The notes beneath the pieces are model-generated. The model made no database searches, was not told the DNA's origin, and saw nothing but the letters and a program-made list of their open reading frames with translations. Shown here one piece after another: positions 1-64,000 of a DNA stretch of 64,000 nt. The position numbers and the translations under genes were made by a program. Source of the stretch: Diphasiastrum complanatum (Eukaryota > Streptophyta > Lycopodiopsida > Lycopodiales > Lycopodiaceae); NCBI GenBank assembly GCA_029204225.1, contig CM055102.1, positions 1,915,629 to 1,979,628 on the forward strand. Reading direction: 5' to 3'. Each line of letters starts with the position of its first letter. Position 1 is the first letter of the stretch.

Positions 1-101
1 TCCTAAATCTTCATAGATCTCTTTATCTATCATTTGTTGAGAGAAAAGTGAGTGCTAAGTGCTTTAGGACAGAACCTAAAAGTTGAAGAAACATTAGAAT
101 C

Positions 102-3100
102 ATGGCTTCCAATGGTGGGATCATGCTAGAGTCTAGTGAAAGGTTGAGTTCATCAAACTACTCTACTTGGAAAGTGAGGATGGAGTCCTTACTTGAGTTG
201 AATGAACTCATGGACATAGTTGCAGAAATTGAAGAGAGACCTCTCACACTTCAAAAGCAACAAAGGTTTGATAAGAAGGCCAAAAGGGCTCTTCATATCA
301 TTAAAATGAATGTTACAAATGAACTTCTCAAGGAAGTTGGAAAGTGTCAAAGTGCAAGTGAGGCATGGAATGCCTTAAAGAAGCTCTTTGAATCAAAGTC
401 CACATCTAGGGTATTGACCCTAAGGAGACAAATATTTTCTAGTAGGCAAAGAGAGGGTGAAAGTGCTCATGCATTTATCTTGAGAGTTAAGTCCCTAAGT
501 GATGATTTAGCATGCATTGATGAGAACATAAAAGATGGTGAAATAGTCCAAGTTATGTTGAATGGTTTGCTAAATGAACATGCTAACCTTGTGCAAAGTT
601 TTGCCATTCAAAGAGTCTTGCCAAGTGTGGTTGACTTGCAAGAAATCTTATTGGCTGAAGAACATAGGTTGCAATCAAAGCTTGATGGTGCATCCTTGCA
701 AGGTGGAGGTGAAGAGGCTTTCTTCACAAAAGGAAAATTCAAGGGCAAAGGTAAAGGCAAAGGGAAATGGTCCAAAGGTGGTAACTTTGATCATGATGAT
801 CACTCTTCCTCTTCCTCTTCTACTAAGAACAATAAGTCAAAGTTCAAGTGCTTTTATTGTGGGATAAAAGGTCATTTTGCAAATGAATGTTATAAGAAGA
901 AAAGAGAGCAAGGAGAGAGGCAAGGAAATCTTACAATAGATGAGGAAGAACATAACACATGTGAATCACTTGTTATGACTTCAAGTTTGTTAGCCAACAT
1001 AGATGATAATGATCCTTGGTGGATTGATAGTGGAGCCTCATCTCACATGACAAGACATAAGGAATACTTTACATCCTTATTGTCTTATGAGGGAGAAGGT
1101 AACATCATCTACACTGCAAATGATGGTCAATGTGACATCAAAGGCATAGGCACTATTCCTATTTCCCTTTCAACAAATAGGAAAGCAAATCTTGAAAATG
1201 TTTTGTACATTCCTTCAATCACTAAGAATTTGCTTAGTGTAAGTCAAATGATTGACAAAGGACTTGATGTGGAGTTCATTGGAGATGCATGTTTGATAAG
1301 TAAATGTGGATCCTTGATTGCTCAAGGTAGGAGGCATGGTAAACTTTTCAAGCTTGATGCATGTGTGATCTCTAATCATGAAGGATGTATGGCTAGGGAG
1401 CAATTGACAAACCAAGAAGTTTGGCACAAGAGGTTGGGCCATCCCAACTTCAAATCTTTGGAGGTAATGGCAAAGAAAGAGCTTGTTCTTGGTCTCCCTA
1501 AAAGTCTTGTTGCAAACAATAGTGTTTGTGAACATTGTGCCTTGTCCAAATCTCATAGACTTGCTTATTCTAGATCTACTTCTAGATCTAAAGAAGCTTT
1601 TCAACTTGTGCATTCTGATATTCATTCTTCTAGTACAACTAGCAATGGTGGGGCAAAGATGTATGCAACTTTCATTGATGACTTTAGTAGGTATACTTGG
1701 ATCTATCTTCTTAAAAGTAAGGATGAAGTGTTTGCTGCATTTGTCAAGTTCAAGAATGAAATGGAAAACCAATTCAATACAAAGATCAAATGCTTAAGAT
1801 CTGATAATGGAGGGGAATACACCTCAAATAGGTTCAAAGACTTTTGTATAGCACATGGGATTAAGAGGGAGATGTCTAGTCCTAGGACTCCACAACAGAA
1901 TGGAGTGGCCGAGAGGAAGAATAGAACCCTTTGTGAATGTGCCAAGGCAATGAGACTACATGCTAATCTTGCTAAGTCTTTTTGGGGGGAAGCTTTAGCA
2001 TGTGCTAACTATCTATGTAATAGATGGACAAGTGCTTCCTTGGATGGTAAAACTCCTCATGAGGTTCTTTATGGTAGAAGGCCGAGTGTCAAGCATTGTA
2101 GGATCTTTGGATGTACATGTTTTGTCAATATCACACTTGATGATAGAACTAAAGAAGATCCTTCATCAAAGAAGGGTGTGTTTGTTGGCTATAGTGAAGT
2201 AAGCAAGGCTTACAAAGTGTACATTCCTTCTACAAAGAAAGTTGTCATAAGTAGGGATGTCATCTTTCATGAAGAGAATGTTTCCAATGTTGTTGATGTT
2301 GATGTTGATGTGCCTACTAATCATCATGATGTGCAAGATGTCTTGGATGAAGATGGAGATGCCACTCCAAAGCAAACTTCAAGGAAGACTCAAAGGCAAA
2401 GGGCTAAGCCATCAAGGCTAACCTATGATGAAAAAGGAAAGCAAGTGGTGGACAACTCTAACTTTGCTTTTCTTACCTCTTTTGATGAACCAACTTGTGT
2501 AGGTGAAGCAATTCAAAAGAAGGAATGGATCCAAGCCATGGATCATGAGCATCAAGCACTCATCAAAAGCAACACATGGAGGTTGGTAAAGCTTCCAAAG
2601 GACAAGAAGGCAATTGGTTGTAAGTGGATCTTCAAGATCAAGACAAATCAAGATGGATCAATCAACAAGTACAAGGCAAGGTTGGTGGCAAAGGGGTATG
2701 CTCAAGAATATGGTATTGACTATGATGAGACCTTTGCACCCATGGCAAAGATGGTAACTATTCGAATCCTAATCTCTCTTGCAACTCTTTATGATTGGGA
2801 TATGTGGCAAATGGATGTTACTAATGCCTTCTTGAATGGTGATCTTGAAAAAGATATTTACATGGAGCAACCCGAGGTCTATGTTTCACATGATGAGCCT
2901 AATCATGTGTGCTATCTCCAAAAGAGTTTGTATGGGCTAAAGCAAGCACCAAGGAGTTGGTATGCTAAGCTCAATTCCTTCTTACTTTCTCAAAACTTTG
3001 TTATGAGTGAGTATGATCATTCTCTCTACTTTAGATTGAATGAAAATGATATCACTTTACTTTTGATCTATGTTGATGACATTATCTTAAGTGGTGGTAA

Positions 3101-4055
3101 CAATCTAGATATAGATGAAATCAAGATGGCACTCAAAAGAGAGTTTGAAATTCAAGATCTTGGTAAACTTCATTATATCTTAGGAATAGAGATTATTAGA
3201 ACTTCTAAATCTACATTCATATGTCAAGAAAAGTATGTTAACTCTATTCTAAAAAGGTTTCATATGGAAGATTGTAAAGTTGTTTCTACTCCTATGGAAT
3301 CAAATGTAAAGCTAACTACAAGAAGTAATGAAAGATCCTTCAAGGACATTACTCTCTATAGAAAGCTAATAGGATCTCTTATATGGTTAACCATCACAAG
3401 ACCTGATCTAAGCTTTGTGGTTGGTAAACTAAGTCAATTTATGCAAGATCCTAGTGAGGCTCATTGGAAGCTAGGAAAGAGAGTACTTAGATACATCTCG
3501 GGATCTAGAGATTTTGGCATCTTGTATGGAGGTACTACACCTAACCTTTGTGGATTTTCAGATTCAGATTTTGCAGGTGATCAAATGGATAGGAAGTCAA
3601 CAAGTGCCTTTGCAATCTATCTTGGAGATGGAGTGGTCTCATGGCTATCAAAGAAGCAACCAACTATCTCTCTATCTTCCACCGAAGCCGAGTACAAGGC
3701 ATTAACAACATGCACCAAGGAGATTCTTTGGATCAAGAGGATGTTATTGGATCTTCACTTGCTGGAACCAGAGAAGACTCAAATCATACTTTGTGATAAC
3801 CTTTCAGCCCAAAGCTTGGCAAGCAATCCTGTTTTTCATGCAAGGAGCAAGCACATTGAGATTGCTCACCATTTTGTGAGAGATCAAGTCATTGCCAAAG
3901 AGGTGGAGCTTCAACATGTCTCTTCAAAGGAGTGTGTGGCTGATATCTTCACCAAACCATTGGGAAAGGACCTATATTTAATGCATAGATCTAATCTTGG
4001 AATGTGCTCAAAGACTATGTTGAAACTAGCATCCAATGTTGAAGAGGGAGTGTGA
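102..4055 (+). CDS. Copia gag-pol polyprotein (1317 aa)
   Basis: A single open frame encodes all proteins of a Ty1/copia element, which replicates by reverse transcription in cytoplasmic particles and integrates the cDNA. The order is: gag (about residues 1-240); a Lys/Gly-rich stretch and a CCHC zinc knuckle (CFYCGIKGHFANEC, near 250); aspartic protease (WWIDSGASSHM, near 307); integrase with its HHCC zinc domain (HKRLGHPN ... CEHC) and catalytic core (TFIDDFSR, SDNGGEYTS, TPQQNGVAERKNRT, about 440-650); reverse transcriptase (KARLVAKGYAQ ... YVDDIILSG near 989); RNase H (SDSDFAGD near 1155, LSSTEAEYKAL). The length is typical for plant copia. The ATG at 102 follows an A-rich leader and no in-frame stop breaks the protein. 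It has all catalytic motifs and may be active; expression is unknown. Confidence 0.96.
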   Translation: MASNGGIMLESSERLSSSNYSTWKVRMESLLELNELMDIVAEIEERPLTLQKQQRFDKKAKRALHIIKMNVTNELLKEVGKCQSASEAWNALKKLFESKSTSRVLTLRRQIFSSRQREGESAHAFILRVKSLSDDLACIDENIKDGEIVQVMLNGLLNEHANLVQSFAIQRVLPSVVDLQEILLAEEHRLQSKLDGASLQGGGEEAFFTKGKFKGKGKGKGKWSKGGNFDHDDHSSSSSSTKNNKSKFKCFYCGIKGHFANECYKKKREQGERQGNLTIDEEEHNTCESLVMTSSLLANIDDNDPWWIDSGASSHMTRHKEYFTSLLSYEGEGNIIYTANDGQCDIKGIGTIPISLSTNRKANLENVLYIPSITKNLLSVSQMIDKGLDVEFIGDACLISKCGSLIAQGRRHGKLFKLDACVISNHEGCMAREQLTNQEVWHKRLGHPNFKSLEVMAKKELVLGLPKSLVANNSVCEHCALSKSHRLAYSRSTSRSKEAFQLVHSDIHSSSTTSNGGAKMYATFIDDFSRYTWIYLLKSKDEVFAAFVKFKNEMENQFNTKIKCLRSDNGGEYTSNRFKDFCIAHGIKREMSSPRTPQQNGVAERKNRTLCECAKAMRLHANLAKSFWGEALACANYLCNRWTSASLDGKTPHEVLYGRRPSVKHCRIFGCTCFVNITLDDRTKEDPSSKKGVFVGYSEVSKAYKVYIPSTKKVVISRDVIFHEENVSNVVDVDVDVPTNHHDVQDVLDEDGDATPKQTSRKTQRQRAKPSRLTYDEKGKQVVDNSNFAFLTSFDEPTCVGEAIQKKEWIQAMDHEHQALIKSNTWRLVKLPKDKKAIGCKWIFKIKTNQDGSINKYKARLVAKGYAQEYGIDYDETFAPMAKMVTIRILISLATLYDWDMWQMDVTNAFLNGDLEKDIYMEQPEVYVSHDEPNHVCYLQKSLYGLKQAPRSWYAKLNSFLLSQNFVMSEYDHSLYFRLNENDITLLLIYVDDIILSGGNNLDIDEIKMALKREFEIQDLGKLHYILGIEIIRTSKSTFICQEKYVNSILKRFHMEDCKVVSTPMESNVKLTTRSNERSFKDITLYRKLIGSLIWLTITRPDLSFVVGKLSQFMQDPSEAHWKLGKRVLRYISGSRDFGILYGGTTPNLCGFSDSDFAGDQMDRKSTSAFAIYLGDGVVSWLSKKQPTISLSSTEAEYKALTTCTKEILWIKRMLLDLHLLEPEKTQIILCDNLSAQSLASNPVFHARSKHIEIAHHFVRDQVIAKEVELQHVSSKECVADIFTKPLGKDLYLMHRSNLGMCSKTMLKLASNVEEGV

Positions 4056-4695
4056 AAATTGTCAACATTTCCTAGCTAGTTTGAGGCCTAAATTGGCTAA
4101 AATTGTAAATAGTTTTGGTTCTGGAGTTTCACACGTGTGAACCAGGCCACAATGTTTTTATTTACTGTATTTTTTCAGTATGATGAAGTGTCAAACTTCA
4201 TACCCTTCAAAATGAGACCATTTTGATGTATTTTGGTCATATAAGCCATTTTTAGCTATTTTTCCTATATAGGGAATATCTAGGGTCAAGTACCTTCTAG
4301 AGAGAGGAGAGAGAGTCATCTTCCTCATCCATAAATAGTAGGGAAGTCGTGGAGAACAGGTTGGAGAAACCTTTTGTATGCTTCATTGAGATCAATAGAT
4401 CATTGTCATTGTTTCTTCCTCCATTGAGAGCATTGTTGTGTGTATTGTCTTCAAGCTATTGTGTATGATCTTAGGTGCTTTCCAAAAGTGGTAGGCTGAT
4501 GTATTATGGACTATTTTGGGCCGCACTTGATGTTTATGGAAGTTTCCATTTGTGATAAATGCTTTTTGATCAAGTTCTTTGCATTCTAGGTAGCATAGAA
4601 TGTGTTGCCAATTCCTAGCTTATGTAGTTTGGAGTGCAAGCATTCAAGCCAATGATCTTGGAGTTTAGATCCACTTAGGATCTGTATTTTTCACA
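4051..4695 (+). repeat. 3' LTR of the copia element
   Basis: It begins TGTGAAAATTG right after a purine-rich tract (GAAGAGGGAG, the likely polypurine primer site) and ends GTATTTTTCACA, giving matched TGTGAAAA / TTTTCACA ends. It overlaps the last codons of the polyprotein. Inside are a palindromic TTCACACGTGTGAA, a TATA-like CTATATAGG near 4266 and a GA-rich stretch after it, as expected for a U3/R promoter. Length is 645 bp. The boundaries rest on the terminal inverted repeat and on the abrupt change to unrelated copia coding sequence at 4697. Confidence 0.85.
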
Positions 4696-4696
4696 A

Positions 4697-4775
4697 ACAA
4701 CCTATTGGGTTTATCCAAGACAAAAACAAAGTTTGCTTGCTCTTCAAAAGTCTCTATGGACTAAAGCAATGTGGA
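4697..4775 (+). pseudogene. Fragment of an older copia reverse transcriptase, host of the nested insertion
   Basis: One frame reads QPIGFIQDKNKVCLLFKSL followed by YGLKQ, the conserved copia RT stretch just after the AFLNG motif. It starts at the end of the 3' LTR and loses similarity after 4775. It is too short for more detail. The missing upstream part should lie left of the window, beyond the 5' LTR of the inserted element. Confidence 0.8.
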
Positions 4776-5623
4776 GTCTTATGATCTTACATTATCCAAG
4801 TTTTGTCATATATTGTAAAAAAATTTCATTTTCTACATATGTAAAATGTGCTATAGTGCCTAAATTCATGTAAAGGCCTATTATGCACTTTGTAAATTCA
4901 TATTTTGAGTAGAAGTTGCGACGTTCTATAAGAGATGCAATAGAAGTTCAGAACCGACATTTGACGGTTCATAAGTGACATTGAGGCTGAAGAACATTCC
5001 TATAAGGACAACACTTTGTGCCATTGTACATACGCATTTCTACGCAGAGCTGAGTATCAATAGAGAGTGAAGAGCAAGTTCCTATAGCTTGAGCATTCTT
5101 TCCTTCTGCTATCTTTCACAGAATTACTTCTTATCATTTGTACAAATACACTCTGTATGATCTGTGATTGAATGTGATACTGTTCTATTTGCTTCACACA
5201 CATTTCTTACGTTATACTGAATTTCAGTTACTCTAACATGGATTTTCAGGTGACACCAGCAAGTAACAATTTTGACTAATGTGTGCAGGGAATTAGCCGA
5301 AGCTGTTAAGCATAACTTTTAGCAGAACTTCCTTCAAACTCTGAATGAGCTATGTGTTCAGATAATCAGATTGTTTGATGTTTTGATTTGTTTGCTTTCT
5401 GCAATAAAAACTAATTCTCTGTGTTTGATTAAGAAGAATCCTTAGCCAATGTGATTCTGCTAGATGAATCTATTTGCTAGTTGTTGTCTGTTCTGACTGT
5501 TTACCTGATGTCTGAAGAGCCTGGAAGATAAAGTAATTTTTACAGTTGCAGACCTTGACCAAATCGTTTCATCATTGGTGTTCTTGGATGTCAATTTACC
5601 CAAATATCTTTGGATAACCAGTT
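4776..5623. other. Non-coding stretch, possible LTR/leader of the downstream gypsy element
   Basis: No coding frame is supported. The stretch from about 4900 to 5280 has LTR-like features: a run of short direct transcription-style motifs, then a possible LTR end at CTCTAACA just before TGGATTTTCAGG near 5240. The primer-binding site is not recognisable to me, so the boundaries of a 5' LTR are not given. Confidence 0.3.
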
Positions 5624-7114
5624 ATGTCGAAGGTCGCAGAACAGTTAGTAAAAATTCCTAGTAATAAAAAATTAAAGCTTGATAAGTCTAGTGGAAAACA
5701 TTATGATGTTGATATTAGTTCATAAGCTAAGTAGCTTTTAGACGAAGAAACTAGACAAGTTAAGAAAGTGACATTTTCAGATCCAGTTATAAGTAGCGAG
5801 ATACCTAGAGATCTGTCGCCACTTAGAAATCATTCTTATAATATTATCGAAGACTTGTTTCTAGAATGCCCAATATAACCTTTAAACAATTATTAGACGA
5901 TAACCAATATTATAAGAAAGAAATGAAGCAATTTTTTCGAAATAAAAAGAGAAGAGAAAAGCAAAGTTACCAGTAGTCAACATAGGATTAGTTAATTACG
6001 GTGATGAAGGCCAACCAGAGATTCAAGTAGTAATAAATGGCTATATCTTAGATCATGTACCCATAGATTCCGGATCTAGTGTAAATATAATGACTGAAAA
6101 AACAACATACGAATTAGGCATTCATCATAGAATAGCACCCACCTTAAGACATTTAAGGTTAGCTGATGCAACTAAAAGATTACCAATAGGAGAACTGGCT
6201 CAGGTTACAGTTTATATTGGAGACCATAAGTTTCTTATGGATTTTATAATATTAAAAACTACGAGACAATCATCATATAAAGTGTTATTAGGATGACCAT
6301 GGCTCTATCAGGCCGATGTTATAACCCACTAGAAGAAGAAGGAGATTACCTTCAGATCCCAGATGGAGACACCGACAGGAAAAAGTCATAAAAGAATTTC
6401 CATAAAAAAGATAAGTACGAAGGTGAGACACCTACATCTTCCTCGAGCTATACTTCAGAGGAAGAAGGGCTTCAGTCAATAGGGACTGAGGAAGGGGAGA
6501 GGTTAGTTACACTAAGTATACCTGCATACAGTAATAGAGTAGAATATGTAGATAGAGGAGATTGTGGAGTTCCAGAGATTAGTGCGATCATAGGAGATCA
6601 GACCATAGATAGAATACTAATAGACTCAGGATCCAGTATCAACTTAGTAACGAAAACAATGGTTAAAGAATTAGGATTAGAAAACCAGATACAGCCTATC
6701 ACTTATCACGAAATCCATTTAGCAGATGCGACTAAATGTATACCAGTAGGTGAGCTAAAAGGTATTAACGTAGTTATAGAGACAGAGACGTTTGTTATGA
6801 ATTTCCTTGTCATAAATCCAGTAGATACACCACCTTATTCGATATTATTTGAAAGACCATGGTTATATCAAGCAGATGCTATTATAAATTGGTCTACCAA
6901 ACAGATATTTTTTCCAGGTATTCTCACAACCAGTCCAATAGGGGGTCACCTTTTGAGATGGGATGAGGAGTTAGCTAGACCTGCTGAATCATGGATCAAT
7001 TTTATAGAATGCTATGAGATTGACGAGGAAGAAGAAATACCGACAACATCCAAGTCAAGAGAAGTTCTGGGTGGAACCAGAGCAAGTCTGACCAAGGGGA
7101 TGGTAGATAAATAA
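5624..7114 (+). pseudogene. Gypsy gag/protease region with two tandem aspartic-protease modules, decayed
   Basis: The reading starts at an ATG at 5624 and carries several stops. It ends in a basic RNKKRRE segment near 5940 followed by protease-like sequence. Two related modules follow. The first (about 6003-6320) has PIDSGSSVNIMTE, LRLADATKRLPIGEL and a PWLYQADV ending. The second (about 6560-6900, open within 6659-7114) has LIDSGSSINLVTK, IHLADATKCIPVGEL and PWLYQADAIINW. Each has one DSG catalytic triad residue set, as retroviral-type proteases do (they act as dimers). The duplication is directly visible; whether both were ever functional is unknown. A stop breaks the first module (after VLLG at 6296). 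Confidence 0.75.
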
Positions 7115-7124
7115 AGGTAAGACT

Positions 7125-8099
7125 TTGAATCTATATAAACACCAATTGGACCAGGAATGTGAAGAGCATATATTGCTTCTTCAAACATACCAAAACATGT
7201 TTGCTTGGTCGATGGATGATTTAATAGGAATACCAGTTAAATGGGATGAACATAGAATAGATCTTATTCAGGGAACAATACCTGTTAGACAACATCAATA
7301 TAGATTGAATCCAAAGTACTCCTTATTAGTAAAAGATGAATAAGATAGATGTCTTAGAGCGGGTATTATATATCCTGTTCTAAGCAGCGAGTGGGTGCCA
7401 CCAATAGTTATAGTACCTAAGAAGAAGACGGGCAAGATTAGAGTTTGTCAAGATTTTAGAAAACTAAATGCTGCTACAACAAAGGATTATCATCCTCTAC
7501 CGTATACATATACCATTCTTGACCAGGTAGCTGGTCATGAACGTTATAGATTTTTAGATGGATTCTCAAGTTATAACCAAGTTTTTATAAAAGAGGAAGA
7601 TAGATCCAAAACTACTTTCACTACTGATTGGAGGACGTACGCATATACGCGAATGCCCTTTAGTCTTTGTAATGCACCTGTCACATTCCAACGTATGATG
7701 ACAAATATTTTTCAAAAAATTTTAAGAAAGTTTTTAAAAATTTTCATGGATGACTTTTGTGTCTATTCATCAACTAAAAACCATTTAGATACATTAGAGA
7801 AAACATTGAGAAGATGTCAAGAGACATCTCTTAAACTGCATCCAGCTAAGTGTTACTTTGGGATGAGGGAAGACATCCTTTTAGGGCATAAAATTTCGGA
7901 GGATGGTATACAAGCCGACATTGAAAAAATAAAAAAGATTTTAGAATTATTAGAACCAACCAATTTAAGAGAGCTTAGAGGTTTTCTAGGACATGTAGGT
8001 TACTATCGAAGGATAATTGAAGATTATGCTATAATAGTAACTTCTTTAACAAGTTTACTAAAAAAAATTGTTGAGTACCATTGGACACAAGACCATTAG
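7125..8099 (+). pseudogene. Gypsy reverse transcriptase, broken by stops
   Basis: The frame includes the pre-RT segment (DLIGIPVKWDEHRIDL, 7200-7270), then PPIVIVPKKKTGKIRVCQDF and RKLN, FLDGFSSYNQVFI, MPFSLCNAPVTFQRMM and the catalytic FMDDF (normally YxDD; the third-position residue is still Asp) near 7746. The thumb/connection GFLGHVGYYRR follows near 7981. RT copies the element RNA into DNA. The combination 'LDGFSSYNQ' with 'CYFGMREDILLGHKI' fits the non-chromovirus (Tat/Athila-like) branch of Ty3/gypsy. Stops at 7341 and 8097 split the frame, so this copy is dead. Confidence 0.88.
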
Positions 8100-9555
8100 C
8101 AAGCTTTTGATCAATTGAAACAGTCATTAGCAGAAGCCACTGGGGTTAGACCTCCAAATTGGGCTAAAAAATTCCATTTATATGTAGACACATCATCGTT
8201 TGCAATAGGTGTAGTGCTTAGTCAGAAAGATGACCAAAATATAGATTATCCAATTTACTATGCAGGAAGGCAACTCGCTGCATCAGAAAAGAATTATTCC
8301 GCTACAGAGCGAGAAGCACTAGGGATGATTTATTCAGTAAAGAAATTTAGACATTACCTTTTAGGATACCCTTTTGTTTTTTACGTAGATCACTAAGCAT
8401 TAAAACTTTTAGTGAATAAACCTGATCTTTCGGGTAGAATAGCTAGATGGATATTATTATTAGATGAGTTTAATTATGAAGTAGAATTAAGAAGAGGCAA
8501 GGATCATCAAAATGCTAATTATATATCCCGCCTCCAAACAAAAAATCAATTTTATGATGAATTTCCAGATGAACATATAATGCATATTCAATCAGAAACA
8601 TCAATATATATGGACGTTATTAATTTCTTACAGGACCAGATATATCTTGAACATTATAATAAACAACAAAAAACTGTTTTTCTTTCTAAGGTAGGACCTT
8701 ATACGATTGTAAATAGTATATTGTGTAAATTAGGAACTGATGATAGTCTCCACCGATGTCTAGAACCAACCGAGACAACCGCTGTAATAAGTGCATTACA
8801 TGATGAAGATTCGGGAGGTCACTATGATCTTAAAAACACTGCAAAAAAGATTTTCAATGCTAAATATTGGTGGCCTACCATCTATAGAGATGGTAAATTA
8901 TTCATTAAAAAATGTGATGCATGCCAGAGGATGGGGAAACCCAGCTTTGCAACACATTGGCCATTTACTCCAATTATTTCCTTAACACCCTTTGAGAAGT
9001 GGGGGATAGATTTTGTAGGACCTATCAAACCGATCATGCGTAAAACTCGTCGTTGTTACATACTCGTTGCCACGAACTATGCTACCAAGATGGTAGAGGC
9101 CGAAGCCACAATTAAGAACGATGCTAAGACTGTAGCAAAGTTTTTATTCCAAAACATTATCACGCGATATGGTTGTCCCTTATAACTTGTTAGCGATAGG
9201 GGAACCCATTTTCTTAATGAGACCATTGAAGCCATGTTGTCATATTTTTCTATTACACATCGCCAAACCACTCCATATAATCCAAAAGCAAATGGGCTTA
9301 CAGAGCGAGCAAATATAATTCTATGTAAAATTTTGAATAAAGTAACAGAAACACATTCTTCTGATTGGGATCAGAAGTTACCGTCTGTCTTATGGGCATA
9401 TAGAACTGCTGAAAAGATTACAACTAGGCAGACTCCATACTATCTTGTGTATGGAATGCATCCCATACTACCAATAGAATTCAAAGTTTCGACGTTTTGC
9501 ATTAGTAATGAAGAGCGAATGGATGAACACGATAGTCTCCGGGAGCGGATGATAT
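8100..9555 (+). pseudogene. Gypsy RNase H and integrase, truncated at a junction with copia
   Basis: RNase H (about 8115-8560) shows LYVDTSSFAIGVVLSQ, YSATEREALGMIYSVKKF, RHYLLGYPF and VDH; a stop follows at 8394. Integrase (about 8780-9550) shows the zinc region (H...H, CDACQRMG), WGIDFVGP, the SDRGTHF core after a stop at 9183, and YNPKANGLTERAN. The frame is open again from 9234 and runs into copia sequence at about 9555, where the element is cut. The C-terminal integrase and 3' LTR of the gypsy element are absent. Confidence 0.87.
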
Positions 9556-10015
9556 CAAGATGCAAGATCTTGGAAAAATTCACTACATTCTAGGATTAGA
9601 GATTGACTTTCTTAAAGATAAAGCTTTTGTATGTCAATCAAAGTATGCTCTTTCAATTTTTAAAACGTTCAATATGTTAGATTGTAAGAGTATAGAAACT
9701 CCTATGGAGCAAAATGTAAAAGACCCTAACAAGGGTGATGAAAGATCCTTCGTGGACATCACACTTTTTAGGAGTCTTATAGGCTCCTTAATTTGGCTCA
9801 CAATAACTAGACCTGACATAAGCTTTAGTGTTCATAGGTTGAGCCAGTCTATGCAAAATCCTACTATTTATCATTGGAAAATGGCCAAGAGAATGCTTAG
9901 ATATATATCTTCAACCTTTGATTATGGTTTATTGTATAAAAGTGAAGATCTTTCTATTGTTGGTTATTCTGACTCGGATTTTGCAAGTGATAGAGCATAT
10001 CAAAAATCTATATAG
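9556..10015 (+). pseudogene. Copia RT/RNase H fragment fused to the gypsy remnant
   Basis: It begins within RT ([18 protein letters not shown]), continues through [26 protein letters not shown] and the RNase H opening (VGYSDSDFASD), then ends abruptly with a stop at 10015. The rest of RNase H is deleted and the polypurine tract follows within about 10 bases. The protein is close to the reverse-strand copia fragment at 23.9-25.2 kb, so both belong to one family. Confidence 0.88.
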
Positions 10016-10032
10016 ACTGTTTTTAGGAGGAG

Positions 10033-10800
10033 TGTTCAAATGGAAAAATAATCCATCTTGTCTTTAGGCTTGCTACAAATATTGTACCATGCAAGTATGT
10101 TGTTCATAAATGCAAAATGCCAAGTTTGGCCTAGATAGAACTTGAGCTACATGGAGATGTCACATCTAGAATGATGAGTACAACTTGCATATAGTTTGTA
10201 GACATAGAATTAGCAAAATTATGCTTGTAGAAACTTGTGGCAATTCACATGCATTAATTGTAAGTGATCCATAGTGACATGCAAGGCATTCACAAAGTGT
10301 AATGGACACATGCATGATGATTTGTACATATCTAGTTAGAACTAGCACACTTGGAAAAAGTTGGTAGAGTTTCATGCATGAGAAGTGACAAATGTCACAT
10401 AGACTCTAGTTTTCACTTTAGATGTCATTAAATGATGGATGGATGTGGTTCTACCTCGAGCTATCTCAAACTCCATAAATATGTGTAGCTCTCCTCATAT
10501 TTTGTGAGGAAGAACCAAAGCTTTGTAGCTATCTCATGCCATTTTGGATCCACATATTTTTTGATTGTTATATCTCTATCTTTCTCTCTCTAACTCGTGT
10601 TGAGGCTAACACTAATACACTGATATCTTGTACTTTTGTTCATTATTGATTTATTGCTATCATATTCTGATGCTTAGCATGCTAGATTGTGGTTAAGCCA
10701 TATCTTCTGAACTAGATCTTGTTAATCAATCTAGAATCATGTTACTATGCTAATCACAAAGCTTAATTAGATCCATCATACTTGTGGACATTTTCCACAC
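10033..10800 (+). repeat. Probable 3' LTR of the truncated copia element
   Basis: It starts TGTTCAAATGG directly after the purine tract TTTTAGGAGGAG. The related reverse-strand copia has the same tract followed by TGTTGAAATATT, which supports the start. A CT-rich stretch near 10560-10600 may mark the transcribed leader. The 3' end is uncertain and may be near TTTCCACAC at about 10800. Confidence 0.6.
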
Positions 10801-14616
<3,816 letters not shown>

Positions 14617-15356
14617 ATTCTCTCTTAACAAGGTCAAGTGTCCTCTGTATACCAGGGTGACCCACATTGGGGCTATTGTGGCACTCATGCAGGATTTGGG
14701 CCCTAATGTCCGCGATATCTGGCACACAGACTTTTCCTCTATGAAAAAGTAAATCATTCCGAATGGAATAATCATCAAGTATCTTCTCTTCGCGAGATTT
14801 CTTGGAATCCTGCTTTCCAAGATTGTCTCTCATTTAAGAGCTTCTTGCTAGGACATCTTGGCTAATATGACCAAAAAACTCATCGGTCCGACAAAGGTCT
14901 TGCAGAGAAAGATACAACTCAGATTGGAACTCAGCAAAGCATAACTGATTAGCTTCACGAATCCGACTCAAAGCATCAGTGACACAATTCGGCGTACCTC
15001 GACGGTACTTAATGTCGATTCAAACTCTTGAATGAGTTCCGACTAGCGGGCCTTATGACCCCTAAGGTCTGAGACATCATAGATATACTTAAGAGATTCA
15101 TGATCTGTCATAACCACAAATTTAGATCCGTACAAATAATGCCTCTAGATCTTTAACGCATGAATGACAGCAAAAAGGTCTTATTCATAAGTAGAATACC
15201 TACTTTGAGTTGGGTTCAACTTCTTGCTCTCGAAAGCCACAGGTCTACCATCCTGGTAAAGGACTGCACCTACTGCATAGTCACTAGCGTTTGTTTCCAC
15301 TTGAAAGATCTACTAGGGTCCACTATGTGTAAGATAGGGGTTGTAGAAACCAGCAT
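14617..15356 (-). pseudogene. Gypsy RNase H end and integrase zinc domain (truncated)
   Basis: On the minus strand the sequence reads through RNase H remnants (a YSTYE-like block, RHYLYGSKF, VMTDHESLKYI) with several stops. It then enters the integrase N-terminal domain (ILHECHNSPNVGHPGIQRTL, open from 14833). The zinc-domain histidines and the start of the core are present. The frame is cut at about 14617 by the inserted element, so the integrase catalytic core is missing. Confidence 0.8.
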
Positions 15357-15880
15357 CTATAAAGCTTCAAAGCTTTGATTAAGTTCATCAGTCCAAACAA
15401 CAAGAGGACTGATCTTCGATTGCCTTTCGGCCTTCTTCTTATTATCCTTTTTAGTTTTCTGTTTGGCTTTCTTCACTCCCTTAAGAAGATTCGTTAGAGG
15501 CAATGCTACTAAGGCATAGTCTTTAATGAATTTATGGAAAAACCCTGTGAAGTCCAAAAAGGATTTCACTTCCCTAATGGTTTTCAGAATAGGATCATGA
15601 ACTTTTTGGACCTTATCATAGTTGATTTCAAGACCTCGATCGAAAACGATATGTCCCAAATACTTGAGTCGAGTTTGAAAGAACTCACATTTAGACTCCT
15701 TAGCATAAAGCTTTGTATGTCTTAGATTATCTAAGACTATACACAAATGTGTTTCGTGCTACTCAGGAGCCTTACTATAGATCAATATGTCATCTAAAAA
15801 TACCACGAGAAACTTCCCCAGATATGGACAAAGAATATCGTTCATCATCTGTTGAAAGGTTGCCGGGGCATAACTTAGAC
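15357..15880 (-). pseudogene. Gypsy RT, C-terminal half
   Basis: The palm-to-thumb region is visible: LYAKESKCEFFQTRLKYLGH, then FLDFTGFFHKFIKDYALVA and LTNLLKG (15357-15746). Upstream, 15750-15880 carries the YxDD region in decayed form. It continues from the larger frame at 15893-17260, broken near 15890 where a frameshift ends that ORF. RT and the following connection domain are typical of chromovirus-like Ty3/gypsy. Confidence 0.82.
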
Positions 15881-15892
15881 CAAAGGGTAAAA

Positions 15893-17260
15893 CTAAAAAT
15901 TCATAACGGCCATACCTAGTACAAAAACCAGTTGTGGAAACATCCTAATTTGATGGTATCCTAACCTAAGGTCCAATTTGGTGAAATACTTAGCACCATT
16001 CAATCGGTCCATTAAGTCGTCCATCTGAGGCAAGGGATAGCGGTTCTTAATTGTCATTTTATTAAGCTTTTTGTAATCAACACAAAGACGAATACCACCA
16101 TCTTTCTTGCCGGTTAGCAAAGCAGGAGCTCTCCAAGGGGATTTACTAGGCCAAATATGGCCTTTATGTAACAACTCCTTAAGTTGACTAGCAACTTCAC
16201 CTTCTGGGCTCATCCTGTAGGGAAAAAGAGATACATGGGAGCTGTCGAGAAGGAGATCTTTGTGATGGTCGGGAAGACCCTCAAGCAACTGCTCAGGGAA
16301 TATATCATTATATTCCTCCCTAAGTCTCTTAAAGATTTTGCCCTCAGGCGAAGATTCTAAATTATCATCAGTAAAAGATAATGCTTTAGGGAAAGACAAT
16401 ACATCAACATTGACATTATGAGTACTAAAAGCATCTATGTAAGATTCATCTTTTAGATAACATAAATTCAAAAAATACTCAGAATTCAAAATACATTGAT
16501 TTGCTTCATGAGTAAAAACAAAAGGTAGATCTGGCTCATCGCCTTTAAGACAAACCATTGAGTCATTATGCAAGAAAGAAATACAATGAGATACATAGTC
16601 TTTCTTTAAGGACTCATTCCTAGCATAAAACCACTCTTTACCTAGGATTATATCCACCTTATCTAGATTCATGACATGAAAAGACAAACTATTTACATAG
16701 TCTTGAATCTTCAACGACACGTGGGGGACAAAGTGGCCCCAGACCTGATGCTCCCCACCAGCTACCATCCTAACCACGTATTTGTGGTCACTTGGTGCGG
16801 TTGCCAGCTGCAGCTTCTGCACCAACTTAGCATTAATAAAATTATGCATAGAACCGTTGTCAAAAAGAATACTCACAGGTTGGCTGTCTACGAACCCACT
16901 CATGTGAATGAGAATGTGAGGTCCAAACATCGCAATATTAAAACAACAATTCTTACAAACTATTTCATCTTTAAAAGATACATCAATGCAAGAAATAGAA
17001 GAATTACCTGGTGCCTTAAAGGAGTAGCCACCCTTCTTCCGTCTCTTCGAGCAGTCCTTAAAAGGTGCCCCTTCTCCATGCAGGAGAAACACAGCCCGTT
17101 TGGCTTTGTCAAAGTCCACTCTCTCCAACCGAGGGTGCTTCTTTTTCTTCCCCGAAGGAGAAGCTTTGCCGACCATGTGCTCCTTGCCCTTTCTAAATGA
17201 AAAGCCTGCAGAGAATTTGTCTTTGACTTCAGGCTTTGGTTGCTCTTTGCGGGTTATCAT
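15893..17260 (-). pseudogene. Gypsy nucleocapsid end, protease and RT N-terminal half
   Basis: A 455-codon frame on the minus strand. It begins in the gag tail and includes a spoiled zinc knuckle: the cysteine-bearing reading [10 protein letters not shown] (near 17040-17085) lies one base out of frame, so a small indel has destroyed it. Then come the protease ([18 protein letters not shown]; the usual D-S/T-G is DNG here), a linker, and RT with [33 protein letters not shown] and [15 protein letters not shown]. The frame ends by a shift after the fingers domain. The DNG in place of DSG/DTG may make the protease inactive. Confidence 0.88.
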
Positions 17261-17949
17261 TGCGTATCATCGAAGATCTGAACAAAACGCACCGCATCCT
17301 CTAGGGACTATGACTGATTGTCGCGTACCTCCAACTGATATTCTTTGGGCAAGCCCAAGATGAAATACAGCTTAAGGAGTACTTCGTCTATGTGGTTAAA
17401 AAACCGCGATGTAACCTCTTGGAAGTCTTGCAAGTAGACGTCTAAGGGCTTCGTCCCCATTTGCAATGTAGCAAATCAATGATAATATTCAAAATCATCT
17501 AGGACAGGCATAAAGGCAGTCTTAAAGGCTACCTGGAAGTCATCCTAAGTGGTTGGGACTGTAGCTTGGTCATTAAGATCCTGCCACCAAGAGTACGCCT
17601 TACCGCGTAAAAACATGATGGTCGTCGAAATACGCGAGCTATCTGGTAGATCGTGAATGGAGAAATGTGACGTCCATCGATCTAACCAGGCTAACACCAC
17701 ATCTTGATGTTTGTCCTTCTTCTCTCCGGTAAAAAATTCCAGAGTAAACATCAAGTTTAGGAGAGCTTGTCGAGACTGGGACATAGCCTGAATCTTAGCC
17801 TCCGCCCGTTCATGCTTTGAGCGCATGTCCACAATTTGTTGTTGTAACAAATTTATGGCATGCATCATGTTCTCCATATCAGTTTCAACGAGACTTGGGG
17901 CTCTTGTCTCATCTATAAGGGTATCCATGGATAAACGTGAAACTGACAA
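17261..17949 (-). pseudogene. Gypsy gag
   Basis: The start codon is at 17949 (minus strand). The first 134 codons are open: an acidic N-terminus, a coiled-coil-like stretch (NLLQQQIVDMRSKHERAEAK) and the capsid core (FTGEKKDKHQDVVLAWLDRW, FLRGKAYSWWQDL). After a stop at 17545 the capsid C-terminal part continues in fragments down to 17261, including YFILGLPKEYQLEVR. Gag builds the particle shell. The copy is dead because of stops. Confidence 0.85.
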
Positions 17950-18190
17950 AAAAAACTAGAGAAAAAACGGAGAGCTACGACGTAAAAACCACAAAAAGGG
18001 AAAAGCTAGCGCACAAGGCCTCAAGAAATAACCAACTTGAGAACATGAAACTTGAGAGCAAAAGAACTCTACAACAACTTGGGAGAATGAGGGAAAGGAA
18101 GTGAACGTCCCTCCTTTACCCCCTCCCCAAAGCTCCTCTCCACTCTCATGCAAAAAGGACAGGTGGGGCCCAAAAAAGACCCCATTTGTC
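17950..18190 (-). other. Leader / LTR end of the reverse gypsy element
   Basis: Between the gag start and the next ORF lies a purine/pyrimidine-biased non-coding stretch with CTTTTGCTCTCAAG-type repeats on the minus strand, as expected of an R/U5 and leader region. The primer-binding site and the LTR edges are not clear. Confidence 0.4.
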
Positions 18191-18194
18191 CCTT

Positions 18195-19200
18195 CTAGGC
18201 CATTCTAGCCATGTGGGTTGTGCGCATGTAGGAGCGAGCTTCGATATACCGTGCCATTGAGGTCTTACTTTGCAGGAAGAGCTGATGATGCCAAAGAGGT
18301 TGTGGATCCAAGAGTTTGACTGCTTCTTTATGTGTTTGACTCTGGTCCAAATCTGGCAGTATGTAGCCACCTCGCTCTTTTGTTGTTGGATATTTCCTGG
18401 CAAACTCCTGAGAGCCGCACAACCCCTTGTTCGGTTCTATGGGCAAGATTCTGTGTTGGATGGTTGGTGCTTCGGAGGCAATCTCATGTTGAATTTGAGG
18501 ATCAGGTTCAGGAGAGAGAGGAGGCGAGGGGTTAGCTTTCACAATTATTTGTAACTCAGGAGAAAATTGTCGCGGAATGAATGGGGGGTTGGTGGTGTCG
18601 AGAGGGTTAGAAGCGGTGGGAGGAAAAGAATAATGTTGGGAGTTGGTACCCCCAGAGCCTAACGGATTGGTTGGTGCTTGAGCTCCTTGCCCTAGGGGTT
18701 GGCCTTGAAATGAGGAGCCTTGAGTTGCAGGAGGAGGCTGCTGGAATCCTGCTCCATCTCCACCACCTGGTCCATCAAAGTGGTGCCCTAAATCATGGAA
18801 TTGGGCGTACTCTACATGAACCGACGGTGTCAACTAAACAGCGGCCTTTAAGCATTCTTCCAGGGCGGCTATGTGCTGGTTCAGGGCCTCAACGGAAATG
18901 AGGTAGGATTGTTGTAATTTTGAGTGCTACTCCGTCATGGCTTTCAACTTCTGGGCCAGCGTTTGATAGGCCACCACTAGAATGGTAGTTCCCTCAAGAA
19001 TAGCTGGTGGTGCGAAGTCGTTGAAGTCCACCAATTCCAACTATTCCTTCATAGCGGAACGTGCGGCTTGTGCATATGCTACAGCCTCATCTCTTTCGTC
19101 GTTGAGGTTATCAATGGTATGCTGCATGTTGGATACCTTCAATTGGAGCTAGTTCTGGAGGTGGAGTAGCATCTGCTGCTTTGGCAGCCTGCTCCGCCAA
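18195..19200 (-). pseudogene. Coiled-coil plus Pro/Gly-rich ORF, unrecognised
   Basis: On the minus strand, 18833-18195 is open for 212 codons. It is rich in Pro, Gly, Gln and Ser with patches such as GPGGGDGAGFQQPPPA. The same frame can be followed upstream to about 19200 with three stops, and there it looks like a heptad coiled coil (NDERDEAVAYAQAARSAMKE, LISVEALNQHIAALEECLK). Together this resembles a coiled-coil protein with a disordered tail, for instance an accessory or gag-like protein of a retroelement located upstream of the gypsy leader. I cannot name the family. Confidence 0.45.
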
Positions 19201-22200
19201 TTCAGAAAGTCTGATCTCAATGGTTTTTTAATTTTATTTGTTTTCCAATTTTTTGTTTTGCAGTACTTAATTTGCTGAGTTTTTTGGAAAAAAAAGGCTC
19301 ATCTTCATTCTAAATTTTCACATGTACAATTCTTTCCCATTGAATTTTTCAATGAGTCTTAAGTTTGAAGCTAACTCCATGCTAGTAACTTAGAAAAATA
19401 AGGATTGTAAATAAATTGGACATAGCTATGATAATATGCAAGGTCAAAACTTAGGCTCCAATACCACGCCAAAATTTTTTATGATTAAAAATATTGTGAT
19501 TAATGCCCAATAGCAAACTTGTGGTAATCTACCTTTGTCTTGCCTCTGCAAGTACCAATAGTTTAGAAAATAAATGGACTAGGTAGTTACAAACTAGATT
19601 AGGAAACAAAATAGACAATTTTGAAAAGTTATTGTACTTAACTGAATGTTGAAGTTTGAGTGTCATATCTTTCAAATTAAATATACATAATTTGAATTGA
19701 ATTGCCTATGTTCTAGTACTATTGCAATTGAGTGTGATAGAGCTCAAGATTATAATCTAAATCTGAGGAATGATTATTAAAATAAACGTTCAAAAACAAT
19801 ATTTTTGTTTCGAGCTATAAAGATTAAAAAAACTATAACTCTAATGAGTTTTAAGTCTACAACTTGAGAGCTTGTAGCTATGGTTGCACTAAAAGATTGC
19901 TTGATTACTTTCATTAACTACTTGATTTTTTGACATTAAATGGCAATTTTGGCTTCTACTAATAGAAAGATTGTGAAACTCATTGTCCTAGAATAGTATG
20001 GGTTCGATGGTTGCATTGTCATTAATGTGTACTATTTTTCATACATGATTACCATCAAAAAGTCATCTTGAAATGTGTGACAGAGGATATGATTTACTTT
20101 CTATCAGAAAGTGCAGTAGAAGTACTTTGTCAAAAGCTCCTTGATATGCAATAGTAAAAAGAAGATGAGTCTTGTAACTAAAAGTTGGATAATATGCCTA
20201 TAGCTCATGTGAATGGTCATTTGTATTGTGCTATTTAGGTTAAAACTACTCATTAGAACATTGGTTGATGTAACATATGAAGTTAATGAGAAAACTCATT
20301 CAATATAATTCATGTGTGCATTATGAACTAATTGTAATGTATATCTTCGTAGAAGACCCATGCAATCAGGGGGATCAAGTAACATTTAAAAAATCAAAAT
20401 GATCATAAATGATTTTGAGTATATAGACATATGGCAATCTACCTTCTATTTAATCTTTTTTTAAATTCAAGACTCCAAAAAAAATCTAGATACTTAAATA
20501 GAATACTTGTAAAAATCATGATGAAATATTAACCAAATTTTGGAACTAAAAGTATATCATGACACCAATAAAGCTTAGAAACAAGTAGTGCGCACATGAG
20601 CATTGCACCTTGCACATATATTTTGAATGACTATCAAAAAGTTTATATCATTTCTAGGAGAGAATGAAGGGCTATATTAGCTATTTAAATTTGACAACAT
20701 AATTACCATATCTTACTCATATATTAATACATATCATGCTTTGAATAATGGCTTATAAGTTTTCCAATGATGCTTCACTTCTCTCCACTACTCCCAATCA
20801 ATGAATTATCATTCCTTCATGGCTCTAAATTCACTACAATATAACAAAAGCTTGAACATAATCATTTTCATATGCACACATCTTTTGAATGAGTATCTAC
20901 AAGTTTGAAGCATAGCCAGGAGAAATTAAAGGGAGATCCTAGATATACTTTTGATAATGCAATGGCTTTATTTTACTCATACAAAGTCAAATATCATGGC
21001 ATGAATGATGGCTAAGCTATAAATATGTTGCCTCAATTCACTCCTAATCATAGGATTGGATTACTTTATAGTTTGAAATCTACCAAAACGTATAAGAAAG
21101 GTCACAATGCAAGATGACCAGACATTATGGTGAGGGTAGTGGCAATAATTGAAGTCCTTGAAGAAAAATATGTGCAAGCCTTGTAATTGTACTACTCTCT
21201 AATCATAATTCTTACAAGAGAGCTTCTATTTGTTTTTTAAATTATAGCTACATTGTGAATAGTAAGGATCACATTTTTTTTGTGGAGCAAAGAGAGGAAC
21301 TAGAGATGGTGGAAGAGCATTGGACAATTATATAGGAGACTCATAGTTGAGAGTGGAATAATTAGGGTGTTAGACTATCAAGAATATAAAAATGAAGAAG
21401 GTGTGAACATCATCATAGATTTTGATATGAAGTATTAAAGACCATATATGATAATCAATGGCAATTTGAAAATGATAAAAAACATCACATACAATCAATG
21501 GCTAAAGGCTTATGATGAGTAATAATGAATTCTACCAAGAAGAGCTCCAACTGTATCAATATCCAAGCTAAAGAATAATTGTCTCTAGTCCCTATTTATA
21601 TTCTACAAATTTCATAATATGGAAGCTTCTAGAGACTAAAGGTGAAAAAAATTTACAATGAGATTGTAGAGAGAAAAAAGTTCACCCTCTTATTATCTTA
21701 GCTAATTAACTAGTAATCATTACGACATAATAAAGTGACTAAAAAGGCTTGTAGGCATGTACACGAATAAGAGAGTGCCTCACAACACATGAAAAAAAAA
21801 GAGCACCCATATGGACTAGATGTCCATAACAAAGAATATTAATACAATAGGATGTTCATAATGCTCCTACACTTAAAAGACATTGCCCTCAATGTGGGCA
21901 TGTACAAAACAACATCACGTAGAAATATCATATGCAACAACTCGTGGATTTAGAAATCAACATTATGTAAAAACAACATCTTCAAGAATTGGTAGAGGAT
22001 CTAGAATACCCTTAAGATTAGTAGCTCATAAAAAAAAAAAGTGTTTCAGGTTGTTAAAACAAATATACTAAGAGTAGTTTCATTCTCAATGCTAGAGCTC
22101 TCAAGAATTATATCGCATGCACATGCATTAGTAGACACCTATATATTGAAAGTAATCTCATCCTCCTTCCTTGCGTTCGAGGGATTCGGAGGTATATTGA

Positions 22201-23339
22201 GAGAAACGAGTGGATTGAGCATATGAACAAGTAATGTGTGGAACAGTTCCTTGTTAATGTCTCTTTCTGTCAAAAGAATAATTTATTGACTTAGTGATGG
22301 ATTAGAAGAGGATCCAAATGTGCTGTTATACTAAGAATTCTACACCTAGACATTTGAGAGTTCTGAATCATTTACAATTGACTTGAGTAATTGGATTACT
22401 CATGCTTAAAAATTATTTGGTTGAATAAGCCAAGTGAACAGAATTCACCGGAAATTGTTTATTTTGATCTATATTGCTTATAAGACACATGATTTGTGAG
22501 TCATCAGGATTTGTCTTTGAGAGTTGTGTGTATAAAATATAGAAGACCTAACTAATATCAAGGATAACCACTAAATTCAGTTGAAATTCAGTAGAACTTT
22601 GCAATCTCTAGATGTTGTTCTAGGCGATTGTATAAAGTTTATATTGTTAAAGACAGATGTTATAACTGTCTTCAATTACTTATTTGATTGTAGAATTGAC
22701 AATTCATAGTCTGGTCAAGAATCGGGTTGGAAAAATATTCTTGGAATCCAATAATTTTCTTTGTGGAAAAGATTTCAGAATATTTCTTATATTTCCATGT
22801 TGTACATATACTCCAGTATCTTTTAATGATTAAGTATAATTTTGGAATCCTGTAAATTATGATTGATGAATCATAAGATTCTAAATGCTATGATTGACAA
22901 ATCATAAATGGTTCCTTATGGACATTAGAAGATTATAAGAAAATATGAGGATTCTTAAGACAATAAGTAATTCTTGATCAATTAGGAGAGTCAACGATTT
23001 AGATCTATTAATTGAACTCTAAATTTTTTTACTCCAATGCATATTTGAGATTATGTAAATCTCATAGACATTTTCATTAATTAATTGTTTACTTATGAGG
23101 AATTTGCGTACCTTAGTGGATGGAATTCTACTACAGATTTTAGTCAAAGAATGCTTGTGTACTGTTTTCAGCCTAAAATCTCTGGTTAATTAGGAGTAGT
23201 TAAGTCTATCATGATTGAATGGTTGCTATTTCCTTGCATATGTGCTAGAAATAGAGCGCTTAACTCAAGAGAGTATCTGGGGTACTCAGGACTAGGTTAA
23301 AGTCATTACCATAAAGATCAAACTAGCATTGATTGACAA
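19201..23339. other. Intergenic DNA, no gene seen
   Basis: About 4 kb of AT-rich sequence with frequent stops in all frames. No protein similarity, LTR edge or tandem array was recognised by eye. It probably consists of old, eroded transposon sequence. Confidence 0.5.
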
Positions 23340-23858
23340 TAGGAAGGCTGATCATACAAGAAATATTATTGTGCTACAAGCAAGATCTATCAACAAAACA
23401 TGAAACCAAGTACAATAAATGCCTCAACTTGACTAGAGAGAGAATATGAATGTACAAACTCGAGTAGAGAGAGAGGGCACAAAGAGCTTAGTCTCCAAAT
23501 TTGCATTACACACAAAAATCATCATCTTCTCAATGAGAGTACATCACATATATATAGATCCATGGACTCTCCTCCTACTTTGAGTTGAATTGGAGTTATG
23601 AATCCACCTCTCAAGCTATCTAGACTTATTCAAGCCACCTCAATATATCTAATTGTGCCACCTAGTATTTTCATGCATTAAATGTGGCATGCAAAGTACA
23701 AATGGCAATTCCTATGGTAGCTCAAGTTTCTACTTCTACCTACCTTGAATATTTTATTCTAAGATGATTCTTTACTAAGCCAAAAGAGCTCAATCCATCT
23801 TTGGCATTTTTAGGACCCCTACTTACAACATTAGATAGATTTTTCCAATATTTCAACA
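23340..23858 (-). repeat. Probable 3' LTR of the reverse copia fragment
   Basis: On the minus strand it starts TGTTGAAATATT at 23858, directly after the polypurine tract TTTTTAGGAGGAG. The same arrangement occurs in the + strand copia at 10020-10033. The distal end is not defined and may extend beyond 23340. A TATA-like TCTATATATATGTG lies near 23550 (minus strand). Confidence 0.55.
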
Positions 23859-23876
23859 CTCCTCCTAAAAATGTAT

Positions 23877-25155
23877 CTAATGTGGATCAAGCATCGATCT
23901 TGAGATAAGACCAAGATTAGATCTATGCTTTGAGAAGGCACTTTTGCAAAGTGGCTTTGTGAGAAGATCAGCAATACATGAAGATGTGTTGACATGTTCT
24001 AAGTTGATTTCATCTACAATGAGCTTTTCCCTTACAAAATGGTGTGCCACTTCTATATGCTTGCTTCTTGCATGAAAAATAGGACTGTTTGCAAGAGCTT
24101 GGGCCGATATGTTGTCACACTTGATCAAGGGAAGATCATCCTCTTTGATACACTTTAGCTCCATGATTAACCTCTTGATCCAAAGCACCTCTCTAGTTGT
24201 TGTAGTGAGTGCTTTCTACTCGGCCTCACAAGAAGATAGGGATATGGTATCTTGCTTCTTTGAAAACCAAGACACAAGATTGCTTCCAAGAAAGATAGTA
24301 TATGCATTAATGGACATTCGATCCATTTTATCACTTGCAAAATCGGAATCCGAATAGCCAACAATGGTTAGATCTTCATTCTTGTACAATAAACCATAAT
24401 CTTGAGTAGAAGATACATATCTTAGAACTCTCTTGGCCATCTTCCAATGTTGGATCTTAGGATCTTGCATAAATTGACTCAATTTGTGCACACAATAGCT
24501 CAAATCGGGTCTATGATAGTAAGCCAAATTAAGGAACCTATAAGACTGCTATGAAGTGTGATGTCCTCAAAGGATCTTTCATCACCTTTAATAGGGTCTT
24601 TTACATGTTGCTCCATGGGAGTATCTATGCCTTTACAATTTCGCATATTGAATTGTCTCAACATAGAAAAGACATATCTAGATTGACAAATAACAGCATA
24701 CTCTTCATGAAAATCAATCTCAAGGCCTAAAATGTAATGGATCTCTCCTAGATCTTGCATTTTAAATTCTCTTCCTAATGCATCATTAGTTTCTTGAACT
24801 AGCATCAAACAACTTCCACTAAGAATAATGTCATCTACATAGAATAGAAGAATGACAATATTACTACCATCAAACTTTAAGTACATAGAAGGATCATAGT
24901 CACTAAGCACAAATCCTAATGAAAGTAGAAAGTTGTTGAATCTTGAATACCATGATCTAGGTGCTTGCTTCAAGCCATAAAGACTTCTAAATAGCAAATA
25001 CACCTTAGATTTATCCTTGATGAATCCTTGAGGTTGTTCCATGTATATCTCCTCCTCAAGATAGCCATTCAAAAAAGCGTTGGAGACATCAAGTTGATAC
25101 AATTTCCACTTAAAAAATAAGGCAAGAGAGATTATGATTCTTATTGTCACCATCA
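23877..25155 (-). pseudogene. Copia RT and RNase H, 5'-truncated
   Basis: On the minus strand it reads from within RT ([60 protein letters not shown] near 24830) to RNase H (VGYSDSDFASDKMDR, ISLSSCEAE, then HARSKHIEVAHHFVR). Frame breaks near 24510 and 24220 split it into three pieces. Everything upstream of RT (gag, protease, integrase) is missing: at 25155 the coding sequence stops and a CACACGTGTG-bearing block begins. Same family as 9556-10015. Confidence 0.9.
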
Positions 25156-25199
25156 GCTTAGGAGATCAAAAGTACATGTGTAGGGCATCCCACACGTGT

Positions 25200-25740
25200 G
25201 AATTTTACAAATCCAATCTCAACCGAGTCCTTGCATTGACATATCGACCAAGTCTAAAGCTCCAATCTCGACAGAGAGTCTCGACCGAGTCTTGACATCT
25301 CATCTTGACTGAGTCTTGCTCTCAAATCTCAACCAATTCCTGATCTTGAATTTTCAACCGACTCTTGCTCTCACATTTCAACCAAGTCTTGACTTAATGT
25401 CTTGACCAAGTCTTGGCATTAAATCTCAACCGAGTCCTAACATCGTATCTCAACCGAGCCGACACCTAGCTCCTCGACCGGACTGATCCTGACATCCCAT
25501 CTCAAATGAGTCTTCCTCTCAAATCTCAACCGAGCCATGAGCTTTGAATCTCAACCGAGTCCTTGCATTGACATCTCAACCGAGTCCACATTTCCATTCT
25601 CAACCGAGTCCTTGCATTGACATTTCGACCGAGTCTGACATCAAGTCTCAAGCGAATCCTGATATTCACTCTCAACCGAGCCTTTAGGACTTGGCATCTC
25701 GACTAAGCCGAGTACCTACCTTGAAAGTCAACTAAGTCTT
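25200..25740 (+). repeat. Minisatellite of TCTCAACCGAGTC-type units
   Basis: A degenerate tandem array. The core TCTCAACCGAGTC (or TCGACCGAGTC) recurs about twenty times, separated by short variable spacers such as CTTGCATTGACA, giving a spacing of mostly 20-40 bases. It lies between the truncated copia and the ACGT-rich array. No coding frame is supported. Confidence 0.85.
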
Positions 25741-26196
25741 TGACTAGACTTGTACCTAAGCCATTTGACACAAGTATTAGCCAAGTTTTTTTGCACTATG
25801 ACTCACCTGAATACTGTGCAATTTGGTTACACACCAATCACCAAAATCTAAGCATTGTACCTTACCCTAAGTTTACATCCAAAGTCTTATTAAAAAAAAC
25901 AAAAAAAAAAAAAAACAACCAAACACAACACCAGCAAGATAGTCCAAACCTTCTACATAGATGCGAGAGAGTGGCAGAGTCAGGCGGGGAGAGGCAAGGG
26001 CTCGCGTGATGGCGATGCTGGGGAAGTCAAGCTGATATCGCTACAACGCGAGAGGGTGTAAGGAACGGGCATGGGGAGGAGGTTGCTCGCGTGATGGCGA
26101 TATCACAAATGCATTTCGTATGGATGCAATCAAACGTGCTAGAAAATTATGCGAAAACCTGTACAATCCCCGGAAATGGACTTATATAGGGGAGAA
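25741..26196. other. Spacer with repeated CTCGCGTGATGGCGAT block
   Basis: Non-coding. The block CTCGCGTGATGGCGAT occurs at 26001-26016 and again at 26086-26101. The second copy has a perfect 18-base inverted partner at 26821-26838. An A-rich tract lies at 25890-25916. Confidence 0.7.
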
Positions 26197-26660
26197 AAAT
26201 TGGCACGTGTGAATACCAGTGACACGTGGCCCAGTCAATAGCTGACATGTGGAACCACACGTTTGTATACGCAAGTGTGAAATTGCACGTTTGGATCAAC
26301 ACGTGTGGGAACCCACATGGCCGAATGGATCAGTGACATGTGTTCTCGCACGTATAGGCTCACACGTGTGATCACGTGGCCCAATCAGTACCTGACGTGT
26401 GGGATCTACACCTCTGTATCCGCATGTGTGAAACTTGCACGTGTGTCCATGTGATCCAATGGTTTAGTGACGTGTGTTCTGGCACGTGTGATCTTGCACG
26501 TGTGGGCATGTGGGCGAATTGCAGATTGACGCGTATTGTAGCACGTGTGGTCTCGCACATGTGGACGGTTGTACTACGCGCCATAGATCTAATCCGTTGT
26601 TGGATCGACGAGTGTACGGCTTGGATTTTCTTGATTTTAGCTATATAAATGTTGTTTGAT
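26197..26660 (+). promoter_or_regulatory. ACGT (G-box) / CCAAT tandem array with TATA box
   Basis: About 380 bases are packed with CACGTGTG and related ACGT cores. They are organised as five degenerate units that each start C(A/G)(C/T)GTGG, carry a CCAAT-like box and then TGAC(A/G)TGTG. Units start near 26223, 26314, 26373, 26448 and 26507. A TATA box, CTATATAAAT, sits at 26641-26650, before gene A. G-box cores are bound by plant bZIP and bHLH factors (known biology); that this is a promoter is inference from position and the TATA box. Confidence 0.6.
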
Positions 26661-26913
26661 CAGTTAAAACATTTCGTTAAGTTTTGGATTTTCACTCCCT
26701 GTATCTCACAGTGTGTGAACAGTTCTTTTTATTTGCAGTATCGCTACCACACGAGAATCTTTTAGAGATTCTAGACGATCTAAGATCCCTCGCGTCGTTC
26801 CGATATCAGGTCATTCGCCAATATCGCCATCACGCGAGGAAGTCCTGATTGTCTTCTGACTCCCTACCGCCCCGCATCGTAGCGATACTCAACCATATTG
26901 GTCATACTTTCGA

Positions 26914-28447
26914 GATGGCCACGTCATCCTCTAATACTTTTGATTCTGCTTTGCACACCTTCCTCGTTGATATCCGGTGTTGGTAACTACATAGGTCACT
27001 ATAAGACATATTTCAATATGTCTTTTGATATTGAGAGGTTTGGATCAGAACATAAATCATATTTTCCAGTGTTGTATAAGGAGTATTATGATAGTCTGAA
27101 TCAGTCTATGTTGATCATGGATAATCTACGATTCATCCATTTCCATGACCTAGTACTTGCCCAACCATCGTCAAAGCAAAGCCATAACCGACGATTCACG
27201 AAAATTGTGAGTGATTTTAAACGTGTGGTCCATTGTGACTAGCACAATCGATCATGTCATTTTTTGCAGGAAGGCATGGGCTTTGTGTTTTATCTTTGTG
27301 CTCTTATTCCTGATGAGGCAAGAACTTCGACGCTTAGCATTGAGGGTGCCTCATCATCAACTGATTCTGTGATATCAGAGTCAGCTATTGTTGATGACGC
27401 CTTGGGTGCTGACGAGGAGGCAAGATTGGCTTCAATATACGACCCAGTCGAGTCTCGTGCATTGTGCATTTTTTCCTTATCTGACGTGAATCCATATGAC
27501 AAAACCAAGACTCTCCTCGATTTGCCAGTGTATTACATGAATAGTGTCGCATACATCTCACTGAATGATGTTGGAGATGTTCTTGATTTGAGGGAGGACG
27601 AAATATTATCAATTTTGTCTAATTTCATCAAAGAATTCGAGGACTTCATAGATCTCGACGGTGATGATGATCTACGTGCTTCTACTGATTACAAAGACGG
27701 AGATGAATGGATGGATGGGACTGAAGCACTATAGTCAATCATGTCTGAAAGCAGGGCATACCAGGCAAATTTGCCCGATGAGGAGGAATTTATGAAAATC
27801 CAGAGCAGATATGTGTCACAGTCTTCGGAAACTAGTCCATCCAGTGCTTCGATGATCATTGTTGCTGGTCATGATCTACATACTGCTGCACTTATTGAAG
27901 CTGATGAGCGTGATCTGGTAGGTAAATCTGGTTTTATCTTAATGAGATTTTTATTCAAATATAGTCATTTTGTTTTACAAGACATGTGACATTTGCTCGT
28001 ATTTTATAGGATACTGTTGAGGTGGATGCCTTTGCAACAAGGCAGGGATATTTGAGGGAAGGCCAGAGATCACGACAAAGGTATTCATCCCTGTCCAATT
28101 ATTTGAAGTGCTTTGTAAATAAAGAGATTTGCATTCATCATAGCAAATTTTCTTCAAATGTTGTGACAATAATAATAACAATTAAAGCGTTATCCTATTT
28201 CTCGAACGGGCATAAATACCCTCCAAATACATATAAAATTATTTTTGTGAAGAGAGACATTGCCATAAAAGTGTTTGGCTATGTAGTTGAGGACGTTCCG
28301 AAAAGGTCTTCCTCCTTAGCTGTTTTCTTTGGATACATTGACTTGAAAAAAAATAGATCGATTGATTTTCTATATCCATATGATAGAAAAAAATTTCTTC
28401 ATGACCACACAACAAAGCTGATCATTAAAGACAAAGAGAAACAATGA
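26914..28447 (+). pseudogene. Gene A: unrecognised spliced gene, first of the four-gene cluster
   Basis: I do not recognise the protein. An ATG at 26914 opens a short frame (MATSSSNTFDSALHTFLVDI) that needs a one-base shift to join the next open frame (ISGVGNYIGHYKTYF ... DNLRFIHFHDLVLA). A good intron follows: donor after ACGAAAATT at 27208 and acceptor TTTTTTGCAG before 27270. The second exon is acidic and Ser-rich (about 27270-27914) with one TAG stop at 27732-27734, after which the same frame continues. A donor near 27917 and an acceptor near 28010 lead to a short exon (DTVEVDAFATRQGYLREGQ). ORF 28022-28447 runs on past this exon, but part may be intron. The protein would be mostly acidic with no domain I know. 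Confidence 0.45.
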
Positions 28448-28549
28448 TTTTGCCTTGCATTGTACTACACATGATGCGATATAATACATATATTTTTTTT
28501 CGTCTGATATCATGCAATTTACTATGGGTTGACTCTTGCATCAATATTA

Positions 28550-31156
28550 TTTTCGTCTATAAATTTGCACGCCTTTCTGAATTTCTGATAATTTGTTGAT
28601 CTAGCTTTATATCGGATTTGAATACGCCTGTAGAACCATTGAAATAGTTGGATGATGTAACTATTTTTGAGATGTTCCACCGCGTTGTGTATTTCGATGA
28701 AATGCTGCTCTGGCTTGCCAATGCGATTTCCCCATTCCTTGTGATGACCAAATACTTAGACTTCCGTAAGCTTTTGCAAAAAATGATGCATGATGTCGTA
28801 AAATGTGCTACAATATTAGAGATACAAATATTGTCATATTAATCATTTTAAATTTAGCATATGTGCAATGAGATTATAAATCGAAGAGTTAGTTACATTG
28901 AAAAGAGATTTACCATATAATGCGTAATATGATCTTCACCCCAGGCGTCTTTAACTGCATCCACAAACTCAATTGTTGATTTCTCAATTAGTAGGACATC
29001 AGTATCAGATAGTTTATCTTTTCTGAGCAATTTGGCCATGTTGTCAAGCTTTGTCCAAACTTCAACTTTTTTAATCCTCGTTGTTCCTTTTTCTTCAAAA
29101 TCCTTTGTGGCATTGAGTACATCTATCCAAATTGAGTACTGGATTTTAGTTGGTTTTTTGGAATGATTTGATAAGAAACAACGAGCTTTGGATCCTCCTA
29201 TACTTGGTTTGCATGGGATGTTTCCCGTTTTTCTTGAAAGCTTCTCGTCCTTTTGTATTTTAACGTGTCTTTTATGAAGTCCCGCTTTTGATCAAACTTC
29301 TTCCAATCGAGCTCTATTTGGCTAATGACTCTGGCTTAGTATTCCAAGAAAACCAAATATGAAGGTATATCAATTTCTTGATAATTCTAACCTCTCCATG
29401 TAGTGTACAAATGTGAACATTTTTAAGCGGAATCGGTAATACTAGTTTCCAAGTCGGATCTTCTATATCCCTTGAAACTCTCGTGCTCTTCGACATGTCA
29501 TGTGTAGTTTTCATGCAATAGAGGCATGGATGTTTTGAATTTGCTCCATTTGAGATGTTGAACATGCACTTCAACGACTTCAGGTCTCCAGCCAAATGCC
29601 ATTCCACCTTAAAATCACCTATTCCAGGGACATTGAGTGGTGTGTCGCTCATATGATTCTTAATTATCTCTGGATATTCTGTTTTACTAAAAATCCAAAA
29701 TAGAATGTCATGATCTTCTTTTAAAACCTGTTTGAAACGCAAAATCATGAACTATTTTAGGAGAATTGAACTCAGACCTATAATAACAGAACAATATTAG
29801 CTTAAAACACAAAACCATTAATTCTTGAAATGAATTAGTTGCTAGTACTCAATAGAATAGATTTAAACCTGGAAAGCTGCCAACCACCAGATATTATTTT
29901 TGGACTGCACACTGAAATAAAGACTCTCCGAGTTTATCGTATTGCTTAATGCTCCATTCATAAGTGTAACACTAACCCTTTCCAGCTTTTGTCCCTTTAT
30001 TACTTCTGATTCATCTAACTTGAGAACTAATATCAATTTTTCAACACTTTCATTTGTGATTCCATAAAACTTTACAATAAATCTCAGTAAATGATTCAGA
30101 TCTACAAACATATTGTTGATAGAATCATATGACAAAGTGCCATGTTTTGAGTTATAAATTTCATGAATATGGTAAGGAATACCAATGATGTTTTGCAAAC
30201 CCTTGTTTAACACATCCCTCTCTAATTTGATTTGAAAGGGCTGGGGAATAGGAAATTTTTTCATATGTACTTGTCCAAATGCCTCTTTGATAATTTTAAA
30301 CATTGTGTCATATGCATCCCTGCTAATACCAGAATAATCATATGCCCCTTGTATCAATTTTCGGTCAATGATCTTGCCAACTTCGCCCATAAGGGCCTCT
30401 GCAATCTTGGACTTGATTCAAGAATATCGTTGATTTCCAAGTAGACTCGTTGTTGACTTGGCTGTAAGTACTGCACTCAAAGACTTTTCAATCATGTCCT
30501 TGTCTTTCAGATTTTCATTGGTGACTAAAGCTGATCTGCAAAAGAAAAATAAGATTTAGAAAAAAAACAATTCACAACCATTGAGTGCTAGATGAAACAA
30601 AACACATGAATAGTTTAAAACATAATCTTACTTGAAAGCATATATTCTTTTTTTCCGTTGAACCCCACTTGTTGAAAGCTCGTCAATACTTTTTAAAATA
30701 GCTCTTTTTCGCTTATTGTTCAGTATTTTCTGCCGTAATGTGTTTACTTCTACATTTATTTGACAATATGAGGTACGCAATGTTTGTACAATTAGTTTCA
30801 TATTGTCAGTCTCTTGGTTGAGGTTTAATATAATATCTTGCAAACGAGAATTATCTATCTTCAAGATTTCATTCTCTTCTTTTGTTTGCAAAAAAATAGT
30901 TTCTCTTTCTTTCACAATAACCCAATAGACCATTGTGTCCTTCACACAAAAACAGTATGAGTTGTGTGATCGATCTAAAATTTGGATGTTGCATTGAGCT
31001 TGGATCGACTGGATACAAACTTCCTTCAACCCATAGATCACAATGTTTCCTGTCTTCCATCCTTTGGTGAGCTGGTAAGGTGGAACCCTTCGGATTTTTT
31101 CTCGACAATGGAGCATATTCTGTGGGAAGATCAATATGGAGATGATATTTAGACAT
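28550..31156 (-). pseudogene. Gene B: DDE-transposase-like gene
   Basis: Minus strand, convergent with A. The first exon (31156 to about 30632; one frame change inside) ends in a long coiled coil (KEENEILKIDNSRLQDIILN) and a basic tail. A donor at 30632 and an acceptor at 30535 join exon 2, which has one TGA near 30419 and contains KLDES (near 30020), a plausible first acidic residue. Exon 3 (from about 29778) has HLAGDLKSLKCMFN and a CLYC pair (near 29570-29520), then LHGEVRIIKKL. The arrangement D...GDxK...CxxC resembles uncharacterised eukaryotic DDE transposases (family resemblance from memory). Further coding remnants extend to 28550 (WTKLDNMAKLLRK, HKEWGNRIGKPEQHF). Total coding length would be roughly 700 residues. 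Confidence 0.55.
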
Positions 31157-31261
31157 CTTAATAATCGATAGATTAATCTAGTAGAAAACCAATTTGTTAT
31201 ATATCTTGTAAGCTATTAAAACTCGTCTTAATTAAAAAAAAATTAATTGAAAAAGTTTGAA

Positions 31262-32891
31262 ATGACCTTGGCGCTCTTTTTGATCCATCACACTCCATGT
31301 TTCTTGTTTGATATGCAAAATCAATGCGGATTCGATGTTGTGCTCCATTCATGGCAAGAGGGTGACACTGATGCCCAAGGACATGCTTGTTGTCATGAGG
31401 CTTCGAAGCACCTATGACAGCATTTTTAAGTCTGGATTCACACAGAGGCAAGTTCCTCTTGAAAGGGGGCATGTCCCACCCCGCAAAAAGAGAAAGCAAG
31501 CATAGCCCAAACATTCGCAACTCAAGCCCAGGTCTCCCAGCTCTTCACCCTCACCTCCTCCCATTAGAAAAGATCTGGCTAGTACGTCCGAAATTCCACT
31601 GGTTGAGAGTCCTCCCGTAACCTCTGATCTTCAACTGCACGATTCTCCTTCTATACATGAGGATGACCTAAATACAGTGGTAGACATGATTGTTTCTGAT
31701 GTTGATGCAACTGATAAAGAGTTGCACATTAGACTTCCGAATGAACCTAAAAACGCATTTTTTTATTCTGAGAGCTACATTGATTTTGACCTGTATATAG
31801 TCAAGAAAATAGATGATCTCGGAGGGGAGTTTATGTTTTGTATAGACAATATTAATTTTGCAATGCATATCAAAGACCCGCATTGTAGGGAGCTAAAAGA
31901 GAAGACCTCATATATCTCAGACACAGTAGTTGAATCTGCTTGTGCATACTATCCACATAAATATACATATACAGTCACGAAGGAGATTTCTTTTGTATCT
32001 CCATTTTTTGGGCATCTGTTGAATAAAGAGAGGAAAGCCAGAAGGCTCTTTAGGCACACCAGCAAAGAGGCATCAATGTTCATCATCCCATACTGTTCAA
32101 AGTAAGATAGTTTCTTCTTGTAAAGTCTATTTTAAGTAAGATTTTTCTTTTGGAAACTCTTATAGATTCTAGTAATTCATTGCTTGTCTCTTTATGGCAG
32201 CAAACATTGGAGTGTGCACGTCATATCCATGAAGGTGGATTCAATTGGAAGCTGCACACATGTGTGCATGACAATGAATTCTTTGCATGCCACCCATTCC
32301 ATGATTAAATCCATGTACAAAAGGATGGTGGAGCTATTGCCCAGGCCAGATGGGTTGGTTGTAAATACCAACATAGAGGTTGTTGATGCAAAGGTAAAAG
32401 GAATCTTTTTACGTATTTTATTTGCATGATGGCATGTAGTTTAGAATTATATTGAATTATACTTTAATAATTTTTCGCTGTGATTTCTCAGTCTTTGCAA
32501 CAAGACGATGCTTTCAGTTGCGGATGGTATTCAATCTGGAACGTTAAATCGTTCTTGGTTTGGTTATGGTGCAACCTCCAGATGCTAGTATCCATGAGGT
32601 ATTTTTTTCAATGTTCCAGTATCCTGATGATATATTGTTAACTTTGTGAATTTATATATTTAATAACATTGGCTAATACATACATACACTCGATATTTTT
32701 TTTTGGAGTTCCAATGTCCTGAGGTATCAACAAATGCGATTCATCAGTATCGGCATGAAATGTTGGAAATTTTACTATCACGTGCAAGGCCCTACAAGCA
32801 TGAAGGTGCCTCGGATGAACCTGCTAGGGGATCCGTGGATAAGGTTACAGTGCTCAAGGATATGCCTCAGGCACCTTTGATTGAAATGTAA
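31262..32891 (+). pseudogene. Gene C: histone-H3-like segment fused to Ulp1/C48 cysteine protease
   Basis: Exon 1 (about 31262-32101) starts with a stretch matching the end of the H3 histone fold: LCSIHGKRVTLMPKDM then RLRSTYD (31338-31412), against LCAIHAKRVTIMPKDI and RRIRG in canonical H3. Upstream, one base out of frame, MTLALFLIHHTPCFLFDMQN can be laid on helix 2. After a basic RKKRKQ (nuclear-signal-like) and one TAG (31503-31505), the same frame continues through a Ser/Pro-rich linker into an acidic region. Exons 2 (32201-32393), 3 (32492 to about 32590) and 4 (from about 32709) encode the peptidase: KHWSVHVI (His), TMNSLHA (Asn where Asp is usual), LQQDDAFSCGWY (Gln and Cys), C-terminal HEMLEILLSRARP. 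C48 proteases cleave SUMO-type conjugates. Plant transposons often carry Ulp1 domains; an H3 segment in the same frame is unusual. Confidence 0.7.
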
Positions 32892-33398
32892 ATATAGTTC
32901 TGACAGACACATAGAAATATATCATTACATGATGATCCATAGAACAATAAATAGGCAAATAGAAAGTGGGCTATTACTGAATGCCACAAATATATTATAT
33001 CGATTTCAAAAACAATGTACATTTTTCAAAATACTAAATACAAATTGCTTGATGAAATCTTAAAGTCATTTGAGACTTCTTTGTATTCCTTTTTTTTTGA
33101 AAAAGTACATTGATGTTGCTCGTATATCATCCCAATGTTTATGCAGTTTCAACAATTTCTACGCTTCTATTTAAGTCCTTGCACTCTATGCGACTTTCTG
33201 TCTTGGTCTTACCTGTACATCAAAGAAACTTGTTAAACAATATCAACATTGAGAATGTCAAATGAAATATTGCAATACCGAAAACACTGAAACATGTTTA
33301 AATAAAATCATTGAAAGTCATTTCAAATGAGTACTAGAATAAATACACATACACCTACCAATCTCTCGTTGACTCGAAAACAGAAGTGTTTAGGAATA

Positions 33399-34543
33399 TC
33401 ATATTGCAACAATGTAAGCTCTGATCGAATGTGATCGAGTGTCTTCTTTCACCTCAATTGTTGTAAGAGTAGAATTATTTTTCCTCACTTGAATTTCTAT
33501 TTGATCTTGATGATTCACTGTAAAATCCTGATCCAATGCTTTCCATCCGTTGCCAACTTTGGACCATCTTCTATAATAAAATGTTAAAGAAAGCACTTGT
33601 TTTTCTATAAGATATCTAAATTTTATTGACGATCTATTAACTATGCACTCAATATTGCCATTACTCTTTTTATTCCAATGATCATCAAGGAGGCTTGATA
33701 ACATATTGTCTGTTAAATCACTACAAATAAACATTGTCACTGTTTTACGAATATTACATTCAACAAAAAAATCAACAAAAATTGCATTAGGCAAAAACCA
33801 ATGCAATCTATTGTTTTTTGAACCTGTGCTACATTTCATACAGTTTTGAATGTCCATAAAAAACCTTGATCGGAAGCTCTCTACTATGGTGGAATCTGGA
33901 GGAATCCATTCTTCGCTTGAGAAAGAGGGTAATGGTATCGCCTCTAATTTTCCACCTAAACTAGATGGTGTGTAAAATGAATCATAGAAGAAAATACAAG
34001 AATCCAAAAGTAATCTCGTGGAGCGGTTCTTGTATTGCAGAAGACCAATATCAGAATGAATAACGTCCATGATGTCGACAAGGGATTGTATAGGTTGCCA
34101 TTCGATTATGCTTGATGGATACAAATCTGCACAAATCCATAAAACTATATGTCATTTAAATACCCAGATACACGTCTAAATGATTAATGCAAAGCTCAAA
34201 GCAAAAAAATTCTCCAAAACTTACAATTGCATTTGAGTCTGTCATTTGAACTTACGCCTTCCACTCTAATTTCCTTATGCATGTAGACATGTTGAATCAA
34301 GACCTCTGAAATGGATCGACCACCGGGTGAAACTTTGAAGTCTAAAATTCTACCTTTCCAAAAATTCCTATAATCCATATTTGATTTTCTCTTTTTACCA
34401 AAAACACCTCTTGAGGAGGGATGCATGAGAACCCAGTGAAATTTTCTATAGATACATGGTATCCAAGAGCCATCAGAGTCTTTTTCATTACAAACAAAAA
34501 CTGAAACAATATTACTTCGTGGTCTACGACTTCCGAAAGCCAT
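33399..34543 (-). CDS. Gene D: unrecognised intact protein, 348 aa, one intron
   Basis: Minus strand, convergent with gene C. I do not recognise it. Exon 1 is 34543-34225 (MAFGSRRPRSNIVSVFVCNE ... SNDRLKCN), exon 2 is 34126-33399. The donor (ATT|GTAAGT) and acceptor (TTTGTGCAG) are good, and exon lengths (319 and 728) give exactly 349 codons with no internal stop. Exon 1 has a basic patch GKKRKSN. Exon 2 is mixed with many aromatic residues and a Lys/Glu-rich end. It has no signal peptide or membrane segment. It is the only undamaged gene of the cluster. A structural or DNA-binding role in a mobile element is possible, but that is a guess from context. Confidence 0.6.
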
Positions 34544-34654
34544 TACAAAGCTAAAAGAAGATGAACAACAGAGTTTGGAACAAAATATAGTTGAATCAGT
34601 ATGAAAATAAATAACCAAATTTGTAATAAATGTTGGCGGTCTTTCGTAAATCAT

Positions 34655-35200
34655 ATATGTTAGTCTAACTACGGTTAGATCAAAATAGACTTACTTTAAC
34701 CACAAGTGTTAGGTCTCGGGCACTTAGGAAACTCATGGGCAGCAATTAAGGTCCAATCACAAGTCAAGACCCTGTCCGACGGGAGTTTTAAATTGTATAA
34801 AAATATGACCGGAAAGTTCCAAAAAAAAAAATCGACCGGTAACAACGTTACGATCTTTCACAGGTGTAAATATATAACTGGGCCAAGTACACGTCGAATA
34901 GTTGAAAAGTCAAAAACAGCATCTTGACAAAAGGCCCTTTTGGTGCTCAAAACTCCTCTAATGATTATAATCAACATTGCGTAAGCGGCTGCCATTCACC
35001 GGAGTATCAAATCGTTTTCCATCCAAGTGCTCAAGAATTACTACGCCATAGTTCAAGATTTCCTTCACTTTATCATAATGGTGCAGGGAATCTTATTGGA
35101 AGATTCAACTTGGCCATTCCCTCTGGGATACTAGGGAGTACTAAATCTGTGTATAACAAAAAACATCTTCTAGTAAACACTTTATTGTTTGATTAACAAA
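34655..35200. other. Flank of gene D, no gene seen
   Basis: The stretch holds a possible promoter of D (A/T-rich TATAAAAATATG near 34796, plus strand reading) and short frames without recognisable protein. No terminal inverted repeat matching the other side of the cluster was found by eye. Confidence 0.4.
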
Positions 35201-36840
35201 GTATGTACCCCGGTCACTGACAATCTCGATCGGACATCCAAATCTGATTATAATATTTTGACATAGAAACTTGCCATAGATTTCGCATCAGCAACTTTGG
35301 CAGCTTTGGCTTCAACCCACTTGGTCATGTAATCAGCTGCTACGATGATGTATCGGGCCTGAGATCCTTGCGCGACAGGGTGAATAGGTCCAACATAATC
35401 TAGTCCCCATTTTTCAAACGGTGCTTGCGATAAAACCGGATGCAAGAGTTCATAGTTCTGTCGAGTAGGCCGTCGTGCTCGCTGGCAAACATCACACGTC
35501 TGAATAACATTTTATGTGTCCTTGTGAAGTGTAGGCCACCAACAACCTAATTGTAAAAGTTTGTGAATAGTAATATCTATAGAGAAGTGTCCCCTCCACT
35601 CATGCCATCATGTGAAAACATGATTAAATCTGGTACTTCATGAGGTAAAACACACCTTCGTAAAATATTATCTGATCCACGATGATACAATTGTCCTGCA
35701 ATTAATTGATAAGGTTGAGTCTTATGAATCAATTGTCTCTTCTGTACTTTTGTCAGGGAGTCATTTGGTTGTCCTAGCATCAGGTACTCAACAATATCTG
35801 CTGCCCACTCAGGACTGCTTCAACATTGAATAACGCAGCATCTGGCAGTTCATCATCCACTTCAGTGTTAATGGGTGCGGATTCGATTCGTGAAACGTGA
35901 TCGGCTAGATAATGTTGTTTCCCATTTCAAACTACAATTCGAAAGTCAAATTCAGTCAATAACAATAACCATCTTGCAATACGTCCAGTATTGTACGTCT
36001 TGTTTACCAAGTAAAGTAACGGTTGATGATCCGTATAAAATGCAAAGTGCATTTCCATGAGGTAGTGACGAATTTCCAAACAGAAAAAATCATGGCTGCT
36101 TTGATCTTCTCATCAAATTGCAACTGCAACTTTTCCATCTGTTTTTGCTGGTTCTTCCCAAGTTTCTCGAGCTCATTGAGCATCATTTCTATAGTAGCAT
36201 TGGCATTCGTTGATGCAATAGTGGTGGATGTCGTAGTAATCTGCCCTGCTGTATAAGGCAACATACTGATATTTGGCTCCTCATCTGAATCTTCATCCTC
36301 GTCCCGAATTGCATCGTCCATAGCATTTTGCAAGAGTGCATACTCATTATGGCATTTCAACTCACGTCTGATCCATTTAGGTAGATCTGACAAAAACCAC
36401 ATAATCATGGCATTTTCGTTAATCAGCTCAGGTTCGCATTCAGATCTAAGACATTTCACCCATTCAATATAATCTCGAACCATTTCTTGCTATCCCATTT
36501 TAATTTTACTTAAAAGTAGAAAAGGGTCTTCCATAAACTTTCGCTGTTTGAACTGTGTGATAAGGGCTCACTTAACAACCTCCCAATCTATACACTCAGT
36601 TTCGTCTTGGTCATAGTACCAATCTTGTGCTGCGCCTGTTAAGGCCACAGGAAACAATTTAAGCTTATTTTGAGGATAAATCTCACCATAGACCTCACAG
36701 GATTCAGCATAGATATGAAGAAATCTAACTAGATCTGTTAATCCATTCTATTTGGGTAGATCCAAACGGGGTGCTCTTCTAGCAATAATTGGATTGACTT
36801 CCTGTAAACCACCTCCAAGAGCAGCTCCAGGGGCAGCCAT
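35201..36840 (-). mobile_element. Gypsy deletion derivative: gag joined to RNase H and integrase
   Basis: On the minus strand, gag starts at 36840 (MAAPGAALGGGLQEVNP; LKLFPVALTGAAQDWYYDQD) with stops near 36750, 36570 and 36495, then an open part 36483-36110 with an acidic end. At about 36100 gag passes directly into the middle of RNase H (AMIFSVWKF, then one base shifted RHYLMEMHFAFYTDHQPL). Protease and RT are absent. Next come the integrase zinc region (QLYHRGSDNILRRCVLPHE, 35780-35577) and core start (PFEKWGLDYVGPIHPVAQ, YMTKWVEAKA, 35445-35248). The end near 35200 is truncated. It is a Tat-like gypsy to judge from the RNase H and integrase. Confidence 0.85.
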
Positions 36841-39604
36841 CTTTACAAATTTAGATTAAGCAGACAATGAGATTAGATCTAGGTTTTTTAATCACAACTA
36901 TCTCAGATCAGATCTGCTAGATCTATTCCATTTTTCAAGAATCTGATTCTATATCATGAAAAAGTTTTCGAGATTTGATCAATCGATACTTCTCAAAAAT
37001 GATAAATCTCTCAGAATCCAGTTCAAAATATAACATATTTGATCCAAATTTTGACAGAGACTTGATTTGAAAAATTAGAAACTTAAAATAGGTCTGGTGA
37101 AGGTTCACTAGGCGAAGATTGGCTCGACAAAGGTTCAATAGTGGTATTTTGGGCAAAAAAAACTATCTGAACCTTGGGAAATAACCTTCGCCAACCTCTC
37201 AGGTGAAAGATCCGATTGCTTTTTCTTTCATTTCTATTCTACACTCTAGTTTCACTCACACAGGTCACAAAAGCTAGATAAGCCATTGACAAGCAAGGCA
37301 ACCTATAGTTTTGGTAAGAAAAATAGACTAGAACTTTGATTTTTGGATCTTATGCTACTCATTCATAGATCAGCCATGAGAAATAATATCTAATTCTTAT
37401 GGATTTATAGACCATAAGTAGCTAAACTCAAACATGAATCTAAACTAAGATTGCAAGAGAATGAATGGGCGACTTCAATAATAGATGTTATAAGACAATT
37501 TAGTGTTAAATTTTTTAAGTGATTATGCTATAACTTTCAATTGATAGAGAATATTTTGTGCACAATTGTTCAATGCGCCTGAAATAGGTTTATTGTAACA
37601 AGAATAAAAAGGATCTATTGATGGTAAATCACTTGCTCTTCTTTAGTGCTACTTCGAATCAAGTGTTGTAATGCTACTCAAACCAATCGTTGTTAATACG
37701 TATGCTCTTGCCTTGCTCCAATGGTTGCTCAAACAAATCTACCATTGATCATGACAAAGATCAGAACAAGGATAAGCATGATATCACTAGACTATTCTAG
37801 ATCGGAATGGAAAATCATCAATGTAAATGTTGATTGTAAAGGGGACAAAAAGAGACTACCATGGTCTAACAAATTTCAGAACATAGAAAAGATTATCCTA
37901 AAAGCAGTAGTTTGAGAGCAAGAAAACGAGGATAACAACTCAACAACAACAATTCTATTGCATCACATCCACCTGCAAGTAACCACGAATGAAGCAAGCA
38001 TAAACCCAAAATACTAGTAAGTTCCCCTACAAAATTGTCACAACCATTGAATCCAGAAATTCCTACACATGCATAAGAAAAATAACCTCAAAAAGTGAAT
38101 TATCACAATGAAAAAATCTTGAATTCATTCAGAAACCCTAAAGCCTTGCTCCTTCTAGCACTGCCCTCTTTTTCTTGGTGACAATTATGAGGATGAACAA
38201 GGATCCTAAGATTCCCATCCCAACATCAAAGATACAAAAATTATGTTTGCCAACCACCAGACTCACCAGACAGTGCAACACCATTGCCCATACCTTATGC
38301 AATCCTCAAGGGGCATATATTTACTTTGGAGTTTCTCCTTGTGAGCTAAATGCGATTTAGTGCTTGAGAAAACAAGCCTTCTTGATGAATGGAACTGAGA
38401 AATTTGTAAAAAAGAAAGACATGCAAAAGTCAGAATTGTAAATCTTCTATTTTGCATGCAAGAACTACATGTACATTTCTACCTACCAACATGCAATAAA
38501 AGATGGGTTACATGCTACATCTACAAATGTTAGTGAATCAAACATGATCTACTTTTTTCCATTCATGCACATTGACTTTCATGTTGGGTAAGTGAGCCCT
38601 CCATTAAGGGCCAAGCCTCAAAAGTTGACGCCTTCACAATTTATCCTTTAAGGTTGACTTTCTTCTTCCAAACTCCATTAACCAACCTCAACTCACAATA
38701 TTGCCTTTGCAAGGCAAGGCCAACAAACTTATCTACAATATCATGAAAACTTGAAACTTAATGTGCACAATTTTTCATTGCAAAAAAAAAAAACAGATGT
38801 ATGCTTCTAATTAGTTGGCATTAGCCTGCTCAAAAGATATCGACTTGACTCATTCTAGTCTAATGCTTTTGATCCGAATATCCTAACTCTTTAACTATCA
38901 TATGAACTCCCAATCTAGGATATAACAATCACAATATCCAAAAGGCAAGTGAGATAACAATTTGAAGAGTCGTAAGGGATTTGAACATACATTGTGCATG
39001 AGCAGGTTAATGGTGGGACACTGTGTCACACTTACCCCCCTTGGAAGCCCCCATCTTTTCATCTTTCTTTATCTAGATTCCACACAAATATGCATATTGA
39101 ACCTTCATTTTATCTCCTCTACCAAAGCAACCTACACAATGTTCTCCTACCCAACGATTCATATTTGAATTACTATGATGAAGAAGTCGAGGGGGTGGTG
39201 CCTGACATTCTCACTTACCCCAAGTCAACACTTTTATGCCAAGTCATTTGCCACATGCTGGGGCTTACTTTCCTGTGTGAAATGGGGTTATGGCCTTCCT
39301 ATTTTTTCTCTCCAATGAATATCTAGTCTTTTGACAAATAAGCATGCTGTAGATGTGTGTGTGTGTGAAAACAACCTTATTTTGCCAAAATTTAAGTCTT
39401 ACAGTGCGAAATATCTAGTCCCACCCATAAATAGACAAATTAACTCATAATAGAGGGATGCCATCAATGTCATTAGGGTGCTTGGGCCCATTCCAGTGGT
39501 GTGGTCCTCTTGCTTTGTTGTTGTAAAGCTTCTTTTGGTGCCACTAAGGAGGGGCTCAGAAGTATGTTCAATTTGAGCCATCCATCTCTAACTACTATGT
39601 CTGG
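36841..39604. other. Intergenic DNA, no gene seen
   Basis: The first few hundred bases may be leader or LTR of the gypsy derivative. After that I see only short frames without family resemblance. A short (GT)n lies at about 39354-39366. Confidence 0.45.
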
Positions 39605-39702
39605 TATTGTTCATGAGGAGCTAGACTATTGTTGGTAGCAAGCATTGTCGCTCCCGTGGCTTAGCTTGCTACGAGTAGTAATCTGCCTCCTCATGAACGA
39701 TA
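39605..39702. repeat. Foldback (hairpin) of about 95 bases
   Basis: GTTCATGAGGAG on the left pairs with CTCCTCATGAAC on the right, and GTAGCAAGC pairs with GCTTGCTAC further in, leaving a loop of about 20 bases. The arms are about 37 bases and imperfect in the middle. It abuts the MITE, with which it shares the CTCCCGTGGC(T/C)TA string, so it may be a rearranged piece of it or a small-RNA-like hairpin. Confidence 0.6.
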
Positions 39703-40181
39703 CAGTCAACCCTCTACAAATGTTATCTCTATGTATGTTAACCCTGGCTATTAGTTAATTTTTGGCTACTCCCAAGGACTTTACACAGTAGAAATGTTAA
39801 CTGTTATATGTTAACAGAATTTACTCCCGCCTTCAAGAAATTGACTTGGTTAAATGTTATTTTACAGATAGGGGAGGGCTATGTCCAACAAGTTAGGTTT
39901 TTAGGGCACATTTCTTTTAGGGCATTTTGCTAGCCCGTGCCCCAGCTGTCGGATGATAGCTCAATCCCAACTGTCAGATGTAGGATGTGCACATCTCCTT
40001 CATTCCATTCCAGCGCACTAAGTGTTCCATCCCACTAGCCCAACCCCCAGCCATCCCATTACAGCCCTTGAAATATGTTAATTTTTTTTTTCTCACCCTG
40101 TTTATTAGTTATAGTGTTAACCCTCTATATTAGTTAACTTTTTATTACTCCCGTGGCCTAACATTTATAGAGGGTTGATTG
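39703..40181. mobile_element. MITE, pogo/Tc1-mariner-like, 479 bp
   Basis: The ends are inverted repeats beginning CAGTCAACCCTCTA and, on the other side in reverse complement, CAATCAACCCTCTA; 21 of 23 terminal bases match. Both ends are flanked by TA (39701-39702 and 40182-40183), the target-site duplication of Tc1/mariner elements. Inside, TGTTAACCCT..TATTAGTTAA and ACTCCC motifs recur. It has no coding capacity, as expected of a MITE. Confidence 0.82.
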
Positions 40182-40854
40182 TACATAGCACATGTCGGCC
40201 GCTTGTATTTTGGGTCAGTCAAAGAGCAAATTAATGAACTAGGGAAGCTAGGTTTTTGTCCTCAGCTCGTATTCAAGTGCATGTGGTGCAACGCTTGACG
40301 ACATGAAAGTATTAGCCACAAGATACACCTTGGAAGTTGGGAAGACGTCCAAAAGCTTTTTAGGAAGGCACGACAATTTAAAATGTCGTGAGTGATGACC
40401 AAACGTGGCCGCGGATTTCAGTTCCCATTTCAATATTGAAAATTGAAGTGGTAGGGCCAAGGCCCCCGACCCCGTATAATTATGAACTACAACAAGTCGG
40501 TGTCTCGCGATAGAAACTACGTTTGTCCACGCTCCTGCTGGACCCCAATTTTGAAAATCCAAAATTTTAATGCTCCAACCTTTTTATTATAATATCATCT
40601 AAGGCGGAGATTCTGCCTTTATCTTCTACGTACGACGAAACCAAAGTCTTTGACATTGGACCACCCTTCTTTTGGGTACCGGCTGCCACAAATTGGGAAA
40701 TTTGAGTGAAAGCTCAAGTTGCCCGTAGAAAATAGCGATTGCCCGCCACCGTTGGATCTTGTCAAAAACCTTCAGATTTTGCCACGTTTTCACGGGGGTC
40801 CATTGACGAACGCCCAAGTGGTAAGAATGCCAGGTGGCGAAGATTCAAGCGCCT

Positions 40855-40965
40855 TAAAAAATATTTATAAATCATCATCATCCATAGTGTTGGGGGGGGG
40901 GGGGGGGGGTGGGGCGGAAAAGAGCAGAAGCTGAAGGTCATGCAGAAGAGAATAGAGAGGTAACA
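40855..40965 (+). promoter_or_regulatory. Putative core promoter and first non-coding exon of the P5B ATPase gene
   Basis: A TATA-like AATATTTATAAATC (near 40859-40872) is followed about 25 bases later by a G run (near 40891-40909) and then a purine-rich stretch ending AGAGAG|GTAACA, a reasonable splice donor near 40961. The first coding exon has an acceptor TTGTACAG just before 43996. A first non-coding exon with a 3-kb intron would fit. Inference only. Confidence 0.35.
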
Positions 40966-43900
40966 ATTGCTATTTGCTTTGGGAGAAAGTATAAAGATTC
41001 ATTATTTGGCGATTATTTCTTCCCATTTTGATTGATGAGAGTTTGTTTTGGTAATCTGGAATGGAGTAAGTGGGTAGCAGGATTGCCAACATTTTGTGGC
41101 AGAATTGATATGAGGTTTAATGTTGGTTGAGGCTGCTTCCTCTTCTTCTTCTTCTTCATTTGCCACGCCATGCTGCTGTTGCTAGCTAGCCACCAACAGA
41201 ATTTGCTAATTTCCGGTTTTTTTTTTTTGAAGCACTTCAGTTGAGATCATAAACAGCACCGGGTGGTGCTGCAGCAGGTGGATGTCCCTCTGCTGATTCC
41301 TTGAAGTGCCGCAAGCAGCAGGTTGTGTGAAGGTGTGCGACTAATTCAGTTGTCGCTTTTTGTTTTGTGTTTCTTTCAATCAAATCCTTGCGCTTTTTGA
41401 AGGTTTTGTGTGTATGTATGGTAGCGCCCTGACTTTCATCTGTGTTTAATGGGTGCTTAAACTTTCTACATCAAAGGATTATTTGGCTGTGAGTTAAAGG
41501 CAGACTCTCTCTTGCGATTGCAATTCGCAGCTGGCGAATCCCTCTAGTTTGGCAAATAGCTGCTAATAAGGCTGTATTCTTTGAGGCCCATTTACCAAAA
41601 TCTTCATTTGCAGTATTTCTTCTTATGGAGAGTGTACAGTGATGTCAGCTGTACAGTGTTTCTTCTTATGGAGAGTGTACAGTGATATCAGCTTACATGT
41701 TACTTTCTTCTCATGCAATCACACATAGGAAAATAAATCACAAACAAGAAAATCATCTCACTTGGAATACACGTCGATCAGAGAGGGAGTGAGAAGAAGA
41801 GATACCAATTAAGATTTCAAATAAAAACACTACATATGTCTAGGGAGGGTGAGTCATCCCTGTTTCGATCTATTCATATACATGCGAAATACCATGCGTA
41901 TCGGTGGCAATATCTGTACTTCAAGCAAACTGAAATGGTCACAGTCAAAAACTCTTTCAACCCACTAATGAATGAACTAGCAGTTCCAAGAGCTGTAAAT
42001 TCTAACATTTTCCACATTTTGCGCAAGGTAGGTGATGAGCTCTCTTGTTTGTCTAGTTCTAACCTCTTATGAGAATTCTTCAACTCCGAGTAACAATCCA
42101 AAGTTGATCCGCACAGACAATAGTGTAGCGCGCAGATTGTTACGAAGTAAATTCGTGCCGGCACATGTCGGATCTTGGCTTATGTACTTTCACAGCTTGA
42201 TTTGAATGCCAATGAGCTAGTTGCTATCGAGCAGTAGAAGTCATCGAGTCTGTCTTCTGCAGAAGCATTAGAGGAGCAGCAGAGAGAGAGAGAGAGAGAG
42301 ATTGTCCTCTGTAGAAGAAAACTAGGGGCAGCAGAGAGACGCTGTCTTACGATCGAGAAGTAGCAGACACTTTCTTCTGCAGAAGCGGTTGAGAAGCAGC
42401 AGCGAGAGACTTTCTTCTCCAGAAGCTATCGAAGAGCAGCAGAGAGACTGTCTTCTGCAAAAGCAATTGAGGAGCAGGAGAGACCCACCTGGGTTGACAG
42501 TTCCTCGTTGTGTGAGGATTTTTGGAGTTGGGGCCTCATGAGGAATATTAGTTCCTGGATGTGCAAAAAACTATCATGTTCACAAACTCAGATTCTCTCA
42601 TGGTATAGTTCGTGGATGTGCTAAGTGCATGTGGACATTAGCCAATTAGTACTTGGAGCTCTTGGCTATATTTCCTGGAGCTGCCTACATCATGTGGTTG
42701 CCCTAAGAGAGTCCTGGCCAGATGCACTCTTAATCAAAGTTGGCTTCTGTGAGTTGATATCAGTCCGTGCGGCAAATACATCTTGCTGCAGGATTGTTTT
42801 CCATTTTTGGCTTCGGTTACTACCTTCCTCTTAAAATGTGCGCTTCCCCCTTGAAATGGCTTTAGTTGTAGCATCCCAAGGAAGATCATGCGAACGTGAA
42901 CGCTCTGTAGCATCTTTAGGCTTGCTACACATACCTCTTTCCTTTGGCTTGCCACACATGCCTCTTTCCTTTGGATAGCCACAGGATAGCCACAGCATCC
43001 AAAGGAAAATCATTTAGATAGCACTTGGATCCAAATCGGAACCATTTTTCACCCTTAAGTGCAATTTATGCCAGTGCACTTACCAGGCACTCGAATTTGA
43101 AACAGGAAGGAGGGAGGAAGTAAGATAGTTGGATGAGTTTTTTGCAATGTTCTGCTTTTAAAAGTGGCTGTTGCGATCAAGGCATTTTTATTCCCAAGGA
43201 AACAATGATCTTCTACAGGCAATCCCTCTTTCATTATTGTGAGTATTAATTTGATTGCTTCATGCTGTGTTATTTATTTCAAAATACTCAAGGGAATCAC
43301 TTTCTAGTCAAGATCTCTCCCTTGGAGAAAGAAAATTTGCTGATTTTGTATCTGTTGCTCAAAACTGTTGCTGGGTTCACAGTGGCTGTAGAAACCTGGC
43401 AACATTTTCACTCATTTTGTGGCATTATATAGCATACTTGTGGAACCTTTATGGGCTTTATTTAAGAAGTAAAGAGCAATATGGCCATAAAGCCCTTAGG
43501 CTTTGGAGCATAAGAACAATATGAGCCGTTGAGCTTTGGAGCATAGAGGGTGTACATTGCCTAAAATGAGCATGAAGCCTATGTGCTTTGGAACATTAAG
43601 GGCATTATGCCCATTGATCCCCAGAGATCACAACCTAAACCAATCCAAACATGACATGAGTTCTAAAGAGATACTACGAAACTTTGTTCACGAATTTCTT
43701 ACACCTAAAATCCTGGCCCGGACACGTTTTATGGGGTTTGGGACCACATCATGGGTCCTCAAACCCATAAAGTCCTCGAAGCAGGATTTTAATTTCTACA
43801 TGTCTTTGTTGGAGTGGCTGACTGACTTTTTGACCTTATAACGTCTGAATGGATCATAAACATCCAGCCTAGCCATATGCACAGTATGCCCTTTAAGCTG

Positions 43901-43995
43901 CTTCCTTGGAATATTTCTCTCAGCATGGTTTATTTTGAATTTACTACAACCTTTGTAATACAGTCTTTAACCACTAAATTGGTTGATTGTACAGA
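40966..43995. repeat. Putative 5' UTR intron with several tandem repeats
   Basis: It contains (CTT)n at about 41140; a duplicated block of 35 bases (TTTCTTCTTATGGAGAGTG) at 41615-41650 and about 41658-41692; and a degenerate minisatellite at about 42230-42490 with units like CTTTCTTCTGCAGAAGC plus GAGCAGCAGAGAGA, including a (GA)n run at 42283-42300. A small duplication CACACAT(A/G)CCTCTTTCC lies at 42927-42980. No coding frame is supported. Confidence 0.6.
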
Positions 43996-44027
43996 GATTC
44001 AAAAGCTTTCAGCTTGAGTACGAGAAA

Positions 44028-47000
44028 ATGGGTAGGTATCCAACGGGACCGGAAAGCTGTTTGGCAGATCCTTCATGTCATGTCTACATTACCACCATGC
44101 GAAATGCATTACCTTTGACTATCTTTGGATTCTGGGCCTTTGTGACTCTTTCATGTTTCACCTTTCAATTCTGGAAGTTTCTCCATTCCAAAAGAACAAT
44201 CGTGGAGCCTATAATCTTAAGATCAGCCATGGCAAGTGAAGCTGAAAGTACTTCAGTCAAGCATAAAAAATCACCACAGTTGAAGGGTGTTGAGGTGATA
44301 GTTGATATGGAGGGAGAAAAAGAATTACAGGTCACAGGATACAATGGTTCTGTTTTTGGGGAGTTTTGCTACCTATTATGTTGCTTCACTTCTCTACACT
44401 GGTTTGCTCTAGATGTCGTGATTCTTTTTGACTATTATAACAAATGTGAAGTTGGAAGCATTGACAACTTATGCTTCTATGGAAACCATTTACTTTTGGG
44501 CAGTTATGACCTCAGTGGAAAGGTCAGTCTCAGACATCTGCTTTTAATAATTGTTATGTTTTTAAAGTCAAAAAGTCACTAATAATCTGATATTGCTACC
44601 TTTAGAATCAAAATTCTTAAAATCTTGCTCTTATCTCTTTGCAGTTATTTGTGTACTTGTTATTCCTACCTGGGCTATTCATTTTTATGTATGTTTTCAA
44701 TAATATGATTTCTTTGGCATGGCAGGTATTTTTTGTTGTATGGTGGCTGCAAATTATCTGGTTCACAGCCTGGGTATTGTCTAAGGGTAAAGTGCATAAC
44801 TGGTTTCGGCTTCCTACGGAGTTGTCATCAGCTAAGGTAGTATCTGTATGGGCAAGAGACCAGGAGGAAATTCTTTCAACTACTGATTCTTTTCTCATCA
44901 ACTTTCTACGTGAAATTAAGGTTTAACTCTCCACGTTACCCAAGCTATTGAGAAATTTTCAGCACAATTCTACCCTTTTCATAACAAACTTTAGTTAGAA
45001 AGGATACAGCTTATCCTGTTTACAAATTTTTCAATTCTTTTTGGCATTTGCAGGAAAAATTTTCATCTTATACAACAGACGGTCATACTCTTATTATCCC
45101 CATAGTAACAACAAAGAGTGGACAACGCCAATTTCTGTTCCAGGGACAGAGATTTTTGATTAAGGGTGATTCAGTTCAACCTGTTCACTTTAAAGTAGGC
45201 GAAACATACTCAGACTACTATGAGGTATGTACATCTTACATATGATTGGTATCGAAGTTGATCATAGTACATGTGGTCGCTCTACTTGTTAAATGCTTGA
45301 CAGAGCGAAGATGTTTGAAATGGTTGGCTGCGCACTTTTATTTTGTGAATATTTCTCAAATGCTGAAGGTTGTTCACGTTTCAAAGCAATTTCATACTAT
45401 TATCCTGTGTATTTTGATATTTCAATGTCATAAGGCTTTCAATTTTGAATTGGTAATGATATGCTATGATGAAGTTGAAAAGATAATGTAGAAACAGAGA
45501 AAGAAAGACCTTTTATTTCAGAGAAACGATGCAGATGTGATCAGTTGCTAAGTATATTGTGTTTTCTGCACTGGGGAAAGTGCTGCTTAGGTTGTAGTAA
45601 TAGAGGCTCCAAGAATTTAGCTACTTAGAAAGCTTAGGTTTTGATATCTCCTTTATTTTTACGGGCTCGTGCTGACAATGTTACATTTTTGCACTTACGC
45701 AGCATGTGAAAGGTCTTCATTCCAATGAAGCAGATAGTCAGTTGGAAAAGATTGGACCAAATGAGATACCTTTCAAACCTGATACACTTGTAGAGAGCAT
45801 TTGCGATGAAACTTTTTCACTTTTTCATGTGTACCAGCTAGGAGCTTATATGCTGGCATTTTGGGGCAGCTACCTATTTGTTGGGGCACTATTGGCCACA
45901 ATAGTTGTTCTCAGTGCCTCCATCACCATTTATACCCGCCGCCGCAACCAGTTCATGATTTCCAAGGTTAGAAAGATTTGAAACTGATCGGAAACTAGTA
46001 GCCTCTGATCTCTTATTTCATCTTTGGTTTCTGAATTTGCAATCTGTAAACATGCTAGTTTTCCCGTCATGTGCCATTTTCAGATAACAAAGTATGTCAC
46101 GGAAGCTGAGGTGCTTCGGGATGGAGCTTGGATAAAGATCGATTCTCGATGTCTGGTTCCTGGTGACGTTGTGCGACTTCAAAGGGACTGGAAATTGCCT
46201 TGTGATCTGCTAATTATTAAAGGTGCATCATTGCTCTTTGAAAAGAGAAACATGTGTTTGGAAAAGATAATCAAAGATTTTAATTCAAAGAAGCAAATGT
46301 GAGTAGGATAAAAAATGTAGCCTTTTCCTTGACTTAACGTTTAGAGGGACAAAGGAAGAAAACAAAAGTTTTGAATTTCGGAAGGTTTTATCCCATATGC
46401 AGGTTCATGCATATGTGATGAGAGTGCCTTGACTGGTGAGTCTATGCCAGTTCAGAAATACAATGCACCCATTTCAAAAGTTCCGTACAGGCCTGAAGGC
46501 AGCGGTGCAAGACACACTCTTTTTTCTGGAACTACTGTAATCCAATCTGGATCTCAGAGCAATGATGATGTCCAAGCCATTGTGACTGCAACAGGTAACA
46601 TTTTCATCACAGAACAGAAACTCTACAATACTTCCTGATATTGTCTTTCTGTTATAGATGAGCTTGAGCTTTTATGCACTTTGGGATGTTCTCAATGGCA
46701 GGAATGGCAACCTCTAAGGGAGAGCTTCTTTCTGGCATCCTCTATCCACAAGTTCTGGTTTTCAAATATGATGAAGAGTTGCCAGTTGTTGTGCTGTTTC
46801 TGGTTGCTTATGCAATCGTCTGCTTCATCATCTCAATCATGTTTCAGGTGAGCAAAGCATTTCTACGCAAATCATTGCAGATTTTCAGAATCTTCTGCCT
46901 TTCCTAGAGATCAAAGTATCAATCAAACGCTAGATGGGCCCTCATCTAAGAGCTTAAAGGTAAATCAATCTAAATGCTGTGGCCATCATTTCAAGAACCG

Positions 47001-50000
47001 GTTTTAAGATTCATGTTCGAGTCTGGAATCTGTTGACTAGATGATGGTTCTCGCTTTCCCTTGCTGTACGTGAAAAAATAGCTCTAATAATTTGACCACT
47101 TTGAGGACACTGAAAAATGATGTCCATGGCAGATGGATGCTCCTTAGTTATCTCTAGCCTTGCACACACATAGGCTCCATGTTTTGCATTTGCTCACTGT
47201 GCACGCGTTCACTTATGCTGCCTTAGGTTGAAGATAGGCTTTTGTCTGAGTTTTTGTAATCTTAGATACTAATGAGACTTTCAATTCTAATACAAAATGA
47301 AATAAAAATGATCCATATCGAACCCCTAGTTGCAATCCTTTTCAGGAGGAATTTTTGTGATATTTGCTTGGAACTTTTCCTTTTGTTAGTTGAATCATTT
47401 CCTGAATAATACACTTACAGTCTACAGATACGTACTTTGTGTAGGATTTGGATTGATAATACTTGAGGTGCAACACTCATGAGTTACTAGGTTAATCAGT
47501 AGCTTAAACTGTCGTACAGACAGAAATATGGTTGAGAGCTAATTACCTAAGTGCAACTGGTTTTCTTATATGCCTTTCTGATATGTTTGCTGCTCTGTTG
47601 CAGAACCATACTGGATCCCAAAGCATATGGGTCACCAAATGGATGTATTGTATGTTCCTAGTCAACCAAATTTTGAATCCCTTGCTTCCGGTTGCCCTAG
47701 AAGTAGGGCAACTACATGCTGTCAACAATTTAAAGGCAAGTGTCTATAGTTCTAGTTGATAAGTCTGCCATTATTTTCATCTGATGACAGAAATAATTAT
47801 TGTTGGTCCTTGATTTTCATGAATTTCGATTATGTTCTAAGGCCGACATGTTTAACTTGCAGAAGCGTGGAATATTATGTTTGAATCCAAAGCGCATAGC
47901 TATTGCTGGTAAAATACGAGTCTTCTGTTTTGATAAAACTGGCACTCTCACCAAAGAAGGCCTGGATTTTCTGGGTGTTCAGTGTTCAGATGCAGATTCT
48001 GGAATTCCAACGTTTGGTCCACTAGTCTCACCTGCAAAAATCGAAAGCTTATCTCCATTAGTGACACACGGGCTTGCTACCTGCCATGCTGTTGCAAAGT
48101 TTGGTGAAGAATATGTTGGAAATCAAGTAGAGGTAAGGTTCTAGTTTGTTGTCAAAGTGATATCATGCATCCACTAACCTTTTAGGTTTGTAGCATCATT
48201 TTTGTCAAAGTATAAATCTGTTAACCTGAGTAGAATGTAGCAAATATACTGTTATACTAATGAGCAAATCTTGGTTTTTGTCTTGTGAACAGGTCAAGAT
48301 GTTCTCTTCTGTTGGCTGGGAGCTAGTGGAGGCCACTCAGCATGAACCTCCTTATGTTGCAAATAACAAGGGTGAAGTGCTTAAAATTGTAAAGCGGAAC
48401 GAGTTTGACCATGCTCGGGCAACAATGAGTGTCATCATTGAAGATAGAACTGGCGCATTTTATGTCTATTGCAAGGTATGAAGCACAAGTGATGAAGAAA
48501 TTGCACACTCTCTTTACCTTGGATGAATTTGGCAAACCAAACTTGGTTTGAAGATTGATTTATAACCAAAAATATCTTTTGAATGCTAAATAGAGGCTGT
48601 ATGGTGGTATGGACAGGGCTCTTTTGAGAAAATCAAAGACATGAGTTCTTTGGAGACTATTCCAGAAGACTACTTGGAGAAAGCTCGTAATCATGCTCTT
48701 GAAGGGTGTTATGTTCTTGGTCTGGGCTACAGGTGAGAGAATAATGATGACTTCTTAGCTCCAGTTCATGCATTGATTACGATCACTTGAATAGAGTGTG
48801 CACGTCGCTGTCGAAAACATGGATTGGTAGTAAATGGATAGAGGGCTGCGTTGCTTAATGTTAAAATTGCATTATACAACTTCAAGATCATCATGTTGAG
48901 ATAAAGCACTGTAGTTGGTTGTTGTTGGTTTTCTCACCTTGCCCTTGACCAAAAAATCGCTCAGGAAACTAGATTCAACATTTACGCGGGAAAGTGTGCT
49001 CGCTTTAACGCGCGATGAGATTGAAATGGATCTTGAATTCATTTCCCTTATATTGTTCCGTAATGAGCTGAAGGATGATAGCTCTGCAACAATGGAAGCC
49101 TTAAAGGAAGGCGAGGTATATGCTTATGCTATGTTTGAGTTACTTCCTATTAAGTTTTTACTGATCAGATGAGAGCTTATTATATTCTGACTTAAGCAGA
49201 CCTGCTTAATTTGCTGGCGAGTCTTATGGATGCTGAATGATATCCTGCCTCTGGAACAGGTTCGCCCTGTTATGGTCACCGGTGATAATGCTCAATGTGG
49301 TCACTACATTGCCAAAAAAAGTGGCATGGTTTCCCAAACCACTGAAGTACTGCTGGGAGATGTTGGAAAAGATGAAAGGTCTGCGACTTATCCCCATTCT
49401 GGCTTCTTATCTGTGAATACTATGACTGCTCTGTGCAACAAATTCTTCCATGTATTTCAAGTTGAATTTTTAATTGACAAAGATGAAGTGGAAAAGGCTG
49501 ATAGCTGAGAGTTGGTCCTGCATTCTTTTCCTAAACTTTCTTTCTCTCGTGCAATATATCCTGACCATATGTAGCTCTGTTATCAGGATTACATGGTCAT
49601 CTTTGAGTGCTAAGTCTGGAGCAACTGTGCAACGTCTGAGCACAGAAGACCTGATGCTGAAGTACATGAGCAGCCTAGAAGAAGGGTCAGTGGAGCTTGC
49701 AATCACTGGAAGGGCTTTTAATATTCTTAGAAACGAAGGCCTAATATCAAAAATACTTTTCTTTACACGTATTTATGCTCGATTTAGCCCTGCTGATAAG
49801 GTAATCCATCTTAAAATGAATTAACACTGTTCTATTCTGACGCATGACTTTGACTACTTTTCATGCTGTGCTTTGTAGGCCATCAGAGTGCATAGATCAT
49901 AGGATCTGAAGAGAATGTTTGTTAATAGACTTTCAAAAGACTATTTTGATCTGAAAGAAAAACAAAATTCTAATTTCTCTGAAAACTAGAAAGATGGTTC

Positions 50001-52456
50001 GAATGGTTTCAGACTCCCTAAAATTGCAAAAAGTTTAAGATAGTTCAAAAGTACAAGATTGAAAGGAGGAAGAAAAGCATCATTTGATTGTTTTAGCCAT
50101 TCTTGCTTCATTTGTGAACCTGTTATTCAGGTGGAGGTCGCAACTATGCATCGAGATAAGGGTTTGATTGTGGGTATGTGTGGAGATGGAGGGAATGACT
50201 GTGGAGCGTTAAGAGCAGCTCATGCTGGCATCGCACTAAGCGCAGCTGAAGCGTCTGTTGTTTCTCCATTCACTGCCAGAGACAAAAATGTATGCACAAC
50301 AGAGCTTTTCTTCAATATTGGCATTGTGCTTTTGTCTGAAATCACTTTTCAGAATGAAGGGAATAAATTGAGTAACCAAAAGGAGTTCATATTGCTCCTG
50401 TATACTTCTTAGTGATTGTCAAATTTTGAAGTAGGACTCTTAGAGGCATTTATTGTCAACAATTTTGAAAATCTTCTACTCCTAACTGGGAAGCAGTTAG
50501 CAGATATTTTAATGCAGACATCAGTAATAAATAAGCCTGCTTCATCTGTCACAGGTAATATCAGTTGTTGACTTGCTAATTGAAGGACGTGGAGCATTGC
50601 ACACATCATTTGCTTCTTACAAGTTTCTCATAATGTATGGCTTGATGTTCTCAGTTTTCAAGCTTTGCTGCTACTGGTAAGGCTTTTATAATCAGTTTTC
50701 TATTCCTATCTATTAAGAAAATTTCCTCATCATGAGTTGTCTAGCTGCATGAAAGCTGAGCCTGGAAGCAAGTTCCTTTATCCTTATCATAAATTTGTGG
50801 ACAGGTATGGTGTGATTGCTTGCCAAATGGACTACGTTTTTATTGATGGAGTGGCAGTGTTAGTCTTGGGGTATGCTATGACTCGCAGCCAACCTGAACA
50901 TAAACTCAACAAGGTTAGTTTCTTGCTAAACAGCCTTTCTAATGGAAAGAAGATTCTTTTCTACTGCTTAGACAGCCAAGATTTTCTTATGATCAAGATA
51001 GTTTTGAGTCCAGAAACAGTATATGAGTTTAATGATCATTTTCTATTTGTCAATGGTTGATCCAAACTCTCTTAGTGTGTGTGTGCACGCATCCCCACCC
51101 TGTGGCTCATGTATGTCTCTGTTTTTATCTCTTTATGGTCTTGTCTAGATCAGCGTTCCCAAATTTGAAAAGAGATTAATTACAGAAAGGTGTAGCTTTC
51201 CCACTCGGGGTCCTATTAAACAGTCATTTCGTTCTGAAAAGTTGTTTGGCGTTTTTGTGGGATTGAGGCATTACTCTTCTAGTAAAGCTTCTTAGTATTT
51301 TTCGTTCTGCAGATACGGCCTACATCGAGTCTTCTTGGGCCAATAAATGTGGCTTCTGTGTTGGGCATGTGGATCATCAACCTCTGTTTTCTCGTAGGCG
51401 CTGTCTGCTTCATGTCTTCACAGAAAGAATATGTCAAATGGCCGGCAAAGTAAGAAGATTTGTGAAAGCTAAATGTCCAATGTTCTGCTTGTCAAAGAGA
51501 AAATTTGCGTCTTTGATCGCTGGTTGACTAATCTTAGTGCTAATTTGGTGCTTGCAGATACTCGCATGGTGCTAGTTGGTGGACTCTGGGTGATAACTGG
51601 GAAAGCACTGTTCTTTTCTTCACTATGTACTTTCAATTCATCACCGGAGCTTTCATATTTACATTTGGAGCTACATTTCGAAAGAATGTTTTGTTCAACT
51701 GGCTACTCTTGGTAAAACCCAGTTTTGTGTTGATGCTGGGAATAAATCTTAAGCTATAAGTTTGAAGGCTAAGCGAAGTTTTTCTTAATTGTGAAGATGC
51801 TAAGCCGACCATACTTGATAATATGTATTTTTCATAAGAAGTAACGTTGCAAAATTCGATGAAATTTCTGCTCTTTTCAGGTTTCCTATGGAGGGCTTGT
51901 TACGCTGTTTTCGATTTTATTACTTTTACCTCCAAGTGGTTTCACAAGTTTATGGCATGTGGCAAGTGAACACTTCAATTCACCCGGAACAAGCTCGCCA
52001 GTCTGGGCAATCTATCAGGTTCTTGTGTAGCATTTATTTTTCCAAGTTCAGATCCAATGTTTCTGGGGATACTCTAATGGCAAAGTCGGCAACACAAACT
52101 ATATTGGGAATCATGACTTTTGGGGGGTCTTCTACTTCCAGCAACTTATAATGTTTTACTGCTGCAGGAGAACGGAGGGCATCAATCACCAGGAATGCCT
52201 TTCAGCTTCCGTCTGAAATTATTGATCATAATATTTGCCGGCATAGCAACTAAAGTATTTTGGCAAAAGGTCAGATTGTTGTCCTACTCTGCTCACTTAC
52301 ATATAACAGAATGTACTACTATGCTAAACAACTAGCTGCCATTTCTTAAACCCACTAATCAAATCGCACTTATCTCTGCAGGTGATTGTTGAGGGCCCAG
52401 TAGCTGCAGCAGTGGCACGAAAATATCCCTCTCAACGCACCAAATTTCTAGTGTAA
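44028..52456 (+). CDS. P5B-type P-type ATPase (ATP13A2/3-like), 22 coding exons
   Basis: P5B pumps sit in endolysosomal/vacuolar membranes; animal members export polyamines (family knowledge). Coding exons: 44028-44522, 44645-44920, 45054-45224, 45703-45966, 46084-46222, 46403-46594, 46702-46847, 47604-47735, 47863-48132, 48293-48475, 48617-48732, 48965-49115, 49260-49378, 49587-49800, 50131-50289, 50555-50676, 50805-50913, 51313-51449, 51558-51711, 51881-52018, 52168-52269, 52382-52456. They sum to 3864 bases, 1287 residues. Motifs in order: the N-terminal P5B signature LQVTGYNGS, actuator [10 protein letters not shown]4 [11 protein letters not shown] (PPALP in animal P5B), phosphorylation site [14 protein letters not shown] (Asp at 47932, about residue 629), nucleotide-domain blocks, MVTGDN, hinge [16 protein letters not shown], and [14 protein letters not shown], diagnostic of P5B. 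About ten membrane segments follow the usual plan. A later start at 44229 would give 1220 aa. The intron after 47735 begins GC. Confidence 0.93.
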
Positions 52457-54109
52457 TCATCAACACAAACTATTTCAAACTATGCCGGAAATGGATTCCA
52501 ACAGCAACAAACTGCATCCCCCTGTCAAGTGTATTGGACTCCAGCCTCTGACGTGGATGAAAAGAAGAAAATTCTAGATTTACTCAAAATTCAGTGTACA
52601 AACGAGGTTAAGGGGCATCTAAACTATGATGTCCCTTGACTGGCAAGTTGTACAATATTAGTTTAGGATATTAATATTGCTTTGGGTAAAGCAATATGGA
52701 TTCAAAGTCATACATTACTCAAATCAATAAGACTATATCTGGATTAGTGATTATGGATCCTCAGGGCACGAAGATTGTATTGGTCGTTGTAGAACACATG
52801 GCTACTCAGGGCATGAAGTTTATAGCGATCGCATACGAGATTTGAGTTTAATCCATATTTATTAGATCTGTATATCCACGGATATCAACAATTTGAATGC
52901 AGTAGAGGGATTTACGTTGCGTTAAATGTTTTTCCATGTTATTTCATCTTGTTTGTCATTTGTGCAGCTGAGTGTCATCTGACTCCAAATCTCGAAAAAA
53001 GGTTGTCTAAACAATTTATCTAGGACATGTTTTCTGTGTTTTTGAATGTTTATTCAATGCGGGTGATTTCATTGCAGTGCATGTCCTTTTTTACCTTGCA
53101 TGATCAAAGCGAGAATTTGTTTGAGACGTCAAAGAAAGCTTAAAGCTATAATTATACTGCTTAAGAAAAACTTTTGCATGTAGGTGATCCTGTTTCTTTA
53201 GTCTTTTCACATTTTGAAAGACTTCATGTCGTCCTTTCAACATGGTCCTTGGAGCCAAAAGTGTTGTGATTTGATGAATAGAAAAAAGTGGGAGTAGGAG
53301 CAATAGGTAGCACGGATAAGACTCTCATGTTGTTGTTCAGGAAGATGCAAGAGATTAAAACCAAGACGGAGAAAAATGTTATTAGCTTTGTACTGTGTCA
53401 GTGTGATTCTTGACTTCTAGTAAGAATAAGTCTCTTGTGTAAGGCTTTGGGACCTTACGACGATGCACGGAGGGTGCAGGATCTCGAGAAGCCATGATAA
53501 TAGTGATTCTATATTGTTCTGGAAGGTTTGAAAATTTTGGAAAATTTTGGCATGAACTCGAGAGCAGGAATCTAGAATGAATTTGTGGAGAGAAGGGTAA
53601 AGGTCTATATATAGACATTTTTTGTCAAGAATACGCAACTCTACCCAGCCTAATCGTCCTCAGTGTCCACGATTTTGTAATGATGGTCGTGAATTTCGAG
53701 GCAGTGTTCTGAGCGTCGGTGAATTCCTGTAAGTGAGTTTTTGTGTCTCAAAATAGGAAAAATGACTGACAGTACAAAAATGTGTCTAGTCAGAATTCGC
53801 AGAGATGACAGAGAAATCGTGGAGATTATTCTGAACTTCAACGAATTGTCTACAAATTCTGTCAGTGGAAATTGTGCACTGTAAAAAAGAGGTCAGGCGA
53901 ATTCCATTTGAGATGGTGTGAGACAAATCTTTTGAAAAGAATGATTTTTTTTTTTTGTGATTTTCTCAGAAAAAGAGTGATTGTATGCCTGATCTGATAG
54001 TATCTTGACAGTGTGAACAAGAAAACAAAGCAAAAAATTGTTGAAATGGCAGGCAGGCAGTAAAGAAAAGTAAAGAAGAATAGTATGAAAGAAAACAACT
54101 AATATATAT
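52457..54109. other. 3' flank of the ATPase gene, no further gene seen
   Basis: The 3' UTR follows the stop at 52454-52456; no clear poly(A) signal was pinned down. Short frames further on (to 54.1 kb) show no family resemblance. The sequence from about 53.3 kb may belong to the leader or LTR of the reverse gypsy. Confidence 0.45.
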
Positions 54110-56670
54110 CAAGATAAAAATAGAGCTCATTGTACTTTCTCAGTCTGCTCCCATTGATCACAGTGTCTAGGATATCGCCTTGAAGGGTTTGGAGTTATAC
54201 ATATCCAGAGGCAAAATTTTTTTGAATGACATAAGGACCTTGGCCGAAAAATTTCAGTTTGACTTTAAAGGCTTTGGCCTGGTAGAGTAGGACCTTATCT
54301 CCGACTTGAAACTCTTTGAGTTTTAAGGATCGATCATGCCATGCTTTTTGTCGACGTTTGTGGACTTGTTGACGTTTGTGGATTTGTCGATGTTTGTGGA
54401 CTTGAAACTCTTTGAGTTTTAAGGATCGATCATGCCATGCTTTTTGTCGACGTTTGTGGACTTGTTGAGCATGCTGATCCGTCGTGTTTCACACGGTTGT
54501 TCCAGATGAAATAACCTATTTACTAAGATGTGTTGATTATCTAGCTTATAGGCTACTCGAAGGGATGGAATATGGAATTCTACAGGCATCATGGCTTCTT
54601 GGCCATATGCTAGCTGAAAAGTGTATCTCTCTTTGGGGTGGTGCGATAAGCCCATAGAGCAGCATGAAGTTTTAGTTCCCAACTAGGTCGGCTGGATTCG
54701 ACGGTTTTGGTGAGAATTCCACATAGGATTTTATTGGTGGATTCCGCCTAGCCATTGCATCTTGGATAGTATGGGGAACTTTTGTGATGTACCACAAAAA
54801 ATTTGGAAAGAAGATCTGCTATGACAAAGTTAAGAAAATGTGTATCTCTATCACTGATAAGTTCTAGAGGACATCTGAAACGAACGATAACCTATTCATA
54901 GAGAAATTTTGCGGTAGAACGAACGTCAGCATTGCGAAAAACTCTTGCTTCAGCCCATTTGGTACAACAGTCCGTAGCTACTATGATGTAACAAGATTGG
55001 GTGTCAAGCAGCGGGACTAATGGGTCCGACATAATCAATCCTCCATTTCTGGAAAGCTTGATCAGTGGTTACAAGGTGTAAAGGCATGTAGTCTGTCTTT
55101 TGAAAGCATTTTGTGCGTTGGCAGACATCACAGGCCTGTGTGCAATTGTGCGTATCCTTAAGATTGTTGGCCACCAAAAACCGGCCAAGAGGATTTTCTT
55201 AGCACTCATTTCAGAAGAGAAATGGCCTACACCAATACCTTCATGAGCAAGGAAAATTACAGAGGGTATTTCACCTTCAGTAAGACATCATTGAATGATT
55301 CCATCTAACCCTTGCTTGTACAGTTGGCCTGCAATTAACGTATAAGGTTTGGTCTTGAGGACTACATTGTTCAGGTTTAGATAAGGAAGGATCCATTTGC
55401 TCTGAAGTTAAATACTCTATGATTTTCTTAGCCCATATGGGTGTAGAGTCAACTTGGAATAGAATGACATCTGGTAAATCATCATTGACGCCTTGATTAG
55501 GGGTGGGTAGGTTAGAGATTTGGGACAGATGATATGCTAGAAAATGTTGAACTCCCTTACAAAACACGATCATAAACTCAAATTCTCGCAGTAATAGGAT
55601 CCATCTAGTAATATGGCCTGTGGTGCAAGTCTTGTTGATGAGATATAACAGTGCTTCATGATGAGTGAAGAATGCAAAAACTTTTTAGAGAAGATAGTGG
55701 CAAAACTCTGAACCGCATATACCATTGCCAAGGCTTCACGTTCGGTAGTGGTATAATTGACTTCAGCAGGCATCAATTGTCTACTGAAAAAACGGATTGG
55801 GTAATCCTTTTTGAATTCTCCCGGTTGGGTGAGCACTACTCCAATGGCATACTTGGATGCATCGATATGCACATGGAATTCTTTAGAATAATCAAGAGCC
55901 CGGAGGATAGGTGCATTGCTAAGGGCTTCTTTGAGTTGATTAAATGCAACGCGTTGTTTCTCTGTCCATTTGGGAATGACAACTACTTTGTATATTAAGC
56001 GTGCTTTATTAGTGAAATCGAAAATAAATCACCGATAGTAGTTGGCATGGCCAAGGAAAGAGTAAACTTCGCGTATCGTACGTGGTTCTGATAAATTTTG
56101 AATGATAAGGATCTTTTCGGGGTCAGTGGCAATGCCATTTCTGGAAATACTATGTCCTAACACAATATCGTGTGTTACCCAGATCTGGCATTTTTCAGGA
56201 TTAAGGGAGATGCCGAAGCGTTGACATTGGATAAAACATTTTTTGAGCACAGACAGATGGCGTGTTTTTTGTGAATGTGCACCTAAATCGTCCAAGTAAA
56301 CCTCTAGGGTATCGCCGATCTACTGAGAAAAGGTAGCTTGCATAACACGTTGGAAGGTGCTAGGGGCATTGTAGAGTCCAAAAGGCATGACTTTCCAACA
56401 AAAAGTACCCCATTTTGTGCAAAAGCGGTTTTATGTTGATCTTCCTCAACAATTCGGATCATATTATAACTGCTAAAACCATCTAAGGAGTAGGTCTCAT
56501 CTCCTGCTTGATTTTCTAAGATGGATTCTCCGAAGGGTAATGGAAAATGATCACGTTCTTCTCAGTATGTTCGATTTCATAGATGAATCCTGCATCTAAG
56601 AGGCGTTGTAATTCTTCTTTGATCTTGGCCTTATAGATAAGATAAATGATCTCGTTGTCTCACGAGGTGA
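54110..56670 (-). mobile_element. Reverse-strand gypsy remnant: RT, RNase H, integrase
   Basis: Read on the minus strand from about 56670: RT entry (AKIKEELQRLLDAGFIYEIE), then stops, thumb region (56295-56029: CQRFGISLNPEKCQIW, IVLGHSISRNGIATDPEK, FLGHANYYR), RNase H (55872-55570: MHIDASKYAIGVVLTQPGEF, YTTTEREALAMVYAVQSF), integrase zinc region (FWWPTI, CDVCQRTKC near 55190-55110), WRIDYVGP near 55030, the YGQEAMMPVEFHIPSLR block (near 54600-54550) and the integrase C-terminal domain (FQVGDKVLLYQ, GQGPYVI, NGSRLRKYNEL, 54330-54110). Gag and protease are absent. Multiple stops and shifts make it dead. Confidence 0.87.
54304..54471. repeat. 96-bp tandem duplication in the gypsy integrase
   Basis: ACTTGAAACTCTTTGAG through TTTTTGTCGACGTTTGTGG occurs at 54304 and again at 54400, offset 96 bases. 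The two copies are joined by short GACGTTTGTGGA-type repeats. It interrupts the integrase C-terminal coding region. Confidence 0.9.
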
Positions 56671-57178
56671 TCATGTTGCAAAAGTTTGAAGTGGTAGATA
56701 TAGGAACTCTCTTGGATAGCATAGCGCCAGAAGATAAAAAGTGGATTGAGATTGAATTGAGTGTAGAGAGAAAGACACACTACAAGCCATGATACAACCT
56801 ACCAATGGTAGCCCTGAGCCAATTGGTTCTCAAGGTATGCCAGTATTAGGACTGATCTTATGAGTGTGTTTTTATGGTCTTGTAAGGTCACGTGACTATT
56901 ATCGATGCATTTTAAATCACAAAATGACTTCACGAGGGCATTACACATTGCTACATCAAAGATACCGAAGGATGCAGAAGATTACGATTTACAATACAAT
57001 GCTTCTTTCAAGGTACATACAATTTATTTGAATTGTGGTGAGGTCCTACAAAAAGAATGTCTCGAGCTAACCCAACTACAAATGTTCAGGTCGTTGAAAC
57101 AACTTTCATCTACAAGGGAAAACGATTGGCATCAATTGCCAATCCAGAAAATGGAGAAGGACTTTTTCAAATCCTCTA

Positions 57179-58834
57179 CAATATAGCATGGGACACAAAA
57201 GGCCTGGTTGTAACTGAAGGCAAATTGCAAACAATTACCATGTCCAGTGTTGGACCTGCTAAGTAAGCTTCTATTGTGAATGTTCCAATTTCGTCAGTAA
57301 ATCAAAACCTCTAAATTATGTAACCTGCATAAGCACTTTTGCATTCTCTCATGTTTTGTCGTATTTGTAGGATGAAAGAGATACTACACATCCTTCTCGC
57401 TGACAAGCCTACAAGGGATACATGGGGAATGCCTTCTGACAATAAAATTTTTCGCAAATACATGTACAAGGAAACATACTGGTGGCAAGCAATATTGCTT
57501 GCAAACTCCATAATTAGTGGCCTGACCACATGCGAAGGAGATTGCTTGCCTGACAACACTGACTCATTTTTTAGGAGACAAAGCCAATTGCACTTCAACC
57601 GTGCTTTTGTTGACATTCAAAAAGATATGAAGAACTCTGCCACGCCCAATAAGCAACCACAGATCGATTATACAGCTAGACGACTAGTGTACTGGTAATG
57701 AAATGCATTATTAATTGGATGTTTGTGCTTATTGTTAATATGCAATGCAAGAAATTTTAACAATGTTTATTCTTCTGCCAAGTGGTTGGTTTGGCTCGTC
57801 GATGAAAATGTGATAACAAAACTCCAAATAGAAGTTGAGAACTGGATAGTTATTGGGGTAACCTACTCACTCTATCCTGAAGAGTGGAGAGATTTTGGAA
57901 TTAGTTCATGGGAGCTAAAGAGGTGTCCTTGGTGGTTGGACTACCCAAATGGGGAGAGACATCTTTGATATGTTTTGTGAGTGGGAGGCCATAAAAAAAG
58001 GAAAACGTGTGCAATCTGAGAGAGTTGCAGCTTCAACATAAAAAGCAAGACACAAAATCCTAAACCTTGACAGACAGGAAGCAAGAACCAAGCTAAGGCA
58101 AGATTGCACAGCGAGTGAACTAAGTATAGAAGAGGAGCATAGTGCAAGGGGGCAATGTGGGCCTAGTAATATTGATGAGGATGAGACAGCCACTGACGAG
58201 CATACTTCTGAGGAAGACCACTTCAACATTGGCACATGTATGTATTGAGTGTAAGTTGCAAATTTTTATGGCTTTCTTAAGTGTCCTTTTTGTCTAGACT
58301 CTAATTCGAATACGTGACTATGGACACAATGCATTGTCGTGTACGTGCAATCTTAGAGGATGTGCATAGGATCGCAAGAAAAAAAAAACCAAACAAGATC
58401 ATCTGCCATTTCTTGAGGAGCCATTGTCTGTCAGACTACACAATCAATGGAGAGGCCACCGACGTTGTTGGAAGGTTGGTGTGGGCTGACTTTCCTACCT
58501 CGGTTTGTGTCTATGGCATAGCGGATGAGTATTCAGTGCCCCCTTGGAATATATTCAATGATGACTTGGCCAGGTCAGCATCAATGATTGCAGGCAAGTA
58601 CGTTGCTGACCGGGGATGGTATGTCATCACATGCATCCCGGAATGTTTTCCGTCCATTGACGTGCATGCTTCAGGAGAGGGGTTTAGTCTACATAGGTGT
58701 TTGACAGTCATTCTTGAGAATGGATATATTATGACAGAGCGAAGAGAAAAGGTTTGTAATTTTCTATTGGTCACTTCATCATGTGTTTGTGTAGTAATAT
58801 CAATTGCTTTGGTATGGATGTACTAACTAGGAGT
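57179..58834 (+). repeat. 1656-bp tandem duplication, copy 1
   Basis: Copy 1 starts CAATATAGCATGGG and runs through the exons to the last intron's TACTAAC branch point. It matches copy 2 at a constant offset of 1656. I counted six substitutions and no indel, about 99.6 percent identity. Confidence 0.95.
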
Positions 58835-60490
58835 CAATATAGCATGGGACACAAAAGGCCTGGTTGTAACTGAAGGCAAATTGCAAACAATTACCATGTC
58901 CAGTGTTGGACCTGCTAAGTAAGCTTCTATTGTGAATGTTCCAATTTCGTCAGTAAATCAAAACCTCTAAATTATGTAACCTGCATAAGCACTTTTGCAT
59001 TCTCTCATGTTTTGTCGTATTTGTAGGATGAAAGAGATACTACACATCCTTCTCGCTGACAAGCCTACAAGGGATACATGGGGAATGCCTTCTGACAATA
59101 AAATTTTTCGCAAATACATGTACAAGGAAACATACTGGTGGCAAGCAATATTGCTTGCAAACTCCATAATTAGTGGCCTGACCACATGCGAAGGAGATTG
59201 CTTGCCTGACAACACTGACTCATTTTTTAGGAGACAAAGCCAATTGCACTTCAACCGTGCTTTTGTTGACATTCAAAAAGATATGAAGAACTCTGCCACG
59301 CCCAATAAGCAACCACAAATCGATTATACAGCTAGACGACTAGTGTACTGGTAATGAAATGCATTATTAATTGGATGTTTGTGCTTATTGTTAATATGCA
59401 ATGCAAGAAATTTTAACAATGTTTATTCTTCTGCCAAGTGGTTGGTTTGGCTCGTCGATGAAAATGCGATAACAAAACTCCAAATAGAAGTTGAGAACTG
59501 GATAGTTATTGGGGTAACCTACTCACTCTATCCTGAAGAGTGGAGAGATTTTGGAATTAGTTCATGGGAGCTAAAGAGGTGTCCTTGGTGGTTGGACTAC
59601 CCAAATGGGGAGAGACATCCTTCATATGTTTTGTGAGTGGGAGGCCATAAAAAAAGGAAAACGTGTGCAATCTGAGAGAGTTGCAGCTTCAACATAAAAA
59701 GCAAGACACAAAATCCTAAACCTTGACAGACAGGAAGCAAGAACCAAGCTAAGGCAAGATTGCACAGCGAGTGAACTAAGTATAGAAGAGGAGCATAGTG
59801 CAAGGGGGCAATGTGGGCCTAGTAATATTGATGAGGATGAGACAGCCACTGACGAGCATACTTCTGAGGAAGACCACTTCAACATTGGCACATGTATGTA
59901 TTGAGTGTAAGTTGCAATTTTTTATGGCTTTCTTAAGTGTCCTTTTTGTCTAGACTCTAATTCGAATACGTGACTATGGACACAATGCATTGTCGTGTAC
60001 GTGCAATCTTAGAGGATGTGCATAGGATCGCAAGAAAAAAAAAACCAAACAAGATCATCTGCCATTTCTTGAGGAGCCATTGTCTGTCAGACTACACAAT
60101 CAATGGAGAGGCCACCGACGTTGTTGGAAGGTTGGTGTGGGCTGACTTTCCTACCTCGGTTTGTGTCTATGGCATAGCGGATGAGTATTCAGTGCCCCCT
60201 TGGAATATATTCAATGATGACTTGGCCAGGTCAGCATCAATGATTGCAGGCAAGTACGTTGCTGACCGGGGATGGTATGTCGTCACATGCATCCCGGAAT
60301 GTTTTCCGTCCATTGACGTGCATGCTTCAGGAGAGGGGTTTAGTCTACATAGGTGTTTGACAGTCATTCTTGAGAATGGATATATTATGACAGAGCGAAG
60401 AGAAAAGGTTTGTAATTTTCTATTGGTCACTTCATCATGTGTTTGTGTAGTAATATCAATTGCTTTGGTATGGATGTACTAACTAGGAGT
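58835..60490 (+). repeat. 1656-bp tandem duplication, copy 2
   Basis: The second copy starts immediately after copy 1 at CAATATAGC. Copy 1 and copy 2 both end in CTAGGAGT. The bases CAA follow both copies and also start copy 1, so the junction has about 3 bases of microhomology. Only this copy is followed by the methylase motif I exons. Confidence 0.95.
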
Positions 60491-61149
60491 CAAAAATGTA
60501 GGCTGACATCCTTCTCATGGGTCTATACCACCGTGCGGGCCATCCCATCCCTACATTGGAACGACTATCAGCAGCAAAAAAATACATGAGCCTTCATTCG
60601 AGTCCATCGTGCAATTGGCTAACTGAAACCCAGATGGAATGGACTCAAAACTTGGGAGACAAAAATTGTTGTGGAGCAGCAGAGAGATCTCCTAAATTTT
60701 GCAGGTGAGTTAAGATGTCTTGTTTACGAAAATAGCATTTATTAGTATCATCTTTTTTCCATCAAAGAAAGCTTTTTATGTGCTTTTTGTTTTATCACGA
60801 CACCTTTTTTGCGATCGATATTTGCCATATAGGTTTATGTTGGAGATGTTGACAGAGCAGGAGGATGTCGTCATTGACCTTTTTGCGGGTATTGGCAATT
60901 TCCCCAGGGCAACTGCTGCAATGAACCGCCATTGTATCAATGTAGAGAATGACGAGGGTATTTACACAACGTTCCTGGAGGTCTTGGAAGACAGCACTCC
61001 GGTAATTTTCTTTCACTTTCCAGTTTCTAACAGTAGGGTAGTGCGATGTTGATTGTTATGTGGTGTTTCACATTTGATCGTTTTCTTGTAATGTGTAGAT
61101 TGATTCCAACCTGGTACAAGGAAGGATATCACACAAAAGGCGAAAGTAG

Positions 61150-64000
61150 GACAGATTGAGGATTATGCTGGACTCAAAAAATATTTTGCGCTTATTTGCA
61201 TGTTTTGCTCATATTTTAGTTTATGGTCTCTTCACCTTGAAGATAGACGTTAGAGTAGTAGTCTTCTAGTATGGCTTGTGGACATGTTTATTAATATCTA
61301 CATCCCATGTCTTGTTTTTACACAATGGATACACCTTTCATAACAATGTGATCATTAATCCAAACAGACTTTATTTGTTTGTACTTTTAAGTTCGAGGAG
61401 TATGTAGCATGACTTGAACAAAAATAAATTTAGGTCCGAGCCTTCTAGTATAAGTTACCCTTTCACCTGATTGTGGCTGAAATTGGCTACCAATTTATGT
61501 AGGTAGTAGGTTAGGACACTTTATTACAGATGGGTAGAGTGTTGGAACTATTAGCAAGCTGTCCTTTTTGACAAGATCCAATGATTTTTTAAGTCATTGT
61601 GATAGCTGGTGCTCCATCAATAAACTAGTACTTGTCATAGCCACACATCGATACATACAAGATAAGTCCATTGAGGAATTTTATATCTCCACCTGCTTCA
61701 TTTCATAAAGATGTCTTCTGAGGGACTTCATAAAACCATCCAGTCCAAGATAACTTCTATTATCTAAAAAATGAACACTCAATATAATTTCAAGTGATCC
61801 ATACTTTGAGCATAAGTTTGTTTCAAATTAAGCCACAAGGGAATGTAGATACATATCTGGCAACACTGCCTTTATTTAAATCCGTTGGTTTATGTAACTA
61901 GAAAGAATATTATAAAAGTAACAACACCTTCTATGTGCGTTTGCACATCAAGCATCTTAGAACATGTATACTACTTTGAATTTGAGTCATTTGATCGAGG
62001 TATTGTTTAACTAGAATGTCTAGGAGTGGAAGTTTTGTTCATGTTTTTCAGCATAAGTATAAGTAAAGATAACACATGATTTCATCTACAAGGAAACATG
62101 TTACATGGCTAAATGGATTAGTAGTTTTTATGATTCAAGGTAGTCTGAATTTACAAAGCGTGTAACATTTTTAGTTAATTGTTTCTGAGCTATAGATACC
62201 ATCGAGATGTCTATAAAATCTGATAAGATATCACACAGATCTATCATGTTTGTAGCTCAAGATTTTCAGCCTCAGCTACAGTATCTTCTGTATTTTCTGC
62301 ATAAGCTACATAAAAAATTTTACCATCCAAAACCTAATTTTTGAAGAATATTGAGACTTTTGATGCACCAGAGAGAACAAAGGTAATAAGCTTTGCATTC
62401 CAAGCATATGGCACTCTTGAAGTTAAAAGTACCCTAGTGGAAACTATCTAGTATGGTTGAGTCAAACTCTTTCTAGGTGTGCAGTATCTAGGATAAAAGA
62501 ATTGTCTGCAAGTTGTTGTGAGTTTTCCTTGAAAGGAGTGTAGCCTCAAAAGTATCTTGTTAATGTCAACATTGTTGAATTGTCTTCTTGATGTCAATGT
62601 AAAGCCAATCATCTTTAGTGATAAATCTTTCTCTACTATTGATATTAAAATTCAAAAGATAGGCTTGAGCATTCAATTAAATTCTCAATTTAATATCAAA
62701 CTACACATAATACATTTCAGTATATACAACTAGTGGTTGATGAGCAGTTCAATGATTGAATGGGCTGAATTTCCTCAAAATGAGATCTATTACCTTCAAA
62801 CATAGCAACATCAGCAACATCTGAAACCTGTCCAGTCTAGCCATCAAGAAATTTTATATTCCTTAGTTATCTTACAATTAGCAACTTTTATTTTACACTT
62901 AACTAGCTGGGGCTGATATAAGATAATTTTGAAGAACCTCAGAGTAGAACCTGTCCTAGCAAGCCAAAAGGCTTAGTTTTATTGTCCTGCCTGTCAGAGG
63001 ACTACTCAGGGACGTCACTCTTGAACGCACTTACATTCTACATAGGATGCAAGCCAAGAATGCTCATTCATAGATCAGCATGCAACTGCTACTTACTCTA
63101 AAAACGGATTGAAATCAGATCCTACACTATACTGAACTGAGCTACATTTGCACAAACTGATAAACAAGAAACAAGAACTAATCTACAGCATGTAAAAGTC
63201 CAAAAATCAAGAAACCAACCAGTCTATTGATTCTTGGACATCCCAAGAACATCAAGAACTGGATTGTACAGAGATATGCAAGAATCACACCACAGATCCA
63301 GCCTATTTAGTTTACTTGAATGCTGGCTCCTACATTAATCCACAAGAAAACATGAAATCTAATCCACAACTAGGAAAGCAAGAAAAGTAATCCACTCTAA
63401 ATCCACAACCACACACAATATGAATGGAAGGGCATGATGATAGGGGCATCACTCAAGAAAACCATCATGATCAAGGAGCTTAGTATAGCATCAAACTCAT
63501 GGAAAATCTTCTTATTAAGCATGGAGTAGATACAATGCAAAAAGCTCCTCTTCACAAAGAGGGAGTCTCTTAGATAAGCAAGAGAACTCCTTAGGTGGCA
63601 TCCTAGTGGAATTTCTACATTTCACAAATTACAAGTGGAATATTGCTCTCCACTAGAGGTCACCATTAAAAGGTGGCTCACTCTAGTTTCTTAAAGAGGG
63701 GTCTAGTTGCATTTATTACATTTGTTTAGAAATACTAGTTCCTACATGGTCATTCCATCTTCCGGGATTTACCATGAGGCTTACACATTTCTTGCATGTC
63801 TTTCCTAGCTAGTATTTCTCGGCTCTCATACTCAGCTCTCAGTCTTCATTAGTCTTGTCTTCTCAGAGACCTCCTCGGTCTAAGGTGAGAGGTGCTCTTG
63901 ATTTGCTCTATCCGAGTATCTTGGGGATTCGTCAGAATCAGCCAACATTCATCCATGTGCTCAAAAAGACCTTGTCAAATCGAGGGAGATCATACCCCAT
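61150..64000. other. Intergenic DNA, no gene seen
   Basis: AT-rich, stops in all frames, no recognised coding or tandem repeat. Sequence from about 63.4 kb to the window end has short LTR-like GC shifts but no clear edge. Confidence 0.45.

Follow-up and report, generated by a model that had tools for sequence, protein, structure and literature searches.

Both a histone H3 and a Ulp1-like protease have already been described as cargo of DNA transposons, the former in fungi and the latter in plants. According to the available portions of two reports, an H3-like gene is carried and amplified between the inverted repeats of fungal hAT transposons, as in the H3L of Pyrenophora tritici-repentis and the elements of Pseudocercospora fijiensis and its relatives (PMC3538342, PMC6710886). 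In plants, the available text describes Ulp1-like domains inside MULE and CACTA elements, in either orientation to the transposase gene (PMC13317346, PMC2528002), and Ulp1-carrying VANC (KIU) genes of VANDAL transposons that direct hypomethylation of related elements (PMC13317346). The term ulp1 is absent from PMC3538342, the word histone has 0 occurrences in the main texts of PMC13317346 and PMC2528002, and a literature search gave no H3-Ulp1 fusion among the matches listed (titles and starts of abstracts, in a collection without most subscription papers and bioRxiv preprints). Such a fusion would join two known transposon habits, H3 capture and Ulp1 capture, in one protein.

The element described here is, like the fungal hATs, a DNA transposon with an H3. 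There are two differences: in the hATs, as far as the available text goes, H3 is a separate ORF, whereas here it is fused to a Ulp1-like protease; and the fungal elements are hATs, whereas here a plant-like host carries a transposase-like protein without a Pfam match. With KAONASHI/KIU, the VANC genes of VANDAL MULEs and CACTA-ULP (as portrayed in the accessible passages) the element shares a Ulp1-like domain in a plant DNA transposon. Unlike VANDAL MULEs and CACTA-ULP, it showed neither a MULE nor a CACTA domain when its ORFs were scanned with Pfam.

The window is the whole 64-kb stretch of DNA analysed. What it contains is a truncated, decayed and rearranged copy of a multi-copy DNA transposon of about 10 kb, in which the left half (25960-31328) is inverted relative to the right half (31325-34963). 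The rearrangement breakpoint, near 31325, is where the H3 piece of the window now starts, the true H3 start having been lost there. The parts recognised are:

25960 to 31328 (-): inverted left half with transposase-like pieces, 94-95% identical to element A 7187-12639 reversed
27243 to 28447 (+): accessory ORF pieces of 163 aa and 145 aa in the inverted half, expected on the minus strand of an uninverted element, no Pfam match
28893-29291, 29314-29751, 29863-30417 and 30628-31212 (-): transposase-like ORFs in the inverted half
31325 to 31505 (+): H3 variant remnant with L2, helix 3, C-terminal extension and basic RKKRKQ, from the breakpoint to the TAG at 31503-31505 (PF00125, 1.3e-6)
31506 to 32101 (+): remainder of exon 1, with the Ser/Pro linker and the N-terminal portion of the Ulp1-like domain (open frame, splice donor placed, conserved in the family)
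32201 to 32393 (+): exon 2, with HWS and with Asn where Asp is usual (PF02902 composite, family alignment)
32492 to 32598 (+): exon 3, QQDDAFSCG with Gln and Cys, frameshifted here and in L023
32709 to 32891 (+): exon 4, C-terminal tail (four-exon model)
33399 to 34690 (-): accessory right-end gene, ORFs of 250 and 164 aa, no Pfam match, a relative in one TE3 locus
34942 to 34963 (+): right terminal inverted repeat end ...GGTGCTCAAAACTCCTCTAATG (element end alignment)

An earlier note, made from the letters alone, had read an H3-like L2-helix 3 stretch with RLRSTYD in this DNA, and the reading was borne out. The segment LCSIHGKRVTLMPKDM...RLRSTYD is encoded by ORF 31284-31505 (+), whose residues 9-41 match positions 90-122 of the 122 in the Pfam Histone profile, above the cut-off (29.1 bits against 26.4); the outcome that would have refuted it, a likeness to H3 no better than chance, did not occur. 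The best E-value against H3 chains in the PDB was 3.7e-5, and tblastn of the 64-kb window with an H3 sequence aligned 15/26 identical residues at 31329-31406 (E=2e-6; the runner-up reached only E=2.5). None of these E-values is corrected for the number of windows and ORFs in a genome scan, yet the H3 identity is settled because full-length H3 copies exist elsewhere.

Peptidases of the C48/Ulp1 type use a His-Asp-Cys triad with a Gln. The same note had proposed that RKKRKQ and a Ser/Pro linker lead into a spliced C48 peptidase with His, Gln and Cys, which holds for the joined exons (31506-32101, 32201-32393 and 32492 to the frameshift): together they pass PF02902 (E=1.2e-5, 25.7 bits, cut-off 20.7), and no single exon piece of the window copy matches it in Pfam. 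Of the catalytic residues, His stands in HWS, Gln in QQDD and Cys in SCG, and Asn (MNSLH) replaces the usual Asp. The frame had been described as broken by a single TAG; that stop is there, with the frame open again from 31506, but the exon 3 frameshift is a second lesion. About 92 kb away lies the near-twin L023 (G000:C11:2034180-2044179), which is likewise rearranged, is nearly identical to the window copy and shares its TAG and breakpoint; the pair is probably a segmental duplication.

That the H3-Ulp1 fusion is genuine and in frame is supported by other genomic copies and by a second, diverged family, and not by the broken window copy alone. The 1.74-Gb source genome was searched with the H3-like ORF, and the best 150 of 4850 first-look candidates were scored: at least 150 places match, each at E<=7.5e-26, with 78-89% identity except for the window copy and the ORF-identical copy about 92 kb away. 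Twenty loci of 10 kb were extracted for reading. The frame starts with an N-terminal tail (MARTKQTAR or close) in 17 of them and runs on through the whole H3 fold, the linker and the Ulp1 part, with interruptions in many; L021, L023 and L024 have no H3 start in the stretch followed. Exon 1, the exon that matches the window remnant, is open from Met to end in five of the 17 (L009, L010, L011, L015, L017). One copy of the 18 followed over four exons, L015, is intact (517 aa, GT-AG introns, no stop, frameshift or lost splice site), and the other 17 are broken. The exon-1 product of L015 scores 84 bits against PF00125 (E=1.3e-23) and that of L009 77 bits (cut-off 26.4). Residues 20-124 of L015 cover profile positions 21-121 of 122, a complete fold, and the ARTKQTAR tail is found in 17 copies; the window copy has neither. 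The first 160 residues of L015 reach 1.3e-22 against solved H3-family chains in the PDB, and CENP-T_C and CENP-S also match L015, both below their cut-offs.

These copies overturn the earlier suggestion that a C-terminal piece of H3 had been captured: the loci that begin with a whole, tailed H3 rule out a fragment only, and it is the window copy that lost the rest. Separate, adjacent H3 and Ulp1 genes are ruled out by the open frames in the copies and by the second family, and the comparison of related copies brought up no homologues in which the two are separate genes. The anatomy alone, with H3, linker and Ulp1-like domain as one gene of a transposon, can be taken as nearly certain. Beyond the source genome, the window composite was compared with a protein collection that does contain relatives of the transposase-like protein; of 648 candidates none reached E<=1, and no relative of the fusion emerged. 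Viral contigs yielded 5 pattern matches and 0 relatives of the fusion, and the plasmid and Rfam searches gave no match.

The same H3-Ulp1 fusion occurs in a diverged second family, TE3 (loci L053+L057 and L051+L068). Compared with residues 1-326 of the first family, TE1, it is 30% identical (blastp 7e-36, with an X placed at a stop), and each part is significant alone: 40% identity and E=2.7e-25 for the H3 part, 24% and 5.5e-13 for the part after it. In L051+L068 the exon with His and Asn (HWSLNLISIK...KMNS) is followed collinearly by the Cys exon (QQNDSFSCGW), in L053+L057 the Cys exon is inverted, and a stop or frameshift interrupts each of the two copies read. Taken most simply, these sequences mean that the fusion is older than the split between TE1 and TE3, and such an age would speak against a recent accident. 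A third family, TE2 (in G000, loci L034-L046, L055 and L056), is a numerous stand-alone H3-like family with a Pro-rich N-terminus and no Ulp1 fusion; most copies read have a true stop after RRERN. An opposite-strand ORF downstream of TE2 shows a weak 25-residue similarity to one of the TE1 accessory ORFs.

The earlier note had allowed for a mobile element, and the fusion is indeed transposon-borne. Elements A and B, two copies taken with extended flanks, are 93.7% identical over a 10-kb alignment; their ends read CATTACAGGAGTTCC... and ...GGTGCTCAAAACTCCTCTAATG. Element A has an imperfect terminal inverted repeat of about 30 bp by alignment; B has the same terminal letters, but its best local repeat alignment fell elsewhere. 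With one mismatch at most, the left end is present 179 times across the genome, against 0 for a control pattern. Pairing 133 of the 150 places with the 100 listed of the 179 left ends put a typed H3 place inside the element, on the same strand and 1.5-14 kb away, for 29 of the 100 (18 of the 29 at 5.4-6.7 kb); pairs on opposite strands numbered 4, and pairs with the H3 place outward of the end numbered 2. None of four elements compared at both flanks showed a target-site duplication, though one of the pairings, that of L022 over 12 kb, is uncertain. The ORFs of element A run in the order transposase-like (+), unknown (-), H3-Ulp1 (+), unknown (-). A search with the transposase-like protein gave 25 homologues at E<=1, with identities of up to 78%; neither its pieces nor the nine of these 25 that were scanned passed a Pfam cut-off. 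By eye, the 163-aa accessory ORF of the window resembles a minus-strand ORF of element A, and the stretch of element A that matches the right-end gene aligns by tblastx, in pieces 41-61% identical, with the TE3 locus L053+L057.

Both domains show constraint. For 18 copies, dN/dS pooled from all pairwise comparisons comes to 0.44 (codon bootstrap 0.37-0.55), a value that blends selection before insertion with decay after it and comes from copies that are not independent; the set includes L023 and leaves out the fragments L021 and L024 and the window copy. By part, dN/dS is 0.42 (0.28-0.69) for the H3 fold, 0.41 (0.29-0.57) for Ulp1, 0.55 (0.32-0.94) for the tail and 0.65 (0.38-1.24) for the C-tail. 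In the H3 tail, K4 is kept in 17/17 copies; position 9 holds L (15) or F (2) and K in 0/17. Six residues of loop 2 and helix 3 (H107, K109, R110, T112, M114, D117) are invariant in 18/18. The catalytic residues of the Ulp1 part are His in 15/17 copies, Gln in 17/18 and Cys in 14/18, with Asn for Asp in 17/17. PF02902 reaches E<=1 in three of the seven copies tried (Pfam, best 5e-6), and the intact L015 protein has no match to it at E<=1. Searched against PDB sequences, the Ulp1 part of L015 brought up no peptidase and nothing but a dynein (E=0.29).

The main reading, to which we give a probability of roughly 0.45, is that a diverged complete H3, a basic and Ser/Pro linker and a C48/Ulp1-like domain form a single protein, a chromatin-tethered deSUMOylase that would oppose silencing of the element. 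The H3 part may let the protein join histone-chaperone or nucleosome traffic, and this traffic would bring the protease to chromatin; the protease could then strip SUMO from silencing factors, leaving the element expressible. The fusion is present in the DNA, repeated in the genome, found in two diverged families and under dN/dS < 1; that it is translated, deposited in chromatin, able to cleave SUMO and active against silencing is what we infer. The anti-silencing role is proposed by analogy only, the passages on VANC (KIU)-directed hypomethylation being counted in its favour. The protease is the weakest link of the proposed mechanism, with a marginal Pfam score and, in TE1 and TE3 alike, Asn in place of the Asp. 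Should the protein be produced, the transposon would supply an enzyme-bearing histone variant of its own, a direct means of rewriting its home chromatin, and the fusion would be a testable tool for studying the support that SUMO gives to plant silencing or centromere assembly.

The fusion could also be useless to the element, H3 and Ulp1 genes having been transduplicated into it and fused by chance. The 17 broken copies among the 18 followed would fit such a passenger, as would the fungal precedent, since the available portions of the hAT reports show no function for the transduplicated H3 (PMC3538342, PMC6710886). However, the fusion is shared, together with the exons that follow it, by two families only about 30% identical, and dN/dS is below 1 in each domain, the upper bootstrap bound being below 1 except for the C-tail. 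A useless passenger seems unlikely.

Another account gives the H3 part a centromeric source: it would derive from CENH3 and bring either the protease or the element to centromeres, for deSUMOylation of kinetochore assembly factors. The H3 of TE1 shares with plant CENH3s LLIP-x-A-x-F in helix 1, a longer loop 1, RW, DSMLC and RVTLM (TLM), the comparison being with three plant CENH3s. Across TE1 copies the P of LLIP is kept in 10/17 and the W of RW in 16/17. Loop 1 is four residues longer than in host H3, against one or two in the three CENH3s, and the core has 87 residues versus 83 in canonical H3. Unlike plant CENH3, the transposon H3 has a protease domain, an ARTKQTAR tail start and a helix 3 ending in VMRL, not ARRI/L. 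In Arabidopsis, one paper reports that both SUMOylation and ULP1d work on alphaKNL2, a factor that loads CENH3, and on CENH3 binding (PMC12903445).

Three results bear on it without favouring it. First, the tree points both ways: a group of TE1, TE3, the CENH3s and the protein P0002 has support of only 44/32, and among the labelled rows a branch with 71/80 puts the transposon H3s and the three CENH3s on opposite sides. Second, a genome search for H3-like sequences recognised no host CENH3, returning canonical H3, then copies (those read mostly TE2 or TE3) and H3-like exons. Third, the copies are dispersed: 127 typed places of the 150 scored are spread along the chromosomes, and 74 collapsed places show no clustering and fit a uniform spread (KS p=0.32; best matches sampled only, on contigs of known length without C4, C7 and C14), a result on gene copies that says nothing on where the protein localises. 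A CENH3-derived, centromere-directed protease seems unlikely. The broader version is about equally unlikely: the lineage's transposons would have captured CENH3 and fused a SUMO protease to it before the families split, and would use the product as a nucleosome-borne deSUMOylase that resists silencing or subverts centromere assembly. By entering chromatin, the product would render the chromatin it occupies difficult to silence, its tail retaining K4 and offering no K9 to methylate.

Several further H3 proteins were compared. P0001-P0005 also combine an H3 domain with extensions; PF00125 is their only listed Pfam domain, and no Ulp1 motifs were recognised in them by eye. P0002 (407 aa, with long extensions) has CAIHGKRVTLMPKD...YD in common with the transposon H3, which its helix 3 region (CAIHGKRVTLMPKD..LAMKIRGDYDKYF) resembles. 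The one copy of canonical host H3 read (L033) has A31 and Y41; H3 Phe41 first arose in ferns, according to the part of PMC5809374 available. Taken with the plant-type copia elements of the window, this single gene copy suggests that the host may be a non-seed plant.

A third alternative keeps the main reading's protein and shifts its activity to the histone, which as a decoy or poison would take up H3 chaperones or H4 and weaken nucleosome assembly or H3K9-based silencing, Ulp1 only processing or stabilising the product. The unchanged loop 2/helix 3 residues, a position 9 that is never K and the numerous stand-alone H3-like copies of TE2 agree with this. The protease domain, however, is under constraint similar to that of the H3 fold, and the idea looks very doubtful. 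Chance resemblance of a short peptide to H3, suggested by a match that spans only about 26 residues in the window copy, is ruled out for practical purposes by full-length H3 in the same frame of other copies (L015, E=1.3e-23).

Other mobile DNA lies in the same window. Plant-type copia elements were recognised by eye, and a Copia-like retrotransposon at 87-4055 has one uninterrupted frame of 1322 aa. Towards the other end, a perfect direct repeat of 300 bp (57179-57478 and 58835-59134) recurs 1656 bp apart and a 173-aa ORF is found twice at the same 1656-bp spacing (58305-58826 and 59961-60482); because repeat and ORF recur at the same spacing, the 57-60 kb region is probably a tandem duplication.
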